This document shows, in pieces, positions 1 to 64,000 of a stretch of 64,000 bases of DNA. A program made the position numbers and the translations under genes. A model generated the notes under the pieces. The model was given only the letters and a program-made list of their open reading frames with translations. It ran no database searches and was not told where the DNA came from. This DNA comes from Neoroseomonas soli (GTDB taxonomy: Bacteria > Pseudomonadota > Alphaproteobacteria > Acetobacterales > Acetobacteraceae), in the NCBI RefSeq assembly GCF_018129065.1, contig NZ_JAAEDM010000014.1:1-64000 (forward strand), in the 5' to 3' direction. The stretch's first letter is position 1. The number at the start of each line of letters is the position of its first letter.

Positions 1-1
1 G

Positions 2-103
2 GCGACGCCGGCGGCCCCGCACGCTGCCAAGCCCGCGGAGCCGCGCAGCCATACGGCCACCCCGGCCACGCCAGCAGCGCCGGCCACGACGCGGACCAAC
101 TGA
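2..103 (+). CDS. C-terminal end of an Ala/Pro/Thr-rich protein (truncated by window edge)
   Basis: Frame 2 is open from the window edge to the TGA at 101-103. It encodes about 33 residues of low-complexity Ala-Pro-Thr sequence ending ATTRTN. Such tails occur on secreted or envelope proteins, but nothing here identifies a family. An 11-bp GC hairpin follows 22 bp after the stop, which supports a real gene end. Confidence 0.5.
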
Positions 104-125
104 CCCCCGCGCGTCCCTGTCCCAC

Positions 126-153
126 CCGCCCGGCGCTCCCCCGCGCCGGGCGG
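126..153 (+). terminator. GC-rich hairpin downstream of the truncated first gene
   Basis: Arms 126-136 (CCGCCCGGCGC) and 143-153 are exact reverse complements, giving an 11-bp stem with loop TCCCCC. No T-run follows, so if it terminates transcription it is not a canonical intrinsic terminator. Confidence 0.45.
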
Positions 154-186
154 CCCCCCCCCGATCTCACTGCGCCACCGCGCCGA

Positions 187-200
187 TTGACCTGAATCAA
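187..200. promoter_or_regulatory. FNR/FixK-type box, one mismatch, upstream of acs
   Basis: TTGACCTGAATCAA differs from the FNR consensus TTGAT-N4-ATCAA at one base. Its centre is 61 bp before the acs ATG. Inference: oxygen-responsive or CRP/FNR-family control of acetate activation. No convincing -10 at class II distance is visible, so this is weaker than the perfect site at 44197. Confidence 0.4.
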
Positions 201-254
201 CGCAAGGCGGCTAATCCCTGGGCCAGAGAAACACCCGGTCAGGGAGGCCAGCCC

Positions 255-2186
<1,932 letters not shown>

Positions 2187-2196
2187 CGACGAAGGG

Positions 2197-2556
2197 ATGA
2201 CAGCCGCGCGGTACCGAGATGTCTATATTGCGGGCCCCGACCTGGTGGCCCCGGTGCTGCGCGGCGTCGTCCCCGCCGTGCAGGGGGCGCCTTATCGCAT
2301 CAGCCCCTTCTTCCCGCCCGCGGCGCGGGATGTCTTCGCGGAGGTGGTCCAGCGCATCGGCGACGGTGTGCTGACCGGCCGGCAGACGGCCACGGCCTGC
2401 TGGTGCGCCCTGGTCTCGCCGCCCGAGATCGTTTCCCTGATCGACGAGGTCTACGGCAAGGCGGAGGAAGAGCCGCCGCGCCTCTCGGCCTTGCGCCGCT
2501 TCGTCGCGGCGCTGCCGCGGGACTGCACCTTCTCGCTGGTGGCGCTGGCCTTCTGA
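2197..2556 (+). CDS. hypothetical protein
   Basis: 119 residues, family not recognised. The protein is soluble-looking, with no signal peptide or membrane helix, and contains AGPDLVAPVLRGV near the N-terminus and a Cys-Trp-Cys in the middle. Codons are strongly GC at third positions, as expected for a real gene here. It begins 10 bp after acs with a GAAGG-like ribosome site, so it probably rides on the acs transcript. No function can be assigned. Confidence 0.62.
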   Translation: MTAARYRDVYIAGPDLVAPVLRGVVPAVQGAPYRISPFFPPAARDVFAEVVQRIGDGVLTGRQTATACWCALVSPPEIVSLIDEVYGKAEEEPPRLSALRRFVAALPRDCTFSLVALAF

Positions 2557-2669
2557 GGCCGAGCGCCGGTCCGGACACGTCGCGGGCCCCGCCGGCCTGC
2601 GCCCGGCGCGGCGAAGCCCCGCGGGCAGCGCGGCTTGTGGCGCGCTTCGCTGCGTCGCAGCATGGTTCC

Positions 2670-3863
2670 ATGACATCTCCCACCCCCGACGAGGAGGCCG
2701 GCAGCAGCCGCGCCGGGATGCGCCGCGTCCTGGCCATGTACGGGCCCGCGGTCTTCGCCGGCGCCCTCGCCACCCGCGCCACCGACCCCGTGGTCGCCGA
2801 GATCGCCGGCGATTTCGGCACCACCGCGGCGCATGCGGCGCTGCTCGGCACCGCCTACACCCTGCCCTTCGCCTTCGTGCAGCCCATCCTCGGCCCGGTC
2901 GCCGACGCCGTCGGCAAGCGTCGGATCGTGACCATCTGCGTCTGCCTGCTCTCGTTGATGCTGGCCGCCTCGGCGGTCGCGGCCTCGCTCGGTTGGCTGA
3001 TGGTCTTCCGCGCACTCTCCGGCGCGGCGGCGGGGGGCATGATGCCGCTGACGCTCGCCATCATGGCCGACGCCGTGCCGCTGAAGGACCGCCAAGTGGC
3101 GCTGTCCCGCATGCTGGTCTTCGGCATCAGCGGGCAGATCGCCGGCGGGGCCATCGCCGGGCCGGTCGCCGCCATCGCCGGCTGGCGCGGCATGATCGTG
3201 CTCTGCGCCGTCGCCGCGGTCGTCGGCGCGGTGGCCCTGATTGCGGCAAGCCGCAGCGCGCCCGCAGAGCCGCGCACGCGCTACGACCCGGTGGTCGCCG
3301 CCAGACGCTACCGCAGCATCCTGGCAAACCCCTCCGCCATCCCGCTCTATGCCACCGTCGCGGTGGAAGGCGGGCTGGTCTTCGGCTCCTTCCCCTTCCT
3401 CGCGCCGCTGCTGATCGAGCGCGGCATCGGCGGCACGACCGAGGCGGGCCTCGCCATCGGGGCCTTCGGCGCCGGCGGGCTGGCCTATGCCGCCATGGCC
3501 CGGCCGCTGCTGGTCCGCTTCGGGCCGGCAAATGTCGTGCGGCTCGGCGGCGTGCTCGGCTGCGCGGCGCTGCTGGGCTTCGCCGTGGCGCCGGCGCTCT
3601 GGGTGGCGGTGGCGGCGGGGTTCCTGCTCGGCAACGCCTTCTACATGATCCACAACGCGATCCAGACGCGGGCTACCGAACTTTCCCCTCAATTCCGCGG
3701 CAGCGCGGTGTCGCTCCACGCCTTCTCCTTCTTCACCGGGCAGTCGCTCGGACCGGTGACCTTCGGGCTTGGGGCGGCGACGGTCGGGCTGGGGGTCTCG
3801 CTGGGGGCGGCGGCACTCCTCCTGCTGCTGCTCGCCTGGCTGCTTGCGAGGCGGCCAGCGTGA
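2670..3863 (+). CDS. MFS transporter (drug/metabolite efflux type)
   Basis: 397 residues with about twelve hydrophobic segments, the length of a 12-TM major facilitator. The loop 2-3 signature GPVADAVGKRR sits at 75-85, the hallmark of DHA-type antiporters, and the central loop after TM6 is charged. The substrate cannot be inferred. The frame is open further upstream, but hydrophobicity begins only after residue 20 and the first 267 bases look non-coding, so ATG 2670 is preferred; ATG 2718 is an alternative. Its stop is followed by 220 bp of non-coding DNA and repeat A1. Confidence 0.88.
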   Translation: MTSPTPDEEAGSSRAGMRRVLAMYGPAVFAGALATRATDPVVAEIAGDFGTTAAHAALLGTAYTLPFAFVQPILGPVADAVGKRRIVTICVCLLSLMLAASAVAASLGWLMVFRALSGAAAGGMMPLTLAIMADAVPLKDRQVALSRMLVFGISGQIAGGAIAGPVAAIAGWRGMIVLCAVAAVVGAVALIAASRSAPAEPRTRYDPVVAARRYRSILANPSAIPLYATVAVEGGLVFGSFPFLAPLLIERGIGGTTEAGLAIGAFGAGGLAYAAMARPLLVRFGPANVVRLGGVLGCAALLGFAVAPALWVAVAAGFLLGNAFYMIHNAIQTRATELSPQFRGSAVSLHAFSFFTGQSLGPVTFGLGAATVGLGVSLGAAALLLLLLAWLLARRPA

Positions 3864-4085
3864 CGCTTCCGGCTCGATCTGGAACAGAAGGTGATTCCGG
3901 ATCGCGCGGCGGAAATCGCACGGCAAGCGGAATCAGAGGCTTGGCCCGAGTCGCGCGAACGAATCGCTGACATCGCAGGGCCGATTCGCAGAATTGGCGG
4001 AAATCAAGAGGTTGTGGTGCCTCGAATACAATAGGCACCAGGGCGTTCGTGGTCTGTGCGCGGGGGACACCCGGGTCGCGGCGCC
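3864..4085. other. intergenic stretch with a small hairpin
   Basis: 222 bp between the MFS stop and repeat A1, lower in GC than its surroundings. It contains an 8-bp stem TGGTGCCT/AGGCACCA (4015-4022, 4033-4040) with an AT-rich 10-nt loop. No gene or strong promoter is seen. It could be degraded mobile DNA. Confidence 0.4.
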
Positions 4086-4220
4086 GGGGGGAGAAGGGAA
4101 CTTCTCCCCCCGCACCCCCCTCAACCTTCTTTGGCTATTGGGAACTGACCGCAGGGGGCGGCACCCGGTACTCAAGGAAGGGAGGGGGTTCGGGGGAGGT
4201 TCATCCTCCCCCGACCTTCA
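4086..4220 (-). repeat. family A intergenic element, copy A1 (full length, inverted)
   Basis: Read on the minus strand it matches A2 and A4: hairpin TCGGGGGAGG/CCTCCCCCGA (4190-4199, 4205-4214), central imperfect stem, then hairpin GGGGGGAGAAG/CTTCTCCCCCC (4086-4096, 4101-4111). The stop codon of the DUF1674 gene (4218-4220) is part of the conserved end TGAAGGTCGGGGG. It lies between convergent genes. Confidence 0.85.
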
Positions 4221-4373
4221 GAAATCGCTCACCCGCCCTTTTCGTTCCCAATCCCCGAAACGCGTCGGCTCCGGCCCGCTCGGCCCGCCGATCTCCTTCG
4301 GCTTCGGCGGCGGTTCCGGCTTCGGTTCCGGCTTGGGGGCGGGCGGCGGGTCGTTGTTTATGGTCTCGGTCAT
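4218..4373 (-). CDS. DUF1674 / succinate dehydrogenase assembly factor 4 family protein
   Basis: Small protein with a Pro/Lys/Glu-rich N-terminal half and the conserved C-terminus KEIGGPSGPEPTRFGDWERK followed by GRVSDF, the signature of DUF1674/SDHAF4. In eukaryotes SDHAF4 binds flavinylated SdhA during complex II assembly; the bacterial role is inferred by homology. I chose the ATG at 4373 (51 aa). An in-frame ATG at 4412 would extend it to 64 aa and would overlap the htpX ATG within one CATG. No clear Shine-Dalgarno separates the choices. The stop codon is embedded in repeat A1. Confidence 0.85.
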   Translation of the reverse strand: MTETINNDPPPAPKPEPKPEPPPKPKEIGGPSGPEPTRFGDWERKGRVSDF

Positions 4374-4410
4374 GGCCATCGTGATGTAGGGCGACGACGA
4401 GGGTTTGGAC

Positions 4411-5346
4411 ATGGGCGGCTATCTGAAGACGGTCGTGCTCCTGGCGGCGATGACGGCGCTGTTCGGGGGGCTCGGCCTCGCCATTGCGGGGCAGCAGGGG
4501 ATGGTGCTGGCCCTGCTCTTCGCCGGGGCGATGAACCTCTTCGCCTGGTGGAACAGCGACCGGATGGTCCTGCGCATGCACAACGCGCAGCCGATCGGGC
4601 CCCAGGACGCGCCGCGCCTCTATGAGATCACGGCGCAACTCGCGCAGCGCGCCGGACTGCCCATGCCGGCGCTCTATGTCATCCACGAGGAGCAGCCCAA
4701 CGCCTTCGCCACCGGCCGCAGCCCCTCCAGCGCCGCGGTCGCCGTGAACACCGGCCTGCTCGACCTGATGCCGGAGGAGGAGGTGGCTGGCGTCATCGCC
4801 CATGAACTCACGCATATCCGCCACCGCGACACGCTCATCATGACGGTGACGGCGACGGTCGCCGGCGCGATCTCGATGCTGGCGAATTTCGGCATGTTCT
4901 TCGGGGGCGCGAACCGCGACCGGAACCAGAGCCCCTTCGGCCCGATCGCCATGCTGCTGATGCTGATCCTGGCACCGCTCGCCGCCGCGGTGGTGCAGAT
5001 GGCGATCAGCCGGAGCCGCGAATACGAGGCCGACCGCGGCGCGGCCGAGATCACCGGCAACCCGCTTGCCCTCGCCTCGGGGCTCATGCGGCTCGAGAAC
5101 TACGCCCACGGCATCCAGAACCAGGGGGCCGAGGCGAACCCGGCCTCGGCCCACATGTTCATCATCAACCCGCTGAGCGGGGCGCGGATGGACAACCTCT
5201 TCTCGACGCATCCGAGCACCGCGAACCGCGTCGCGGCGCTGCAGCGACTGGCCGCGGAGATGGGCCAGGCCGGCGGTGGCGGCTGGTCCACGCCTGCGCC
5301 GCAACCCGGCGGCACCTGGGGGCGGAACCGCAATCCCTGGGGCTAG
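4411..5346 (+). CDS. htpX: HtpX-type zinc metalloprotease (M48)
   Basis: Membrane-bound M48B protease of the cytoplasmic-membrane quality-control system. 311 residues, with two N-terminal hydrophobic segments, HELTH at 131-135 (zinc ligands and general base), two further hydrophobic stretches, and the third-ligand motif SREYEADR. The C-terminal tail is Gly/Pro-rich. ATG 4411 follows GAGGG with a 7-nt spacer; a TTG at 4405 is in frame but worse placed. It is divergent from the DUF1674 gene with almost no intergenic DNA, so any promoter must lie inside that gene. A very stable hairpin follows the stop. Confidence 0.95.
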
Positions 5347-5462
5347 TGTCCTGCCCGCTTCGTTCGCTGGATTTCCAGCGAACGAAGCGGGCAAGCAAGC
5401 CACTGAAAACAAAGGCTAGTGGCCTGAGAACGAAGTCCACAGGATTTCGGAATCAGGACACT
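5345..5462. repeat. MITE-like element bounded by 9-bp inverted repeats
   Basis: AGTGTCCTG at 5345-5353 and its exact reverse complement at 5454-5462 enclose 118 bp that contain the long hairpin at 5353-5392. No coding capacity for a transposase. The left end overlaps the htpX stop codon. Confidence 0.4.
5353..5392. terminator. perfect 19-bp hairpin after htpX
   Basis: Arms 5353-5371 and 5374-5392 are exact reverse complements (19 bp, 2-nt TT loop), starting 7 nt after the htpX TAG. No T-tract follows. It probably blocks or processes read-through from htpX; it may also be the core of a palindromic mobile element. Confidence 0.6.
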
Positions 5463-5596
5463 GGAGCAGATCCCGACCAGGTGGGATCGCCTGATCGGGT
5501 GACGATGCTCGCGGAAACAAAGGCCTGGAGCTGTGTCCGTGAGCCGAGGCGAACGGAGACCACTCGAGGCGGGCGCCGATCACGCCGCTTCAGACG

Positions 5597-6403
5597 CTAC
5601 GGCCTCCGACCCCGCACCGCCCAGGCGCGCGCAACCAGGCGGATGCTGCCGTCGGCCTCGAAAGCCAGGGAGGCGCGCAGCCTCTCGCGCAGCCGGGCCC
5701 GCGGCTCCTCCGCGAGGGACATGACGTAGCCCGGCGCCGGACCCTGCCCGCCGAGGAAGGGAGACCAGTAGTCGTCGAAATCCGCGAACACCGTCGGCAC
5801 ATCGATGGCGCAAGTCTCGATGGCCGCAAGCGATCCATCGGCCGCGAACAGACCGTGCAGCGCCTCCGGCCGGCAGAGCGGGAAGCGCTGCCCCTCGTCG
5901 AGTTCGGCGGCGAACGGATCCTCCGCCGCGGCGGCGTCCCAGAAGCGGCGCATCAATTCCATGCCGCCGGCATAGTCCCAGACATAGGCCGCCACCTCGC
6001 CGCCCGGGCGGGTGACGTGCGCCATCTGCGCCACGGCGCGCGCGGGGTCCGGCACGAAGTTCAACACCAGCCCCGAAACCACCCGGTCGAAGGCCTTCTG
6101 GGCGAAGGGCAGCATCTCAGCGCTGCCTTCGAGGAGCTCGGCGCCCTCCAGCCCGGGGCGGCGGCGCGCGACCTCGAGGAAGCCGGCGGAGGGCTCCACC
6201 CCCGCGAGGTAGTCCGGCGCGCAGGTCTCCGCGATCACCACCGTCAGCGCGCCGGTGCCGCAGCCGACATCGAGCCAGCCCAGGCCTGCCGGCGCATCCA
6301 GCCAGGCGAGGAACTGCCGCGCGACCGCCTGGCTCCATCGCCCGACATAGCGGTCATAGGGCTCGCCGCTGGCCCAGTGGTCGTGCGCCGTCGTCGCGCT
6401 CAA
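5597..6403 (-). CDS. class I SAM-dependent methyltransferase
   Basis: 268 residues with a class I Rossmann methyltransferase core: motif I LDVGCGTGALT around 44-54, an acidic residue closing strand 2 (GVEPS), and the post-motif LVLNFVPDPARAV typical of the UbiE/Methyltransf_11 group. The substrate is unknown. The start is TTG 6403: GGGAGG stands 8 nt upstream and no ATG fits the conserved N-terminus. It is a monocistronic unit between the htpX hairpin and the histidine phosphatase gene, which lies on the same strand upstream. Confidence 0.88.
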   Translation of the reverse strand: MSATTAHDHWASGEPYDRYVGRWSQAVARQFLAWLDAPAGLGWLDVGCGTGALTVVIAETCAPDYLAGVEPSAGFLEVARRRPGLEGAELLEGSAEMLPFAQKAFDRVVSGLVLNFVPDPARAVAQMAHVTRPGGEVAAYVWDYAGGMELMRRFWDAAAAEDPFAAELDEGQRFPLCRPEALHGLFAADGSLAAIETCAIDVPTVFADFDDYWSPFLGGQGPAPGYVMSLAEEPRARLRERLRASLAFEADGSIRLVARAWAVRGRRP

Positions 6404-6478
6404 GACCGCTGCCTCCCGCCGTGCGGGCGAGAGCCTACACTGGCTTCCCCCGCCGCGGCGAGGCCGCTCCGCGCCGGA

Positions 6479-7036
6479 TCAGTGGTGCTTCCAGACCACC
6501 ACGTCGGGGCTGGGCAGGGTCGGGTCCACCCGCAGCATCTGCCCGTTCGCCACGCTCTGCCCGGTGAAGGCGAGGATGAACCCCCAATGCGACACCACCA
6601 GCGTGTGCGCCCAGTCGTCGAGTGCCGCCATCTCGGCGCGGAACAGGGAGGCGCGGCCCTCGACCTGCACGGCGGGCTCCTCCTCGGCCGGCCACCACAC
6701 TTCCTCCAGACGGGCGAAGTCCACCTCCGGGAAGGTAAGGCCGAGTTCCGTCGCCGGGCTGCCGATGTCGCAGACGAAGGCGTAGCGCTCCCGCACCACC
6801 GGCGTGACCGTCAGGGGCAGTCCCAGGCGGCGGGCCGCCGGCAGCGCCGTCTGGATGGCGCGGCGATAGGGGGAGACGACGATGCGGCGGATGTCCTCAC
6901 GCGCCAGCGCCTCGGCCGCAACCTCCGCCTGGTTGTGGCCGAGCGGCGTCAGCACCGGGTCCTTGATGCCAGGATCCCGTCGCGTCTGGGTGAAGAGCAG
7001 GTTGAATTCGCTCTGTCCGTGGCGAAGCAGGATCAT
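6479..7036 (-). CDS. histidine phosphatase family protein
   Basis: 185 residues beginning MILLRHGQSEFN. RHG at 5-7 is the phospho-accepting histidine motif of the phosphoglycerate mutase-like superfamily. The second arginine is in SPYRRAIQTA and the second catalytic histidine in VVSHWGFI. It is expected to be a cytosolic phosphomonoesterase; the substrate cannot be told. The ATG at 7036 has GAGGAA 9 nt upstream. The same frame stays open far upstream (to 9778), but that extension is antisense to mltA and is not coding. Confidence 0.88.
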   Translation of the reverse strand: MILLRHGQSEFNLLFTQTRRDPGIKDPVLTPLGHNQAEVAAEALAREDIRRIVVSPYRRAIQTALPAARRLGLPLTVTPVVRERYAFVCDIGSPATELGLTFPEVDFARLEEVWWPAEEEPAVQVEGRASLFRAEMAALDDWAHTLVVSHWGFILAFTGQSVANGQMLRVDPTLPSPDVVVWKHH

Positions 7037-7159
7037 GCGATGGCGTTCCTCGATGCGGCGGCGCACCGGCGTAGCGGGCGGCGCGACGGCGGGCAACCTC
7101 CCGCCGCTGTTGCGGCGGCGGCGGCGGCCCCCTAAGTGAAGAGCCGTGAGGAGTTTTCC

Positions 7160-7825
7160 ATGACAGGCGGCTTGCCGATCGATCTGATACTGTTCGCGAT
7201 GGTCGCGGCCTTCCTGGTGCTGCGGCTGCGGAGCGTGCTCGGCAAGCGCACGGGCTTCGAGCGGCCGCAGGGCGAGCCCGCGCCCGGCCTTGCCCCGCCG
7301 CCCGCCGGGCGGGAGGCCGAGGCGCCCCCCGCCCCGGCCGCCGGCCCCGGACGCACCTCGGTGCCCGACCCGCGCTCCCCGGTGGGGCAGGCGCTCATGC
7401 GCATCCGCGGCGCCGATGCTTCCTTCGACCCCAATGGCTTCCTCGGCGGCGCCGAGGGCGCATTCCGCATGATCGTCGAGGCCTTCGCCGCCGGCGACCG
7501 CAGCACGCTGCGCAACCTGCTTTCCGACGAGGCCTATGCCGGCTTCGAGGCCGCCATCGCCGCGCGCGAACAGGCCGGCGAGACGCAGCGGACGGAACTC
7601 CGCGCCATCCACGAGATGACGATCGAGGCCGCGGACCTCCGCGGCACGGTCGCCGACATCACGCTGCGCATCGTCTCCGACCAGGTGAACCTGACCATCG
7701 CCGGGGATGGCTCGATCAGCGCAGGCGCCGAGGCTGTGACCGAGATCACGGACCTCTGGACGTTCCAGCGCGATCTTTCGGTGTCCGATCCCACCTGGAA
7801 ACTGGTGGGAACCCGGCCCGCCTGA
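7160..7825 (+). CDS. Tim44/TimA-like domain protein
   Basis: 221 residues. An N-terminal membrane anchor (LILFAMVAAFLVLRLRSVLG) is followed by a Pro/Ala-rich linker and a C-terminal Tim44-like domain (FRMIVEAFAAGDRSTLRNLL, then the VADITLRIVSDQ strand region). Family members in alphaproteobacteria are inner-membrane proteins related to mitochondrial Tim44, and some bind membrane proteins or lipids. Start ATG 7160 follows GAGGAG by 6 nt; the in-frame ATG at 7136 lacks such a site. It lies 81 bp upstream of mltA, the order common in this group. Confidence 0.88.
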   Translation: MTGGLPIDLILFAMVAAFLVLRLRSVLGKRTGFERPQGEPAPGLAPPPAGREAEAPPAPAAGPGRTSVPDPRSPVGQALMRIRGADASFDPNGFLGGAEGAFRMIVEAFAAGDRSTLRNLLSDEAYAGFEAAIAAREQAGETQRTELRAIHEMTIEAADLRGTVADITLRIVSDQVNLTIAGDGSISAGAEAVTEITDLWTFQRDLSVSDPTWKLVGTRPA

Positions 7826-7906
7826 GCCCGGCGGTCGGGGCGCCCGCGACGCTCCAAAAGCCCCCGGAGAGTCGCGGCGCCGGTCGGGCTGGGGTATCAT
7901 TCCGCA

Positions 7907-9232
7907 ATGCTCTCGAAGAGCACACCCGGCCGCGCCTCCCTGGCGGCGGCAATGCTGAGTGCCGCACTCGCCACCGGCCCGGCGGGCGCGCAGCATGGCG
8001 GCCCCACGCCCGACCCCGAACTGCCCCGGCCCGAGGAAGCGGGTCCACCTGCCCCGCCGCTGCTCCGCCCTGTCCCCTTCGAGGAACTGCCGGGCTGGGT
8101 TTCCGAAGGCCATGCTGAGATCCTCCCCGCCCTGCAGGCGAGTTGCGCCGCGATCCGCCCGATGCGGCCCGAAGCGGTTCTCGGCGGGCAGGGGGAGGCC
8201 GCGATCCGCGCCGGCACCCCCACCGCCTGGACCGCCATCTGCCAGGAATTGCGGATCCTGGAACGCCGCCTGCCACGCCCGCTCCGCCCCGGCACCGGCC
8301 GCGCCCATGAGCGCCGGGTCGCCGCTTGGCTGGCGGAGCGCCACCTGGCGGTGCGGCAATTCCTCGAACAGCACTTCGAGCCGTTCGCCGCCGGCACCGG
8401 CATCATGACCGGCTACTACGAGCCGATCCTGCGCGGCTCGACCACGCCGGACGAGACCTTCCGCACCCCGCTGCTCGCCCGGCCGCCCGAACTCGTCGAG
8501 CAGCCGGTCAACGGCAATCCGCTGCGCCGCCGCTACGGCATGATGGTGGACGGGCGGATCGAGCCCTTCTTCGACCGCGCCGCGATCGACACCGGCGTGC
8601 TGGCCGGGCGCGGGCTGGAACTCGTCTGGGTGGACGACGCGGCGGACGCCTTCTTCCTGCACATCCAGGGCTCCGGCCGCGTGGTGCTGCCGGGCGGGGA
8701 GGTGCTGCGCATGGGCTTCGCCGGCCATAACGGGCGCGCCTACGTCTCGATCGGCCGTCTGCTGATCGAGCGCGGGGAGGTCCCGCGCGAGCAGATGTCG
8801 ATGCAGGCGATCCGCGCCTGGCTCGCCTCGGCGGGGCAGGACCGCGCGAGCGAGCTGCTGCGCGGCAATCCCTCCTACGTCTTCTTCCGCCGCGTCGAGG
8901 GGCTGACGCTGGACCAGGGCCCGATCGGCGCGCTGGGCGTGCCGCTGACGCCGCAGCGGAGCGTCGCGGTGGACCGCGCCTTCATCCCGCTCGGCACGCC
9001 GATGTTCGTCACCGTGCGGGACCCGGCGGCGCGGCGGGACGCGCCGCCATCCGGCCGGCTGGTGGTGGCGCAGGACACCGGCGGGGCCATCCGTGGCCCG
9101 GCGCGCACCGACTATTTCTGGGGCTGGGGCCCCGAGGCCGGGGATCGCGCCGGCCGCATGCGCGACGAGTCCGAGGTCTTCGTCCTGTTGCCCCGCGCGA
9201 TCGAGGTCGCGGCGGCGCGCGAGGGCCGCTGA
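7907..9232 (+). CDS. mltA: membrane-bound lytic murein transglycosylase A
   Basis: Cleaves peptidoglycan glycan strands to 1,6-anhydro products in the periplasm. 441 residues, with a signal peptide of about 28 residues ending AGA-Q. The MltA domain carries GIMTGYYEP and FFLHIQGSGRV; the C-terminal 3D domain has QDTGGAIRG with Asp390 and Asp402 in TDYFWGWG. No lipobox cysteine is evident at the cleavage site, so it may be soluble periplasmic. Downstream sits an NAD-epimerase rather than the Smr-domain gene often seen next to mltA. Confidence 0.95.
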   Translation: MLSKSTPGRASLAAAMLSAALATGPAGAQHGGPTPDPELPRPEEAGPPAPPLLRPVPFEELPGWVSEGHAEILPALQASCAAIRPMRPEAVLGGQGEAAIRAGTPTAWTAICQELRILERRLPRPLRPGTGRAHERRVAAWLAERHLAVRQFLEQHFEPFAAGTGIMTGYYEPILRGSTTPDETFRTPLLARPPELVEQPVNGNPLRRRYGMMVDGRIEPFFDRAAIDTGVLAGRGLELVWVDDAADAFFLHIQGSGRVVLPGGEVLRMGFAGHNGRAYVSIGRLLIERGEVPREQMSMQAIRAWLASAGQDRASELLRGNPSYVFFRRVEGLTLDQGPIGALGVPLTPQRSVAVDRAFIPLGTPMFVTVRDPAARRDAPPSGRLVVAQDTGGAIRGPARTDYFWGWGPEAGDRAGRMRDESEVFVLLPRAIEVAAAREGR

Positions 9233-9296
9233 CGCCCGAGCCCCGATGGACAGTCCTCCCGGCCGAGGGCAAGGATGGCCCGGAGGAGGAATCGCC

Positions 9297-10322
9297 GTGC
9301 AGGACTGGCCCGCAAGCATCGCCGACGAGACAGAGCTCGAGGACGTGCTCTCCCGCCCCGATCCGGCGCTGGCCGCGGACCTTGCCGCCGTGCCCGGCGA
9401 CATCCTGGTGCTCGGCGCCGCCGGCAAGATGGGGCCGACGCTGTGCCGCCAGGCGAAGCGCGCCGATCCGTCCCGCCGCGTCATCGCGGTCGCCCGCTGG
9501 TCCGAGGAAGGGCTGCGCGCGCGCATGGAATCCTGGGGCATCGAATGCCTCACGGCGGACCTGACCGACCGCGCCGCGCTCGCCGCCCTGCCCGATGCGC
9601 CCAACGTGGTGTTCATGGCGGCGCGCAAGTTCGGCTCCACCGGCAACGAGCCGCTGACCTGGGCGATGAACGTGCTGCTGCCGGCGATGGTAGCGGAACG
9701 CTGGGCGTCCTCGCGCATCGTCTTCTTCTCCACCGGCAACGTGCTGCCGCTGGTACCGGTGATCTCCGGCGGTGCCACCGAGGACGTCGCGCCGGCGCCG
9801 GTCGGAGACTATGCGGCCTCCTGCCTCGGGCGGGAACGGGTGTTCCAGCACGCGGCGGCGACCCGCGGCACGGCCTGCTTCGGCATCCGCCTGAACTACG
9901 CGATCGACCTGCGCTACGGCGTGCTGCACGACATCGCGACCAAGGTGCTGGAGGAACGGCCCGTGCCGCTCGCCATGGGCCATGCCAACGTGATCTGGCA
10001 GGGCGACGCCAATGCCTGGACGCTGCGCGCGCTGCGCCGCGCCGACCCCACCTGCCCGATCCTCAACGTGACGGGGCCGGAGACCGTTTCCGTCCGCTGG
10101 ATCGCGCGGCAGTTCGGCGCGCGCTTCGGCAAGGCGCCGCTGCCGGAGGGGCAGGAGGCGCCGGACGCGCTGCTGTCCAACGCCGCGCGCGCCTTCGCGA
10201 CCTTCGGCTATCCCTCGGTGCCGCTCGCGCGGATGCTCGACTGGGTGGCGGAATGGGTGGCGCGCGGCGGGCGGTCGCTCGGCAAGGCGACCAAGTTCGA
10301 GGTGCGGGACGGCCGGTTCTGA
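9297..10322 (+). CDS. NAD-dependent epimerase/dehydratase family protein
   Basis: 341 residues. An N-terminal Rossmann fold carries GAAGKMG in place of the usual GxxGxxG; there is a later FFSTGNVLPL strand and a conserved YAASCLGRE segment holding the YxxxK-like active-site region in altered form. The substrate is unknown, but related proteins act on nucleotide sugars or sugar acids. Start GTG 9297 is chosen because AGGAGGA stands 6 nt upstream; an ATG at 9246 is in frame but would add an atypical Gly/Pro-rich leader. The stop overlaps the TetR start (TGATG), so the two genes are coupled. Confidence 0.82.
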   Translation: MQDWPASIADETELEDVLSRPDPALAADLAAVPGDILVLGAAGKMGPTLCRQAKRADPSRRVIAVARWSEEGLRARMESWGIECLTADLTDRAALAALPDAPNVVFMAARKFGSTGNEPLTWAMNVLLPAMVAERWASSRIVFFSTGNVLPLVPVISGGATEDVAPAPVGDYAASCLGRERVFQHAAATRGTACFGIRLNYAIDLRYGVLHDIATKVLEERPVPLAMGHANVIWQGDANAWTLRALRRADPTCPILNVTGPETVSVRWIARQFGARFGKAPLPEGQEAPDALLSNAARAFATFGYPSVPLARMLDWVAEWVARGGRSLGKATKFEVRDGRF

Positions 10323-10954
10323 TGGACGCGCCACGCCCCCTTTCGGCTCGTGCGGCCGCGACGCGCCAGCGCATCCTCGACGCCGCGCTGACCGAATTCG
10401 CGCTGAACGGCCTGGCCGGCGCGCGGGTGGACGAGATCGCCGCGCGATCCGGCGCCAACAAGCGGATGCTCTACGCGCATTTCGGCTCGAAGGAGGAGCT
10501 CTGGCTGACCGTGCTGGAGCACGCCTACGCCGCCAAGCGCGCGGAGGAACGCGCGCTGGAGGTGGAGCACCTCGACCCCGTCGATGCGATGGCGCGCCTG
10601 GTGCGCTTCAACCTCCGCTACACGGCGGCGCACCCGGAATTCGTCGCCCTGCTGAACCAGGAGAACATCCACCGCGCCGCCTACCTCAAGCGCAGCGCCG
10701 AGGTGCCCGCGCTCTACTCGCCGCTGCTCGAGAGCCTGCGCGCCGTGCTGCGGCGGGGCGAGGAAGCGGGCGCCTTCCGCCGCGGCGTCGATCCGCTGCA
10801 GCTCTACGTGACCATGCTCGGGCTCGGGCATTTCTGGGTGGCGAACCGGCATACGCTGTCCACCATCTTCGGCGAGGATCTCGGCACCGAGGCCGCGCTG
10901 GAGGCGCGGGAGAAGCATGTCGTCGAGGTGGTGCTGGGGTACTTGCGGCCTTGA
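10322..10954 (+). CDS. TetR/AcrR family transcriptional regulator
   Basis: 210 residues. The N-terminal HTH matches TetR proteins: RQRILDAALTEFALNGLAG, then VDEIAARSGANKRMLYAHFG with recognition helix near 40-50. The C-terminal ligand domain is all-helical (MARLVRFNLRYTAAHPEF). It overlaps the upstream epimerase gene by one base, so it may sense that enzyme's substrate or product and control the pair. I see no clear operator palindrome before GTG 9297. Confidence 0.92.
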   Translation: MDAPRPLSARAAATRQRILDAALTEFALNGLAGARVDEIAARSGANKRMLYAHFGSKEELWLTVLEHAYAAKRAEERALEVEHLDPVDAMARLVRFNLRYTAAHPEFVALLNQENIHRAAYLKRSAEVPALYSPLLESLRAVLRRGEEAGAFRRGVDPLQLYVTMLGLGHFWVANRHTLSTIFGEDLGTEAALEAREKHVVEVVLGYLRP

Positions 10955-10960
10955 GGCCGA

Positions 10961-11074
10961 TCAGCATTTCCGCTGACCGGCACCAAGGCATTGGTTTCGC
11001 GCGCGGGGGTTCCCATGGGCATTGCGGTGCGATGCCCATGGGAACCCCCGCAGCCCCACCAGCCCCGCGCGCCA
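10961..11074 (+). repeat. family C intergenic element, copy C1 with internal palindrome
   Basis: The flanks share TCAGC-n-TCCGCTGA, GTTTCGCGCGCGG and GCCCCACC-n-GC-n-CCGCGCGCCAT with copy C2 (40649-40719). Between the two flank halves C1 carries an extra palindrome (11004-11050) that C2 lacks. Confidence 0.65.
11004..11050. repeat. 47-bp near-perfect palindrome inside repeat C1
   Basis: Arms 11004-11022 and 11032-11050 are exact reverse complements (19 bp), and the loop can pair two further G-C pairs and a wobble. It lies between the tetR stop and the TPR gene and could terminate the former or be an inserted palindromic mobile unit. A relative occurs at 34011-34040. Confidence 0.7.
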
Positions 11075-11195
11075 TGCCGCCCGGGGCTTGAGGAAGGTCA
11101 CGCGTTTCACGCCGCCGTCACGCCCGGCTTCCGCTTCCCCTCACGCCCGCCGCCCTACACCGCCCCTGTCAGCACATCATCGACAGGAGGACGGC

Positions 11196-12509
11196 ATGAC
11201 CATCACCGATGACATGGGCAACGCGCTGAGCGGGGCGAGCCCGGCGGCCCGCGACGCCTACGCGCAGGCAAGCGCGGAGTTCCGCATCTATTGCGGCGAC
11301 CCGCTCGCCACCGCGCAGCGCGCGGTCGAGGACAGCCCTGAATTCGTCATGGGCCATGCGCTGATCGCCTGGCTCAACCTGCTCGGCACCGAGCCCGCCG
11401 GCACGCCCGCGGCGCGGGAGGCGATCGCAGCGGCGCGCCGGCTGCCGATGACGGCGCAGGAACGGGGTCACGTCGCCGCCCTCTCCCACCTGGCGGAGGG
11501 CGACTGGTGGGCGGCCTCCCGCACCATCGAGGACGTCGCCATCGCGCATCCGCGCGACTTCCTGGCGTTGCAGTGCGGCCACCAGATCGACTTCTTCACC
11601 GGCCATGCCCGCATGCTGCGCGACCGCATCGCCCGCGCGCTGCCGGCCTGGAAGCCCGGCATGCCCGGCTACCACGCTATGCTGTCCATGCACGCCTTCG
11701 GCCTCGAGGAGATGGGCGACTATGCCGCCGCCGAGGCCGCCGGCCGCCGTGCAGTGGAACTGGAACCACGCGACGGTTGGGGCCAGCACGCGGTCGCCCA
11801 TGTGCTCGAGATGCAGAACCGTGTCGAGGACGGCATCGCCTGGATGCGCGCCAATCCGACGGCCTGGTCCACCGATTCCTTCTTCGCCGTGCACAATTGG
11901 TGGCACCTCGCGCTCTATCACCTCGAACGCGGGGAGATCGCGGAGGTTCTCGCGCTCTACGACGGGCCGGTGAAGGGCGGCCAGAGCAGCGTGGTACTGG
12001 AACTGATAGACGCCACCGCGATGCTGTGGCGCCTGCACCTGCGCGGCGTGGAGCTCGGCGAGCGCTGGCAATCCGTGGCCGACCGGTGGGAGACGGTGGG
12101 CGGCGCCGGGTCCTACGCCTTCAACGACTGGCATGCGGCGATGGCCTTTCTCGGCGCGAACCGCCCCGGCGCGCTGGAAGCGCTGATCGAGGCCGCGACG
12201 CGCGCCGCATCGGGCGCCGGCGACAACGCGATGTTCACGCGCGAGGTCGGGCTGCCGCTGATCCGCGGCGTGAAGGCCTTCGCGGAGGGCGACCACAGGA
12301 TGGCGACACAGCGCCTGCGCGCGGCGCGCAACATCGCGCACCGCTTCGGTGGCAGCCACGCACAGCGCGACCTGATCGACCTGACGCTGATCGAGGCGGC
12401 GCTGCGCGGCGGGGAGACGGCGTTGGGGGAGGCACTGGTGGCGGAACGGCAGGCGATCAGGCCGCATTCGCCGGTGGTGCTGGATTTCGTGCGACGGATG
12501 GCGGCGTGA
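11196..12509 (+). CDS. TPR protein, TTC38-like family (paralogue 1)
   Basis: 437 residues, almost entirely helical tetratricopeptide-type repeats, with no signal peptide or catalytic motif. Recognisable blocks are AHPRDFLALQ, GDYAAAEAAGRRAVELEPRD, AVAHVLEMQNRVEDG and HLERGEIAEVLALYD. It resembles eukaryotic TTC38 and bacterial relatives of unknown function, probably scaffold or binding proteins. AGGAGG precedes ATG 11196 by 6 nt. A second, clearly homologous gene lies at 53499-54842. The stop TGA forms the first bases of repeat A2. Confidence 0.85.
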   Translation: MTITDDMGNALSGASPAARDAYAQASAEFRIYCGDPLATAQRAVEDSPEFVMGHALIAWLNLLGTEPAGTPAAREAIAAARRLPMTAQERGHVAALSHLAEGDWWAASRTIEDVAIAHPRDFLALQCGHQIDFFTGHARMLRDRIARALPAWKPGMPGYHAMLSMHAFGLEEMGDYAAAEAAGRRAVELEPRDGWGQHAVAHVLEMQNRVEDGIAWMRANPTAWSTDSFFAVHNWWHLALYHLERGEIAEVLALYDGPVKGGQSSVVLELIDATAMLWRLHLRGVELGERWQSVADRWETVGGAGSYAFNDWHAAMAFLGANRPGALEALIEAATRAASGAGDNAMFTREVGLPLIRGVKAFAEGDHRMATQRLRAARNIAHRFGGSHAQRDLIDLTLIEAALRGGETALGEALVAERQAIRPHSPVVLDFVRRMAA

Positions 12510-12640
12510 AGGTCGGGGGAGGAGAACCTCCCCCGATCCCCCTCCCTTCTTTGTCTTTTGGTGCCGAACCCCGGCGGTGCGGCGCCAGATGCCAAAGAAG
12601 GTTGAGGGGGGTCCGGGGGGAGAAGTTCTCTTCTCCCCCC
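12507..12640 (+). repeat. family A intergenic element, copy A2 (full length)
   Basis: Left hairpin TCGGGGGAGG/CCTCCCCCGA at 12513-12522 and 12527-12536, imperfect central stem, right hairpin GGGGGGAGAAG/CTTCTCCCCCC at 12615-12625 and 12630-12640. It starts with the TPR stop TGA and ends 4 nt before the ABC ATPase stop (TTA at 12645), so it fills the whole gap between two convergent genes. Confidence 0.88.
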
Positions 12641-12644
12641 GCCC

Positions 12645-13703
12645 TTACTCGACCACCGCCACCTGCCTCGGATCGATCACGAGCCACACCTTCCGACCGA
12701 CCTCATGTGCGTCGAGCGGCGCGGCCGCCGCCCGCAGCTTCAGGTTCGTCCCGTTCGGCCGCACCACGTAGTCCCAGGATTCGCCCAGATAGGTGCGCTC
12801 GGTGATGGTCGCCTCCAACGTCAGGCCGTCGCCGGCAGGCGGTGCGTCGTGGATCGTCATCGCCTGCGGCCGCAGCGATATGAGCGCCGGCCCGTCGCGC
12901 AGCCCAGCCTGTCCCGCCGGGCCGAGACTGACGCCGTCCAGCACCAGGATGCCGCCCTCGATGCGGGCCTCCAGCAGGTTGGTGCGCCCGACGAAGCCGG
13001 CGACGAAACGCGTGCGCGGGCGGGTGTAGAGAAGATGCGGCGCATCCACCTGCTCGATCCGTCCGGCGTTCATCACCGCGATCCGGTCGGAGGTCGCCAT
13101 GGCCTCCGCCTGGTCGTGGGTGACGTAGACGGTGGTGATGCGGAACTCATCGTGCAGGCGGCGGATCTCGAAGCGCATCTCCTCGCGCAGGTTGGCGTCG
13201 AGGTTGGACAACGGCTCGTCCAGCAGCAGGACGGAGGGCTTCACGACGATGGCGCGGGCGAGCGCCACGCGCTGCTGCTGGCCGCCGGAAAGCTCGGCCG
13301 GGTAGCGGTGGGCGAGCTTGTCGAGTTTCACCACGCCCAGCATCTCGGCGACCCGGCGCTTCACTTCTTCCCGCGGCAGCTTGCGGAGCTTCAGGCCGAA
13401 GGCGACGTTCTCCTCCACCGTCATGTTCGGCCAGATGGCATAGGACTGGAAGATCATGGACATGCCGCGGCGTTCGGGCGGCACGACCGCGCCGGGGGCC
13501 GACAGCGCCGAGCCGTCCACCGCGATGGTGCCGCCGGTGGGGTCCACGAACCCCGCGATCATGCGCAGCGTCGTGGTCTTGCCGCAGCCGGAGGGGCCGA
13601 GGAGGGAGACGAACTCCCCTTCCTCCAGCGTCAGGTCCACCTTGTCCACCACGGTCAGTCGGCCATAGGCCTTGGTCAGGCCGGAAAGCACCAGGCGCGG
13701 CAC
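12645..13703 (-). CDS. ABC transporter ATP-binding protein (ferric iron/polyamine type)
   Basis: 352 residues, ATPase of an importer. Walker A GPSGCGKT is at 36-43, signature LSGGQQQR and Walker B VLLLDEPLSNLD are intact, and the H-loop is in YVTHDQAEA. A C-terminal TOBE-like regulatory domain follows residue 240. The sequence is closest in style to FbpC/AfuC and PotA ATPases. Start GTG 13703 has GGAGGG 6 nt upstream. It is the last gene of the three-gene transport operon and is separated from the permease by 1 bp. Its stop abuts repeat A2. Confidence 0.93.
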   Translation of the reverse strand: MPRLVLSGLTKAYGRLTVVDKVDLTLEEGEFVSLLGPSGCGKTTTLRMIAGFVDPTGGTIAVDGSALSAPGAVVPPERRGMSMIFQSYAIWPNMTVEENVAFGLKLRKLPREEVKRRVAEMLGVVKLDKLAHRYPAELSGGQQQRVALARAIVVKPSVLLLDEPLSNLDANLREEMRFEIRRLHDEFRITTVYVTHDQAEAMATSDRIAVMNAGRIEQVDAPHLLYTRPRTRFVAGFVGRTNLLEARIEGGILVLDGVSLGPAGQAGLRDGPALISLRPQAMTIHDAPPAGDGLTLEATITERTYLGESWDYVVRPNGTNLKLRAAAAPLDAHEVGRKVWLVIDPRQVAVVE

Positions 13704-13704
13704 G

Positions 13705-15420
13705 CTATTCCCTCCGCAGCATGAAGTCGCGGCCCACCAGCTTCATGCCGATGCCGACGATGGCCATGGTGATGACAAGCAGTATGCCGCCGAAGGCGGA
13801 GACGACCTCGAAATTGCCCTGCTCGGTCAGGTCATAGAGCAGCACGGACATGGTCCGCGTCCGCGGCCCGACCAGGAAGATGGCGGCGGAGAGTTCGCGC
13901 GAGGCGACGATGAACACCACCAGCCAGCCGCCGAGCAGCGATGTCTTGAGCAGCGGCGCGGTGACGCGGCGTATCGCGTGCAGCCGGCCGGAACCGAGGA
14001 TGCGCGCGGCTTCCTCCATCTCCGGGTGCACGGCGCGGATCGCCGCCTGGGAATTGGCATAGGCGATCGGCAGGAAGCGCGCCGCGAAGGCGAGGATGAT
14101 GAGCAGCGCCGAGCCGTAGAGCGACACCGGCGGTCCCGCATAGGCCGCATAGAAGCCGATCGCCATGACGATGCCGGGAATGACGAAGGGGGCCATGGCG
14201 AGGAAGCCCAGCGCCTCCCCGAAGCGCATCAGCCGGCGGACGACGATGTAGGCGACCAGCAGCGCCAGCACCACGGCGATGGTGGCCGAGGCGGCGGAGA
14301 ACCACACCGTGTTCCACGTCGCGTGCGGCGCCATGTCGTGCTCGAACAGCAGGAACTGGTAGTTGCGCAGCGTGAGGTTATCGAGCGAGAAGCCCCGCCC
14401 CCAGGCCTTGGCGAAGGATGCCTGCAGCAGCACGGCCAGCGGCTTGACCACCGCCAGCATCGCGACCAGCACGCACCAGCCGAACAGCACCCAGCGCCAG
14501 GGGCCGAGCTTCACCTCCCGCCGCTCGCCCCCCTTGCCGGTCTGGGAGACGAAGCCCTTGCGGGCCAGCAGCAGCCGCTGCACCCCGATCAGCCCGACGG
14601 TGATGAGCAGCAGCGGAATGGCGTAGGCCGCGGCGACCTCGACGCGCACCGGGTCCTCGAAGAACTGCCAGAGCTGCGTGGTGACGACGTTGATGCGCGC
14701 CGGGATGCCGATGATCGCCGGCGTGCCGAACAACGCGATGGTCTCGAGGAAGATCAGGATGAAGCCGCCGAGGATGGATGGCCAGACCAGCGGCAGCGTC
14801 ACGCGCCGCATCGTCGTCCAGGTGCCGCCGCCTAGGATGTTGGCGGCATCCTCCATCTCCGACGAGATCAGATCGAGCGCCGACTTCACGAAGATGAAGA
14901 CGAGCGGGAAGGAATGCAGCGCGATGACAAAGGCCATGCCGGTGAAGGTGTAGACGTTCACCAGGGGCGCCTCGGCCCCGCTCAGCGCCCGCCAGACCTG
15001 GTTGATCCAGCCCGAATTCGGCCCCGCCAGCAGGATCCAGCCGATGGCACCGAGATAGGGCGGCATGATGAAGGCCGCGAGCACCATCGCCCAGGTGAAG
15101 CCCTTGCCCGGCATGTCGGTGCGGGATACCGCCCAGGCCATGGGCACGGCGATGATCGTCGATATGGCCGCGGACAGCAGCCCCAGCAGCAGCGAGTTGC
15201 GCAGCGCGTCGAGGTAGCGCTGGCGGCCGTAGGCGGTGAGGTAGTTCTGGAAGGTGAACTCGCCCGTCTCCTGCATCTCGAAGGAGACGACCAGCATCTT
15301 CAGCAGCGGACCGGCCACCAGCACCAGCAGCGCGGCGATGAGCGCGATCCAGAGGAAGGTGACCGGCTCCAGCAGGCGGAGCCGGCTCGGCCGCGGGGCA
15401 GGCGCGACGGTATCGCTCAA
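13705..15420 (-). CDS. ABC transporter permease, fused FbpB type
   Basis: 571 residues with about twelve membrane segments, i.e. two binding-protein-dependent permease domains fused in one chain as in FbpB/SfuB. Both EAA loops are visible: EDAANILGGGTWTTMRRVTL in the first half and EEAARILGSGRLHAIRRVTA in the second. Start TTG 15420 (Met-Ser-Asp-Thr-Val) is preferred: GAGG precedes it, and it removes a cysteine-rich leader that overlaps the upstream gene. It couples with the ATPase at 12645 and the receptor at 15431. Likely substrate Fe3+ or a similar small anion complex. Confidence 0.92.
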   Translation of the reverse strand: MSDTVAPAPRPSRLRLLEPVTFLWIALIAALLVLVAGPLLKMLVVSFEMQETGEFTFQNYLTAYGRQRYLDALRNSLLLGLLSAAISTIIAVPMAWAVSRTDMPGKGFTWAMVLAAFIMPPYLGAIGWILLAGPNSGWINQVWRALSGAEAPLVNVYTFTGMAFVIALHSFPLVFIFVKSALDLISSEMEDAANILGGGTWTTMRRVTLPLVWPSILGGFILIFLETIALFGTPAIIGIPARINVVTTQLWQFFEDPVRVEVAAAYAIPLLLITVGLIGVQRLLLARKGFVSQTGKGGERREVKLGPWRWVLFGWCVLVAMLAVVKPLAVLLQASFAKAWGRGFSLDNLTLRNYQFLLFEHDMAPHATWNTVWFSAASATIAVVLALLVAYIVVRRLMRFGEALGFLAMAPFVIPGIVMAIGFYAAYAGPPVSLYGSALLIILAFAARFLPIAYANSQAAIRAVHPEMEEAARILGSGRLHAIRRVTAPLLKTSLLGGWLVVFIVASRELSAAIFLVGPRTRTMSVLLYDLTEQGNFEVVSAFGGILLVITMAIVGIGMKLVGRDFMLRRE

Positions 15421-15430
15421 GCGGGGTGCC

Positions 15431-16480
15431 TCAGACGCCGAAGATCTCGCGCCACTGCTCCCGCACCTCGGGCACGCCGCGTTCCGCATCCTCCAGGCTC
15501 GGCGCCAGCATCGTCACCTGGTCGAGCGGGCGGGAACCTTCGGGCGGTGGCACGTCGGGGCGGATGCTCTCGTTGAACAGTTCGCGCACCGCGATCGACA
15601 GCGCCGGCCCGCAGGTGAATTCCATGAACAGCTTGGCCGCGCTCGGATGCGGCGCGTTGCGCGGAATGGCCGAGGGCGAGAGCGCCGCGATCACCCCTTC
15701 CGTCGGATAGATCAGTTTCAGCGGATTGCCGCGCGACATGGCAAACAGCGTGGAGGCCGAGGGCACCGCCACGCCCACCGCGCGCTCGCCCGCCGTCATC
15801 ATCGTCACCGGATCGATCGAGGACCGGCCGACCTGCGGCTTGTTGCGCTCGAAGCGGCGCAGGTAGTCCGGGCCGTACATGGTCCGCATCTGCAGCGCCC
15901 AGAGGCCGATCGCGCCGCTGAAGCCCGGATGCCCGACCGCGAGCTTGTCCTTCCACTTCGGGTCGAGGATGTCGGTCCAGGACTTCGGCGCCTCGGCCTC
16001 GCTGACCATGCGCGTGTTGTGCGCCATCAGGTAGATGCCGAGGAAGGAGGACTGGAAATAGTTCTCCGGGTCCGCCTGGCGCAGGATCGGCAGCAGCCCG
16101 TCCGCGCTCGCCGGGCGGAACTGCATCAGCCGGTTCTGCCGCTTGAGCTGGATGTAGTGCCCGCCATTCGTCGAGGAAAAGATGTCGCACTGCGCGACAC
16201 CGGCGCGCAGGTCCTGCGACAGCCGCTGGAACGCCACCTGCGAGGTGCTGCGCACCACGTTGCAGCGCACGCCCGGGTAGCGGGCATTGAAGGCGCGGCC
16301 CGCCGCTTCCGACGCATCGGCGCTGTACTGGCCGGAATACCAGGTGACCTCGCCCTCCCGCTTGGCCGCCTCGTAGAGGGCCTGTTCGGCCGGCGTGAGC
16401 GGGGACTGCGCCCAGGCCTTGGCGGACGCTGCGGACCAGGCCGCGAGTGCGAGCAACTGACGCCTGTCGATCAGGAACAT
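15431..16480 (-). CDS. ABC transporter substrate-binding protein (iron(III) type)
   Basis: 349 residues, with a Tat-like or Sec signal (RRQLLALAAWSAASAKAWAQ) and an extracellular solute-binding fold. The conserved hints are EGEVTWYSGQ and FNARYPGVRCNVVR, typical of the FbpA/AfuA cluster. The cluster is often called iron-binding but also contains phosphonate and sugar-phosphate receptors, so the ligand is not certain. ATG 16480 is chosen because the signal peptide begins there; longer frames upstream are artefacts. First gene of the operon, divergent from a TIM-barrel gene. Confidence 0.9.
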   Translation of the reverse strand: MFLIDRRQLLALAAWSAASAKAWAQSPLTPAEQALYEAAKREGEVTWYSGQYSADASEAAGRAFNARYPGVRCNVVRSTSQVAFQRLSQDLRAGVAQCDIFSSTNGGHYIQLKRQNRLMQFRPASADGLLPILRQADPENYFQSSFLGIYLMAHNTRMVSEAEAPKSWTDILDPKWKDKLAVGHPGFSGAIGLWALQMRTMYGPDYLRRFERNKPQVGRSSIDPVTMMTAGERAVGVAVPSASTLFAMSRGNPLKLIYPTEGVIAALSPSAIPRNAPHPSAAKLFMEFTCGPALSIAVRELFNESIRPDVPPPEGSRPLDQVTMLAPSLEDAERGVPEVREQWREIFGV

Positions 16481-16618
16481 CCGGCTTCCCCCCCAACATT
16501 CGGCCTGCCCGGCCGCCTTCGGCGGTCGCGGTGCACGCATCATTCTTCTTGGACGATGTGAACGTTGCCACCGCGCCCGCGGCCTGTAAACCATTGCTCA
16601 CGGAGAGGGGAGAAGGTC

Positions 16619-17452
16619 ATGGCTCTGATCGACCGCATCGGCGTCGATGTCGGCCGCAAGCTGCGGCTGGAGGACGCGATCGAATGGGCGGCGCGCAACG
16701 AGGTGCGCCACATCGACATCCAGCTCGACACCGGCGCCAATGCCGTGACGCATTTCGACGACGCCCGCTGCCGCGACATCCGGCTGCGCGCCTTCGCGAA
16801 CGGCGTCACCATCGCACTGCACACACTTTCGGCCGTGAACGTCGCCGAATATTCGCCCTTCCTGTCGGACGCGGTGGACTACTACCTCAAGGCCTATATC
16901 GAGGTGGCACCGAAGCTGGGGGCGGAGTGGATCGTGGTCCATGCCGGCTATCACTTCACCGCCGACATGAAGATGCGCATGGAGGCAGGGCGCGACCGGC
17001 TGCAGCGCGTGGTCCGCCACGCCGAGCAGGAAGGCGCGCTGCTGCTGCTCGAGAACCTGAATCGCGAGCCGGAGAACGCCGAGGTCCACTACCTCGCCCA
17101 CACGGTCGAGGAGTGGCGCTACTACTACGAGGCGATCGACTCCCCCGCTTTCGCGCTCTCCTTCACCGCGAACCACGCTCATCTGCTGCCGCCCGGCGTG
17201 CAGGGCTTCGTGGACGCCATTCCGCTGAAGCGGGTGAAGGAGGTGCGCCTCGCCGATTGCTGGCGCAACGGCTACGAGGAGCACCTTATTCCAGGTAAGG
17301 GCGACTTCGATTTCGGCGCGATGTTCGCCTTGCTCGAAGGCAAGGGCTTTCGCGGCGCCTACACCAACGCCTTCGGCACGCTGGAGGACATGCAGGCGGC
17401 GCGCGGGTATCTCGTGAACAAGGCGCGCGCCGCCGGCGTGAAGGTGGACTGA
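16619..17452 (+). CDS. sugar phosphate isomerase/epimerase (TIM barrel)
   Basis: 277 residues, AP-endonuclease-2/xylose-isomerase-like TIM barrel. Metal-site residues appear in WIVVHAGYHF, LLLENLNREPEN and LIPGKGDFDFG. Substrate unknown. A purine-rich GGAGAGGGGAGAAGG tract precedes ATG 16619. It is transcribed away from the iron-type ABC operon; the 138-bp divergent region between them must contain both promoters. It converges with the SDR gene 4 bp after its stop. Confidence 0.88.
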   Translation: MALIDRIGVDVGRKLRLEDAIEWAARNEVRHIDIQLDTGANAVTHFDDARCRDIRLRAFANGVTIALHTLSAVNVAEYSPFLSDAVDYYLKAYIEVAPKLGAEWIVVHAGYHFTADMKMRMEAGRDRLQRVVRHAEQEGALLLLENLNREPENAEVHYLAHTVEEWRYYYEAIDSPAFALSFTANHAHLLPPGVQGFVDAIPLKRVKEVRLADCWRNGYEEHLIPGKGDFDFGAMFALLEGKGFRGAYTNAFGTLEDMQAARGYLVNKARAAGVKVD

Positions 17453-17456
17453 ACCC

Positions 17457-18215
17457 TCAGCCCTTGTGAACGCGCAGCGGCCCGAAGGACTGCGTCACCG
17501 GCATCACCTGCACGGTGTTGACGTTGACGCGCGCGGGCCGCGTCGCCACCCAGTGCACGGTATCCGCGATGTCATCGGGTGTCAGGGCGTCCGCGCCCTC
17601 GTAGATGCCGGCGGCCTTGGCATCGTCGCCCTTGAAGCGGACGCTGGAGAATTCCGTGCCGCCGACCAGGCCCGGCTCGATGTCCGTGACGCGCACCTTC
17701 GTGCCCCAGAGGTCGGCGCGCAGGTTCAGGCTGAACTGGCGCACGAAGGCCTTGGTGCCGCCATAGACGTTGCCGCCGGGATAGGGGAACTCGCCCGCGG
17801 TGGAGCCGAGGTTCACCACATGCCCGCGGTTACGCTCCACCATGCCCGCCAGCACGGCGCGGGTGACGTACATCAGCCCCTTGATGTTGGTGTCCACCAT
17901 CGCGTCCCAGTCATCGAGGCTGGCGGCCTGCGCCGGTTCGAGCCCCAGCGCCAGGCCCGCATTGTTCACCAGCAGGTCCACCGCGGCGAAGTCGGCGGGC
18001 AGGCCGGCGATGGCCGCGGTCACGGCGCCACGGTCGCGCACGTCCAGGACCAGCGCATGGCAGCGCGCCGCGCCGATCTCGGCCTGCAGGGCCGCCAGGC
18101 GGTCGGCGCGGCGCCCCGCGGCGACGATGCGTGCGCCGTCGGCGGCGAAGCGGCGCGCGATGGCGAGGCCGAAGCCTGCGGTGGCGCCGGTGACGAGGAC
18201 GATCTCAGGCTTCAT
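17457..18215 (-). CDS. SDR family NADP-dependent oxidoreductase (YdfG-like)
   Basis: 252 residues, classical short-chain dehydrogenase: cofactor motif TGATAGFG near the N-terminus, AGRRAD favouring NADP, NNAG structural motif, and catalytic Ser and Tyr-Lys in LGSTAGEF and VYGGTK. The C-terminal half (DIEPGLVGGTEFSSVRFKGD) is characteristic of YdfG, the NADP-dependent serine/3-hydroxy-acid and malonic semialdehyde enzyme. The function is inferred from that similarity. ATG 18215 follows AAGGA. Confidence 0.88.
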   Translation of the reverse strand: MKPEIVLVTGATAGFGLAIARRFAADGARIVAAGRRADRLAALQAEIGAARCHALVLDVRDRGAVTAAIAGLPADFAAVDLLVNNAGLALGLEPAQAASLDDWDAMVDTNIKGLMYVTRAVLAGMVERNRGHVVNLGSTAGEFPYPGGNVYGGTKAFVRQFSLNLRADLWGTKVRVTDIEPGLVGGTEFSSVRFKGDDAKAAGIYEGADALTPDDIADTVHWVATRPARVNVNTVQVMPVTQSFGPLRVHKG

Positions 18216-18247
18216 GGCGTCTCGGTCCTTGGGAAGGGCCGGCAGCG

Positions 18248-19078
18248 TTAACCCGCTCGGGTGGCACGGGGAACCCCGATGCGGGCGAGGAAGCGCAGGA
18301 TCGCCGCCATCACCGGCGCGCGGTCGCCCCGCAACCCGTGCAGGATCTCGGTGTGACCCATGCCGGGGAAGGTGACCAGTTCCACCGGTTGGCCGGCGGC
18401 GCGGCGGCGTTCGGCCAGGCGCTCGCTCTGGTTCGCCGGCGCGACGCGGTCCGCCGTGCCGTGCAGCAGCAGGATGGCGGGGCCGGGCTGGCGGGCGAAG
18501 GTGACGGGCTGGCTCTCCGGCACGTCCGCGCCGCCAAAGATCGCCTCCAGCCCAGTGCCCGGCGGCAGCGGCATGAAGTCGTAGGGGCCGGCGAGGCCCA
18601 CCGCGGCGAGCGGCGCCGGCCCGCGCGCCGCCTGCAGCCAGCGCGGGTCGAGCGCCAGCAGCATGGCGATATGCGCCCCCGCCGAATGGCCGAGGATCAC
18701 CCGCGGCCCGCGCGGCAGCCCCGGCACGCCGTCGATCCAGGCCTGCGCCAGCGCCGCGTCCTGCACGAAGGTCGGGAAGCGCACCTCGGGGAAGAGGCGG
18801 TAGTTGGGGATGAAGGTGGCGAAGCCGAGCGCCGCGAAGCCCATGCCGAGCTCGCCGTAGAGATCCTTCGACCCGCTGCGCCAAGTGCCGCCGTGGATGA
18901 AGGTGAGCACCGGCCCGTCCGGCCGGGCGCTCCAGGGCAGGTAGAGATCGGCCCTCTGCCGTGGCAGCGGGCCATAGGCGAGATCCCGGCGCACGGAAGG
19001 CGCCGGGGACTGCGCCGCCGCCGGCCGTGCAAACGGTGCGGCGGCGGCGAGAATCAGTGCTCGCCTAGACGCCTTCAA
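18248..19078 (-). CDS. alpha/beta hydrolase (carboxylesterase, secreted)
   Basis: 276 residues. An N-terminal twin-arginine-like signal (RRALILAAAAPFARPAAAQ) indicates export. The esterase/lipase fold shows the oxyanion motif HGGTW, nucleophile elbow GHSAG and a late GMGHTEIL that supplies the histidine; the acid is in the LLLHGTADRV segment. Substrate unknown. Start TTG 19078 lies inside the end of the upstream alcohol dehydrogenase gene (14-bp overlap), so the two are translationally coupled. Confidence 0.85.
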   Translation of the reverse strand: MKASRRALILAAAAPFARPAAAQSPAPSVRRDLAYGPLPRQRADLYLPWSARPDGPVLTFIHGGTWRSGSKDLYGELGMGFAALGFATFIPNYRLFPEVRFPTFVQDAALAQAWIDGVPGLPRGPRVILGHSAGAHIAMLLALDPRWLQAARGPAPLAAVGLAGPYDFMPLPPGTGLEAIFGGADVPESQPVTFARQPGPAILLLHGTADRVAPANQSERLAERRRAAGQPVELVTFPGMGHTEILHGLRGDRAPVMAAILRFLARIGVPRATRAG

Positions 19079-20072
19079 GCACGACCTTTCCGATCATGGT
19101 GCCGCTCTCGACCAGCGCATGCGCCTCGCGCAGCCGTTCCGCGGTCATGGGGCCGAGGTTGCGCGTCATGGTGTGGCGGATGCGGCCATGGTCCACCAGG
19201 TCGGCCACCGCATCCAGCAGGCGGTGCTGCTCGATCATGTCCGGCGTGCCGAAGATCGGCCGGGTGAACATCAGTTCCCAGTGCAGGGAGACCGATTTCG
19301 GCATGAGTTGCCGCGCATCGATCGGCGCCTGGGATTCGATCAGCACGATCGCGCCCTGCGGTGCCACCGCGGCGACGATCTGGTCCCAGTTGCGGGCCGT
19401 CGTGTTGGTGGAGAAAACATAGCGCGGCTTCACGCCCAGCGTCTTGAGCTGCGCGGGAATATCGCCCGTGTGGTCCACCACGTGGTGCGCGCCGAGGTCG
19501 CGGCACCATGCCTGCGTCTCCGGCCGCGAGGCAGTCGCGACCACCGTCAGCGCGGTGCGCTGGCGCGCGATCTGGATGATCATGGAGCCCACGCCGCCGG
19601 CCCCGCCGATCACCAGCAGCGCCTCCCCCGCGCCGGCGCCCTCGTGGATGCCGAGGCGGTCGTGCAGACCCTCCCACGCCGTGATGGAGGTCAGCGGCAT
19701 CGAGGCAGCCTCGGCGAAGGAAAGCGCCTTCGGCTTGCGGCCGACGATGCGCTCGTCCACCAGCTGCAGTTCCGCATTGCTGCCCGGGCGGGTGACGACG
19801 CCGGCGTAGAAGACCTCGTCGCCGGAGCGGAACAGGGTGCAGGACGGCCCGACCGCGCGCACCACGCCCGCCGCGTCGAAGCCGAGGATGCGCGGGCCGT
19901 CCTTCGGCTCCTCGGACCTACGCCGCTTGGTGTCCACCGGGTTGACCGAGACGGCGCGCACCTCGACCAGCAGGTCATGGCCCTCCGGCATTGCCGGTGC
20001 CGGGATGTCGAGGTCGAGCAGCGCCTCCGGGTGGTCGACCGGGTGGCATCTGGTGAAGCCGATGGCCTTCAT
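19065..20072 (-). CDS. zinc-binding-type alcohol dehydrogenase / quinone oxidoreductase family protein
   Basis: 335 residues of the medium-chain dehydrogenase superfamily. The GroES-like N-terminal half contains EVRAVSVNPVDTKRR; the nucleotide-binding half has LLVIGGAGGVGSMIIQIARQ. The catalytic-zinc Cys/His set of true alcohol dehydrogenases is not apparent, which points to the zinc-less NADPH:quinone reductase branch (ZADH/YogA type). It sits upstream of and overlaps the secreted hydrolase. Confidence 0.88.
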   Translation of the reverse strand: MKAIGFTRCHPVDHPEALLDLDIPAPAMPEGHDLLVEVRAVSVNPVDTKRRRSEEPKDGPRILGFDAAGVVRAVGPSCTLFRSGDEVFYAGVVTRPGSNAELQLVDERIVGRKPKALSFAEAASMPLTSITAWEGLHDRLGIHEGAGAGEALLVIGGAGGVGSMIIQIARQRTALTVVATASRPETQAWCRDLGAHHVVDHTGDIPAQLKTLGVKPRYVFSTNTTARNWDQIVAAVAPQGAIVLIESQAPIDARQLMPKSVSLHWELMFTRPIFGTPDMIEQHRLLDAVADLVDHGRIRHTMTRNLGPMTAERLREAHALVESGTMIGKVVLEGV

Positions 20073-20109
20073 GCGTTCCTCCGCCTGGTGCGGAGGATAT
20101 AGGCCGCTT

Positions 20110-20829
20110 TCAGCCGACGCGCAGCAGGGCCGGCCCGTTGTCGCGCAGCCAGTCCTGCGCCGCTTCGCGGTTGGGCGTCAGGTTTTCCACATGCGCCCAG
20201 AAGCGCGGCGAGTGGTTCAGCTCGCGCAGATGCGCGACCTCGTGCGCCACGACGTAGTCCAGCACCCAGTCCGGCGCCATCACCAGGCGCCAGGAGAAGG
20301 CGAGCGTCCCATCCGGCGCGCAGGATCCCCACCGGCTGTTGGTGTCCTTCAGGCGGATCACCTTCGGCTTCACGCCGAGCTTCACCGCGTGGCCCTCCGC
20401 CAGGGCGCCGATGCGGCGCTTGGCCTCGGCGCGCAGGAAGTCCCTCACGCGGCGCGCCAGGAATTCCGGTGCGCCGGAGACGACGATGGTGGCGCCATCC
20501 AGGAAGGCGCCGCCGCGCATCGATGGGTCGTGGCGGATGACATGCGGACGGCCGCCGAGCGGCACCTCCACCCCCGGCGCGAAGGCCAGCGGCGGCGTCA
20601 GCGCGGCCAGGCGCTGCATGACCCAGGCGGCATGCGTCGTCAGCAGCGCCATGCCGGCGCGGCGGGCGGTACGCATCGGCAGCGTGACCACGACCTCCCC
20701 CGCCCGCGCATCGATGCGCAGGCTGACCCGGCGCGCGCGCGTGGACCGGCACCAACGCACCGGGCAACCCACGGGTGCGCCGAGCACGCCGGGGCGCAAC
20801 AGCACGGTTTCCGAATCGGAGGACTGCAT
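20110..20829 (-). CDS. YgjP-like M48-type metallopeptidase (DUF45)
   Basis: 239 residues. The conserved C-terminal block is present: SRWGSCAPDGTLAFSWRLVM, YVVAHEVAHLRELNHSPRFW. HEVAH gives two zinc ligands and the general-base Glu, and the later His the third. Family members are small cytosolic putative zinc proteases; physiological targets are unknown. Start ATG 20829 is inferred; an ATG at 20865 would add 12 residues. It is divergent from the EamA gene. Confidence 0.87.
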   Translation of the reverse strand: MQSSDSETVLLRPGVLGAPVGCPVRWCRSTRARRVSLRIDARAGEVVVTLPMRTARRAGMALLTTHAAWVMQRLAALTPPLAFAPGVEVPLGGRPHVIRHDPSMRGGAFLDGATIVVSGAPEFLARRVRDFLRAEAKRRIGALAEGHAVKLGVKPKVIRLKDTNSRWGSCAPDGTLAFSWRLVMAPDWVLDYVVAHEVAHLRELNHSPRFWAHVENLTPNREAAQDWLRDNGPALLRVG

Positions 20830-20903
20830 GGGGCCAACATGGCTCAGCGACGATGAAAGGTTCAACGCTTGACAGCGGCCCGTTACGCACGACGAGTGAG
20901 ACG

Positions 20904-21782
20904 ATGCACGACGCGCTCCGCCCGCTGCCGCCGCTGCTCCTGCTCGGCACCATCTGGGGCGGAACGCCCGGCTTCGTGAAGCATCTCGGCGCCATCGGCT
21001 GGCCGCCGATGCTGATCGCCGCCTGCGCCGGCGCGGGGAGTGCCGCGATCCTGTTTGCCATCTGCCGGATGCGCGGTATCGGGGTGCCGCTGACGCGCGC
21101 GCATCTGCGGCACTACCTGGTCTCCGGGCTGTTCGGGATGGCGCTCGCGAACCTGGTCGGGTTCACCAGCCTCCAGCATGTGCCGGCGGGCTTCTTCTCG
21201 CTGCTCGTGCCGCTCTCGCCCATCCTGACGGTGCTGGGCGCGGCGCTGCTGGGGGCGGAACGCGCGACGCCGCGGCGCGTGCTGGGTACGGTGCTCGGGC
21301 TGGGCGGCGTGCTGCTCGCCATGAGCCCGGGCGCGGCATTGCCGGATCCCGAGGTGCTGCCCTGGGCCTTGCTCGCGGCGATGACGCCGGTCTGCTACGC
21401 GGCGTCGAACCTGCTGGCGGTGCGGCTGGCGCCGCCGGGGACGCCGCCGCTGGCGCTCGCCACCGGGACGCTGGCGGCCGGCGCGCTGCAGGCGGTGATC
21501 TTCGCCGCGCTGCTCGGCCATCTGCGCGTGCCGACGCTGGAAGGCGTGCCGGTCTCGGCCTTCCAGGCCGTGGTCACGGCGCTCGCCTTCATGATCTACT
21601 TCCGCTCGCTCGGCACATACGGCGGCGTGGTGACGTCCCAGACGGGCTACATCATCACCCTGACGGGGCTGAGCTGGGGCTGGGTGCTGTTCGGCGAACG
21701 GCCGGGATGGTTGACCATCCCGGCCGCGGCGCTGGTCTTCGCCGGGCTCGCGCTGGTGACGCTGCCCGGGCGGAAGCTTTGA
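20904..21782 (+). CDS. EamA/DMT family transporter
   Basis: 292 residues with ten hydrophobic segments arranged as two EamA repeats, the drug/metabolite transporter superfamily. The first repeat begins LLLLGTIWGGTPGFVKHLG; the second starts near VLPWALLAAMTPVCYAASNL. Export of an amino acid or metabolite is likely but the substrate is not readable. ATG 20904 is used; an in-frame ATG at 20853 would add 17 polar residues and overlap the divergent gene's promoter region. Confidence 0.88.
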   Translation: MHDALRPLPPLLLLGTIWGGTPGFVKHLGAIGWPPMLIAACAGAGSAAILFAICRMRGIGVPLTRAHLRHYLVSGLFGMALANLVGFTSLQHVPAGFFSLLVPLSPILTVLGAALLGAERATPRRVLGTVLGLGGVLLAMSPGAALPDPEVLPWALLAAMTPVCYAASNLLAVRLAPPGTPPLALATGTLAAGALQAVIFAALLGHLRVPTLEGVPVSAFQAVVTALAFMIYFRSLGTYGGVVTSQTGYIITLTGLSWGWVLFGERPGWLTIPAAALVFAGLALVTLPGRKL

Positions 21783-21845
21783 TCTGGCGCACAGCCGCCA
21801 CACCGACCCTGCGCGCGGATGCACCCGGCCGCCTGGCCGGGCGCA

Positions 21846-22160
21846 TCACCCGATCAGGTGCTTGAGTTCCGTCTCGACGAAGGCGAAGGCCGTGTCGCCG
21901 GCGTTGACGACGTTGTGCTCGATGCCCGCGGCGCGGGCATAGGCGACGCCGGTCTTGATCTCGGCCGTCGCCGTCTGCCCGCCCGGCAGTTCCAGCAGCA
22001 TCTTCCCGTCCGACACCGGCACGACGACATATGCCATGCCATGCCGATGCCAGCCTGTCTCGGAACCCGGCGGGAAATCCCACCGGGTCACGCGCACATT
22101 CGCGTCGTCCACCTGCACGGTCGCGATCGCCGGCGGACGGCAGCGCAGCGGCTCGTTCAT
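21846..22160 (-). CDS. cupin domain-containing protein
   Basis: 104 residues, single cupin barrel. Motif 1 is GSETGWHRHGMAYVVVP, with two metal-ligand histidines; motif 2 is partly kept around AGIEHNVVNAG. Probably a small metal-binding enzyme or sensor. ATG 22160 overlaps the stop of the upstream synthase gene (TGATG), so it belongs to the same operon and may act on the same metabolite. Confidence 0.87.
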   Translation of the reverse strand: MNEPLRCRPPAIATVQVDDANVRVTRWDFPPGSETGWHRHGMAYVVVPVSDGKMLLELPGGQTATAEIKTGVAYARAAGIEHNVVNAGDTAFAFVETELKHLIG

Positions 22161-23098
22161 CACTCGGCCGCCTTCGCCGGCGCCAGGCCCGGCAGCGGCA
22201 GCGCGCCGGCCGCGCCCCAGGCAGCCCAGGCCTTCTCGGCCTGCTCGGCCGTCAGCGGCAGGTGCGGCGGACGGATGGTGCGCCAGCCGGCATCGCCGGT
22301 GCTGCGCGCGATGATCTCGCGCAGGCCCGGGATCAGCGGCACGGAAGTCGCCGCACGGCGCGTGGCGGTCAGCGTCGCCTGCGCGGCATCCGCCTCGGGC
22401 CCGGTGCGCTTCGCATAGACGATGCCGCCCCAGTGGCTGTTCGCGTTGGACGCGGCGGTGATGCAGCCCGCGCCGCCCTCGGCGAGGATCTGCTGCAGGA
22501 ACTCGTCGCTGCCCGAATAGACCTCGAACCCGTCCGCGGCGAATTCACGCACCATCGCCTGCATGTTGGCGTAGTCGCCGGACGAATCCTTCACGCCCTT
22601 GATCGTGCCCGGGAAGGCCTTCAGCAGGCGCTCGATCAGCGAGAGGCTGAAAGGCACCGCCGACTGCTGCGGGAAGTGATAGAGATAGATCTTCACCCCG
22701 CCGCCGACGCGGTTCACGACTTCCGAGAAGTACGCAAACAGCCCGTCATCGCTCGGCCCCTTGTAGTAGAAGGGCGGCAGCATCAGCACGCCGGGGCAGC
22801 CGGCGTCGCGCGCGTGCTTCGTCAGTTCCACGGAATCCGTCAGGCTGGCGCAGCCCGTACCGGGCATCATGCGCGCCGACGGGATGCCGCGCGCGATCAG
22901 CCCTTCCAGGATGGCCTTGCGCTCGTGCAGGCCGAAGGAATTCGCCTCGCCGGTCGTGCCGAGCACGCCAAGGCCGTTGCAGCCATTGGCCAGCAGCCAC
23001 TTCGCATGCGCCGACATGCGGTCGAGGTCGGGCGTGAGGTCAGGCCTCATCGCCGTCAGCACCGCGGCGTTCACGCCGCCATAGATCGCGTCCTTCAT
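22160..23098 (-). CDS. dihydrodipicolinate synthase family protein
   Basis: 312 residues, class I aldolase TIM barrel of the DapA/NAL superfamily. GTTGE is at 47-51, a tyrosine at about 140 (YLYHFP), and the Schiff-base lysine at about 167 in [12 protein letters not shown]. The YHFP and GVKDSSG context resembles catabolic members acting on keto-acids or sugar acids more than lysine-pathway DapA. GGAGGAGACC precedes ATG 23098. Translationally coupled to the cupin downstream and overlapping the YcgN gene upstream by 4 bp. Confidence 0.88.
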
Positions 23099-23592
23099 CC
23101 GGGTCTCCTCCGGTCCTTCACAACAGGGGGCGTGCGTGCCTTGGCGGGCCATTTGCCCGGCCAGGACACCACGTGGTCCTCAAGATCGCCGGCCTCGCGC
23201 TCCGCCACGGTGCGGCCGCGGACCGAGATCCCCGCTTCATGCACCGTTTCCGGGCGCCCGGATACCAGGGGGTGCCACCAGGGCAGGTCCTGGCCTTCGG
23301 CCAGCAGGCGATAGGCGCAGGTCGGCGGCAGCCAGTCGATCGTCCCGAGCCGCTTCGGCGTCAGCCGCACGCAGTCCGGCACCCGCGCCCGGCGGTTCGC
23401 GTAGTCCTTGCAGCGGCAGGTCTCCGCATCGAGCAGCCGGCAGGCGACATTGGTGAAGGCGATGTGGTCCGTGTCCTCGTCGCGCAGCTTGTGCAGGCAA
23501 CAGCGGCCGCAGCCGTCGCACAGGGATTCCCATTCGGCGCGCGTCATCGCGTCGAGGGTCTTCTCGCGCCAGAAGGGTTTGGTGGCCGTCAC
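23095..23592 (-). CDS. YcgN family cysteine cluster protein (UPF0260)
   Basis: 165 residues with the conserved cysteine cluster [11 protein letters not shown] near residue 25 and later [14 protein letters not shown]-like VPDCVRL and LPPTCAYR. The family is CxxCxxCC-containing and suspected to bind a metal or Fe-S cluster; its function is unknown. Start GTG 23592 is the only in-frame start consistent with the family length. The stop overlaps the start of the DapA-like gene. Confidence 0.9.
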
Positions 23593-23648
23593 GCGGGGGT
23601 TCTACGCCGAAGGGCGAGACAGGAGAACCTCTCTCCCGGCCCCGCATG

Positions 23649-25082
23649 TCACCGTGGGGGCCAGGCGGCCCCGGGCATGGGCTGCATCGCGGCCGTATCG
23701 GGCTCGATCGCGGCACCGAGGCCGACCGCGCCGACCACCGAACCGAGTTCCAACATGCCCTCGCGGATGGCGAGGCGCGGTCCGCGCGGCGTATCGGCAT
23801 AGAGGTCCGGGTGCATCTCCATGAAACGGACTGCTTCTGCCCTGGGGCGGCCGGAGAAGCCGTCCACGAAATGATGACCGTTGCGCTCCACATGCGCGAG
23901 GCCCATCGCGCTCACCAGCGCCAGGTCCTGCTGCACGCAGACGCCGGCGAGCGTCGTCAGGTCCTCCGCACTCATGAAGTAGCGCGGTTCCGCTTCCTGC
24001 GCGTTCCAGGCCCGGCAGCGCGCGAGGTTGATCAGCGACCGCCACACCCCCTTGCACGCCTTGGAGGAAATGCCGGTGTAGCCGAGCGCCTTCGCCTGCA
24101 CGAAGGCGTCGAGCGGCCCGTCGCTCTCGTCCACGATCACCGGCCGTTCGGCCGCCAGCGCCCCCATCGCCCCTTCCAGCGCGCGTGCCCGCTTCACCGG
24201 CTGCTCGATGAAGGCGATCGAGGCGTTGAGCCGCGACAGCCGCGGCTCTGCCTGCATTGCCCGCCACAGGGCGAGCACGCCCTCCGCATCCTCGTACTGC
24301 TCATTGCCGTCCAGCGAGACATGATAGCCGTGCAGCCGGTCCAGCATGGATGCGATGCGGCACAGCCGGTCCACATCCGCCGCGACATTGCCGCCGACCT
24401 TCAGCTTCCACCAGGTGTGGCGGTAGGTGGCAGCGACCTCCTCGACCGTCTCCGGCAGGCCGTCGTCCACGCGCTCCGTCTGGTCCGCGGCGGTGATCGG
24501 GTCCACCAGCCCGACCGTGTGCCGCGCATGCATCCGCCGCGCCGGCGTCAGCGAGGCGAGCATCGCTTCGAAATCGTAGCCCGCCAGGTCCGTGACCACC
24601 GCATGCGGCGCCATGCCGCCGACATTGGCGCGCAAGCCCGCGGCAAAGGACAGCCCCGTCGCCTTCAGCAGCGCATCCAGCATCGCGCGGTCCAGCAGCG
24701 CGCGGCCATAGGCAGCGACGAGCGGGTTCAGCGATTCCACCCCGCAGGCCGCGACATGTGCCGGGTAGGCGTCGGCGTAGTGACCGAAGGCTGTATTCGC
24801 CCCGGCAGCGATCGTCGCGTCGCACGCGATCTCCAGCGCGCGGCGAAGCTGGTCCTCGTTCTGCGCGTCGCTCCAGCGCGGGTCCTTGTCGAACCACTTC
24901 GCAGCGAGGGTCTCCGCCGCCACGCCCCAATGCTCGCTGCCATCCTCCAGCGCGATGCGCGCGCGGATCACCGCCTGGCGGCCATGCGTCACCGTGATCA
25001 CGCCGAAGCGGAAGGGCATCCGCAGCCGGAAGGGCCATTCGAAGCGCTGGGTCTCGACAAGCCGGAAGCGGGGCGCCGTCAT
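23649..25082 (-). CDS. enolase superfamily (mandelate racemase-like) enzyme
   Basis: 477 residues, longer than the usual 370-400 of mandelate racemase relatives. A capping domain is followed by a barrel with the lysine strand WWKLKVGG (about residue 226), metal-ligand motif LDGNEQYED, then FIEQPV and IVDESDG; a GISSKACKGVW segment supplies a further lysine. It should abstract an alpha-proton from a carboxylate, giving dehydration or epimerisation of a sugar acid. Third gene of an operon with a TIM-barrel isomerase and a Gfo/Idh/MocA dehydrogenase (4-bp ATGA overlap). Confidence 0.87.
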   Translation of the reverse strand: MTAPRFRLVETQRFEWPFRLRMPFRFGVITVTHGRQAVIRARIALEDGSEHWGVAAETLAAKWFDKDPRWSDAQNEDQLRRALEIACDATIAAGANTAFGHYADAYPAHVAACGVESLNPLVAAYGRALLDRAMLDALLKATGLSFAAGLRANVGGMAPHAVVTDLAGYDFEAMLASLTPARRMHARHTVGLVDPITAADQTERVDDGLPETVEEVAATYRHTWWKLKVGGNVAADVDRLCRIASMLDRLHGYHVSLDGNEQYEDAEGVLALWRAMQAEPRLSRLNASIAFIEQPVKRARALEGAMGALAAERPVIVDESDGPLDAFVQAKALGYTGISSKACKGVWRSLINLARCRAWNAQEAEPRYFMSAEDLTTLAGVCVQQDLALVSAMGLAHVERNGHHFVDGFSGRPRAEAVRFMEMHPDLYADTPRGPRLAIREGMLELGSVVGAVGLGAAIEPDTAAMQPMPGAAWPPR

Positions 25083-25903
25083 GCCGGGGTCTCCTCGAGC
25101 GCGCGGAGGTAGCCGATGGCGCGCGCCGCGCAGGTCGGGCCGTCGGGGTGGTAGTCGAAGGGCTCGACCGCGCAGAACCCCGCATAGCCCAGCCGCTTCA
25201 GCGTCGAGAGCACCGGCCCGAAGTGGTCCTTCCCCTGCCCCGGCGCCTGCCGGTTCCGGTCGTTCAGATGCACGTGCGCGATGTCGCCCGATGGGACGAA
25301 GCGTTCGAGCAGCGCCGGCACCGAATCACCCTCCCCGTTTCCGGCGGCGCAGACATCGAGCATGGTGCGTAGCGCCGGATTGCCGATGCGGCGCACCATC
25401 GCCGCCGCCTCGGCCACGGTCGTCACCCAGTTGGTCTGGCCGGAGTCGAGCGGTTCCAGGCAATAGGTGACGCCATGCTGCGCGGCCCATTCGCCGGCGC
25501 GCGCCATCGCCTCCTCCGCCCGTGCCGCGTCGCCCTCGCGCTCCACCGATCGCTGATGCGGCGAACCGTGCACCAGCAGCGTCCCGCCGAGATCCGCCGT
25601 CAGCGCCACCAGCCTCTCCATGACGTCGAGCGTGCGTGCGCGGATGGCGGGGTCGCCGCTGGTGATGGAAAGGCCCGCCGGCGCGACCAGCAGCCAATGC
25701 AGCGAGGTGATGGCGATGCCCTCCCCCGCCGCCGCCCGGCGCAGTTCCGCGCGGCGCGAGGCGGGCAGCAGGTGCGGCGCCTCGGCATCCAGGGTGAAGG
25801 GCGCAACTTCTAGCCCGTCATAGCCGAGCCCCGCCGCCAGCGCGCATTGCGCCGCGAAATCGAGGCCGCGGATGACCTCGTTGCACAGGCTGATGCGCAT
25901 CAT
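25079..25903 (-). CDS. sugar phosphate isomerase/epimerase (TIM barrel)
   Basis: 274 residues, xylose-isomerase-like barrel. Metal-site pieces: YCLEPLD, TMLDVCAAG, IAHVHLNDRNR and CAVEPFDYHPDG. GGAGG lies 7 nt before ATG 25903, which overlaps the dehydrogenase stop as ATGA; the next codon is also ATG. Middle gene of the MocA-isomerase-enolase operon, hence probably an isomerase or epimerase of the same sugar acid or inositol-like compound. Confidence 0.9.
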   Translation of the reverse strand: MMRISLCNEVIRGLDFAAQCALAAGLGYDGLEVAPFTLDAEAPHLLPASRRAELRRAAAGEGIAITSLHWLLVAPAGLSITSGDPAIRARTLDVMERLVALTADLGGTLLVHGSPHQRSVEREGDAARAEEAMARAGEWAAQHGVTYCLEPLDSGQTNWVTTVAEAAAMVRRIGNPALRTMLDVCAAGNGEGDSVPALLERFVPSGDIAHVHLNDRNRQAPGQGKDHFGPVLSTLKRLGYAGFCAVEPFDYHPDGPTCAARAIGYLRALEETPA

Positions 25904-26922
25904 GCGAATTCCTCCAGGGCGACGACGCGGCCTTCCAGCGCGGATCGCCGCGCCGCATCGAGGATGCGCGCGGGCGCGACGGCGCCGGAGCGGAGGTCCG
26001 CCTCCGGGGCACGGCGCGTGGCCACCGCGTCGACGAAGGCGGCAAGTTCCGCCGCGACCACCTCCACCGGGTCAGCCGCCGGAATGCCGGGATCCTCGCG
26101 CGGGCCGTGCCGCGGCAGCCAGGCGCCGTGCGGGGCCGGGGCATGGGCGCCGCGACGCAGGGCGAAGGTCTCGGCAGCGAAATCCACCTCGGCCAGCGCG
26201 TCGCGTCCCGCCACGACGACTTCCTTGCGCGTCTCCGCCCCCGGCACCACGGCATCCGGCCAGCGGCCGGGCAGCACGCAGCCGGCCTCGATCAGCGCCG
26301 TGAGGCCCGAAGGGAACATCAATTGGATCACCGCCAAATCCTCCCGCCCGCGGCCGAGCGGGTCCGCCAGCGTCGCGAAGATGCGCCCGGGTGCTTCGCC
26401 GGCGATCCAGGGCAGCAGGTCCGCGAAGTGCACGGCGTCGTTCAGCAGCGCGCCGGAATCCCCCCGCGCGCGCTTCAGCCCCGAGAACCGCGCCGCGAGG
26501 TAGTGCAGGCGCCCGAAGCAGCCCTCGGCGACCATCCGGCGCAACGCGGCCGCCTTGGGGTGGAAGCGGAAGTACAGCCCGACCTGCGCGACCCGGCCCC
26601 GTTCCTCCGCCAGCGCAGCGAGGGCGGCGGCTTCGGCGCTCGTCTCCGTCGCGGGCTTCTCCAGGAAGAGGTCCCGCCCCGCGCGCAGCACGGCGGTCGC
26701 GAGCGCGACATGCGTCGGCACCGGCGTCGCCACGACCGCCGCGTCGCAGGCAGCGAGCCCGGATTCCACGCTGTCCGCCACCGGCAGGCCCGTCGCCTCG
26801 GCCGCGGCACGGTCGGGGTCGAACACCATCGCCGTCGCGCGCAGCCGCTGCAGCGCCGCGAGGTGCACGCGCCCGAAGGCACCGCAGCCAAGCAGCAGCA
26901 GGCGAGGGGTCGCATCCTCCAT
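25900..26922 (-). CDS. Gfo/Idh/MocA family oxidoreductase
   Basis: 340 residues. An N-terminal Rossmann domain starts LLLLGCGAFGRVHLAALQ; EKP at 88-90 gives the active-site lysine typical of the family, followed by the alpha/beta C-terminal domain (GALLNDAVHFADLLPW, with the conserved DxxxH). It probably oxidises a sugar, inositol or derived acid with NAD(P). First gene of a three-gene overlapping operon. A 30-bp perfect palindrome is centred 38 bp upstream of the ATG. Confidence 0.92.
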   Translation of the reverse strand: MEDATPRLLLLGCGAFGRVHLAALQRLRATAMVFDPDRAAAEATGLPVADSVESGLAACDAAVVATPVPTHVALATAVLRAGRDLFLEKPATETSAEAAALAALAEERGRVAQVGLYFRFHPKAAALRRMVAEGCFGRLHYLAARFSGLKRARGDSGALLNDAVHFADLLPWIAGEAPGRIFATLADPLGRGREDLAVIQLMFPSGLTALIEAGCVLPGRWPDAVVPGAETRKEVVVAGRDALAEVDFAAETFALRRGAHAPAPHGAWLPRHGPREDPGIPAADPVEVVAAELAAFVDAVATRRAPEADLRSGAVAPARILDAARRSALEGRVVALEEFA

Positions 26923-26945
26923 GTGCGCGAGTGGGCGTGCTCGCG

Positions 26946-26975
26946 GCGCTGGCGTCAAGCGCTTGACGCCAGCGC
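26946..26975. promoter_or_regulatory. 30-bp perfect palindrome, LacI/GalR-type operator candidate
   Basis: 15-bp half-site GCGCTGGCGTCAAGC is followed directly by its exact reverse complement. The centre AAGCGCTT fits the AANCGNTT core of LacI/GalR-family operators (established for GalR, CcpA and PurR relatives). It lies between the divergent Gfo/Idh/MocA operon and the GNAT gene, so one regulator could control both. No LacI gene is in the window. Confidence 0.6.
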
Positions 26976-26998
26976 GCGGAGGACGTCGCATCGCAGGC

Positions 26999-27814
26999 GT
27001 GGACCCGCGACCGCTCACTGCCGACGACCTTCCACGCGCCGCGGCGCTGTCGTTCCTCATCGGCTGGAACCAGATGCAGCGGGACTGGGCGCTGTTCCTG
27101 CGCGGCGGTGAAGGCCGCGCCCTGGACGACGGGCGGGACGCGCTCGCCGCCACCGCCGCCGTCATCCGCTACGGCGCGGACCTCGCCTGGATCTCGATGG
27201 TGCTGGTGCGGCCGGACATGCGCCGGCGCGGCCTCGCCACCGCCCTGATTCGCTGGGCCGTCGATGCGCTCGACGGGACGCGCTGCGCCGCGCTGGACGC
27301 CACCCCGGCGGGGCGGGAGGTCTATCGTGGCCTCGGCTTCCGCGACCTCTGGGGTTTCGCGCGCTGGGCGCTGCCGGCGCCGCTGCCCGTCGCGCCCGGC
27401 GTGCGGCCGCTCGCGCCCGGCGACTGGCCCGCGCTGCTGGCGCTGGACGCAGCCGCCTTCGGCGCGCCGCGCGAAGCCCTGCTGCGCGATTTCGCCTCCC
27501 GCCTGCCGCGGGCCACCTTCGTCGCGACGGACGGCTCCGGTTTCGTCCTCGCCCGCGATGGGGCACGCGGGCCGCAGATCGGGCCGGTGGTGGCGCGGGA
27601 CGACGCCACGGCGCGCGCGTTGATCGCCGCCGCGCGCGCAGCGCTGCCCGGTGCGCCGGTGCTGGATCTCGTCGATGCGCGGGGCGGCCTCGCCACCTGG
27701 CTGGCGGCGCATGGCGGCGCGCCGCAGCGCCCTTTCACGCGCATGGCGCTCGGCAGCGACACGCCGGGCGATGCCACGCTGCTCGCCGCGGTGGCGGGGC
27801 CGGAGTTCGGCTGA
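26999..27814 (+). CDS. GNAT family N-acetyltransferase (two-domain)
   Basis: 271 residues. The N-terminal GNAT fold has the acetyl-CoA loop VRPDMRRRGLATALI and the motif B tyrosine region EVYRGLGFRDLW; the C-terminal half (YitH/HsdE-like acetyltransferase_18 style) begins PGVRPLAPGDWPALLALD. The acceptor is unknown. The frame is open upstream with no good ribosome site; GTG 26999 is chosen because conserved sequence starts at Pro-Arg-Pro-Leu-Thr, but TTG 26963 inside the palindrome is also possible. Confidence 0.78.
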   Translation: MDPRPLTADDLPRAAALSFLIGWNQMQRDWALFLRGGEGRALDDGRDALAATAAVIRYGADLAWISMVLVRPDMRRRGLATALIRWAVDALDGTRCAALDATPAGREVYRGLGFRDLWGFARWALPAPLPVAPGVRPLAPGDWPALLALDAAAFGAPREALLRDFASRLPRATFVATDGSGFVLARDGARGPQIGPVVARDDATARALIAAARAALPGAPVLDLVDARGGLATWLAAHGGAPQRPFTRMALGSDTPGDATLLAAVAGPEFG

Positions 27815-27862
27815 CGCACCCGCTCGCTTGACGTCCCCGGAAGGACGGAAGCACCATTCCCG

Positions 27863-27878
27863 GTAACCGTTGGGTTAC
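27863..27878. promoter_or_regulatory. small inverted repeat before the tctC-tctB-tctA operon
   Basis: GTAACC-GTTG-GGTTAC, 6-bp arms, 55 bp upstream of the TctC ATG in an otherwise plain 119-bp gap. The spacing suits a dimeric regulator. No regulator gene is adjacent, so this is a weak candidate. Confidence 0.3.
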
Positions 27879-27933
27879 TGCGCTACGACGCCGCGACGAA
27901 CGCGGCGCGGGAACGAGGAAAGGGTCGAAGACA

Positions 27934-28953
27934 ATGCTTCGCAGGCACCTTCTCGCCGCCACCGCCGCCGGGCTCGCCGTGCCCGCCACGCTCCGCGCAC
28001 AGGGCGCCTGGCGCCCGGAACGGCCGGTGACGCTGATCGTTCCCTGGGCCGCCGGCGGCTCGACCGACCAGATGGCGCGCATCGTCGCCGCGGAGATCGA
28101 AGGCCCGCTCGGCCAGCGCGTGGTGGTGGTGAACCAGCCCGGCGCCTCGGGCTCCATCGGCACGCGCAATGCGCTGGAAGCGGCGAAGGACGGCCTGACC
28201 TGGGCCGCCGGCGCGGCGGTGGACGTGGGCTGCTACAAGGTGCTCGGGCTGCTCGATACGCAGCTTGCCGACTGGCACCTCTTCTTCGCCGTGGCCAACG
28301 TGAACGTGCTGGTGGCCAACCCGCAATCCGGCTTCCGCGACTTCGGCCAGGCGCTCGATGCGCTGAAGACCCGTGGCCAGGGCATCGGCGTCGCCACCGC
28401 CGGCGTCTCCTCGGCCGGGCACAACATGATGGAGGCGCTGCGCGCCGCCTCGCCCTTCCAGTACCGGCACGCCACCTATGACGGCGGCAACCCCGCCATG
28501 ATCGCGACCGTCTCGGGCGAGACGCCGCTCGGTGCCATGCTGCTGGTGGAAGCGGCCGAGATGATCCGCGCGCGCCGGCTGGTCCCGCTCGCCGCGCAGG
28601 CCGAGAACCCGGTGACACTCGCCGCGCAGGGCAACGCGCCGGCGATCGAGATCCCCTCGGTCCGCCGCTGGCTCCCGGACATCCCCGCGCCGCTCAACTA
28701 CTTCGGCATCTGGGCGCCGAAGGGCGTGCCCCAGAACGTCGTGCAGACCATGACGGGGCTGTGGGAGAGCACGATCAGGAACTCCCAGCGCCTGAAGGAC
28801 TACGCGAATTCCCGCGCCGCGCTGTTCACGCCGGTCCACGGCCAGCAGGCACACGACGAGGCGTGGAAGATGGTCCGCCAGACCGCCTGGCTCTACTTCG
28901 ACGGCGGCAAGGCGCGCGTCTCGCCCGATACGCTCGGGATCGCCCGGCTTTGA
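27934..28953 (+). CDS. tripartite tricarboxylate transporter substrate-binding protein (Bug/TctC)
   Basis: 339 residues. The signal peptide contains a twin-arginine pair (MLRRHLLAATAAGLAVPATLRAQ, mature start near 24). The Bug signature RPVTLIVPWAAGGSTDQMAR lies directly after it, and the second Bug loop ASGSIGTRNALEAA is present. It binds a carboxylate in the periplasm and hands it to TctAB. It is complete with its membrane genes downstream (TTGA overlap with tctB), so this is a working transporter rather than an orphan receptor. Confidence 0.93.
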   Translation: MLRRHLLAATAAGLAVPATLRAQGAWRPERPVTLIVPWAAGGSTDQMARIVAAEIEGPLGQRVVVVNQPGASGSIGTRNALEAAKDGLTWAAGAAVDVGCYKVLGLLDTQLADWHLFFAVANVNVLVANPQSGFRDFGQALDALKTRGQGIGVATAGVSSAGHNMMEALRAASPFQYRHATYDGGNPAMIATVSGETPLGAMLLVEAAEMIRARRLVPLAAQAENPVTLAAQGNAPAIEIPSVRRWLPDIPAPLNYFGIWAPKGVPQNVVQTMTGLWESTIRNSQRLKDYANSRAALFTPVHGQQAHDEAWKMVRQTAWLYFDGGKARVSPDTLGIARL

Positions 28954-29480
28954 GCGAGGTCGAGGCCGAGTCCCCCTTCGACGGTGAGAAGGCGCCGGCC
29001 TCGCCGCGTGCGGACCTGGTCACGGCGGCGGTGCTGCTGGCCTTCGGCCTCGGCATCGTCGCGCATTCCTTCCAGATGCCACGCTTCGTCGAGCAGTCCG
29101 GCACCGGCCTGACGGCACCCGGCATCGTGCCGGGCTTCCACGGCACGATGATCGCGCTGCTCGCCATCCTGCTCGGCCTGCGCGCCGCACGGCGCGGCGG
29201 ATGGGCGGCGCGCGGGCCGGTGGCGCAGGGGAGTGGCGACGGTCGGCGGCTCGCGCTCGCGACCGGGCTCGGCGTGCTCTATGCCGGGGTGATCGTGGGG
29301 CGGGTGCCCTTCTGGCTGGCCTCGGCGCTCTTCGTCTTCGCCTTCACCGCCGCCTTCGAATGGGACCAGGGACCTGAACGCCGCATCCGCCGGCTGGCCG
29401 AAGCGGCGCTGATCGGCCTCGGCACCGGCATCGCCGTGATGCTGGTCTTCGAAGACCTGTTCCTGCTGCGCCTGCCGTGA
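28950..29480 (+). CDS. tctB: tripartite tricarboxylate transporter TctB family protein
   Basis: 176 residues with four hydrophobic segments, the small membrane subunit of TTT transporters. The start is TTG 28950, overlapping the tctC stop; no ATG precedes the first helix (ADLVTAAVLLAFGLGIVAHS). The helix 2 region LLAILLGLRAARR and a C-terminal pair of helices agree with TctB. The stop overlaps the tctA GTG (GTGA). Confidence 0.9.
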   Translation: MSEVEAESPFDGEKAPASPRADLVTAAVLLAFGLGIVAHSFQMPRFVEQSGTGLTAPGIVPGFHGTMIALLAILLGLRAARRGGWAARGPVAQGSGDGRRLALATGLGVLYAGVIVGRVPFWLASALFVFAFTAAFEWDQGPERRIRRLAEAALIGLGTGIAVMLVFEDLFLLRLP

Positions 29481-30976
29481 CCGACGCTCTTTCCATGCTG
29501 GCCGGCGGGTTCGGCCATGTGCTCGGCGGCGGGGCGGTGTGGCATGCGCTCTGGGCGACGCTCATCGGCATCATCATCGGCGCGCTGCCTGGGCTGACGG
29601 CGACGATGGGCGTCGCGCTGCTGACCACGCTGACCTTCGGCATGGGCGCGGACAAGGCCATGCTGGTGCTGGTCTGCGTCTATGTCGGTGCCATCTACGG
29701 TGGCAGCCGCAGCGCCATCCTGCTGAACATCCCCGGCACGCCGGCGTCCGCGGCCTCGACGCTGGATGGCTATCCGCTGGCGCGGCAGGGGCTGGCCGGG
29801 CGGGCGATGGGCATCTCCACCAGCGGGTCCTGGCTCGGCACGCTGTTCGGCACGGCGATGCTGGCGCTCTTCGCGCCTTCCTTCGGCGAGTTCGCGCTGC
29901 AGTTCGGCTCCTACGAGATGTTCTGGGTGGCGATGTTCGGCATCGTCATCGCCGGGTCGCTGTCCGGGGGGGATGCACTGAAGGGGTATATCGCCGGCTT
30001 CATCGGCTTGTTCGTCGCGACGGTGGGGCAGGAGACGAACCACGCCTATGCGCGCTTCGCCTTCGGCAATGCGGACCTCGCGGGTGGACTCGGGCTGCTG
30101 CCGGTGCTGGTGGGCGTCTTCGGCGTGGCGGAGGTGCTCTCCTCCATGCGCGGGCCGGCGGTGAAGGCGGTGTCCTCGAAGATCGATTCCGTCATCCCGC
30201 GCATCCGCGACGTGACGCAGTACTGGAAGACCATCCTGCGGTCGGGCGCGCTCGGTACGTTCATCGGCGCCATGCCTGGGCTCGGCGAGGACATCGCCGC
30301 CTGGACCTCCTACGCCGCCGCCAAACGCGCGAGCGCCGAACGCGAGAAGTTCGGCAAGGGCAGCATCGAAGGCCTGATGGCCGCCGAGACGGGCGAGAGC
30401 GCCTGCGTCCCCGGCGCCATCATCCCCGTGCTGACGCTGGCCGTGCCGGGTTCGGCCCCCGCCGCCGTGCTGATGGCGGCGATGATGATCCATGGCCTGA
30501 ACCCCGGCCCGATGCTGGCGATCTCCGCGCCCGAGTTCATCTACCAGATCGTCGCCATGCTGGTGATCGCCGACATGGTGAAGATGTTCTACGGGCTGGT
30601 GCTGGTGCGCCCGCTGCTGTGGATCCTGCTGATCCCGCGGGAACGGCTGATGCCCGTGGTCTTCGTGCTGTGCACGGTGGGCGCCTTCGCCATCACCTCG
30701 CGGCTCTTCGACATCTGGGTCATGCTCGGGGCCGGGCTGGTGGGCTTCATCCTGCGGGAACTGCGCTTCCCGATGGCGCCGCTGATCCTCGGCATCGTGC
30801 TGGGCGAGTTGCTGGACAAGAACCTGCTGCGCGGGCTGGTGCTCTCGGGCGGCGACGTCACGCCGTTCTTCACCCGGCCGATCAGCATGGGGCTCTGCGC
30901 GCTGACCCTGGCGGCGGCGCTGTGGTCCGTGCCGGGTGTCAGCGGGCTGTTCCGGCGGCGGCGCGCGGATGCCTGA
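29477..30976 (+). CDS. tctA: tripartite tricarboxylate transporter permease TctA
   Basis: 499 residues, around twelve membrane helices, the usual TctA size. Conserved loops are IIIGALPGLTATMGVALL and YGGSRSAILLNIPGTPASAA in the first half, repeated as GAMPGLGEDIAAWTSYAAAK and VPGSAPAAVLMAAMMIHG in the second; these glycine/proline loops form the family substrate path. Start GTG 29477 overlaps the tctB stop. Ends the tctCBA operon; the next gene is convergent, 9 bp away. Confidence 0.95.
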   Translation: MTDALSMLAGGFGHVLGGGAVWHALWATLIGIIIGALPGLTATMGVALLTTLTFGMGADKAMLVLVCVYVGAIYGGSRSAILLNIPGTPASAASTLDGYPLARQGLAGRAMGISTSGSWLGTLFGTAMLALFAPSFGEFALQFGSYEMFWVAMFGIVIAGSLSGGDALKGYIAGFIGLFVATVGQETNHAYARFAFGNADLAGGLGLLPVLVGVFGVAEVLSSMRGPAVKAVSSKIDSVIPRIRDVTQYWKTILRSGALGTFIGAMPGLGEDIAAWTSYAAAKRASAEREKFGKGSIEGLMAAETGESACVPGAIIPVLTLAVPGSAPAAVLMAAMMIHGLNPGPMLAISAPEFIYQIVAMLVIADMVKMFYGLVLVRPLLWILLIPRERLMPVVFVLCTVGAFAITSRLFDIWVMLGAGLVGFILRELRFPMAPLILGIVLGELLDKNLLRGLVLSGGDVTPFFTRPISMGLCALTLAAALWSVPGVSGLFRRRRADA

Positions 30977-30985
30977 CGAGGCCGG

Positions 30986-31981
30986 CTACCGCACGCCGAT
31001 CCGCGCCAGCCGGTGCGCAGCGGCGGCGTTCACCGCGTTGTCGGGCATCTCCCCGCGCGCCAGCGCCGCGACTTGGCGCACCGTGTCCATGGCCTGGTGC
31101 TCCATCGCCTCAGGGGTCATGCCGCCGACATGGGGCGTCGCGACCACGTCCGGCCGCCGCGCCAGGAAGGCCGAGGGCCGCTGGTCCGGCGCGCGGCCGA
31201 CATCCATCGCCGCACCCGAAAGCTGGCCGCTGTCCAGCGCCGCCTCCAGCGCCCGCTCATCCACCAGTTCCCCGCGCGAGAGGTTGATGAAGCGCGCGCC
31301 GCGCTTCATGCGCGCGAAGGCCGCCGCATCGAAAAGGTCGTGGGTTGAGGCCTCGGAGATCGCGAGGCACACCACGATGTCCGACTGCGCCAGCAGTTCC
31401 GCCATCGGCAGCGTGGCGATGCGCGGGTCGTCCGCCGTCGCGCGAGGATCGGCCACCAGCACGCGCATGCCGAGCGCGAGGGCCACCTCGGCCAGCCGCC
31501 GCCCGATGCGCCCATAGCCGACGATGCCGAGCGTCGCGGCGCTCAGTTGCAGGCCCATGCGGCCCCTTGGTTCCTCGCCCCGGCGATAGGCCTGCGCGTA
31601 GCCGGACACGCCGCGCGCCAGATCGACCATGAACCCGAGCGCGAGTTCGACCACGGCATCGACGAAGCCCGGCGTGGCGCGGGTGACGAGCACGCCCGCC
31701 GCGCTCGCGGCCGTCACGTCGATGGTGCTGATGTCCACCGCGACGCGCAGGAAGGCGACGAGGTCCGGCGCGGCCGAAAACGTCTCCGCCGTGCCGGGCG
31801 TCGCGCGGTCGGCGACGATCGCCTGGCAGCCGCGCGCCGCCTCGGCCAGCGCGGCGCCGGAGAGCACCGTGCCGCCCGGATTGCGCACGACCTCCGCATG
31901 ACGCTGCAGCGCGGCGAGCGGGCCTGCGCCGTAGTAGCCATCGAACATCTCCGGCGTATGCGCCAGGAACACGCGCAGCAT
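30986..31981 (-). CDS. D-2-hydroxyacid dehydrogenase family protein
   Basis: 331 residues of the D-isomer-specific 2-hydroxyacid dehydrogenase superfamily. Rossmann motif LGIVGYGRIGRRLAEVA and the catalytic Arg/Glu/His arrangement are read from INLSRGELVDERAL and ATPHVGGMTPEAM; the arginine in LRVAVDISTIDV is replaced relative to the common RxGxGxDNID pattern. Convergent with tctA, so it may metabolise the imported acid, but that is inference. Confidence 0.87.
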   Translation of the reverse strand: MLRVFLAHTPEMFDGYYGAGPLAALQRHAEVVRNPGGTVLSGAALAEAARGCQAIVADRATPGTAETFSAAPDLVAFLRVAVDISTIDVTAASAAGVLVTRATPGFVDAVVELALGFMVDLARGVSGYAQAYRRGEEPRGRMGLQLSAATLGIVGYGRIGRRLAEVALALGMRVLVADPRATADDPRIATLPMAELLAQSDIVVCLAISEASTHDLFDAAAFARMKRGARFINLSRGELVDERALEAALDSGQLSGAAMDVGRAPDQRPSAFLARRPDVVATPHVGGMTPEAMEHQAMDTVRQVAALARGEMPDNAVNAAAAHRLARIGVR

Positions 31982-32045
31982 GGCGGCTTCCTTCCCCTGT
32001 CGGGGGCAGCCTAGCCCTTGCCGGCGCGAAGGGAATGCCCGCGCG

Positions 32046-32741
32046 TCATTCCCGCCAGCCGCAGGCGGCGAGCGCCGCGCGCATATGCGGCGGCGGCAGC
32101 GCCTCGGCGGCGAGCGGCGGTTCGGTCGGCATCGCGATGGCACGGGCGAGCAGGTGCAGCCCACCCGCCTCCCCCCCGCCATAGAGCGGGTCCCCCAGGA
32201 TCGGCCAGCCGGAGGCCGCGCAGTGCACGCGCAACTGGTGTGTGCGCCCGGTTTCCGGCCGCAATTCCAGCAAGGCCGTGCCCTCCGCCCGGCCCAGCAC
32301 ACGCCAGGTGGTGACGGCGCGCTGGCCTTCGGGGTGAACCTCCATCCGCCAGCCGCGCGCGGCGCTGCTGGTCTTGCGCAGCGGGGCGTCGATCACGCCG
32401 GAGTCCTCCACCGGCCCGCCGCGCACCACGGCCCAATAGGTCTTGTCCGCCCGCCCACCCGCGAAGATCGCGCCGAGCGCCGCCAGCGCCGGCTTGGTGC
32501 GCCCGAGCACCAGGCATCCGGCCGTGTCCGTGTCCAGCCGGTGCGCCGGCTGCGGCAGGTGGCGTTTGCCCATGCGCAGCGGCTCGAGCCAGTCCTCGAG
32601 CGAGGCGCCGCCGCGCGGGCCACGATGGACCGGCAACCCCGCGGGCTTGTCCAGCACCATCAGGTCGTCGCGCAGCAGCAGGATGCGCGCGGCGATCTCC
32701 GGCGGAAGCGCCGGACGTGGACGAGGCGCGCCGCGCCTCAC
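32046..32741 (-). CDS. RluA-type RNA pseudouridine synthase
   Basis: 231 residues. The catalytic motif HRLDTDTAGCLVLGRT holds the invariant Asp; the upstream strand LMVLDKPAGLPVH and downstream RPETGRTHQLRVH and GDPLYGG are the usual RluA/RluC/RluD blocks. It isomerises uridine in rRNA or tRNA; there is no N-terminal S4 domain, so it is closer to RluA or a tRNA enzyme. Start GTG 32741 is chosen because it overlaps the stop of a short upstream frame as GTGA and removes an improbable Arg-rich extension. Confidence 0.85.
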   Translation of the reverse strand: MRRGAPRPRPALPPEIAARILLLRDDLMVLDKPAGLPVHRGPRGGASLEDWLEPLRMGKRHLPQPAHRLDTDTAGCLVLGRTKPALAALGAIFAGGRADKTYWAVVRGGPVEDSGVIDAPLRKTSSAARGWRMEVHPEGQRAVTTWRVLGRAEGTALLELRPETGRTHQLRVHCAASGWPILGDPLYGGGEAGGLHLLARAIAMPTEPPLAAEALPPPHMRAALAACGWRE

Positions 32742-32908
32742 GTCCAGTCCAGGAAGCGGGCGGACAACCGATGCGCCCGCCAATGGCCGGCGCCCGCCGC
32801 AAGCAGGTTCCGTCTCGCGCCCGGCGAAGCGCGCCGCGCCGCCGACCGTCCGATGCCGTACCCGCGGCGATGCCCGATGATGCCGTTCGGAAGTTCGATC
32901 CGCTGCAT
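32738..32908 (-). CDS. possible 56-residue leader protein before the pseudouridine synthase
   Basis: Short frame from ATG 32908, MQRIELPNGIIGHRRGYGIG then a basic Ala/Arg-rich tail ending FLDWT. Its TGA overlaps the GTG of the synthase gene in the 4-bp style used by true operon neighbours in this window, and third positions are GC-rich. No Shine-Dalgarno is visible and I know no family. It could be a real coupled small protein or chance. Confidence 0.33.
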   Translation of the reverse strand: MQRIELPNGIIGHRRGYGIGRSAARRASPGARRNLLAAGAGHWRAHRLSARFLDWT

Positions 32909-33016
32909 GGTCCGTCGTGGAAGGGAGAGCCGCGACCATAGGCAAGTGCCTCCCCGCCCACCAGGGCGGCGGCGGTGCTTGGCGTGGCCGGCGCGTCGTG
33001 GGAGCCTGCGGCCATC

Positions 33017-33910
33017 ATGCCGGCTCCTCTCGTCATCTGCCTCGGCAACGTCGTTGCCGACCACACCTTCCGCGTCGAGGACATTCCGCAGCCGCCGGCC
33101 AAGATCCCGGCGCGCTCCTACAGCATCGGTCCCGGCGGCATGGCCGCGAATGCGGCGATCGCCGTGGTGCGCCTGGGCGGCCGGGCCGCCTTCTGGGGAC
33201 GCGTGGGAGACGACCTGAACGGCGACCCGCTGGCCGAGGCACTCGAAGCCGAGGGCGTGGACGTGGCCGGCCTGCGCCGCGTGCCGGGCGGTCGCACGCC
33301 AGTCGGCGCCGTGCTGGTGGACCTGCGCGGGGAGCGGACGATCATCTCCTTCCGCGGTTCCGGCCTCGGTACCGATCCCGCCTGGCTGCCGCTGGACCAA
33401 CTGCGGGAAGCCGGGGCGCTGTGCTGCGATCCGCGCTGGCCGGAAGGCGTGGCGGCGGCAGCGGCGGCGGCGCGCGCGGCCGGCGTGCCCGTGGTGCTGG
33501 ACGGCGAACGCAGCGAGACCCGCATCCTGGTGGACCTGGTGCCGCGGGTGGACCACGCGGTCTTCTCGGTGCCGGGCATCGCCAACTACGCGCCGGGCTG
33601 CTCGGCGGAGGAAGGGCTGCGGCGGGCGCTCGCCTCCGGCCCCGTGCGCGTCGCGGCGGTGACGCAGGGGGAAAAGGGCACGCTCTGGATGGCGGCCGGC
33701 GACCAGAAGCCGACCCGCACGCCGGCCTTCCCGGTCGAGGCGACCAACACCACCGGCGCTGGCGACGTGTTCCACGGCGCCTATGCGCTGGCCATGGCGG
33801 AAGGGATGGACGTGCCGGCGGCGATGCGCTTCGCCTCGGCGGCCGGGGCGCTGCGGGCGCGGGACGGGGCGACGCCGACGCGGGAGATGGTGGACGGGTT
33901 GCTCGGTTGA
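33017..33910 (+). CDS. PfkB family carbohydrate kinase
   Basis: 297 residues, ribokinase fold: N-terminal VICLGNVVADHTFRV, substrate-site GPGGMAANAAIAVVRLGG, and C-terminal anion-hole/catalytic motif NTTGAGDVFHGAYAL, where the Asp is the catalytic base. The sugar is not determinable; VVADH and SIGPGGMAANA are of the ribokinase/sulfofructose kinase type. ATG 33017 is used because an upstream ATG (32975) adds a non-conserved leader. The stop TGA is the first triplet of repeat A3. Confidence 0.9.
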   Translation: MPAPLVICLGNVVADHTFRVEDIPQPPAKIPARSYSIGPGGMAANAAIAVVRLGGRAAFWGRVGDDLNGDPLAEALEAEGVDVAGLRRVPGGRTPVGAVLVDLRGERTIISFRGSGLGTDPAWLPLDQLREAGALCCDPRWPEGVAAAAAAARAAGVPVVLDGERSETRILVDLVPRVDHAVFSVPGIANYAPGCSAEEGLRRALASGPVRVAAVTQGEKGTLWMAAGDQKPTRTPAFPVEATNTTGAGDVFHGAYALAMAEGMDVPAAMRFASAAGALRARDGATPTREMVDGLLG

Positions 33911-33995
33911 AGGTCGGGGGAGGGGAACCTCCCCCGATCCCCCTCCCTTCCTTGTCTTCTTGGAGACTGACTTCCGCGGTCAGGTCCCGAAGGCT
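33908..33995 (+). repeat. family A intergenic element, copy A3 (left half plus diverged core)
   Basis: Starts with the kinase stop TGA and the conserved AAGGTCGGGGG; hairpin TCGGGGGAGG/CCTCCCCCGA at 33914-33923 and 33928-33937, then the CCCTCCCTTCCTTGTCTTCTTGG central arm. The right-hand hairpin is missing and is replaced by a different palindrome (34011-34040). Confidence 0.75.
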
Positions 33996-34010
33996 GAGGG
34001 GGCTTGGGCA

Positions 34011-34040
34011 CCCATCGGCATTGCCGGCAACGCCGATGGG
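34011..34040. repeat. 30-bp near-perfect palindrome at a convergent gene end
   Basis: CCCATCGGCATTGCC followed by its reverse complement with a single mismatch. It shares CCCAT-n-GGCATTGC with the palindrome at 11004-11050, so both may be copies of one short palindromic unit. Confidence 0.55.
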
Positions 34041-34077
34041 AAGCGGTTCGGGGCAGAGGCTCCCCCCCCCGAGCCCC

Positions 34078-34740
34078 TCAGAGCCGCTTCGCGAAGAAAT
34101 CCAGCGTCCGCCGCTGCGCCACCGCCGCGTCCTTCGCCGAGAAGGACCCGCGCTCGTCGCAGCCGAAGCCGTGCCCCGCGCCGGCGTAGACATGGATCTC
34201 CACCCCGGGCTGCGCCGCGCGGATGGCATCCACGTCCGTCATCGGGATCGAGGCATCGGTCTCGCCGAAGTGCAGTTGCACCGGGCAGCGCGCCTTCTCG
34301 TCCTTCGCCGCCGCGATGCCTCCGCCATACCAGCCGGAAGCCGCGCTGAAGGCGCTGGTGCGGGTCGCGCCATGCCAGGTGACGGTGCCGCCCCAGCAAT
34401 AGCCGACGATGCCGCGCTTCGCCCCGCGCGGCAGCGCGGCGGCGGCGGCGAGGATGTCGAGCACCGTCAGCCCGTCGTCGATCTTGCCGCGCAGCTCGCG
34501 CCCCTGGGCCACGTCCGCCGCCTCGTAGCCGAGCTCGATGCCCGGGCCGACCCGGTCGAACAGCGCCGGGGCAATGACGGCGTAGCCCTCGGCGGCGAAG
34601 CGGTCGCAGACATGCCGCATGTGGTGGTTCACGCCGAAGATCTCCTGCACCACCACCAGGGCGCGGGCGGCGTGCTGCGGCCCGGCGCGATAGGCGGTGA
34701 GGCGATGGCCGTCGGCGGCGGTCAGCGAGATCGTCGGCAT
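34078..34740 (-). CDS. dienelactone hydrolase family protein
   Basis: 220 residues, alpha/beta hydrolase with a cysteine nucleophile in GYCWGGTVTW, the acid in LHFGETDASIP and the histidine in GAGHGFGCDERG, as in carboxymethylenebutenolidase. The early motif VVVQEIFGVNHHMRHVCDRF is also diagnostic. Many homologues are general esterases rather than chlorocatechol enzymes, and no aromatic pathway is nearby. Faces the DUF4169 gene. Confidence 0.92.
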   Translation of the reverse strand: MPTISLTAADGHRLTAYRAGPQHAARALVVVQEIFGVNHHMRHVCDRFAAEGYAVIAPALFDRVGPGIELGYEAADVAQGRELRGKIDDGLTVLDILAAAAALPRGAKRGIVGYCWGGTVTWHGATRTSAFSAASGWYGGGIAAAKDEKARCPVQLHFGETDASIPMTDVDAIRAAQPGVEIHVYAGAGHGFGCDERGSFSAKDAAVAQRRTLDFFAKRL

Positions 34741-34782
34741 GGGCGGTTTCCTCGAGGGGTTGTGGCGGCGTATCCTCCGCGC

Positions 34783-34959
34783 ATGGCCGAGATCGTCAAC
34801 CTGAACAGGGCCCGCAAGGCGCTGGCGCGCAAGGAGGCCGAGGCCCAGGCCGCCGCCAACCGCGCGAAGCACGGCCGCACCAAGGCCGGGAAGGCGAACG
34901 ACACGCGCGCCGAGGCCCGCCGCCAGGCGCTGCTGGACGGGGTGAAGCGGGAGGAATGA
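34783..34959 (+). CDS. DUF4169 family protein
   Basis: 58 residues, highly charged: EIVNLNRARKALARKEAEAQ, then AANRAKHGRTKAGK. This is the DUF4169 pattern, common in alphaproteobacteria and of unknown function; probably one long helix or a coiled coil. It is far too short to be found by length alone but the family match is strong. It starts 42 bp from the divergent dienelactone hydrolase gene. Confidence 0.88.
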   Translation: MAEIVNLNRARKALARKEAEAQAAANRAKHGRTKAGKANDTRAEARRQALLDGVKREE

Positions 34960-35098
34960 GCCTCCGCCACCAGTTGCTCGCCACCGTCCCGCCTTCTGGT
35001 GTGACGTCCTCGCATGCGATGGATGCGGACGGCCGGTGCAGCCCCGCGTCGGCGGCGCCGCGCTGATCGAGATCGAGACGCCCGCGAAGGGGCCTTGA
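34960..35098. other. short gap without assigned gene
   Basis: 139 bp. The last bases of DUF4169 overlap an ATG that opens a 36-codon frame (MSLRHQLLATVPPSGVTSSH and on), and a second frame ends in ALIEIETPAKGP. Neither matches anything I know, so I do not call a gene. Confidence 0.3.
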
Positions 35099-35362
35099 TC
35101 AGGCGTCCCGGCGCCAGTCGCCGAGGATCTCGGCGAGGCTCGCCATCTCCCCGTCGCCGTCCTCGCCCTCGCACGCGGCGTCATGTTCGTTCCGTCCGCG
35201 GCGGCTGCCGCGGCCCTCGGCGGCGAGGCTCTCGACCTGCGTCGCGGGGCCGTTCGCGCAATTGGAAGAAGCGCCGGCAGGCTGGCCCTGCACCCCGGCC
35301 GAGAGCGGAGCCAGCCAGATCGCAAAGAGTCCGGTAACGGCAGCACGGCGGATACGGGTCAT
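35099..35362 (-). CDS. small hypothetical secreted protein
   Basis: 87 residues starting MTRIRRAAVTGLFAIWLAPL, a plausible signal peptide with cleavage near Ala-Gly-Val-Gln-Gly. The mature part is acidic and contains CANGPATQVESLAAEGRGSR and a Cys near EHDAACEGED. No family recognised. AGGGGAG precedes ATG 35362 by 9 nt. It is the only open frame between DUF4169 and the PTS operon. Confidence 0.5.
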   Translation of the reverse strand: MTRIRRAAVTGLFAIWLAPLSAGVQGQPAGASSNCANGPATQVESLAAEGRGSRRGRNEHDAACEGEDGDGEMASLAEILGDWRRDA

Positions 35363-35474
35363 GGCGGTGAGCTCCCCTGCTCCTGGAAGCGAGGCTCGCC
35401 ATGCCGCGGGTCGATCGAGGGGCGGAAGAAAGGCAGGATCGGGGCAGGTGATCACGGCTTCGTGATCACCCGGA

Positions 35475-37301
35475 TCAGGCGCGTTCCGTCAGCCCCTGCG
35501 CGAAGCCTGCCACCAATTCGCGGATCCGCCCCGGATCGGACTGTTCCATCACCCGCCGGGCGAAGCGCGCGCAGTCGCCGATGTCGAGCGCGCGGACCGC
35601 CTGCTTCACGCGCGGCAGCGCCGAGGCATTCATGGAGAAGGTCCGCACGCCGAGCCCGAGCAGCAGCGGCGTCAGTTGCGGATTGCCCGCCATCTCGCCG
35701 CAGACCGAGACCGGCATGCGCAGCCGCAGCGCCGCTTCGGTCGCGAACTGCACGAGCCGCAGCACGGCGGGGTGCAGCGGGTCGTAGAGATGCGCGACCT
35801 CCGCCTCCCCGCGGTCCACGGCCAGCGTGTACATGGCGAGGTCGTTGGTCCCGATGGCGAAGAAATCGGCCTCGAGCGCGATGGCGTCGGCGGCGAGGGC
35901 CGCGCCCGGCGTCTCGATCATGGCGCCGAGCAGCGGCAGCTTCTCGGGCAGCTTCTCGCCGCGGCGGCGAAGGCGGCGGGCGACGCGCTCGTAGATCTCG
36001 CGCGCCTGGCGCACTTCCTCGGGCACCGTCACCATCGGCAACAGCAGGCGCACCGCGCCGTCGGCGCCGGCAGCGGCGACGCGCAGCACGGCGGCGAACT
36101 GCACCTCCAGCAATTCCGGGCGCTTCAGCAGCATGCGCAGGCCACGCAGCCCGAGCGCGGGGTTGCTGCCGGCATGGACGGGCGCTACGCCCTGGGCCAG
36201 CGCCTCCATGTCCTTCTCGCCGCCCCAGTCGAGCACGCGGATCGTCACCGACTGGCCTGCCATGGCCTCGACGATCTGGGTGTAGGCCTCGACCTGCGCG
36301 TCCTCGTCCGGCAGGTCCTCGCGGTTCATGAACAGGAACTCGGTGCGCAGCAGGCCGATGCCGGCAGCACCCGCCTGCGCGATCAGCGGCAGTTCCTGCG
36401 GGATCTCGAGGTTGGCCTGCAACTCCACCGGCTCGCCGTCGGTCGTCTCGGCCGGCAGGCGGCGCAGCTTGGACAGCTTCGCCCGTTCCTTGGCGAAGGC
36501 GGCGAGCTTGTCCTTCGCGGTCGCCAGGGTGGCGGCGGAGGGGTGGATGGTCACGACGCCGGCCGTGCCGTCCAGCACCGCCGCATCCCCGCGCTGCGCG
36601 GCTTCCGTCAGCCCGTGCGCGCCCAGCACCGAAGGGATGCCGAGAGCCCGCAGCATGATCGCCGTGTGCCCGTCGGCGCCGCCTTCCTCCGTCGCCACGC
36701 CGGCGATGCGGGAGGGATCGAGCAGCGCGGCGTCGGCCGGCGTCAGCTCCTCGGCGACCAGGATGCAACCCTCGGGCAGGTCCTTGAGGCTGCGGAAGGG
36801 CGTCGCCGTCAGGTTGCGCATCAGGCGGCGCGCGATGTCGCGCACCTCGTTGGCGCGGCGCGCGAGGCCCGACTTGTCGTCGTCCTTCAGCGCCAGGATC
36901 GTGGCGCGGATGTCCTCCGCCTCGTCCAGCACCGCGGTCTCGGCCGAGAGCAACTCGGCCTCGATGCGCTTCTTCGCGCCGCGGATGAGGCGCGAATTGC
37001 CCAGCATCATCAGGTGGGCGTCGAGCAGCGGCGCGATTTCCTCCTGCGCCTCCTCGGGCAGCACGCCGATGCGCGTCTTGAGCTTGCCGATCTGCTTGCG
37101 GGAGAAGGCGACGGCATTGGTGAGCTTCTGCCGTTCCTCCTCGACCTCCTCCGCGACGATCCGCCGGCGCGGCGCTTCGGACGGCGGGTCGGAGGTATCG
37201 AAGACCGGCCCGATCGCGACGCCGGGGGAGACCGCGATGCCGGAGACCGCGACCTCGCGCGACTTCCCCTTCGACTTCGGCCTGGGCGTCTCAGTCTTCA
37301 T
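35475..37301 (-). CDS. ptsP: phosphoenolpyruvate-protein phosphotransferase (PTS enzyme I)
   Basis: Takes phosphate from PEP and passes it to HPr. 608 residues: N-terminal HPr-binding and phospho-His domain, with EEGGADGHTAIMLRALGIPS holding the active His (the usual Thr-Ser before it is Asp-Gly here), then the PEP-binding barrel with LRTEFLFMNR, DWGGEKD and CGEMAGNP (active Cys). No N-terminal GAF domain, so it is EI-sized rather than the long PtsP. It overlaps ptsH by 11 bp. Expected to feed the regulatory EIIA here rather than sugar uptake. Confidence 0.93.
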   Translation of the reverse strand: MKTETPRPKSKGKSREVAVSGIAVSPGVAIGPVFDTSDPPSEAPRRRIVAEEVEEERQKLTNAVAFSRKQIGKLKTRIGVLPEEAQEEIAPLLDAHLMMLGNSRLIRGAKKRIEAELLSAETAVLDEAEDIRATILALKDDDKSGLARRANEVRDIARRLMRNLTATPFRSLKDLPEGCILVAEELTPADAALLDPSRIAGVATEEGGADGHTAIMLRALGIPSVLGAHGLTEAAQRGDAAVLDGTAGVVTIHPSAATLATAKDKLAAFAKERAKLSKLRRLPAETTDGEPVELQANLEIPQELPLIAQAGAAGIGLLRTEFLFMNREDLPDEDAQVEAYTQIVEAMAGQSVTIRVLDWGGEKDMEALAQGVAPVHAGSNPALGLRGLRMLLKRPELLEVQFAAVLRVAAAGADGAVRLLLPMVTVPEEVRQAREIYERVARRLRRRGEKLPEKLPLLGAMIETPGAALAADAIALEADFFAIGTNDLAMYTLAVDRGEAEVAHLYDPLHPAVLRLVQFATEAALRLRMPVSVCGEMAGNPQLTPLLLGLGVRTFSMNASALPRVKQAVRALDIGDCARFARRVMEQSDPGRIRELVAGFAQGLTERA

Positions 37302-37653
37302 GGAAGCCGGCCTCGACCAGGCCGGCGACCGCCTCGAGCGCCTCCTTGGCGTCCCAGCCCTCGGCCTCGATGGTGATCTCGGCGCCCTGGCCGGCGCCGA
37401 GCATCATCAGGCCCATGATGGAGCAGGCCGGCACGCTCTCCCCGCCGCGCAGCACGTTGACGCAGGCGGAGAAGCGCTCGGCCGTGGTCACGAGCTTGGC
37501 GGCGGCGCGGGCGTGCAGGCCGCGGCTGTTGGTCACCGTCACGGTCCGGCGCAGCACCAGGCCGGAATCGCCAGGATCGCAGCCGCAGCCCTCGGCCGCT
37601 GCGGGGGTTTCCGCGGCGACCCGGGCACCGGGCTCGTCGGGCCATTCATTCAC
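37291..37653 (-). CDS. ptsH: HPr family phosphocarrier protein
   Basis: 120 residues, longer than the roughly 88 of classic HPr because of a 35-residue Ala/Glu/Cys-containing N-terminal extension. His47 in SRGLHARAAAKLV is the EI-phosphorylated site; the serine in ACSIMGLMML is the regulatory Ser modified by HprK. Start GTG 37653 overlaps the EIIA stop as GTGA. It sits between EIIA and EI in one overlapping operon. Confidence 0.93.
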   Translation of the reverse strand: MNEWPDEPGARVAAETPAAAEGCGCDPGDSGLVLRRTVTVTNSRGLHARAAAKLVTTAERFSACVNVLRGGESVPACSIMGLMMLGAGQGAEITIEAEGWDAKEALEAVAGLVEAGFHED

Positions 37654-38093
37654 TGGCCATTCCCTCCGTCGGACCTCGCGGACGTGGCGCCGACTCCGGT
37701 CGTCACGTCGCGCCCGCTCGCAATGTATTTCCGCCCGGCCGCCTTGGCATGGTCAACCGCTTCGGCCAGCGGCTCGCTGCCGCGCACCTTGGCGAGCTTG
37801 ACCAGCAGCGGCAGGTTCACGCCGGCCAACACCTCGATGGTACGGCCGCCGCCGGCCATCTGCATCGCCAGGTTGGATGGCGTGCCGCCGAACATGTCGG
37901 TCAGCACCACCACCCCGTCGCCCTGGTCCACGGCCTCGATCGACCGCCGGATGTCGGCGCGCGTGTGCTCCATGTCGTCCTCGGGCCCGATGCAGACGGT
38001 CGCCACCGCCTGCTGGGGGCCGACCACATGCTCCATGGCGTGCCGCAACTCCTCGGCCAGACGACCGTGGGTGACCAGAACCATGCCGATCAT
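37650..38093 (-). CDS. PTS EIIA component, mannose-type
   Basis: 147 residues. His9 in MVLVTHGRLAEEL is the phospho-accepting histidine of EIIA-Man; TDMFGGTPSNLAMQM is the second signature. No IIB/IIC/IID genes are nearby, as in other alphaproteobacteria where this EIIA is regulatory. ATG 38093 overlaps the rapZ stop (ATGA). Confidence 0.93.
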   Translation of the reverse strand: MIGMVLVTHGRLAEELRHAMEHVVGPQQAVATVCIGPEDDMEHTRADIRRSIEAVDQGDGVVVLTDMFGGTPSNLAMQMAGGGRTIEVLAGVNLPLLVKLAKVRGSEPLAEAVDHAKAAGRKYIASGRDVTTGVGATSARSDGGNGQ

Positions 38094-39025
38094 GATGACT
38101 GCGTCAGGGCCTCCCGCCCCGCTTCGCGGACGGCGCTCTCGGGCGCCAGTCCCGCAGACAACTCGCGGTGGGAAAGGTCCACGCGCCAGCCCTGCGATTG
38201 AAGATGGTGTGCCAATCGCTCCGCCGCCAGCACGGAGCGGTGCTTTCCGCCGGTGCAGCCAAGAGCGATGGTCAGGTACTTCTTCCCTTCCTGGGCATAG
38301 CGGGGCAAGAGCCTCCCCAGCATTTCCGTCATGCACCGCCAGAAGGGCAGGAAATCCGGATCGGCCTCGATGTAGGCGGCCACCGCGGGGTCCCGCCCGG
38401 TCTGCGGCCGCAATTCGTCAACGTAGTGGGGATTGCGCAGGAAGCGCAGGTCGAAGATCAGGTCGGCCTCCCGCGGCAACCCCTTGGGGTAGGCGAAGGA
38501 GACGACGGAAACCCCCATCCCCGGCCCGCCATCCTGGCCGAAGCGACCTTCGATCATCCGGCGCAACTCGGGCAGCGGCAGGCCGGAGGTGTCCACCACC
38601 AGGTCCGCGGTGTCCCGCAGCGGGGCCATCAGCGCCGTTTCCCGCGCAATGCCGTCCGCCACCCTGTGGCCGAGCGGCCCGCCCGGGGCCAGCGGGTGGC
38701 GGCGCCGCGTCTCGGTGTAGCGGCGCAGCAGCACATCCTCCTCGGCCGTCGCGAAGACCAGGGAGACGGCGATGTCCGCCCGGTCCCGCAGCCGCGCCAG
38801 CAGCGCCAGCGCCGCCGCGGGATCGAAGTCCCGCGTGCGGGTGTCCACGCCGGCGGCGAGCGGCAGGTCCCCGTCGCCGACCAGCGCCTCGAGGACGCCG
38901 AGCGGCGGGTTGTCGACCGTCTCGTAGCCGAGATCTTCGAGCACCCGCAGGATCGAGGCCTTTCCGGCCCCGGACAGGCCAGTGACCAGCACGATCTGCC
39001 GGCGCTTGGGCATGGCCGTGTCCAT
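38090..39025 (-). CDS. rapZ: RNase adapter RapZ / P-loop ATPase
   Basis: 311 residues. The N-terminal P-loop GLSGAGKAS is at 16-24 (usual GKS/GKST shifted to GKAS), with GYETVDNPP and DTSGLPLPEL following. The C-terminal domain has FAYPKGLPREADLIFDLRFL and GCTGGKHRSV, the RapZ small-molecule/RNA site. In enterobacteria RapZ senses glucosamine-6-phosphate and directs RNase E to a small RNA; in alphaproteobacteria its target is open. Overlaps hprK (TGATG) and EIIA (ATGA). Confidence 0.93.
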   Translation of the reverse strand: MDTAMPKRRQIVLVTGLSGAGKASILRVLEDLGYETVDNPPLGVLEALVGDGDLPLAAGVDTRTRDFDPAAALALLARLRDRADIAVSLVFATAEEDVLLRRYTETRRRHPLAPGGPLGHRVADGIARETALMAPLRDTADLVVDTSGLPLPELRRMIEGRFGQDGGPGMGVSVVSFAYPKGLPREADLIFDLRFLRNPHYVDELRPQTGRDPAVAAYIEADPDFLPFWRCMTEMLGRLLPRYAQEGKKYLTIALGCTGGKHRSVLAAERLAHHLQSQGWRVDLSHRELSAGLAPESAVREAGREALTQSS

Positions 39026-39456
39026 CACGCCGCGAAGGCCCCGGCGCGCTGGGCCACGCGGCCGAGCGCGGCATCGAGGGCCAGCGCGACCTTGTCGCAG
39101 GCCGAGGCCTCGAAGGCATGCAACGCCACGCGCGGAATCCTTTCCGCTTCCCAGAAGGACGGCATCGGCAGGCGCTCCATGCCGTCGCGCGCCACGAGGT
39201 CCACCACCAGCGCCAGTCGAGCCCCCTCGGCCACCGCCAGCCCCTGGAAAATCCCGAGGCCCCGCACTTCCAGCATCCCCCGCATCGCGGGCGGCGCCGA
39301 AACCATGAGCCCCTCCACCATCACCTGGTCGTCGGCGACCAGCTCCCAACCACGGCCAAGCATGCGCAGCGCGAGATCGGACTTCCCGGCCCCCGGGGAA
39401 CCGAGCAGCAGAGCCGCCGCGCCGTTACGTGAAACGCAACTTCCGTGGACCAGCAT
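39025..39456 (-). CDS. hprK: HPr kinase/phosphorylase, short alphaproteobacterial form
   Basis: 143 residues, only the C-terminal kinase domain of the Firmicute enzyme. P-loop LGSPGAGKSDLALRML at 18-33; LVADDQVMVEG and RGLGIFQ are the K2/K3-type loops. It phosphorylates the regulatory serine of HPr. It heads the operon hprK-rapZ-EIIA-ptsH-ptsP; the chvG/chvI two-component genes often found upstream are absent, and a divergent dehydratase lies there instead. Confidence 0.92.
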   Translation of the reverse strand: MLVHGSCVSRNGAAALLLGSPGAGKSDLALRMLGRGWELVADDQVMVEGLMVSAPPAMRGMLEVRGLGIFQGLAVAEGARLALVVDLVARDGMERLPMPSFWEAERIPRVALHAFEASACDKVALALDAALGRVAQRAGAFAA

Positions 39457-39579
39457 TAAAGCCCGGCCATCCCGTTCGGGCGCGGACCATGGCAGAAATG
39501 GGGCATGGGGGAAAGCGCCGCCCCCGAACCGGCGTCCCGGCGTTGCCCGGCCGCCACGGTGGTGCCACCTTCCGCACCC

Positions 39580-40509
39580 ATGCCCACCCAGGACCAGATC
39601 CGCGCCGCCGCGGCCCGCATCGCCCCCCATATCCGCCGCACGCCGGTCATCCGGCTCGCGCCGTCGGAAACGGGGCTCGAGAACCCGCTCACCCTGAAGC
39701 TCGAACAGCTGCAGGTCACCGGCTCCTTCAAGCCGCGCGGAGCCTTCAACCGGATCCTCTCGGCCGAGGTGCCGAAGTCGGGGGTGGTCGCCGCCTCGGG
39801 CGGCAATCACGGGCTTGCCGTGGCCCACGCCGCCAAGGTGCTCGGCATCAGGGCCGAGATCTTCGTCCCCGAGATCACGCCCGAGGCCAAGCGCGCCCGC
39901 ATCGCCGCGACCGGCGCGACGCTGACCGTGGGCGGCGCCGTCTACGACCAGGCCCGCATCGCGAGCGAGGCCCGCGCCGCCGAGACCGGCGCCCTGCTGG
40001 TGCACGCCTACGACCAGGAGGAGGTCCTGGCCGGCCAGGGCACCGTCGGAATGGAGTTCGAACAGGACGCGCCGGACCTGACGCATGTGGTGGTCGCGGC
40101 TGGCGGCGGCGGGCTCTATGGCGGCATCGCCTCCTGGTACCGGGACCGCGTGAAGATGGTCATCGCCGAGCCGGAAGAATGCCCGACCCTCTTCGCCGCC
40201 GGCATGGTCGGGCGGCCGGTGGACGTGCCTTCGGGCGGCATCGCGGCGGACAGCCTGGGCGCGAGGCGGGTGGGCGAACTGGCCTTCGGCATCATGATGG
40301 CGCAGGGCGGGCGTGCCGTGGCGGTGCAGGACCAGGTGATCCGCAACGCGCAGAAATGGCTGTGGGACCGGCTGCGCGTGGTGGCCGAGCCGGGCGGGGC
40401 TACGGCGCTCGCCGCCGTGCTTGGCGGCGGGTGGGAACCGCCCAAGGGCGCGCGCATCGGCGTCGTGGTCTGCGGGGCGAACTGCGATCCGGGCTCGGTG
40501 GCCGGCTGA
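39580..40509 (+). CDS. threonine/serine dehydratase (PLP fold-type II)
   Basis: 309 residues. Lys51 in GSFKPRGAFN binds PLP; ASGGNHG and AAGGGGLYGG are the phosphate loops. The catalytic domain alone is present, without the C-terminal ACT-like regulatory region, so it is a catabolic or racemase-like member rather than biosynthetic IlvA. ATG 39580 is preferred over the longer frame from 39505. Divergent from hprK. Confidence 0.9.
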   Translation: MPTQDQIRAAAARIAPHIRRTPVIRLAPSETGLENPLTLKLEQLQVTGSFKPRGAFNRILSAEVPKSGVVAASGGNHGLAVAHAAKVLGIRAEIFVPEITPEAKRARIAATGATLTVGGAVYDQARIASEARAAETGALLVHAYDQEEVLAGQGTVGMEFEQDAPDLTHVVVAAGGGGLYGGIASWYRDRVKMVIAEPEECPTLFAAGMVGRPVDVPSGGIAADSLGARRVGELAFGIMMAQGGRAVAVQDQVIRNAQKWLWDRLRVVAEPGGATALAAVLGGGWEPPKGARIGVVVCGANCDPGSVAG

Positions 40510-40514
40510 GGCCG

Positions 40515-40650
40515 CTCAGAGACCGTTTGAGCATGCCGGCACCAGCCCGGCCACCCATCCAGGACACTGTCGTTGGGTGGCCGGGCTGGGGGCGCGGGCC
40601 GGTGCCGGACTTGAGAATGCGCCATCCGGCGCATTCTCAAACGGCCTCTC
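40515..40650. repeat. nested palindromic element downstream of the dehydratase
   Basis: Three stems are exact: CCAGCCCGGCCACCCA (40542-40557) with 40574-40589; TTGAGAATGCGCC (40611-40623) with 40628-40640; and CCGTTTGAG (40523-40531) with 40636-40644. The last two share bases, so two alternative folds exist. It fills the start of the 369-bp gap before the SulP gene and looks like a MITE or REP composite. Confidence 0.65.
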
Positions 40651-40719
40651 AGCCTCTCCGCTGAGCGGCCTCGGGGTCTTCGTTTCGCGCGCGGCCGCCC
40701 CACCGGCGCCGCGCGCCAT
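40649..40719 (+). repeat. family C intergenic element, copy C2
   Basis: Shares the flanks TCAGC-n-TCCGCTGA, GTTTCGCGCGCGG and GCCCCACC-n-GC-n-CCGCGCGCCAT with C1 (10961-11074) but lacks the inserted palindrome. Confidence 0.6.
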
Positions 40720-40732
40720 ATCGTTCGCCTCA

Positions 40733-40751
40733 CCGATGATCGGATCATCGG
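40733..40751. repeat. 19-bp inverted repeat CCGATGATC-G-GATCATCGG
   Basis: 9-bp arms with one central base, further framed by GCCTC/GAGGC. It lies about 130 bp before the SulP ATG; it may be an operator or a remnant of the adjacent repeat. The remaining bases to 40878 show no feature except GGAGGA before the start. Confidence 0.4.
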
Positions 40752-40878
40752 CGAGGCTTGGCGGCATGAGGCCGCCCGCCGCCCGATGCCGGGCGGAGCA
40801 ACTGGCATCGTGATATCAAGGTGACCGCGCTGCCGCCGCCGGCACCCTGCAGGCGGGGCGGGCGGAGGATCCGCCGCG

Positions 40879-42591
40879 ATGAACGAACCCGCCCCCGCCG
40901 CGCCGGAGCCGAGCGAAGCGCGCCGCGGCCTCCCCATGCCGGCCTGGCTGCGCGGCTATTCGCCGAGCTGGGTCGGCGCCGACCTGATCGCCGGCGTCAC
41001 GCTGGCGGCCTATGCCATCCCGGTCGCCCTAGCCTACGCCACGCTCGCGGGGCTGCCGCCGCAGGTCGGCATCTACGGCTATCTGCTGGGCGGGCTCGGC
41101 TATGCGTTGTTCGGCTCGTCCCGGCACCTGGCGGTGGGGCCGACCTCGGCGATCTCGCTCATGGTCGGCGCGAATGCCGCACACGTCGCAGGCGGAGATC
41201 CGGCGATGCACGCGGCGGTCGCGAGCTTCGCGGCCTTCGCCGCGGCGGGGATCTGCCTGGTCTCCTGGGCGGCGCACCTCTCCGCGCTGGTGAAGCTGAT
41301 CAGTGACAGCGTGCTCGTGGGCTTCCGATTCGGCGCCGGGCTGACCATTGCCATGACGCAGTTGCCAAGCCTTTTCGGGGTGGCGGGCGGCGGCTCCCAC
41401 GTCCTCGAGCGCGTCTGGCTGCTGCTCGGGCAGCTCGGGGGGCTCAACCCGGTGACGCTCGGGCTCGGCCTCGGCGCCATCCTGCTGCTGGTTGCCGGCG
41501 GGCGGCTGTTGCCGGGCCGGCCGGTCAGCCTCGGGGTCGTCGCGCTCTCGATCGCCGTCGTCCCGCTCTTCGGCCTGGCCGGCCACGGGGTGGCGGTGAC
41601 GGGGGAGATTCCCGCCGGGCTGCCGCAGATCGGCCTGCCAGACCTCCGCATCCGCGACGTGCCGGACCTCTTCCCCCTGGCGGCGGGCTGCGTGCTGCTG
41701 GCGTATATCGAGGGCGTCTCCGCCGCGCGCGGCTTCGCCGCGAAGCATGGCTACGAGGTCAACCCGCGGCAGGAGCTGCTCGGCCTCGGCGGTGCGAACC
41801 TGCTGGCTGGCCTCGGCCACGGCTACCCGGTGGCGGGCGGGCTCTCGCAATCGGCGGTGAACGAGAAGGCGGGGGCGAAGTCGCCGCTCTCCCTCATCTT
41901 CGCCTCTGCGACACTGGCGCTCTGCCTGCTGTTCCTGACCGGGGCGCTGGCGAACCTGCCCAAGGCGGTGCTCGCCGCCGTCGTGCTGACGGCAGTGGCC
42001 GGGCTGATCGACGTGCCGGCCATGGTGCGGCTCTGGCGGATCAGCCGCTTCGACTTCCTCGCCGCGCTCTGCGCCCTGGCGGGAGTGCTGCTGTTCGGCA
42101 TCCTGCAGGGCGTGCTGCTGGCGGCGCTGGCCTCCGTGCTCATGATCCTCGTCCAGGGCTCCACGCCCTACGTGGCCGTGCTCGGCCGCATCGCGGGCAC
42201 GCAGATGTTCAGCGACCGCCAGCGCCACCCGGAGAACGAGGCGATCCCGGGCGTCGTGATCGTGCGGCCGGAGGCGGTGGTGATCTATGTCGGGGCGGAA
42301 CACGCGCAGGCCAGGATCCTCGCCGCCGTCGCGGCCGAGCCGGCGGGATCGCTGCGCCACCTGGTCTGCGACCTCTCGGCCACGCCCTACATGGACGTGG
42401 CCGGGGCGGAGATGCTGGGCAGGCTGCACGATACGCTGGCCGCGCAGGGCATTCGCCTGTGGCTGGTCGGCGCGCATGCGCGCCTGCGCGACCTGCTGCG
42501 CAACGCCGGGGTGGCCGACAAGGCCGGCGGCATCGAACGCGCCACCTCCGTCGAATCCGCCATCGAGGCGATCGAAGCCCAGGACGCATGA
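40879..42591 (+). CDS. SulP family inorganic anion transporter with STAS domain
   Basis: 570 residues, SLC26/SulP family. The N-terminal membrane domain (LIAGVTLAAYAIPVALAYAT, then LFGSSRHLAVGPTSAISLMV, the conserved TM3 anion-site region) has about 12-14 helices; a cytosolic STAS domain follows from about 440, with VCDLSATPYMDVAGAEML. It may move sulfate, bicarbonate or a dicarboxylate; no sulfur genes adjoin it. GGAGGA stands 9 nt before ATG 40879. Confidence 0.93.
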   Translation: MNEPAPAAPEPSEARRGLPMPAWLRGYSPSWVGADLIAGVTLAAYAIPVALAYATLAGLPPQVGIYGYLLGGLGYALFGSSRHLAVGPTSAISLMVGANAAHVAGGDPAMHAAVASFAAFAAAGICLVSWAAHLSALVKLISDSVLVGFRFGAGLTIAMTQLPSLFGVAGGGSHVLERVWLLLGQLGGLNPVTLGLGLGAILLLVAGGRLLPGRPVSLGVVALSIAVVPLFGLAGHGVAVTGEIPAGLPQIGLPDLRIRDVPDLFPLAAGCVLLAYIEGVSAARGFAAKHGYEVNPRQELLGLGGANLLAGLGHGYPVAGGLSQSAVNEKAGAKSPLSLIFASATLALCLLFLTGALANLPKAVLAAVVLTAVAGLIDVPAMVRLWRISRFDFLAALCALAGVLLFGILQGVLLAALASVLMILVQGSTPYVAVLGRIAGTQMFSDRQRHPENEAIPGVVIVRPEAVVIYVGAEHAQARILAAVAAEPAGSLRHLVCDLSATPYMDVAGAEMLGRLHDTLAAQGIRLWLVGAHARLRDLLRNAGVADKAGGIERATSVESAIEAIEAQDA

Positions 42592-42604
42592 GGCATCGCG
42601 GGGT

Positions 42605-42652
42605 CCGGGGAGGCCGCCGCCTCCCCGGCAGGGGTTCGGGGGCTGCGCCCCC
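42605..42652. terminator. double hairpin between convergent SulP and DUF2252 genes
   Basis: CCGGGGAGGC/GCCTCCCCGG (42605-42614, 42619-42628) and GGGGGC/GCCCCC (42638-42643, 42647-42652) fill the 69-bp gap between two convergent stops. It is similar in plan to family A and probably terminates both transcripts. Confidence 0.5.
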
Positions 42653-42660
42653 CGCGCTCC

Positions 42661-44121
42661 CTACGCTTCCGTGTGCACCTGCACCGCCCCCTTGCGGACC
42701 GCCGCCTTCAGCGCCGCGTGGTCGCGTTCCGCCTGGTCGGCATAGGCGACGGCGAACTCCGCCATCGCGTCGTCGAACTGCGCGCCAGAGCCAAGGTAGC
42801 CCGCGATCCCGGTCACATCTGCGCTCTTCGCGTGGGCGCGCGCCAGCGTCCAGCCGCAGAGCTTCCCGTAGATCACCATCAACTCCGCGTCGAAGGTCTC
42901 CACCATCGGCTTGATCTTCGCGTCACGCAGCTGCCGCGCGTAGAATTGCCGGCCGTTCGGTGCCGTCACCCAGCCGAGGAAGACATCCGAGGCTGGCTGC
43001 ATCAGCCGTTGGCCGATCACCACCCGCTGGCCATGATGCGCATGATGGCTGGGGCCGGCATGGGGTTCCAGCACCGAGCCCACCGCTTCCTTGAACTGCA
43101 GGAAGAGCGGGTCGTTGGACGCCGACATCATCAGCACGATCCAACAGCGCCGGCCGACGCTGCCGACGCCGACGACCTTGATCGCGGCATCCACCACCCG
43201 GTAGCGGTCCAGCAATACCCGGCGGTCCTCGGCCAGCGTCTCCCGATAGGCGGTGAAGATCGTATCGATGATCTCGCTGAAGTCCGGCGCGCGCGAGGCC
43301 TCCGGATGGAAGATCAGCGGCGGCGTGTCGCGGATGGAGGTGCGCCCACCCACCACACCCGCGAGCTTCGGGAAGTCGAGTTCCGAGCCGCTGCCGGCAG
43401 CGGTCTTCTGCAGGCGCGACTGCAGCCGCGCCTGGACCGCCGGCGGCACCATGTCCAGCACGTCCTGGGCCGTCACCCGCGAGTACCAGACGTCGAGCGG
43501 ATGCATCGCGGCGTATTCGCGCAGGCGCTTGCGGTAGCTGCGGGCGCAGGCCGCCGCCGCTTCCCGCCCGACCTTGTCCGACAGGCCGTTGGAACGCGCC
43601 GCCAGCACGAAGGAGGCGGCCAGCCGCTTCACGTCCCATTCCCAGGGGGCCGGCAGCGTCTCGTCGAAATCATTGATGTCGAAAAGGATGTTGCGCTCGG
43701 GCGTCGCGAAGCCGCCGAAATTCATCAGGTGGCAGTCGCCGCAGGCCTGCACGCGCTGCCCGGTCGTGGCCGTCGTCGCCAGGTCCGCCGCCATCACCGC
43801 CGCCGATCCACGGTAGAAGGCAAAGGGCGATTGCAGCATGCGGCCGTAGCGGATCGGCACCAGTTCCGGCAGGCGGTCGGGGTCGGATTCCTGCAGCAAC
43901 TCGATCGGATCCCGGCGGTTGGCCGGACGCTTCCAGGCGGCGAGGGCCGTGCGGGAAACCATGTTGCGCAGCGCCTTGCCGGCCTCCATGCGCTCGTCGA
44001 GGGAAGCGCCGTGCGCGGCGGTCGCCGCGGGCGCGGGCGGTCGCGGGGGCGCCTCGGCGGCCGGCTTCGGCGTTGAAGCGGAACGTGGCTTGGCGTTCTT
44101 CTTCATATCGAAGGTTCCCAT
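42661..44121 (-). CDS. DUF2252 domain-containing protein
   Basis: 486 residues. DUF2252 motifs: GDCHLMNFGGFATPERNILFD (kinase-like HxN and DFD region, next NDFDETLPAPWEWDVKRLA), ARSYRKRLREYA, VGVGSVGRRCW and RQLRDAKIK. The pattern recalls aminoglycoside-phosphotransferase-like folds; the function is unknown. The N-terminus is a Lys/Pro/Ala-rich tail. ATG 44121 is used; ATG 44106 is also possible and neither has a strong Shine-Dalgarno. A perfect FNR box with a matching -10 lies upstream, suggesting induction by low oxygen. Confidence 0.88.
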   Translation of the reverse strand: MGTFDMKKNAKPRSASTPKPAAEAPPRPPAPAATAAHGASLDERMEAGKALRNMVSRTALAAWKRPANRRDPIELLQESDPDRLPELVPIRYGRMLQSPFAFYRGSAAVMAADLATTATTGQRVQACGDCHLMNFGGFATPERNILFDINDFDETLPAPWEWDVKRLAASFVLAARSNGLSDKVGREAAAACARSYRKRLREYAAMHPLDVWYSRVTAQDVLDMVPPAVQARLQSRLQKTAAGSGSELDFPKLAGVVGGRTSIRDTPPLIFHPEASRAPDFSEIIDTIFTAYRETLAEDRRVLLDRYRVVDAAIKVVGVGSVGRRCWIVLMMSASNDPLFLQFKEAVGSVLEPHAGPSHHAHHGQRVVIGQRLMQPASDVFLGWVTAPNGRQFYARQLRDAKIKPMVETFDAELMVIYGKLCGWTLARAHAKSADVTGIAGYLGSGAQFDDAMAEFAVAYADQAERDHAALKAAVRKGAVQVHTEA

Positions 44122-44160
44122 CCCGCGAGCGGCACCAGCATGCGCCGACCCTTCATCACG

Positions 44161-44210
44161 GTGGAACAATAAAGAACCCAGGGCGCACTCCTCACATTGA
44201 TGCGGATCAA
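44161..44210 (-). promoter_or_regulatory. FNR-type promoter of the DUF2252 gene (perfect FNR box)
   Basis: TTGATGCGGATCAA at 44197-44210 is an exact match to TTGAT-N4-ATCAA. On the minus strand an AT-rich stretch reading TTTATTGT (44173-44166) gives a -10 whose predicted start near 44161 puts the box centre at about -42, the class II FNR/CRP position. The plus-strand Bug gene starts 146 bp away and could also be affected. Confidence 0.72.
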
Positions 44211-44355
44211 CGCCGGTCCCGCGCAGCGGCCGCGCGTCGTCGGGGGCGCCGCCTCGGCACTCCCCTCGCCCTTGCGGCCCGGCGTGCAGGATGGGAGGAG
44301 ACGGCCCGGATGCGCGGCAGCCGGCCTGTCGCCACTGCCACAGGGAGAACCGACC

Positions 44356-45324
44356 ATGATCACCCGCCGCCACCTCGCGGGGCTCGTTGCCCTGCCCGCC
44401 CTCGCCCGCCCGTCCCTCGCGCAGGAACAATGGCCGAGCCGTCCCGTCACGCTGGTGGTGCCCTGGGCCGCGGGCGGTTCGACCGACGCGGTGGCGCGCA
44501 TCCTGGCGCAGCGGCTGTCCCAGGACACCGGCCGCAGCTTCGTGGTGGACAACCGCACCGGCGCCAACGGCACGATCGGCTTCAACAGCGTCGCGCGCGC
44601 GCGGCCGGACGGCGCGACGCTGCTGGTCAGCACCGTCAGCACCTACGCCATGGCGCCCTGGCTCTACCAACTGCCCTACGACAACGAGCGCGACTTCGTC
44701 GGCATCGGGCTGCTCGCCGCCATGCCGATCATCATGGTGGTGAACAAGGATTTCCCGGCGCGCACGCTGGCCGAGTTCGTCGAGATGGCGCGCCGCCCCG
44801 ACCACCGCATCACCTATGCCAATTCGGGCATCGGCTCGTCCACGCATCTCGCCACCGAGCTCTTCCTGCAGGAAGCGCGGCTGACCATCCCCGATGTCGG
44901 CTACCGCGGCGGCGCGCCAGCGGTGCAGGCGGTGATCGCCAACGAGACGCCGATGGTCTTCCAGGCCGCCTCCGGCATCCTGCCGCACATCCAGGCGGGA
45001 ACGCTGCGCGCGCTCGGCGTCACCTCGCGCGAGCGCAGCCCCCTCGTGCCCGAGATCCCGACCTTCGCCGAGCAGGGCTTCCCCGGCGCGGTGGTGGAGG
45101 AGCAGATCGCCCTCCAGGGCCCCGCCGGCCTGCCGCCCGAGATCATCCGCCGCGCCCATGAGGCGGCGCGCGCGGCGATCGAGGCGCAGGACACGCGCCA
45201 GCGCCTGGCGACACTCGCGGTGGTGCCGGCGGTAGGTTCGCCGGACGAGTGGCCCACCTATTTCGCCGCCGAGAACGCCAAGTGGCGGGACGTCATCCGC
45301 GCCCGCAACATCCGCGTGCAGTAG
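44356..45324 (+). CDS. Bug/TctC family tripartite tricarboxylate transporter receptor (orphan)
   Basis: 322 residues. The signal peptide contains TRRHLAGLVALPALARPSLAQ with a twin-arginine; Bug signature RPVTLVVPWAAGGSTDAVAR and NRTGANGTIG follow. No TctA/B genes adjoin it, so this is one of the solitary receptors that are abundant in Acetobacteraceae and Burkholderiales. GGGAGA precedes ATG 44356. A strong hairpin ends the unit 8 bp past the stop. Confidence 0.92.
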   Translation: MITRRHLAGLVALPALARPSLAQEQWPSRPVTLVVPWAAGGSTDAVARILAQRLSQDTGRSFVVDNRTGANGTIGFNSVARARPDGATLLVSTVSTYAMAPWLYQLPYDNERDFVGIGLLAAMPIIMVVNKDFPARTLAEFVEMARRPDHRITYANSGIGSSTHLATELFLQEARLTIPDVGYRGGAPAVQAVIANETPMVFQAASGILPHIQAGTLRALGVTSRERSPLVPEIPTFAEQGFPGAVVEEQIALQGPAGLPPEIIRRAHEAARAAIEAQDTRQRLATLAVVPAVGSPDEWPTYFAAENAKWRDVIRARNIRVQ

Positions 45325-45331
45325 TGTGCGG

Positions 45332-45360
45332 GCCGCCCCGGCGCCCTTGGCCGGGGCGGC
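45332..45360. terminator. GC hairpin between convergent Bug and M20 genes
   Basis: GCCGCCCCGGC (45332-45342) pairs exactly with 45350-45360, an 11-bp stem and 7-nt loop, in a 43-bp gap between two convergent stops. Likely shared terminator; no T-run. Confidence 0.6.
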
Positions 45361-45367
45361 ACGCCGT

Positions 45368-46540
45368 TCAGCCGCGCGGCATTTCCTGTTCCACCAGCCG
45401 GGCGAACAGCGAGGAACCCAGCGGGATCAGGTCGTCGTTGAAATCGAAGCGCGGGTTGTGCAGCGAGACGGAATGCCGCCCGCCGTCGCCCTGGCCGATG
45501 CCGATGAACGCGCCGGGGCGCTTCATCAGCATGTAGGAGAAATCCTCCGCCCCCATGCGCGGCGGCGCTTCGCGGTGGATGCGGGTGTCGCCGAGCACCG
45601 CGGCGGCGGCCTTCTGGGCGCGGCGCGTCTCCTCGGCGTGGTTGATCGTGGGCGGATAGCCGCGGGTGTAGGCGAGTTCCGCGTGCGTGCCATGGGCCTC
45701 GGCGACCGAACGGACGATGGCGCCGAGCCGCGCTTCCACCAGATCCTGCACTGCCGGGCTGAAGGTGCGGACCGTGCCGTTGAGTTCCGCCACCTCCGGG
45801 ATGACGTTGCCGGCGGACCCGGCATGGAACTGGCAGATGCTGATGACCGCGCTGTCCAGCGGGTCCATCGAGCGCGAGACGATCGACTGCGCCGCGACGA
45901 CGATCTGCGCACCGACCAGCACCGGATCGATGCAGGTATGCGGGCGGGAGGCATGGCCGCCCTTGCCATGCACGGTGATGGCGATGCGGTCGGCGGCGGC
46001 GAGCACGGGGCCCGGCGTGATCCGCGCCTCACCGAGCGGCAATTCGGGGTCGTTGTGCAGTGCATAGACCTGGTCGGTCGGGAAGCGTTCGAACAGGCCT
46101 TCCTCCACCATCACGCGGCCGCCGCCGCCGCCTTCCTCCGCGGGCTGGAAGATGAAGTGCACGGTGCCGTCGAAGTTCTTCGTCTCCGCGAGGTAGCGCG
46201 CGGCGCCGAGCAGCATGGTGGTGTGCCCGTCATGGCCGCAGGCATGCATCTGGCCGGACACGGTCGAACGGTGCGGGACGTCGCTGGTTTCCTGCATCGG
46301 CAGGCAGTCCATGTCGGCGCGCAGGCCGATGCTGCGCTTGGAAGTGCCGTTGCGCAGCACACCCACCAGGCCGGTGCCGGCGATGCCGCGATGCACCTCG
46401 ATGCCCCAGGACTGGAGTTGCCGCGCGACCAGGTCGGAGGTGCGGTGTTCCTGGAAGCCGAGTTCCGGATGCGCATGGATGTCGCGCCGGGTGGCGGCGA
46501 GCTCAGGCTGGAATTCGGCGATGCGGTTGATGATCGGCAT
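45368..46540 (-). CDS. M20 family amidohydrolase (hippurate hydrolase-like)
   Basis: 390 residues, M20D metallopeptidase/amidohydrolase. Metal motif HACGHDGHTTMLLGAA, FIFQPAEEGGGGG with the Glu pair, and the dimerisation domain AGSAGNVIPEVAELNGTVRT are present; the AMGAEDFSYML-type PRMGAEDFSYM supplies a further ligand. It removes N-acyl groups from amino acids or hippurate. Upstream lies a class III aminotransferase on the same strand, 109 bp away. Confidence 0.93.
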   Translation of the reverse strand: MPIINRIAEFQPELAATRRDIHAHPELGFQEHRTSDLVARQLQSWGIEVHRGIAGTGLVGVLRNGTSKRSIGLRADMDCLPMQETSDVPHRSTVSGQMHACGHDGHTTMLLGAARYLAETKNFDGTVHFIFQPAEEGGGGGRVMVEEGLFERFPTDQVYALHNDPELPLGEARITPGPVLAAADRIAITVHGKGGHASRPHTCIDPVLVGAQIVVAAQSIVSRSMDPLDSAVISICQFHAGSAGNVIPEVAELNGTVRTFSPAVQDLVEARLGAIVRSVAEAHGTHAELAYTRGYPPTINHAEETRRAQKAAAAVLGDTRIHREAPPRMGAEDFSYMLMKRPGAFIGIGQGDGGRHSVSLHNPRFDFNDDLIPLGSSLFARLVEQEMPRG

Positions 46541-46649
46541 GGCGAGCTTTCCCGTGAGGCACAGGGTTCAGGTGGCGCAGCATGCCGCCCGCGCCGGGGC
46601 AGGAATGCGGCGCGGGCGTATCACGAAGGCGCGTGCGCGGTGACCGCGC

Positions 46650-47981
46650 TCACACTCCCGCCACGGCGGCTTCGACGGCGGCGCCGAAACGATCGACGAT
46701 CATGGCGATGTCGGCCTCGGTGCAGACATACGGCGGGGCAAGGATGACGTGGTCTCCGTGCTTCCCGTCGATCGTGCCCCCCATCGGGTAGCAGGCGAGA
46801 CCGCGCTTGAAGGCTTCCATCTTTACCCGCTCGTTCACCGCCAGCGCCGGGTCGAACACGGCCTTGGAGGCGCGGTCCTTCACCAGTTCCACCGCCCAGA
46901 ACAGGCCGCGGCCGCGGATATCGCCGACATGGGCGTGGTTGCCGAGGCGCTCGACCAGCCCCTGTTCGAGCAGCGCGCCCATGGCCTTGACGTTGTCGAG
47001 CAGGTTCTCGTCGCGGATCGCCTCCTGCACCGCGAGCGCCGCGGCACAGGCGACCGGGTGCGCCTGGTAGGTATGGCCGTGCTTGAAGGTGCCGGAGCCC
47101 TTGGTCAGCGCCTCGATCACCCGGCCATGCACGAGGATGCCGCCGATCGGCTGGTAGCCGCCGCCCAGGCCCTTGGCGATGACCTGGATGTCCGGCGTGA
47201 TGCCTTCCTGTTCCCAGCCGTGCAGCGTGCCGGTGCGGCCCATGCCGGACATCACCTCGTCCAGGATCAGCAGCGCGCCGTGGCGCTCGCACACCGCCTT
47301 CATGGCCGGGAAGTAGCCCGGCAGCGCGGTGGCGCAGCCGAGCGTCGCGCCGACCACCGTCTCGGCGCAGAAGGCGATGACGTTCTGCGGGCCGAGGCGC
47401 TGGAACTCGGCCTCGAGTTCGGCGGCGAGGCGCGCGACGTAGTCGCTGTCGGATTCGCCGTCCCGCCGGTCGCGATACGGGTAGCAGGGCGAGACGTGGC
47501 TGAAGGCGTCCGACAGGATCGGCGCGTAGGGCGCGCGCCGCATGGCATTGCCGCCGGCGGCGAGCGCGCCGAGCGTGTTGCCATGGTAGGACTGCCGCCG
47601 GGCGATGAATTTCGTCCGCTGCGCCTGGCCGGCCTCGATCGCCCATTGCCGCGCGATCTTCAGCGCCGCTTCCATGCCTTCCGAGCCCGATGACACGAAA
47701 TAGGCATGCGTGAGCCCGCCCGGCGCGTGGCCCACCAGCATGTCGGCGAGGCGTTCGGCGCTCTCGGCCGTGAACAGCGCCGTGTGCGCGTAGCAGAGCC
47801 GGTCGATCTGCGCCTTCATCGCCGCGACCACGTGCGGGTGGCCGTGCCCGAGGCATGCGACGGCGGCGCCGCCCGATCCGTCGATCACCTCGTGCCCCGA
47901 AGCGTCGGTCAGCCAGATGCCGCGGCCGGAGGCGGCGATGGGCGGGGCCTCGCGCAGGTTGCGGTGGACGATGTGGGTCAT
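46650..47981 (-). CDS. class III (PLP-dependent) aminotransferase
   Basis: 443 residues, omega-amino-acid/pyruvate type. Blocks: FVSSGSEGMEAALKIARQW, ARRQSYHGNTLGALAAGGNA, LILDEVMSGMGRTGTLHGWE and the PLP lysine in IAKGLGGGYQPIGGIL, followed by GHTYQAHP. The amino donor is not determined. ATG 47981 has AAGGAG 8 nt upstream. It may work with the amidohydrolase in amine or N-acyl amino acid use. Confidence 0.92.
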   Translation of the reverse strand: MTHIVHRNLREAPPIAASGRGIWLTDASGHEVIDGSGGAAVACLGHGHPHVVAAMKAQIDRLCYAHTALFTAESAERLADMLVGHAPGGLTHAYFVSSGSEGMEAALKIARQWAIEAGQAQRTKFIARRQSYHGNTLGALAAGGNAMRRAPYAPILSDAFSHVSPCYPYRDRRDGESDSDYVARLAAELEAEFQRLGPQNVIAFCAETVVGATLGCATALPGYFPAMKAVCERHGALLILDEVMSGMGRTGTLHGWEQEGITPDIQVIAKGLGGGYQPIGGILVHGRVIEALTKGSGTFKHGHTYQAHPVACAAALAVQEAIRDENLLDNVKAMGALLEQGLVERLGNHAHVGDIRGRGLFWAVELVKDRASKAVFDPALAVNERVKMEAFKRGLACYPMGGTIDGKHGDHVILAPPYVCTEADIAMIVDRFGAAVEAAVAGV

Positions 47982-48048
47982 GGACGGGCTCCTTCGCCCC
48001 TTCATCCTGCCGCCTTGGCGCAATTGGGCAATACCCCGGTACCGGTTT

Positions 48049-48112
48049 CCGAAGGCCCTTTGGCCTTTGGTGGGGGTGAGCGCGAGAGGGGCGAGGCCCC
48101 TCTCGCCCGCTA
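48049..48112. repeat. family B intergenic element, copy B1
   Basis: Hairpin CCGAAGGCC/GGCCTTTGG (48049-48057, 48062-48070, one wobble) then GCGAGAGGGGC/GCCCCTCTCGC (48082-48092, 48096-48106). It directly abuts the nucleoside transporter stop codon (48110-48112). Confidence 0.75.
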
Positions 48113-49360
48113 CGGCGCCGTCAGCACCCCGACAACCGCCCCTGTCATGCAGCAGGCGATCGTTCCCGAAATGAGTGCCGGCATCCCGAGCTTCACGATG
48201 TCGGTCCGTCGTTCCGGACACATCGCCGTCATCCCGCCCACCATGATCCCGACCGAGCCGAGGTTGGTGAACCCGCACAGCGCATAGGTCAGGATCAGCC
48301 GAGAGCGTTCCGACAACCCCGCCCCGCCCGAGGCCGCGAGTTCGAGGTAGGAGACGAATTCATTGATGATCATCTTCACCCCGAGGGATGAGGCGACGGT
48401 CGCCGCCTCCGCCACCGGGATCCCCATGGCCCAGGCGACGGGCCAGAGCACCCAGCCGGCGATCCTCTGCAGCGTGAAGCCCGTCAGCGGTTCCAGCGCC
48501 AGGTTCACCAGCGCGACGATCGACACGAAGACGATCAGCGAGGCCATGATGCCGAGCAGCAGGCTCAGCCCGTCCTGCGTGCCCTGGACCAGCGCGTCCA
48601 TGCTGCTGTCGTAGAGCTTCTCGGGGATGCCGTCGCCGCCCTCGGTGGCGATCTCGCCATCCGCGGGCGGCAGCATCAACAGCGCGGCGAGGATGGAGGC
48701 CGGCGCCGCGATCAGGCTCGCCGTCATCAACTGCCCCGCGGCATCCGGCACCACGGGGGAGATGATCAGCGCATAGACCACCAGCGTGTTGCCGCTGATG
48801 GTGGCGAGACCCGCGGTCATCACCACGAACATCTCGGAACGCGTGAGCCGCGCCAGCCAGGCGCGGATCATCAGCGGCGCCTCGACCATGCCGACGAAGA
48901 CATTCGCCGCCACGCTGAAGCCGGTGGCACCGCCGAGGCCGAAGATCCGCTTCAGCACCCCCGCCATGCCGCGCACGACCCAGGGCAGCACGCCCCAATG
49001 ATAAAGCACCGCCGAGAGCGCGCCGACCACGAGCACCAGAGGCAGCGCCTGGAAGAACAGGATGAAGGAGGCGCCGGGCCGCGTCTCCGCGAAGGGCAGC
49101 GGCCCGCCGCCGAGATAGCCGAAGACCAGCGAGGTGCCCGCGCGCGTCGCCGTGGCGAGCGCATCCACCGCGTCGCCGAGCAGGAAGAAGGTCGCGCGCA
49201 CCGGCGGCACGTTGAGCAGCACCGCCGCAAGCACGAGTTGCAACCCGATGCCGGCGACGACCACGCGTGCCCGGACCCCGCGCCGGAAGCCGCCCAGCGC
49301 CCAGGCGAGCGCGGTCAGCAGCAGCAGGCCGACAGCGGACTGGATCTGCAGCACGCTCAC
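48110..49360 (-). CDS. NupC/CNT family concentrative nucleoside transporter
   Basis: 416 residues. Typical CNT blocks: VFVGMVEAPLMIRAWLARLT, FVVMTAGLATISGNTLVVYA (gate motif) and a C-terminal YALCGFTNLGSVGIMVGGMT. Cation-coupled uptake of nucleosides is expected. Start GTG 49360 overlaps the rmuC stop as GTGA, an unusual partnership for a DNA-metabolism gene. The stop abuts repeat B1. Confidence 0.93.
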   Translation of the reverse strand: MSVLQIQSAVGLLLLTALAWALGGFRRGVRARVVVAGIGLQLVLAAVLLNVPPVRATFFLLGDAVDALATATRAGTSLVFGYLGGGPLPFAETRPGASFILFFQALPLVLVVGALSAVLYHWGVLPWVVRGMAGVLKRIFGLGGATGFSVAANVFVGMVEAPLMIRAWLARLTRSEMFVVMTAGLATISGNTLVVYALIISPVVPDAAGQLMTASLIAAPASILAALLMLPPADGEIATEGGDGIPEKLYDSSMDALVQGTQDGLSLLLGIMASLIVFVSIVALVNLALEPLTGFTLQRIAGWVLWPVAWAMGIPVAEAATVASSLGVKMIINEFVSYLELAASGGAGLSERSRLILTYALCGFTNLGSVGIMVGGMTAMCPERRTDIVKLGMPALISGTIACCMTGAVVGVLTAP

Positions 49361-50874
49361 GATTCGTCGCCCTCGCCGGTGAGTTCGGCGGCTTCGATAT
49401 CCAGCAGGGCGGCGGCACGGCTGCCCTCGACCACGTCGATGCTCCGCAGCTTGCGATCCACTGCGCGCGTGCGGACCTGCGCCTTCTCGATCGTATTTCC
49501 CATGGTGCGCACCTGCCGGGCGAGCGCGCGCAGCACCTCGTCCATCTGCCGCATCTCCAGCTTGGTGGCGCCCAGCAATTCGCGGACCGCTTCGGCCTTC
49601 TCATTCAGGGCGATGGTCATGTGACCCATCTGGATGCTCTGCAGCATGGCCGGCAGCACACTGGGGCCCATCATCATGACCCTGTGCTTGCGGTGGATCT
49701 CCTCCACCACGCCCGGAATCCGGGCGATTTCGGCATAGAGGCCCTCCGTCGGCAGGAACAGCACCGCGAATTCCACCGTCAGCGGGGGACGGATGTATTT
49801 TGTCGCGATCTTCTGCGCCTCGGCGCGCACGCGCTGCTCGAGGGCACGGCGCGCGAGGCGCTCACCCTCCGCATCGCCCGCCTCGGACGCGAGCACCAGC
49901 CGGTCCCAGTCCTCGGTCGGGAACTTCGCATCGATGGGGAGGAAGACTTCCCGGCCCGCCTCGCTTGGCATGCGGATGGCGAACTCCACCGCCTCGGCGC
50001 CATCCTCGGACAGCTTCTTGTTGGCCTCATAGGAGCCCACCGGCAGGACGTCCTCGATCAGGCCACGCAGTTGGGCTTCCCCCCAGCCGCCACGCGTCTT
50101 CACATTCGAGAAGAGCCGCTTGATGTCGACGATCTGCGTCGTCACCGCCTGCACGTCGCCCATCGCCTTCTGCACGGCGGTGAACTGGTCGATGACGCGG
50201 GCGAAGCTCTCGGTCATCTGCTTCTCGACGGCGGATTGCAGCTGCTCGTTCACCGTCTTCTGGATCTCGGAGAGCCGTGCCTCGTTGCCCTCGCGCAGCT
50301 CCTTCAGCTTGGCGTCCAGCAGGTCGCGCGCGCGGGCGTTCTCGGCGGCAAGCGTCTCCTGCAGCTTCGCCAGGCCCTCCGCGAAGGCGAGGCGGATCTC
50401 GGCGATGCCCTGCGTCACGTCGCGGCGCAGCAGCGCGGTGTCGTCCTTGTGCTCGGTCAGCGCCTTCACGACGGCGGCGCGCTGCTCGGCCATGGCGTCG
50501 CGCGTCGCCTGCGCGTCCTGCGCCAGCCGTTCCGACAGCAGCGCGGCATCGGCGGCGAGGCGGTCCAGCACCGCCTTCTCCTGCGCGGAAAGACGATCCG
50601 CGATGCGGCCGATCCCGTCCCCCAGCGCCTTGGTCTGGTCCAGCGCGCCGTCCGCCACCCGCGTGCCGATGGCGGCCGCCTCCCGCGCCAGCCCACGCTC
50701 GAATTCGGCAGGCAGGGCGGCGACGCGCTCGCCCTGGCGGTCGAGCACGGATTGCAGGTCGGTCAGCCGTTGCGCCAGCACCGGGTCTGCCGCCGGCCGG
50801 CGCAGCAGCAGCACGAGCAGCAACACCGCCACGAAGGCGAGCCCGCCCAGCATCGCAAGGCTTTCCGTCGGCAT
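49357..50874 (-). CDS. rmuC: DNA recombination protein RmuC
   Basis: 505 residues. N-terminal membrane anchor (LAMLGGLAFVAVLLLVLLLR), long coiled coil from about 35 to 200 rich in Ala/Glu/Gln, then the nuclease-like core with NVKTRGGWGEAQLRGLIEDVL, FLPIDAKFPTEDW and FLPTEGLYAEI. RmuC restrains DNA inversions and is grouped with PD-(D/E)XK-like proteins. ATG 50874 begins the anchor. Translationally coupled to the nucleoside transporter. Confidence 0.94.
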   Translation of the reverse strand: MPTESLAMLGGLAFVAVLLLVLLLRRPAADPVLAQRLTDLQSVLDRQGERVAALPAEFERGLAREAAAIGTRVADGALDQTKALGDGIGRIADRLSAQEKAVLDRLAADAALLSERLAQDAQATRDAMAEQRAAVVKALTEHKDDTALLRRDVTQGIAEIRLAFAEGLAKLQETLAAENARARDLLDAKLKELREGNEARLSEIQKTVNEQLQSAVEKQMTESFARVIDQFTAVQKAMGDVQAVTTQIVDIKRLFSNVKTRGGWGEAQLRGLIEDVLPVGSYEANKKLSEDGAEAVEFAIRMPSEAGREVFLPIDAKFPTEDWDRLVLASEAGDAEGERLARRALEQRVRAEAQKIATKYIRPPLTVEFAVLFLPTEGLYAEIARIPGVVEEIHRKHRVMMMGPSVLPAMLQSIQMGHMTIALNEKAEAVRELLGATKLEMRQMDEVLRALARQVRTMGNTIEKAQVRTRAVDRKLRSIDVVEGSRAAALLDIEAAELTGEGDES

Positions 50875-50944
50875 GAGAGATCCCCCGAATCGAAGCGGGG
50901 AGTCTCGCATCGCGGGCCACGCACTGGCGAGGCCCGCGCGGATC

Positions 50945-51556
50945 TCAGCTCGCGGTAAGGGGCGCCCCTTGAGCCGGCACCAGCACCAGGCGTCCGGTGG
51001 CGACGCCGAAATGCGCGCCGTGCAGGCCGAGGCGTCCGGCCCCAACAGCCTCGGCCACCCAGGGGAAGGTCATCAGGTTGTCGAGCGAAATGCGGACGGC
51101 CTCATGCTCGGCCGCCTCCTGGCGCTGCTCCGGCACGTCGCAGCGCAGCGCCACGGCACGCGCCCGCGCGGCGATGCCGATCCAGCCGGCGACGAAATCC
51201 CGCGCCTCGGGCGGCGTGCCGTCGATCAGCGCGCGGATGCCGCCGCAAAGCGCATGGCCCATCACCACGATGCGCTCGACCCCCAGCACGCGCACGGCGA
51301 ATTCCACCGCGGCACTGGTGCCGTGCAGGTGCGCATCCGGCATGTAGGGGGGCACCAGGTTCGCCACGTTGCGGACGACGAAGAGTTCACCCGGCGCGGC
51401 CGAGAAGATCATCTGCGGGTCAACGCGGCTGTCCGAACAGGCGATGACCATGGTGCGCGGGTGCTGGCCCTGCGCGGCCAGTTGCTCGAAGCGGGCGCGC
51501 TGTTGCGGCCAGGTTTCCCGGCGAAAGCGGCGGTAGCCGGCGATCAGTTCATCCAT
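50945..51556 (-). CDS. beta-type carbonic anhydrase
   Basis: 203 residues, hydration of CO2. Zinc ligands Cys40 (ACSDSRVDP, with the Asp/Arg dyad), His101 and Cys104 ([11 protein letters not shown]) are all present; [13 protein letters not shown] is the usual helix. The C-terminus is in family length. GAGGA precedes ATG 51556 by 7 nt. It stands alone between rmuC and a family B element. Confidence 0.95.
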
Positions 51557-51574
51557 CACGCGCGTCCTCTTTCC

Positions 51575-51735
51575 GGAAGGGCGCTGCCCCTTCGGGCCAC
51601 CCCGCCAAAGGCCGAATGGCCTTTGGAAGCCGATACCTGGCGCCCGGGCCGCCCCTGTCCCGCCCCGAAAACAGGGTCCCAAGCGCCTTTCGGCGCTTGG
51701 TGCGTAGGGGACAAGGCCCCCTTCTGCGGCGCCCG
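51575..51735. repeat. family B intergenic element, copy B2 (hairpin array)
   Basis: Three or more hairpins in series: GAAGGGC/GCCCCTTC (51576-51593, bulged), CCAAAGGCC/GGCCTTTGG (51605-51626) and CCAAGCGCC/GGCGCTTGG (51679-51700), plus a weaker pair. It reaches almost to the purH stop (51741). Probable terminator region for purH and a REP-like mobile unit. Confidence 0.7.
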
Positions 51736-51740
51736 GCGCA

Positions 51741-53318
51741 TCAGTGCCTGAAATGCCGCATCCCGGTGAAGACCATCGCGAGCCCTGCCTTGTCGGCCGC
51801 CGCGATCACCTCGGCATCGCGGATCGACCCGCCGGGCTGGATCACCGCCGTGGCGCCGGCCGAAGCCGCGATCTCGAGCCCATCGGCAAAGGGGAAGAAG
51901 GCGTCGGAAGCGACGACCGAACCCTCGGCCAGCGGGCGCTCGAGGCCAGCCGCCTTGGCCGCCGCCTCGGACTTCCAGGCGGCAATGCGGCTGCTCTCGG
52001 CGCGGTTCATCTGGCCGGCGCCGATGCCGGTCGTGGCGAGGCCCTTGGCGTAGACGATCGCATTCGACTTCACATGCTTGCAGACGCGGAAGGCGAAGAG
52101 CAGGTCGGCCATCTCGGCACGCGAGGGCGCGCGCTGGGTGACGACCTTCAGCGTCTCCTGCGTCACCCGCCCCGCATCGCGCGACTGCGCGAGGAAGCCG
52201 CCAGCAACCGACTTGAAGGCGAGGCCCGCCGCCGCCGCATCCGGCAGACCGCCGGTCAGCAGCAGGCGCAGGTTCTTCTTCTTCGCGAAGACGGCCTTTG
52301 CGGCCTCGTCCGCATCCGGGGCGATCACCACCTCGGTGAAGATGGCGGTGATCTTCTCCGCCGCCGCGGCGTCCAGCGTCCGGTTCGCCGCGACGATGCC
52401 GCCGAAGGCCGAGACGGGGTCGCAGAGCAGCGCCGCATCCCAGGCCTTGGAGAGGTCGCCCGCCACCGCGACGCCGCAGGGATTGGCGTGCTTGACGATG
52501 ACGATGGCCGGCTTGTCGAACTCCGCGACGCATTCATAGGCGGCGTCGGTGTCGTTCAGGTTGTTGTAGGACAGTTCCTTGCCCTGCACCTGCGTCGCGG
52601 TGGCGATGCCAGGGCGGTTGCCGCCATCCACGTAGAAGGCCGCCTTCTGGTGCGGGTTCTCGCCATAGCGCAGGCCCTGGCGCAGCACGCCGGGCAGCGA
52701 CAGGCGCGGCGGGAAGTCCTGGCCTTCCTGCTTCGCGAACCAGCCGGAGATGGCCGCGTCATAGGCAGCCGTACGGGCATAGGCCGCGGCGGCGAGGCGG
52801 CGACGGGTGGCGAGGGTGGTGCCCCCCTTGGCCTCGATCTCGGCCTGGATTTCGGCGAAGTGCTGGGGCTCGGTCAGCACCGCGACGCCGGCGTGGTTCT
52901 TGGCCGCGCTGCGGATCATCGCCGGGCCGCCGATGTCGATGTTCTCGATGCAGTCTTCGAAGCCGGCGCCCTTCGCGACCGTCGCCTCGAAGGGGTAGAG
53001 GTTCACCGCCACCAGGTCGATCGGCGCGATGGCGTGCTGTTCCATCTGCGCCAGGTGCTCCGGCAGGTCGCGGCGACCGAGGATGCCGCCATGGACCTGC
53101 GGCACCAGCGTCTTGACCCGCCCGTCCAGGATCTCCGGGAAGCCCGTGTGGTCCGACACGTCCTTCACCGGCACCCCGGCCTCACGCAGCGCCTTGGCGG
53201 TGCCGCCGGTGGACAGGATCTCGACCCCCCGCGCGGCAAGGAATCGGCCGAATTCGATCAAGCCCGTCTTGTCGGAGACGGAAAGAAGGGCGCGGCGGAT
53301 GGGGAGGAGGTCGCTCAT
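51741..53318 (-). CDS. purH: bifunctional AICAR formyltransferase/IMP cyclohydrolase
   Basis: Last two steps of IMP synthesis. 525 residues: N-terminal MGS-like cyclohydrolase domain ([52 protein letters not shown]) and C-terminal transformylase ([25 protein letters not shown] with the catalytic His, [30 protein letters not shown]). The full family length is present. ATG 53318 follows GGAGG. It is set apart from its neighbours by repeats on both sides. Confidence 0.97.
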
Positions 53319-53357
53319 GGAGCGGGCGCATAAACCCGCGCGGGCCGGGCCGCAACC

Positions 53358-53490
53358 AAGGTCGGGGGAGGATGAACCTCCCCCGAACCCCCTCCCTTCT
53401 TTGCCTTCTGGGCGCCGACCCCCGCTGTCAGTCCCCAAAAGCCAAAGAAGGTTGAGGGGGGTGCGGGGGGAGAAGTTCCCTTCTCCCCCC
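53358..53490 (+). repeat. family A intergenic element, copy A4 (full length)
   Basis: Hairpin TCGGGGGAGG/CCTCCCCCGA (53362-53371, 53377-53386), central stem arms 53388-53412 and 53433-53460, hairpin GGGGGGAGAAG/CTTCTCCCCCC (53465-53475, 53480-53490). It lies between tandem minus-strand genes, 9 bp from the TPR stop and 40 bp upstream of the purH ATG, so it ends one gene and forms the upstream region of the next. Confidence 0.88.
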
Positions 53491-53498
53491 GCCTTCCC

Positions 53499-54842
53499 TC
53501 AGTGCCGAATGCCCCCCGCCGCCTCCGCATACCCCACCCGCCGTTCCGGCGGCACCGGATGCCGCCCGGCCACGCGTTCCAGCAGCATCCGCGCATCCTC
53601 CTGCATGCCCCCCTTCATCGCGGCATCGAGGAACAATTGTTCCAGCACGTCCTGCTGCGCATGGCTGCCGCCCATGCGGTGCATCACGCCGACGGCCGGC
53701 CGCATGGCTTCCACCGCGCGGACGTGGTCACCCTGAGCGTGGGCGAGAACGGCCTCGCAGACCGGGATCGCCGCGTCGCGCAGGATCGCGGCGACGGTGA
53801 CGGGCTGTGTCGCGGCCTCGCGCATCGCGTCCAGCATGCGCGCCGCGGCCTGGGTGCGGCCGGTGGCGGCCAGCGCCATCATCCAGTGCGGCAGGGTAAA
53901 GGTGGAGATGCAGTCGCCGATCCGCGCCTCGGCCTTGTCGGCGAGTTCGATCCAGCGATCTCCGACATCGACGCCATGCCGCTGCAGCCGGAACAGCATC
54001 GAGGCCGCGTTCTGCACGTCGATGTAGAGGTCCGGCATCGCCTGGGTCAGCGCGCTCGCGTGGTTGCGGAAGCCGCGATCGTAGAGGGCCAGGACCTCCG
54101 CGTGCTCGCCGCGTTCCATGTGATACATGGCGCGATGCCACCAGAGGTGATGCAGCAGGTTCGATCCGCCGTCCCAGTGCTGCTCCAGCGCCTTGAGCCA
54201 GACGATGCCCTCCCCGCGCCGGCCCTGCATTTCCAGGATGTGCGCGACGCCGTGCGTGGCCCAGAGGTCGCCGGGATCGAGGGCGACCGCGGCGCGGCCG
54301 GCCTCCTCCGCCACGGTGTAATTGCCGCATTCCTCGTTGGCGAAGCAGCGGCAGGCAAGGATGCTGCCAAAGCCGGGGATGGCGGCCGACCAGCGCGGGG
54401 CGACGGCATCCACCGCGCGCAGCATCTGCCCCGCGCGGCCGAGCCAGAAGGCGCAGAAATGGTGCAACCGGAAGGCGAGGATGTCGTGCGGGTGCGCCGC
54501 CATGATGCCTTCCCAGGCGGCGAGCGCGCGGTCCATCTCGCCACCGGCCCAGAAGGCGAGCGCGGCGGCGTGGGCGCGCTCGCGATCGGTGCCGGCGAGG
54601 CGCGCGGCGGCGGCCGGGGCTTCCTTCGCGCGCGGCACCATGGCGGCATTATAGGTCAGCATGGCAAAGGCGCCCTTGAGCACCAGCGCCATCGGCATTT
54701 CCGCATCGAGGTCGAGCAGCGCCTTCAGCCGCACCCCGGCATCGGCGCGATACTTCAGATAGCCCTCGACGGTGTTGTCGAAGGCCGAGGCGGCCGCGTC
54801 CGAGGCGGCGGTGACGGCGAGTCCCTGGGCGTCCTGCGGCAT
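53499..54842 (-). CDS. TPR protein, TTC38-like family (paralogue 2)
   Basis: 447 residues of helical repeats, no signal peptide. Blocks HPHDILAFRLHHFCAFWLGR, NYTVAEEAGRAAVALDPGDL, GVAHILEMQGRRGEGIVWLK and HMERGEHAEVLALYDRGF align with the gene at 11196-12509; the C-terminus (MHRMGGSHAQQDVLEQLFLD) also matches its HRFGGSHAQRDL block. Function unknown. The stop lies 9 bp from repeat A4, as the other copy's stop lies inside repeat A2. Confidence 0.86.
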   Translation of the reverse strand: MPQDAQGLAVTAASDAAASAFDNTVEGYLKYRADAGVRLKALLDLDAEMPMALVLKGAFAMLTYNAAMVPRAKEAPAAAARLAGTDRERAHAAALAFWAGGEMDRALAAWEGIMAAHPHDILAFRLHHFCAFWLGRAGQMLRAVDAVAPRWSAAIPGFGSILACRCFANEECGNYTVAEEAGRAAVALDPGDLWATHGVAHILEMQGRRGEGIVWLKALEQHWDGGSNLLHHLWWHRAMYHMERGEHAEVLALYDRGFRNHASALTQAMPDLYIDVQNAASMLFRLQRHGVDVGDRWIELADKAEARIGDCISTFTLPHWMMALAATGRTQAAARMLDAMREAATQPVTVAAILRDAAIPVCEAVLAHAQGDHVRAVEAMRPAVGVMHRMGGSHAQQDVLEQLFLDAAMKGGMQEDARMLLERVAGRHPVPPERRVGYAEAAGGIRH

Positions 54843-54886
54843 GTCGGTCCTCCCTGCTGCATTCCGCCCTTCGCCGCGGGCGGCCT

Positions 54887-55408
54887 CTAGGTTCCTGTGC
54901 CGGTCGAGCCGAAGCCGCCCTCGCCCCGCACAGTCTCTGGCAGTTCGGCCACTTCCCGCCAGGCGGCGCGCACCACCGGGGCGATCACGGCCTGGGCGAT
55001 GCGCATACCGCGCTCGACCACGAAGGGGGCATCGCCGCCGTTCAGCACGATGACGCCGAGCTCGCCGCGGTAATCCTCGTCGATCGTGCCGGGGCTGTTC
55101 GGCACCATGACGCCGTTCTTCAGCGCGAGGCCGGAGCGCGGCCGCACCTGCAACTCGTAGCCGTGCGGCAGGGCGATGCGCAGGCCGGTCGGCACCAGCG
55201 CCCGTCCGCCGGGCGGGACGGTCACGGGGGCGGCGACGGCGGCGAGCAGATCCATCCCGGCCGCGCCGTCAGTGGCATAGGAGGGCAGCGGCAGGCCCTC
55301 GGCATGGGGCAGGCGGACCACCTCGATCACCGGTTCCCGAAACGCTGGGTTGAGATCCGGGATGCTCGCCTGCGGCGCGCCGGCCCTTCGGTCGGGCGAT
55401 GCCGTCAC
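54887..55408 (-). CDS. dut: dUTP diphosphatase
   Basis: Hydrolyses dUTP to dUMP. 173 residues with all five motifs: [45 protein letters not shown] and [10 protein letters not shown]; the motif 3 tyrosine and Asp are intact. An N-terminal extension of about 25 residues is not usual but is common in this group. The ATG overlaps the coaBC stop (ATGA), the standard alphaproteobacterial coaBC-dut pair. Confidence 0.96.
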
Positions 55409-56589
55409 GCCAGCGCCTCCGCGATGCGCGCCGCGAGCCGTCGCGCCACTTCTTCCTTCGCCATGCGGGGCCAGTCCTCCACGCCATTCTCCGTCACGAG
55501 ATGCACCGCGTTCTCCGACCCGCCCATCACGTCGCCGGAGACATCGTTCGCCACGATCCAGTCGCAGCCCTTCTTGGCGCGCTTGGCGACGGCGTTCTCG
55601 ACCACCTTCTCGGTTTCCGCCGCGAAGCCGACGACCAGGCCCGGGCGCTTCGGGCCGGCGGCGGAGAGTGTCGCGAGGATGTCCGGGTTCAACGCCAGCT
55701 CGAGCGGCGGGGGCACCGCGCCGGGCACCTTCTTCATCTTCTGGTCAGCGGCGCGGGCGGTGCGCCAGTCGGCGACGGCGGCGGCGCAGATGGCGGCGTC
55801 GGCCGGCAGGGCGGCCTCGCAGGCGGCGAGCATCTCGCGCGCGGATTCCACGCGCGCGACCGTCACGAGGGCCGGGTCGGGCTGCGCCACCGGGCCGCTG
55901 ACCAGCGTCACGCGCGCGCCGAGCGCGGCGAGTGCGGCCGCGATCGCATGCCCCTGCTTCCCGGAGGAGCGGTTGGCGATGTAGCGCACCGGGTCGATCG
56001 GCTCATGCGTCGGCCCGCTGGTGACGAGCAGGTGCTTCCCGGCGAGCGGCCCCGCGGCAAGGGCGGTGCGGATCGACCCGAGCAGCCTCTCGGGTTCCAT
56101 CAGGCGCCCGGGACCGCTTTCGGGCTCGGCCATCGGGCCGTCCTCGGGGCCCGCGACCAGCACGCCGCGGGCGAGCAGCGTGGCCATGTTGGCGCGCGTG
56201 GCCGCATGCCCCCACATGGCCGGGTTCATGGCCGGCGCGACCATCACCTTCGCCCGCGTCGCCAGGAGCACGCAGGTGGCGAGGTCGTCGGTGAGCCCCT
56301 GCGCCATCTTCGCCAGCAGGTCGGCCGAGGCCGGCACGACGGCGACCAGGTCCGGCCAGCGGGCGAGGCGGATGTGCCCGATCTCGGCCTCCGCGGCCCA
56401 GAGGTCGTCATGCACGCGCTCGCCGGTGATGGCGGCGAGGGCTTCCTTCGTCACGAAGCGGGCGCCGCCGGCGGTGAGCACGGCCATGACCTGCGCGCCC
56501 TCCTTGCGGAGCAGGCGGGTGAGTTCCAGCGCCTTGTAGGCAGCGATGGAACCGGAGACGATGAGCAGGATTCGGCGGCCGGCGAGCAT
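55405..56589 (-). CDS. coaBC: bifunctional phosphopantothenoylcysteine decarboxylase/phosphopantothenate-cysteine ligase
   Basis: CoA biosynthesis. 394 residues. The flavoprotein CoaC domain ([20 protein letters not shown], His in [18 protein letters not shown]) is followed by CoaB ([20 protein letters not shown], the next SSGKQGHA, and [10 protein letters not shown] with KMKK). All expected catalytic motifs are visible. Start ATG 56589. Paired with dut downstream. The ubiB gene usually found between ubiE and this gene in related genomes is not here. Confidence 0.96.
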
Positions 56590-56635
56590 GGGGCGGACCC
56601 TAGCCCGGCATGGCGGGGCAGGCGAGGGGCGGGCG

Positions 56636-57028
56636 ATGACGTCGGAGGCGGAGATGGTGACGGCGCGGCCCTGGCTGCGGGCGGAAGGTGCCGCGTTGAT
56701 GGCGGGCGCGGCTGGCGCCTACGCGGCCCTGGGCGGCAACTGGTGGGTTTTCGCGCTGCTGTTCCTGGCGCCGGACCTGACCATGCTGGGCTATCTCCGC
56801 GACGCCAGGCTGGGGGCGGGGCTCTACAACGCGGGGCACAGCACGATCGGTCCGCTGGCGCTCGCCGCGGCGGGCTGGGCGTGGTGGCCGGCGGCGCTGC
56901 CGATCGCGATGATCTGGCTGGCGCATATCGGCTTCGACCGCGCCCTCGGCTACGGGCTGAAATCCCCCGCGGGGTTCGGCTTCACCCATCTCGGGCGGGT
57001 CGGCCGGCGCGCCGAGGCGGCGGGCTGA
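56636..57028 (+). CDS. DUF4260 family membrane protein
   Basis: 130 residues with three to four hydrophobic segments. Family blocks are WWVFALLFLAPDLTMLGYL, YNAGHSTIGPLAL and IGFDRALGYGLKSPAGFGFT, which are diagnostic for DUF4260. Function unknown; often annotated only as a membrane protein. ATG 56636 has GAGGGGCGGGCG upstream. It is divergent from coaBC and convergent with the thioesterase gene. Confidence 0.9.
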   Translation: MTSEAEMVTARPWLRAEGAALMAGAAGAYAALGGNWWVFALLFLAPDLTMLGYLRDARLGAGLYNAGHSTIGPLALAAAGWAWWPAALPIAMIWLAHIGFDRALGYGLKSPAGFGFTHLGRVGRRAEAAG

Positions 57029-57059
57029 GCCGCGCGCGAAAGCAGGACTCTGACCGCGG

Positions 57060-57467
57060 TCAGCTCGGCTGGCACACCAGCGTCGCGGTCATGGTGGCGC
57101 AGAGCCTCTCGCCCTGCGGGCCGGCGCAGAAGATGTCCGCACGCGCCACGCTCAGCAGCTTGCCGGCGCGGATCACCTCCGCCCGTGCCACCGCGTCGCC
57201 ATCGGCTGGGCGCAGCAGGTTCAGCTTGAACTCGGCCGTCAGGACGTTCGCGCCTTCGGGCATCAGGGTATAGGCGGCGAAGCCGCAGGCGGTGTCGGCG
57301 AGCGTGGTGAGCGCGCCCGCATGCAGGAAGCCGTTCTGCTGCGTCAGCGCCGCGCGCAGCGGCAGGTGCAGCGCGCAGCGTCCTGGCGCGACCTCGCCCA
57401 GCGAGATGCCGAGATGCGCCATCATGGGCTGGGCGGCGAAGATGCTGGCGATGCGTTCCACCGGCAT
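57060..57467 (-). CDS. PaaI family thioesterase (hotdog fold)
   Basis: 135 residues, single hotdog domain. The active-site loop QQNGFLHAGALTTLADTACG has the conserved Asn, His and Gly and the Asp on the central helix. Hydrolyses acyl-CoA thioesters; chain preference unknown. ATG 57467. It lies downstream of ubiE on the same strand, separated by half-repeat A5, in the place usually held by ubiB. Confidence 0.9.
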   Translation of the reverse strand: MPVERIASIFAAQPMMAHLGISLGEVAPGRCALHLPLRAALTQQNGFLHAGALTTLADTACGFAAYTLMPEGANVLTAEFKLNLLRPADGDAVARAEVIRAGKLLSVARADIFCAGPQGERLCATMTATLVCQPS

Positions 57468-57472
57468 GCGGA

Positions 57473-57550
57473 TGTCCCCCCGCTGTCAGTCCCCAGAAAC
57501 CAAAGAAGGTTGAGGGGGGGGTGTGGGGGGAGAAGGTCCCTTCTCCCCCC
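57473..57550 (+). repeat. family A intergenic element, copy A5 (right half)
   Basis: Contains the core CCCCCGCTGTCAGTCCCC and CAAAGAAGGTTGAGGGGG arm of A4 and the right hairpin GGGGGGAGAAG/CTTCTCCCCCC (57525-57535, 57540-57550); the left hairpin is absent. It ends 5 bp before the ubiE stop. Confidence 0.75.
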
Positions 57551-57555
57551 ACCGC

Positions 57556-58305
57556 TCACAGCCGCCACCCCGTATGGATCGCGACAATCCCGCCGGAGAG
57601 GTTGCGGACTTCCACCCGTTCCATCCCCGCCTTGCGCATCATCCCCGCCAGCGTCTCCTGGTCGGGGAACATGCGGATGCTCTCGGCGAGGTATTCGTAG
57701 GACTCCCGGTCCTTCGCCACCTTCTCCCCGATCGCCGGCAGCGCCTTGAAGGACCAGGCATCGTAGAGCGGCACCAGGGCCGAGATTTCCAGCCGCGAGA
57801 ACTCCAGGCAGTGGAACCGCCCGCCCGGGCGCAGCACGCGCCGGGCCTCCCGCAGCACCGCATCCTTGTCGGTGCAGTTGCGCAGGCCGAAGGCGATCGA
57901 GACCTTCTCCACGCTGCAATCGGGCAGCGGAATATGCTCGGCGTCCACGCACATGAAGGACAGGCCGGCGGCGAGGCCGCGGTCCAGCGCCCGCTTTTCC
58001 GCCACCGCCAGCATGGCAGGGTTGATGTCGGTGAGGATGGCGCGCCCCGCGCCGCGCTCCAGCGCGAGGAAGGAGATGTCCCCCGTCCCGCCCGCGAGGT
58101 CGAGCAGCGTCTCGCGCGCGGAACACCCGATCGCGTTGACGAAGATGCGCTTCCATACCCGATGGATGCCGAGCGACATCAGGTCGTTCATCACGTCGTA
58201 GCGCGGGGCCACGCTTTCGAAGACCTCGCGGACCATCCCGGCCTTGTCGGCGCGGGGCACGGTGCGGAAGCCGAAATCGGCGCTGTCCTGGGGGCTGTCG
58301 CTCAT
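57556..58305 (-). CDS. ubiE: ubiquinone/menaquinone biosynthesis methyltransferase
   Basis: C-methylation of the quinone ring using SAM. 249 residues with the UbiE signatures [29 protein letters not shown] (motif I) and [12 protein letters not shown]; the C-terminus has [17 protein letters not shown], then [10 protein letters not shown]. The length and motifs are normal. It is divergent from mutM, as in many alphaproteobacteria. Confidence 0.97.
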
Positions 58306-58349
58306 CGTGGCGGCACCATAGCGTGGCGCCGGGGAATGCGGGAGGGACC

Positions 58350-59246
58350 ATGCCCGAACTGCCGGAAGTCGAGACGGTGATGCGCGGCCTCGCCGCCGTG
58401 CTGGAGGGCCACCGCATCACAGAGGTGGAAGTTCGCCGGCACGACCTGCGCTTCCCCTTCCCGAAGGACCTGGCGCGGCGGATGGAAGGGCGGCGCGTGG
58501 CGTCGTTCCGCCGGCGCGCGAAATACATGCTGATGCGGCTGGAAGGCGGGGAGAGCGTGCTGATCCACCTCGGCATGTCCGGCCGCATGGTGGCGCGCCG
58601 CGCGGGGGAGGCGCCGGCGCCGCGCATGGCCCCACAGGGCCTTGCCTCCGACGCGCGCGGCCACAACGCGCCCCCCGAGGCGCATGAGCACCTGGTCATC
58701 GCCACGGACAATGGCTGGCGCGTGGGCTTCGTGGACCCCCGCCGCTTCGGCGCAGTGGACCTGGTGCCGACGGCGCAGGAGGACGCGCACCGGCTGCTGC
58801 AGGGCCTCGGGCCGGAGCCGCTGGAGGATGCCTTCACCCCGGCCGTGCTCTCGGCGGCGCTGGAGGGCAAGCGCACGCCGATCAAGGCGGCGCTGCTCGA
58901 CCAGGGCGTCGTGGCGGGGCTAGGCAACATCTATGTCTGCGAGGCGCTCTACCGGGCTGGCATCTCTCCGCGTCGCCTGGCGCAGACCTGCGTGGGCGCA
59001 CGGGCCGAACGCCTGGTGCCGGCGATCAAGGCGGTGCTGGCCGAAAGCATCGGCGCCGGCGGCTCCTCCCTGCGCGACTACGTCCGCGCGGATGGGGAGG
59101 TCGGGCGCTTCCAGGAGAAGTTCGCGGTCTATGGCCGGGAGGACGAGCCCTGCCCCGACTGCCCCGGCGTGCCGCCCTGCCAGGGCATCCAGCGCATCGT
59201 GCAATCGGGGCGATCCACCTTCTTCTGCCCGAAGCGGCAACGTTGA
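58350..59246 (+). CDS. mutM: formamidopyrimidine-DNA glycosylase
   Basis: Removes 8-oxoguanine and FaPy lesions. 298 residues. The N-terminal [14 protein letters not shown] provides catalytic Pro2 and Glu3; the H2TH region carries [23 protein letters not shown] with Lys in KRTPIKAAL. The C-terminal zinc finger is unusual: CPDC is present, but the second pair is reduced to FFCPKRQR (one Cys), with an extra Cys in GVPPCQG. An insertion of about 20 residues ([20 protein letters not shown]) occurs in the N-terminal domain. ATG 58350 is obligatory because the N-terminal proline is catalytic. Confidence 0.95.
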
Positions 59247-59304
59247 GGGGACCGGCCGCCTGGGCTACAGGCGATTCATCCACACACGGCGAGGAACGCG
59301 GCGC

Positions 59305-60081
59305 ATGGCCCATGAGATGATCCTGACGGAAACCCAGGGGAAGGTCGGCATCATCCGGCTGAACCGTCCGCAGGCCCTGAACGCGCTCTGCGACCAGCTG
59401 ATGACCGAGCTCGGCGACGCGCTGCGCGCCTACGACAAGGACCCCGCCATCGCCGCCATCGTCGTGACCGGCAGCGAGAAGGCCTTCGCCGCCGGCGCCG
59501 ACATCAAGGAGATGAAGGACCGCACCTACCCCGCGGTCTACCTCAACGACTTCATCGGAGAGCGCTGGGAGACGGTGCTCGAGATCCGCAAGCCGGTGAT
59601 CGCGGCAGTCGCGGGCTTCGCGCTCGGCGGCGGTTGCGAGCTCGCGATGATGTGCGACCTGATCATCGCGGCCGACACGGCGAAGTTCGGCCAGCCGGAG
59701 ATCAACCTCGGCATCATTCCGGGTGCGGGCGGTTCCCAGCGCCTGACGCGCGCGGTCGGCAAGTCCAAGGCGATGGAGATGGTCCTGACCGGCCGCATGA
59801 TGGATGCGACGGAAGCGGAACGGTCCAACCTGGTCTGCCGCGTGGTGCCGGCGGCGGAGCTGCTCGCCGAGGCGGTGAAGATCGGCGCGAAGATCGGCGC
59901 CCTTTCCGCCCCCTCCGTCGCCATGGCGAAGGAGGCGGTGAACGCGGCCTTCGAGGGCACGCTCACCGAGGGCGTTCGCACCGAGCGGCGCCTGTTCCTC
60001 GGCCTCTTCGCCACCGAGGACCAGAAGGAGGGCATGTCGGCCTTCGCCGAGAAGCGCAAGCCCGCTTTCCGGAACTGCTGA
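59305..60081 (+). CDS. enoyl-CoA hydratase
   Basis: 258 residues, crotonase fold. Oxyanion-hole motifs [11 protein letters not shown] and [20 protein letters not shown] and both catalytic glutamates (CEL and [17 protein letters not shown]) match mammalian ECHS1 closely, so hydration of 2-enoyl-CoA in beta-oxidation is likely. GAGGAA precedes ATG 59305. It lies between mutM and rpsT as in other alphaproteobacterial dnaA regions. Confidence 0.94.
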
Positions 60082-60218
60082 ACGGCCCCGTCATGGGGTT
60101 CGTCGCGCGCTTCGGCTTGACGTGCCGAGGCGCGTGGCATTAGAACCCCGCCTTCGCCGCGGTCGGCCCGCCGGCTGCGGCTCCTGCAATCACCATCTGG
60201 ATTAAAACCGGAAGTCCC

Positions 60219-60494
60219 ATGGCGAACACTTCGTCCGCGCGCAAGCGCATCCGCCAGACCGAGAAGCGCGTGGCGCGCAACAAGGCGCGCAAGTCGCGCG
60301 TGCGCAGCTTCGTGCGCAAGCTGGAGGAGGCGATCGCGTCCGGTGACAAGTCCGCCGCGCAGGTCGCCTTCCGGGCCGCGCAGCCTGAGTTGCAGCGCGC
60401 GGCCACCAAGGGCACCCTGCATGCCAACACGGTGGCGCGGAAGGTGTCCCGCCTATCCGCCCGCGTGAAGGCGCTGGCCGCGCCCGCGGGTTGA
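60219..60494 (+). CDS. rpsT: 30S ribosomal protein S20
   Basis: 91 residues, very basic: [20 protein letters not shown] at the N-terminus, then [19 protein letters not shown] and the conserved [20 protein letters not shown] near the C-terminus. Binds 16S rRNA. GGAAG stands 4 nt before ATG 60219. A GCCGCC/GGCGGC hairpin (60500-60516) follows the stop. Confidence 0.97.
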
Positions 60495-60770
60495 GCATCG
60501 CCGCCCTCGCGGCGGCTCGATGACTTAAACTTCTAAGAGTTGGAAGCGTGACAATCGTCGCGGAACTTTCCGCGGCGATGTTGCGTGTTTCCTCGTGCTT
60601 TCTGGTCGTTGTGCCGGCACCGTCGTCGTTCGATTGTGTCTTGCGGCCGATGCCTGTCCGTCTACTCTTGGGTTCACTGGGGGGCATAGCCTTCGACCGC
60701 CGGCTCCGTAGAGGGTGGTGGCGAAGGTCGGGTACGGGCCGGGCAGCGCGAGGTGGCCGGGGGGGGATCC
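60495..60770. promoter_or_regulatory. dnaA upstream region with hairpin
   Basis: 276 bp without a gene. An AT-richer stretch (about 60519-60550) is followed by an 11-bp hairpin ATCGTCGCGGA/TCCGCGGCGAT (60554-60564, 60569-60579, one G-T) and T-rich bases. It probably holds the rpsT terminator and the dnaA promoter. I find no TTATCCACA-like DnaA box, so I do not call an origin. Confidence 0.4.
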
Positions 60771-62222
60771 ATGGAGAAGCAAGCCGTTTCTGGTCCTGCG
60801 CTCTCTGCCGCTACCATGGGCGAGGCCTGGGCCCGCATCCGAGGGCGACTGCGCGAGGAAGTGGGCGAGGTCGAGTACCGCACCTGGCTCCGCCAGATGA
60901 CCCTCGCCGGCATCGAGGGCGACGAGGCGGTCGTGGTGCTGCCGACGCGCTTCCTCTGCGACTGGGTCCGCAGCCATTACGGTGACCGCCTGCGCGCGCT
61001 CTGGCAGCAGGAGAACGCGGCCGTGCGCCGGGTGGAAGTGCGCGTTGGCCCGCAACGTCCCGCCCCGGCGGAGGACGGCGAGGAAGCCGCCGCCCCGACG
61101 CGCGAGACCGCGACACGCCGCAAGGGCCTCGCCGAACCGCTGGCCGATCGCAGTTCCACTGCCGGGACGGCGCGCAGCGCGGACCCGCGCGGGGACTGGT
61201 CGGCGCCGCTCGACCCGCGCTTCACCTTCGACACCTTCGTCGTCGGCAAGCCGAACGAGTTCGCCCATGCCTGCGCGCGCCGCGTGGCCGAACGGCCCGC
61301 CACGCCCGGCTTCAATCCGCTTTTCCTCTACGGTGGGGTCGGGCTCGGCAAGACGCACCTCATGCACGCCATCGCCTGGGCGATCCGCGGCGGCGAGAAC
61401 GGGCGCAACGTCGCCTACATGAGCGCCGAGAAGTTCATGTACCGCTTCATCGCCGCGCTGCGCAGCCAGTCCACCATGGAGTTCAAGGAGAGCCTCCGCT
61501 CCGTCGACGTGCTGATGGTCGACGACCTGCAGTTCCTGATCGGCAAGGACAACACGCAGGAGGAGTTCTTCCACACCTTCAACGCGCTGGTGGATGCCGG
61601 CAAGCAGATCGTCGTCAGCGCGGACAAGTCGCCATCGGACCTGAACGGGCTCGAGGACCGGCTGCGCACGCGGCTCGGCTGCGGCATGGTGGCGGACATC
61701 CACGCCACCACCTACGAACTGCGCCTGTCCATCCTGCAGGCCAAGGCGGCGGCTGCCGGCGTCGACGTGCCGAACGGCGTCATCGAATTCCTCGCGCACA
61801 AGATCACGTCCAACGTGCGTGAACTGGAAGGCGCGCTGAACAGGCTGATCGCGCATGCCAACCTGTTCGGCCGTGCGGTGACGCTGGATGGCGCGCAGGA
61901 AGTGCTGCACGACATCCTGCGCGCGCACGACCGCCGCGTGACGATCGAGGAGATCCAGCGCAAGGTCGCCGAGCACTACAATATCCGCCTGACCGACATG
62001 TCCTCCGCCCGCCGTGCGCGCGCGGTGGCGCGGCCGCGGCAGGTGGCGATGTACCTCGCGAAGCAGCTCACCTCCCGCTCACTGCCCGAGATCGGGCGGC
62101 GTTTCGGCAACCGCGACCATACCACGGTGATGCACGCCGTCTCCCGCATCGCGGAGCTGATGCAGGCGGATGCGGCCTTCGCGGAGGATGTCGAACTTCT
62201 CCGGCGCATGCTCGAGACGTAA
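60771..62222 (+). CDS. dnaA: chromosomal replication initiator protein DnaA
   Basis: 483 residues. Domain I (WARIRGRLREEVGEVEYRTW) is followed by a low-complexity linker (about 95-150), the AAA+ domain with Walker A GGVGLGKTHLMHA and Walker B DVLMVDDLQFL, and the DNA-binding domain IV with SSARRARAVARPRQVAMYLA and signature GNRDHTTVMHAV. ATG 60771 follows GGGGGGA; GTG 60753 is in frame. No DnaA boxes are seen on either side, so autoregulation is not evident here. Confidence 0.97.
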   Translation: MEKQAVSGPALSAATMGEAWARIRGRLREEVGEVEYRTWLRQMTLAGIEGDEAVVVLPTRFLCDWVRSHYGDRLRALWQQENAAVRRVEVRVGPQRPAPAEDGEEAAAPTRETATRRKGLAEPLADRSSTAGTARSADPRGDWSAPLDPRFTFDTFVVGKPNEFAHACARRVAERPATPGFNPLFLYGGVGLGKTHLMHAIAWAIRGGENGRNVAYMSAEKFMYRFIAALRSQSTMEFKESLRSVDVLMVDDLQFLIGKDNTQEEFFHTFNALVDAGKQIVVSADKSPSDLNGLEDRLRTRLGCGMVADIHATTYELRLSILQAKAAAAGVDVPNGVIEFLAHKITSNVRELEGALNRLIAHANLFGRAVTLDGAQEVLHDILRAHDRRVTIEEIQRKVAEHYNIRLTDMSSARRARAVARPRQVAMYLAKQLTSRSLPEIGRRFGNRDHTTVMHAVSRIAELMQADAAFAEDVELLRRMLET

Positions 62223-62259
62223 GCCTCGACGCTGCCGGACAAGCCTCGCGGCGCGCATC

Positions 62260-62393
62260 GAGGGGGCTTTGCCCCCTCAAGCTCCCCCACCAGGGGACAC
62301 GGTCCCCTGGGCCCGCGGATACCCGACTATCGGTTTCCAAAGGCCTTTCGGCCTTTGGCGGGGAGAGTTTGAGAGGGGCAGAGCCCCTCTCAA
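62260..62393. repeat. family B intergenic element, copy B3 (four hairpins between dnaA and dnaN)
   Basis: GAGGGGGC/GCCCCCTC (62260-62278), CCAGGGGAC/GTCCCCTGG (62290-62310), CCAAAGGCC/GGCCTTTGG (62337-62358) and TTGAGAGGGGC/GCCCCTCTCAA (62369-62393), each with a 3-4-nt loop. The last two recur in B1. The array would impede read-through from dnaA into dnaN. Confidence 0.8.
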
Positions 62394-62648
62394 GGCGCCA
62401 CTCCTGCCCTTCCCGCCCGCATCGATCCGGCGAGTTCCGCTCGCCCTTGTTTTCCGCGCCCTTCCCCCGGATTTTCCTGCCTTTCCCAGGCTGACTCCCG
62501 CTGATATGGTGCCGGCCCCTCGGCAGGTGGCTGCGCGGGCCGATTCGGCTCCGGCCGCCAGGCGGGGGCTCTGGGGGACACCTGCGGTCCCGCGCGGCCC
62601 GCGCCGGGCCGTGTGGCGGCCGCCCAAGGATCGGGGCGTCGGGCTGCG
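62394..62648. promoter_or_regulatory. dnaN upstream region
   Basis: 255 bp, GC-rich, no open gene. A weak candidate -10 (GATATG near 62503) is the only AT-rich hexamer; no -35 at good spacing. Because repeat B3 separates it from dnaA, dnaN should have its own promoter here. Confidence 0.3.
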
Positions 62649-63779
62649 ATGAAGTTCACTGTGGACCGGGCGGTGCTGCTCAAGGCTCTGACCCATGTGC
62701 AGAGCGTGGTGGAGCGGCGGAACACCATCCCCATCCTCGCCAATGTCCTGATCGACGCGAAGACCGAGGGCAGCCTCACGCTCACCGCGACCGACATGGA
62801 GATCGCGGTGGTCGAGGAAGTGGCCGGCGTGACCGTCACGCGCGGCGGGCGCACCACCGCGCCGGCGGCGACGCTCTATGAGATCGTCCGCAAGCTGCCG
62901 GACGGCGCGCGCATCGAACTCGACCACGGCGGTGGCGACGGGCCACTGACGCTGCGCGCGGGCAAGTACAACACCAGCCTCGCCGTGCTGCCGGTGGATG
63001 ACTTCCCGTCGATGACGGAAGGGCGCCTGCCGACGAAGTTCTCGATCAAGGCCGGCGTGCTGCGCGATTTGATCGACCGGACGAAGTTCGCGATCAGCAC
63101 GGAGGAGACGCGCTACTACCTCAACGGCATCTACCTGCACGCCGCGGAAGCGGATGGTACGCCGGTGCTGCGCGCGGTCGCGACCGACGGCCACCGCCTG
63201 GCGCGGGTCGAGGAGCCGCTGCCCGAAGGTGCGAAGGGCATGCCAGGCGTGATCGTGCCGCGCAAGACGGTGAACGAGGTGCGCAAGCTCGCCGAGGAAT
63301 CGCAGGACGAGATCGAGATCCGCCTCTCGGACACCAAGATCCGCTTCGGGCTCGGGACCGTGTCGCTGACCTCCAAGCTGATCGACGGCACCTTCCCCGA
63401 GTACGACCGCGTGATCCCGCGCGGCAACGACAAGAAGCTGACCGTGCCGAAGAAGGATTTCGAGGAGGCCGTTGCGCGCGTCGCAGCGATTTCGTCGGAG
63501 CGCTCGCGGCCGGTGAAGCTGTCGATCTCGCGCAACAACCTGCTGCTCTCCGCCGCCAGCCCGGACCAGGGCCAGGCGCAGGAGGAACTCGACGCTGACA
63601 CCGTCAGCTACGAGAGCAGCCCGCTCGAGATCGGCTTCCAGGCGCGCTACCTAACCGACATCACGGCGCAGATCGGGGAAAAGGTGGAGTTCCTGTTCGC
63701 CGACGGCGCTGCGCCGACGATCGTGAAGGACGAGGCGAAGCCCGAGGCGCTCTACGTGCTGATGCCGATGCGGGTATAG
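62649..63779 (+). CDS. dnaN: DNA polymerase III subunit beta (sliding clamp)
   Basis: 376 residues, three clamp domains. The start MKFTVDRAVLLKALTHVQSV is standard; RTKFAISTEETRYYLNGIYL and ATDGHRLARVE mark domain 2, and FPEYDRVIPRGNDKK with the terminal EALYVLMPMRV mark domain 3. Length and motifs are normal. The separation from dnaA (426 bp) is unusually long. Confidence 0.97.
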   Translation: MKFTVDRAVLLKALTHVQSVVERRNTIPILANVLIDAKTEGSLTLTATDMEIAVVEEVAGVTVTRGGRTTAPAATLYEIVRKLPDGARIELDHGGGDGPLTLRAGKYNTSLAVLPVDDFPSMTEGRLPTKFSIKAGVLRDLIDRTKFAISTEETRYYLNGIYLHAAEADGTPVLRAVATDGHRLARVEEPLPEGAKGMPGVIVPRKTVNEVRKLAEESQDEIEIRLSDTKIRFGLGTVSLTSKLIDGTFPEYDRVIPRGNDKKLTVPKKDFEEAVARVAAISSERSRPVKLSISRNNLLLSAASPDQGQAQEELDADTVSYESSPLEIGFQARYLTDITAQIGEKVEFLFADGAAPTIVKDEAKPEALYVLMPMRV

Positions 63780-63785
63780 GCAAGC

Positions 63786-64000
63786 CTAGCCCCGGACGAG
63801 CATCGCCACTCCGCCCACAAGGCCGGCCGCTCCGAGAACGAGGGAAACGACGATCTCGCGCGGGGATACCGCAGGTTCGCAGCGCATGGGCTCGTTCGGG
63901 TCGTAGACGACGACAAGCGTGCCGCCGGGCACAAGTGGCGGTCCCTCCGGATCCACCCGGAAGCTGGCTGTCACCTTGGGCCCACTTGGCAGTGCGAAAT
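63786..64000 (-). CDS. DUF3592-like membrane protein, C-terminal part (truncated by window edge)
   Basis: Open minus-strand frame through the right edge. It reads FALPSGPKVTASFRVDPEGP, then PPLVPGGTLVVVYDPNEPMR, a C-terminal membrane helix (IVVSLVLGAAGLVGGVAMLV) and Arg-Gly end. G-x-x-V-x-V-x-YDP before a final helix is the DUF3592 layout. An internal GTG at 63974 is not needed, since the frame continues. Convergent with dnaN, 6 bp after its stop. Confidence 0.72.
   Translation of the reverse strand, partial: FALPSGPKVTASFRVDPEGPPLVPGGTLVVVYDPNEPMRCEPAVSPREIVVSLVLGAAGLVGGVAMLVRG

Follow-up and report, generated by a model that had tools for sequence, protein, structure and literature searches.

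A probable REPIN-like palindromic repeat seated behind stop codons in RAYT-less genomes of Neoroseomonas

Between two convergent genes of Neoroseomonas soli, and abutting the stop codons of both, lies a GC-rich sequence that folds into a hairpin, a long stem and a second hairpin, which raises the question of what kind of element it is and how it came to be seated at gene ends. The element (A2) is one of five copies, three full and two half, in the 64,000-nucleotide stretch of DNA analysed here, which will be named hereafter the window:

12507..12641, + strand: full element A2, between a convergent gene pair whose stops both abut it
12507..12509, + strand: left stop TGA of A2, the first triplet of TGAAGGTCGGGGG; the left gene ends at 12509
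12513..12536, + strand: hairpin 1 of A2, GGGGGAGG-AGAA-CCTCCCCC plus two closing pairs (fold; helix 1 of the covariation test)
12537..12612, + strand: central stem of A2, CCCCCTCCCTTCTTTG ... CAAAGAAGGTTGAGGGGGG, with a variable middle (fold; helix 2 of the covariation test)
12614..12641, + strand: hairpin 2 of A2, CGGGGGGAGAAG-TTCT-CTTCTCCCCCCG, whose loop reads NGAA on the − strand (fold; helix 5 of the covariation test)
12645..12647, − strand: right stop of A2, TTA, that is, the TAA of the ABC-transporter gene at 12645-13703
4085..4220, − strand: full element A1, between two + strand genes and away from a stop codon
53358..53491, + strand: full element A3, between two − strand genes
33908..33995, + strand: left half of the element (A4), at the stop of a PfkB-family gene
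57473..57550, + strand: right half of the element (A5), with the stop of a UbiE-family gene on one side and the start of the next − strand gene on the other

The recurrence of one unit at these five places, proposed in an initial annotation of the window, is thus confirmed. A full element measures about 135 bp and consists, from the outer end inward, of a GAAGG tag, hairpin 1 (GGGGGAGG-NGAA-CCTCCCCC), a long and imperfect central stem whose middle varies, and hairpin 2 (CGGGGGGAGAAG-TTCN-CTTCTCCCCCCG) followed by CCTTC-like letters. Since the order of the parts is identical from both outer sides, the element is an inverted dimer of a unit of ~65 bp, in which an outer AAG(G) tag precedes a GC-rich, NGAA-looped hairpin and one arm of the central stem. 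The two ends are inverted and similar (GAAGG and CCTTC), varying between copies, and in several copies of the closest relative (e.g. L078) the central stem is almost perfect through the middle. Across 71 Neoroseomonas copies taken from the N. soli genome (G000) and from N. eburnea (G003), the loop has the NGAA form in 139 of 142 hairpins and AAG occurs in the tag region of 110 of 142. No coding capacity was seen in the element. The full units fold far better than shuffled sequence, with z-scores of −8.2 for A2 (−7.7 on its other strand), −5.4 for A1 and −7.6 for A3, and none of 200 shuffles folding as well, whereas the half units fold weakly (z of −2.0 and −2.4, with 8 and 6 of 200 shuffles as good). 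No Rfam family matched at its gathering score anywhere in the window, and membership of a known Rfam family was therefore rejected.

Genes in the window were called from GC content by codon position together with Pfam, not with a trained gene finder. Around A2, the + strand gene ending in TGA and the − strand ABC-transporter gene ending in TTA are truly convergent. The genes around A4 are also convergent; the PfkB-family kinase ends in TGA at 33908 and the opposing stop (34078) lies ~80 nt from the half unit. At A5 the genes are in tandem on the − strand, the stop (57556) of the UbiE-family gene (57556-58305) lying 5 nt beyond the half unit and the next gene occupying 57060-57467. The short distance of 4-9 bp to the opposing or next stop, which had been noted for A2, A4 and A5, therefore holds at A5 but not at A4. 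Likewise, the full copies A1, A2 and A3 had all been placed between convergent genes, with a stop codon as the first triplet of the conserved sequence, and both statements apply to A2 but not to the other two. A1 lies between + strand genes (2718-3863 and 4411-5346), with the nearest stop 221 nt away, and is an exception to the seat described below; the − strand ORF (4201-5412) that apparently ends in its TGAAGG has a non-coding composition (GC3 of 0.65) and no Pfam match. A3 has CCAAGG instead of TGAAGG and lies 7 nt from the end of a − strand gene (53499-54842) and about 40 nt from the start of another, the AICARFT/IMPCHase gene (51741-53318). The stop-first pattern holds for A2 and A4. The sites of A1 and A3 are also filled in N. 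eburnea (copies L189 and L164, respectively).

A BLAST search with A2 returned 50 pieces in the N. soli genome. A covariance model built from 28 copies (R1) listed 142 matches there, many of them the two strands of one palindrome, and merging these by hand left at least 90 distinct places, a lower bound because 150 of 2809 candidates were scored. Half of these places (45 of 90) hold near-full copies of at least 90 bits, and the weakest (~34-45 bits) are partial or degenerate. The genome-wide model search proposed at the outset has thus yielded many further copies, and the element shares two features of REPs and REPINs, namely short extragenic palindromes in high copy number and an inverted doublet folding into a hairpin, here two similar half units in inverted arrangement.

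The seat at gene ends was upheld on the genome scale. Among 81 stops measured beside copies, 59 end within −3 to +7 nt of the model edge and 70 within −20 to +10 nt; for random points in 35 element-free gaps of the window, a small null drawn from one window, 9.9% fall within 10 nt of a stop. Gene orientation, judged from GC by codon position, could be called at 65 of the 90 sites (25 were uncallable), of which 39 are tandem, 25 convergent and 1 divergent, against 40, 10 and 10 gene pairs, respectively, in the window, pairs with copies included. Divergent pairs are thus rarer at copies (1/65 vs 10/60, Fisher p = 0.003) and convergent pairs commoner (25/65 vs 10/60, p = 0.009). In tandem pairs either end of the element faces the stop about equally often (23 vs 21), and start codons mostly follow 3-30 nt behind the copy. 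The 45 near-full copies comprise 26 tandem, 10 convergent, 1 divergent and 8 uncalled sites. Beside them very few other bases remain: the median number of non-element bases is 15 nt at 24 tandem sites, compared with 61 nt in tandem gaps of the window (58 nt without the 88-nt gap of the half copy A5, which that figure includes), and −6 nt at 10 convergent sites, compared with 53 nt, the negative value reflecting model edges that overlap stops. The tandem comparison gives p = 4.5e-7 without overlapping gene pairs and is weak with them (two-sided p = 0.02). That is, a near-full copy amounts to roughly the whole intergenic region.

Comparison with sister species revealed that the presence of the element varies at orthologous sites. 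The ABC-transporter gene beside A2 was followed in 18 rows, including its own copy, with the site filled in 4, half-filled in 1 and without the element in 13. In 9 of these 13 the last codons of the other neighbour identify it as the gene found there in G011, whose site is filled. At 8 of these 9 sites the genes lie only a few bases apart (4 nt between the stops in G018), and in G030 other sequence with another palindrome stands between them. The N. soli copy L059 is absent in G011, where 36 nt stand in its place, and the N. eburnea copies L172 and L193 are absent in N. soli, where the genes read as an ATGA stop/start overlap. The initial annotation had held that a scarcity of further copies and a lack of empty orthologous sites would speak against a mobile repeat; with at least 90 copies, and with empty sites in G011, G018 and N. 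soli, among others, neither was encountered. Presence across the genus is patchy, with matches in 17 of 34 other genomes, two of them (G005 and G007) by a single match of ~30 bits each.

Some copies appear on their way to disappearing. In the collapsed copies L222 (N. eburnea, at the site of L032) and L226 (G028, at the site of L051), a single hybrid hairpin remains, which opens with the first arm of hairpin 1 and closes with the second arm of hairpin 2. Decay of another kind could have produced half copies such as A4 and A5, and some of the empty sites could be losses. The orthologous copies L227 (N. eburnea) and L240 (G011) are enlarged in the middle by more than 100 bp, indicating that the centre of the element tolerates insertions. 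Element presence thus differs between sister species, for which spread of the copies by insertion would be the simplest reading.

Copies also coincide with breaks in gene order. When 38 N. eburnea copies were compared with the 90 N. soli places, 21 had both flanks in common, 7 had one and 8 had none, and 2 joined the flanks of two different N. soli copies. One copy (L182) was moved from the one-flank to the both-flank class after closer comparison revealed a shared site (G000 C125). Where one flank is shared, the other was found 2.8 kb away on the same N. soli contig (L078), elsewhere in the genome with no element in the 560 bases examined (L090, L163 and L176), as a weak match (L162) or without a useful match (L192). 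The no-flank class includes the empty sites of L172 and L193, a partial element (L188), three sites that hold longer other sequence in N. soli (L166, L169 and L177) and two with one flank only (L160 and L161).

The two joining copies, L174 and L168, are reciprocal. In N. soli the arrangements are C81-left/copy/C81-right and C115-left/copy/C115-right; in N. eburnea they are C81-left/copy/C115-left (L174) and C115-right/copy/C81-right (L168). The rearranged flanks are each 86-88% alike and start within ~65 nt of the copy. Moreover, the type of hairpin facing the flank is kept, by strand reading, at the three readable flanks, as predicted by a crossover between two copies. The N. soli copies at these joins are partial (48.5 and 72.1 bits), and the main caveat is a possible assembly error. 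A2, too, has the appearance of a join: in N. eburnea one copy lies beside the left gene and another beside the right gene, at different places, and the partner genes of those two copies have no element visible beside them in N. soli.

At 18 shared sites, orthologous copies are 81.3% alike, compared with 77.4% for unrelated copies, and their middles 65.3% compared with 63.6%, while the flanks are 80-93% alike and 16 of 17 sites agree in orientation. The site is thus kept while the sequence of the element turns over, either by exchange between copies or by repeated insertion, the latter being possible at one and the same site since orthologous copies are barely more alike than unrelated ones. 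The right flank of another copy, L055 (just behind G000:C139:3335), contains ~100 bp matching many places in N. eburnea, and because of these many matches it is probably another dispersed repeat adjoining a copy.

Ordinary REPs are mobilised by RAYT transposases. The RAYT domain (Y1_Tnp, PF01797) is absent from the N. soli genome and from 34 of the 35 genomes of the genus, including all 18 with element matches; the one genome that has it (G027) shows no element match. None of the 13 genomes of other genera with element matches contains it either, and the same search matched 5 of 14 control genomes. Because PF01797 is absent from all 31 element-bearing genomes searched, which include few of the 47 genomes matched by the second model described below, a RAYT-driven REP was rejected. 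Furthermore, the consensus outer end is GAAGG and not the GTAG or CGTC that stands beside the palindrome of REPs.

REPINs are inverted REP doublets that form hairpins and are tied to RAYTs (PMC3116915). They resemble the present element as high-copy inverted dimers of a hairpin unit located between genes, with remnant-like half copies; they differ from it in their RAYT, for which we found no counterpart in the 31 genomes, and in the tag, here AAG(G) rather than GTAG or CGTC, and the element here differs in its three-part layout with a long central stem and in its seat right behind stops. A survey of GTAG- and CGTC-tagged REPs (PMC3733652) reports that REPs favour convergent and tandem intergenic regions downstream of genes, a seat similar to that described here for an element with another tag and NGAA loops, and that CGTC repeats are missing in Acetobacteraceae. 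It also reports that GTAG ends often supply the stop TAG, so that the overlap with a stop codon is not in itself new. Among the best matches of a literature search that left most subscription journals outside, no description of such repeats in Roseomonas, Neoroseomonas or Acetobacteraceae was found, and the element seems to be a mobile repeat of gene ends of a type not described before, without the usual helper gene. Of the original proposal that it spreads as a REP/MITE-like element, the dispersed repeat with empty sites has stood, whereas neither the RAYT of a strict REP nor the target duplication expected of a MITE was seen: the element is a REPIN-like mobile repeat lacking the RAYT and tag of REPs and REPINs as well as that duplication.

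We consider it likely, on these grounds, that the element is a RAYT-less, non-autonomous palindromic repeat of REPIN-like type, composed of two inverted ~65-bp units, which is present or absent between sister species, shrinks, recombines and is kept at gene ends, with a presumed role in the RNA. Genome comparison shows its copies shrinking by deletion between their own repeats and recombining with one another, and most of them endure at places where they close the gap immediately after a stop codon, as the distances given above bear out; they would be moved by something other than a recognisable RAYT. Whichever strand is read, a transcript of the upstream gene has a very stable hairpin immediately after its stop. 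The most likely effect would be protection or insulation of that mRNA at its 3′ end, or a slowing of ribosomes or RNA polymerase at that point.

An account in which the copies are purely selfish, functionless DNA, tolerated where they are and selected against at other landing places, is possible though not probable. Empty sites, half copies, collapsed copies and the patchy distribution across the genus would all be expected from such DNA. Mere tolerance, on the other hand, predicts seats in proportion to gap length, whereas the near-full copies leave very few other bases between the genes, and the seat at the stop recurs in other genera with different stem sequences.

The proposal that the two hairpins serve as terminators, one for each strand, has fared less well. 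Dedicated bidirectional terminators, in which either hairpin would halt the RNA polymerase that arrives from its own side and which would be kept as useful between convergent genes, could account for the excess of convergent sites, for the equal use of both ends in tandem pairs and for GC-rich hairpins, the first mark of an intrinsic terminator, that are very stable and whose pairing is kept. In a covariation alignment of 76 rows (71 copies, 5 of them also read on the opposite strand), pairing is kept in 97.8% of pair cells, and 18 pairs have double changes, compared with 7.9 ± 1.5 in shuffled and 4-8 in slid controls, in an alignment that leans towards structure since it was fitted to the model. 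At the 18 orthologous sites, pair cells comprise 14 double-kept, 17 single-kept, 25 broken and 598 unchanged, that is, broken pairs outnumber doubly changed ones, and the paired changes could also stem from palindrome-perfecting template switching instead of selection on the RNA. No U-run directly follows the hairpin in the aligned Neoroseomonas copies, and a scan of the surroundings of A2 (11500-13700, both strands) gave no terminator-like site, so that a canonical terminator was rejected at A2. In addition, tandem genes flank 26 of the 37 near-full copies with a callable orientation, and a strong terminator there would deprive the following gene of transcription. The start codons 3-30 nt behind copies leave little room for a promoter, none of which was found around A2. 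In copies of other genera a T-rich stretch (ATTCTTTTATTTTTG) follows hairpin 1 at a distance of some bases, so that termination may still occur there. Some terminator function is thus possible; that the copies are dedicated bidirectional terminators seems unlikely.

We are similarly doubtful that the copies are hairpins acting on translation termination, in which a stem a few nucleotides after the stop would slow termination or trigger rescue and so lower the output of the upstream gene. The stem of A2 begins at the fourth base behind the stop, within the footprint of the terminating ribosome, where such slowing or rescue could take place, and the spacing between stop and stem is tight both in Neoroseomonas and in other genera. 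In E. coli, according to PMC12306157, a REP at a distance of less than 16 nt from a stop down-regulates translation and causes ribosomes to stall; 446 of 4,072 predicted REPs (~11%) lie within 15 nt of a stop, and an earlier study cited there proposed that 260 of 496 act in translation. These REPs resemble the element in being hairpins at most 15 nt behind a stop with proposed effects on translation and mRNA stability; their ~11% contrasts with the 70 of 81 stops within −20 to +10 nt found here, although the measures differ, ours referring to callable stops beside copies. Against this account, it would mean that very many genes are damped.

A MITE is expected to be flanked by a target-site duplication. 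A MITE of an ordinary DDE-type insertion sequence would fit the inverted ends, small size, high copy number and lack of visible coding capacity but is very unlikely, as stop and start contexts at 35 tandem sites gave no duplication signal (3.86, compared with 3.79 ± 0.15 for shuffled pairs, 693 of 2000 shuffles being as high) and a slight search by eye for a parental element sharing these ends was negative, none of the frames obtained for four of the six intervals between neighbouring copies (L152, L122, L206 and L211; L123 and L120 gave no frames) being transposase-like. Two ATGA overlaps do appear doubled (at the sites of L172 and L193), but both genes need those letters. The bacterial MITEs ERIC, RUP and NEMIS, as named in PMC3733652, are similar to the element in size, palindromic folding and dispersal and differ from it in these same two respects, the target duplication signal and a known parental insertion sequence.

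Should the RAYT-less, REPIN-like reading hold, REPIN-like dispersal would be possible without RAYT, and many mRNA ends in several genera of one family would be shaped by a repeat that has escaped recognition. Sister species would provide natural pairs of the same genes with and without the element, in which the effect of a hairpin behind the stop is directly testable, and the copies, as markers of rearrangement points, may help to explain changes of gene order in this group.

Outside the genus, R1 matched 13 genomes of 8 other genera among 150 genomes of the family sampled, mostly below 76 bits, and the search applied to the 34 genus genomes gave no match in 24 genomes of other families. Twenty loci from six other genera have different stems, e.g. 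GGGGAAA-GGAA-TTTCCCC and CCCATTCTTTTATTTTTG. Nevertheless, a stop lies within −21 to +4 nt of the edge at 19 of these 20 (called without a confidence cut-off), 34 of their 40 hairpins have GAA-containing loops and 24 of 40 the AAG tag. A second model (R2), built from 12 of these loci from three genera, recovers the N. soli copies with E-values down to 7e-28 and matches 47 of 200 genomes and 30 of 102 genera of the family, many of these genomes with no more than one to three weak matches. When 289 genomes from across the class were sampled, a few of them from the family, matches were confined to the N. soli genome and to 5 single hits in other families, none above 25.1 bits. Twenty further loci from seven further genomes were chosen by R2 score and so represent better copies, not a random sample; they have a stop within −21 to +10 nt in 18 cases and no divergent pair, with the AAG tag in 33 of 40 hairpins and GGAA, TGAA or AGAA loops in 29 of 40.

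This recurrence of layout, NGAA loops and stop-codon seat, with stems that diverge between genera, would fit a kind of element common to the family. More tentatively, and with somewhat less than even confidence, we suggest a further REPIN-like class confined to Acetobacteraceae, marked by an AAG(G) tag and by hairpins with NGAA loops, moved by a non-RAYT enzyme and placed or kept at translation stops, its position being coupled to translation termination, in which stems diverge while loop, layout and seat stay. Some copies depart from the pattern: those of G061 (g28) have ATG loops in hairpin 1 and may represent another family, and those of g40 have AAGCA and GGTA loops.

In a scan of named genomes with a 19-letter pattern, the matches listed came mainly from Neoroseomonas and Roseomonas, with three from elsewhere. 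The one in Siccirubricoccus phaeus (L299) is a full copy scoring 142 bits that, judged by eye, follows the gene behind which L039 lies in N. soli, and those in Bradyrhizobium and Altererythrobacter had no covariance-model match. Together with L425 of genome G228, L299 has the Neoroseomonas sequence type in another genus, as if both had been carried over with neighbouring genes.

Other repeats were noticed in passing. In genome G224, a small perfect palindrome, TCGGACGTATACGTCCGA, occurs as a nested repeat inside or at the copies L419 and L421, behind the central stem. In the window, a 68-bp stretch is found at 28021-28088 and 44440-44507 with 81% identity, both times inside a called gene, and is probably paralogous coding sequence. 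A second palindromic repeat, CCCCGCCAAAGGCCGAATGGCCTTTGG..., stands at 51600-51635 and 62328-62363, the two being 94% complementary, and a sequence like it occupies the N. soli site at which N. eburnea carries the element copy L177.
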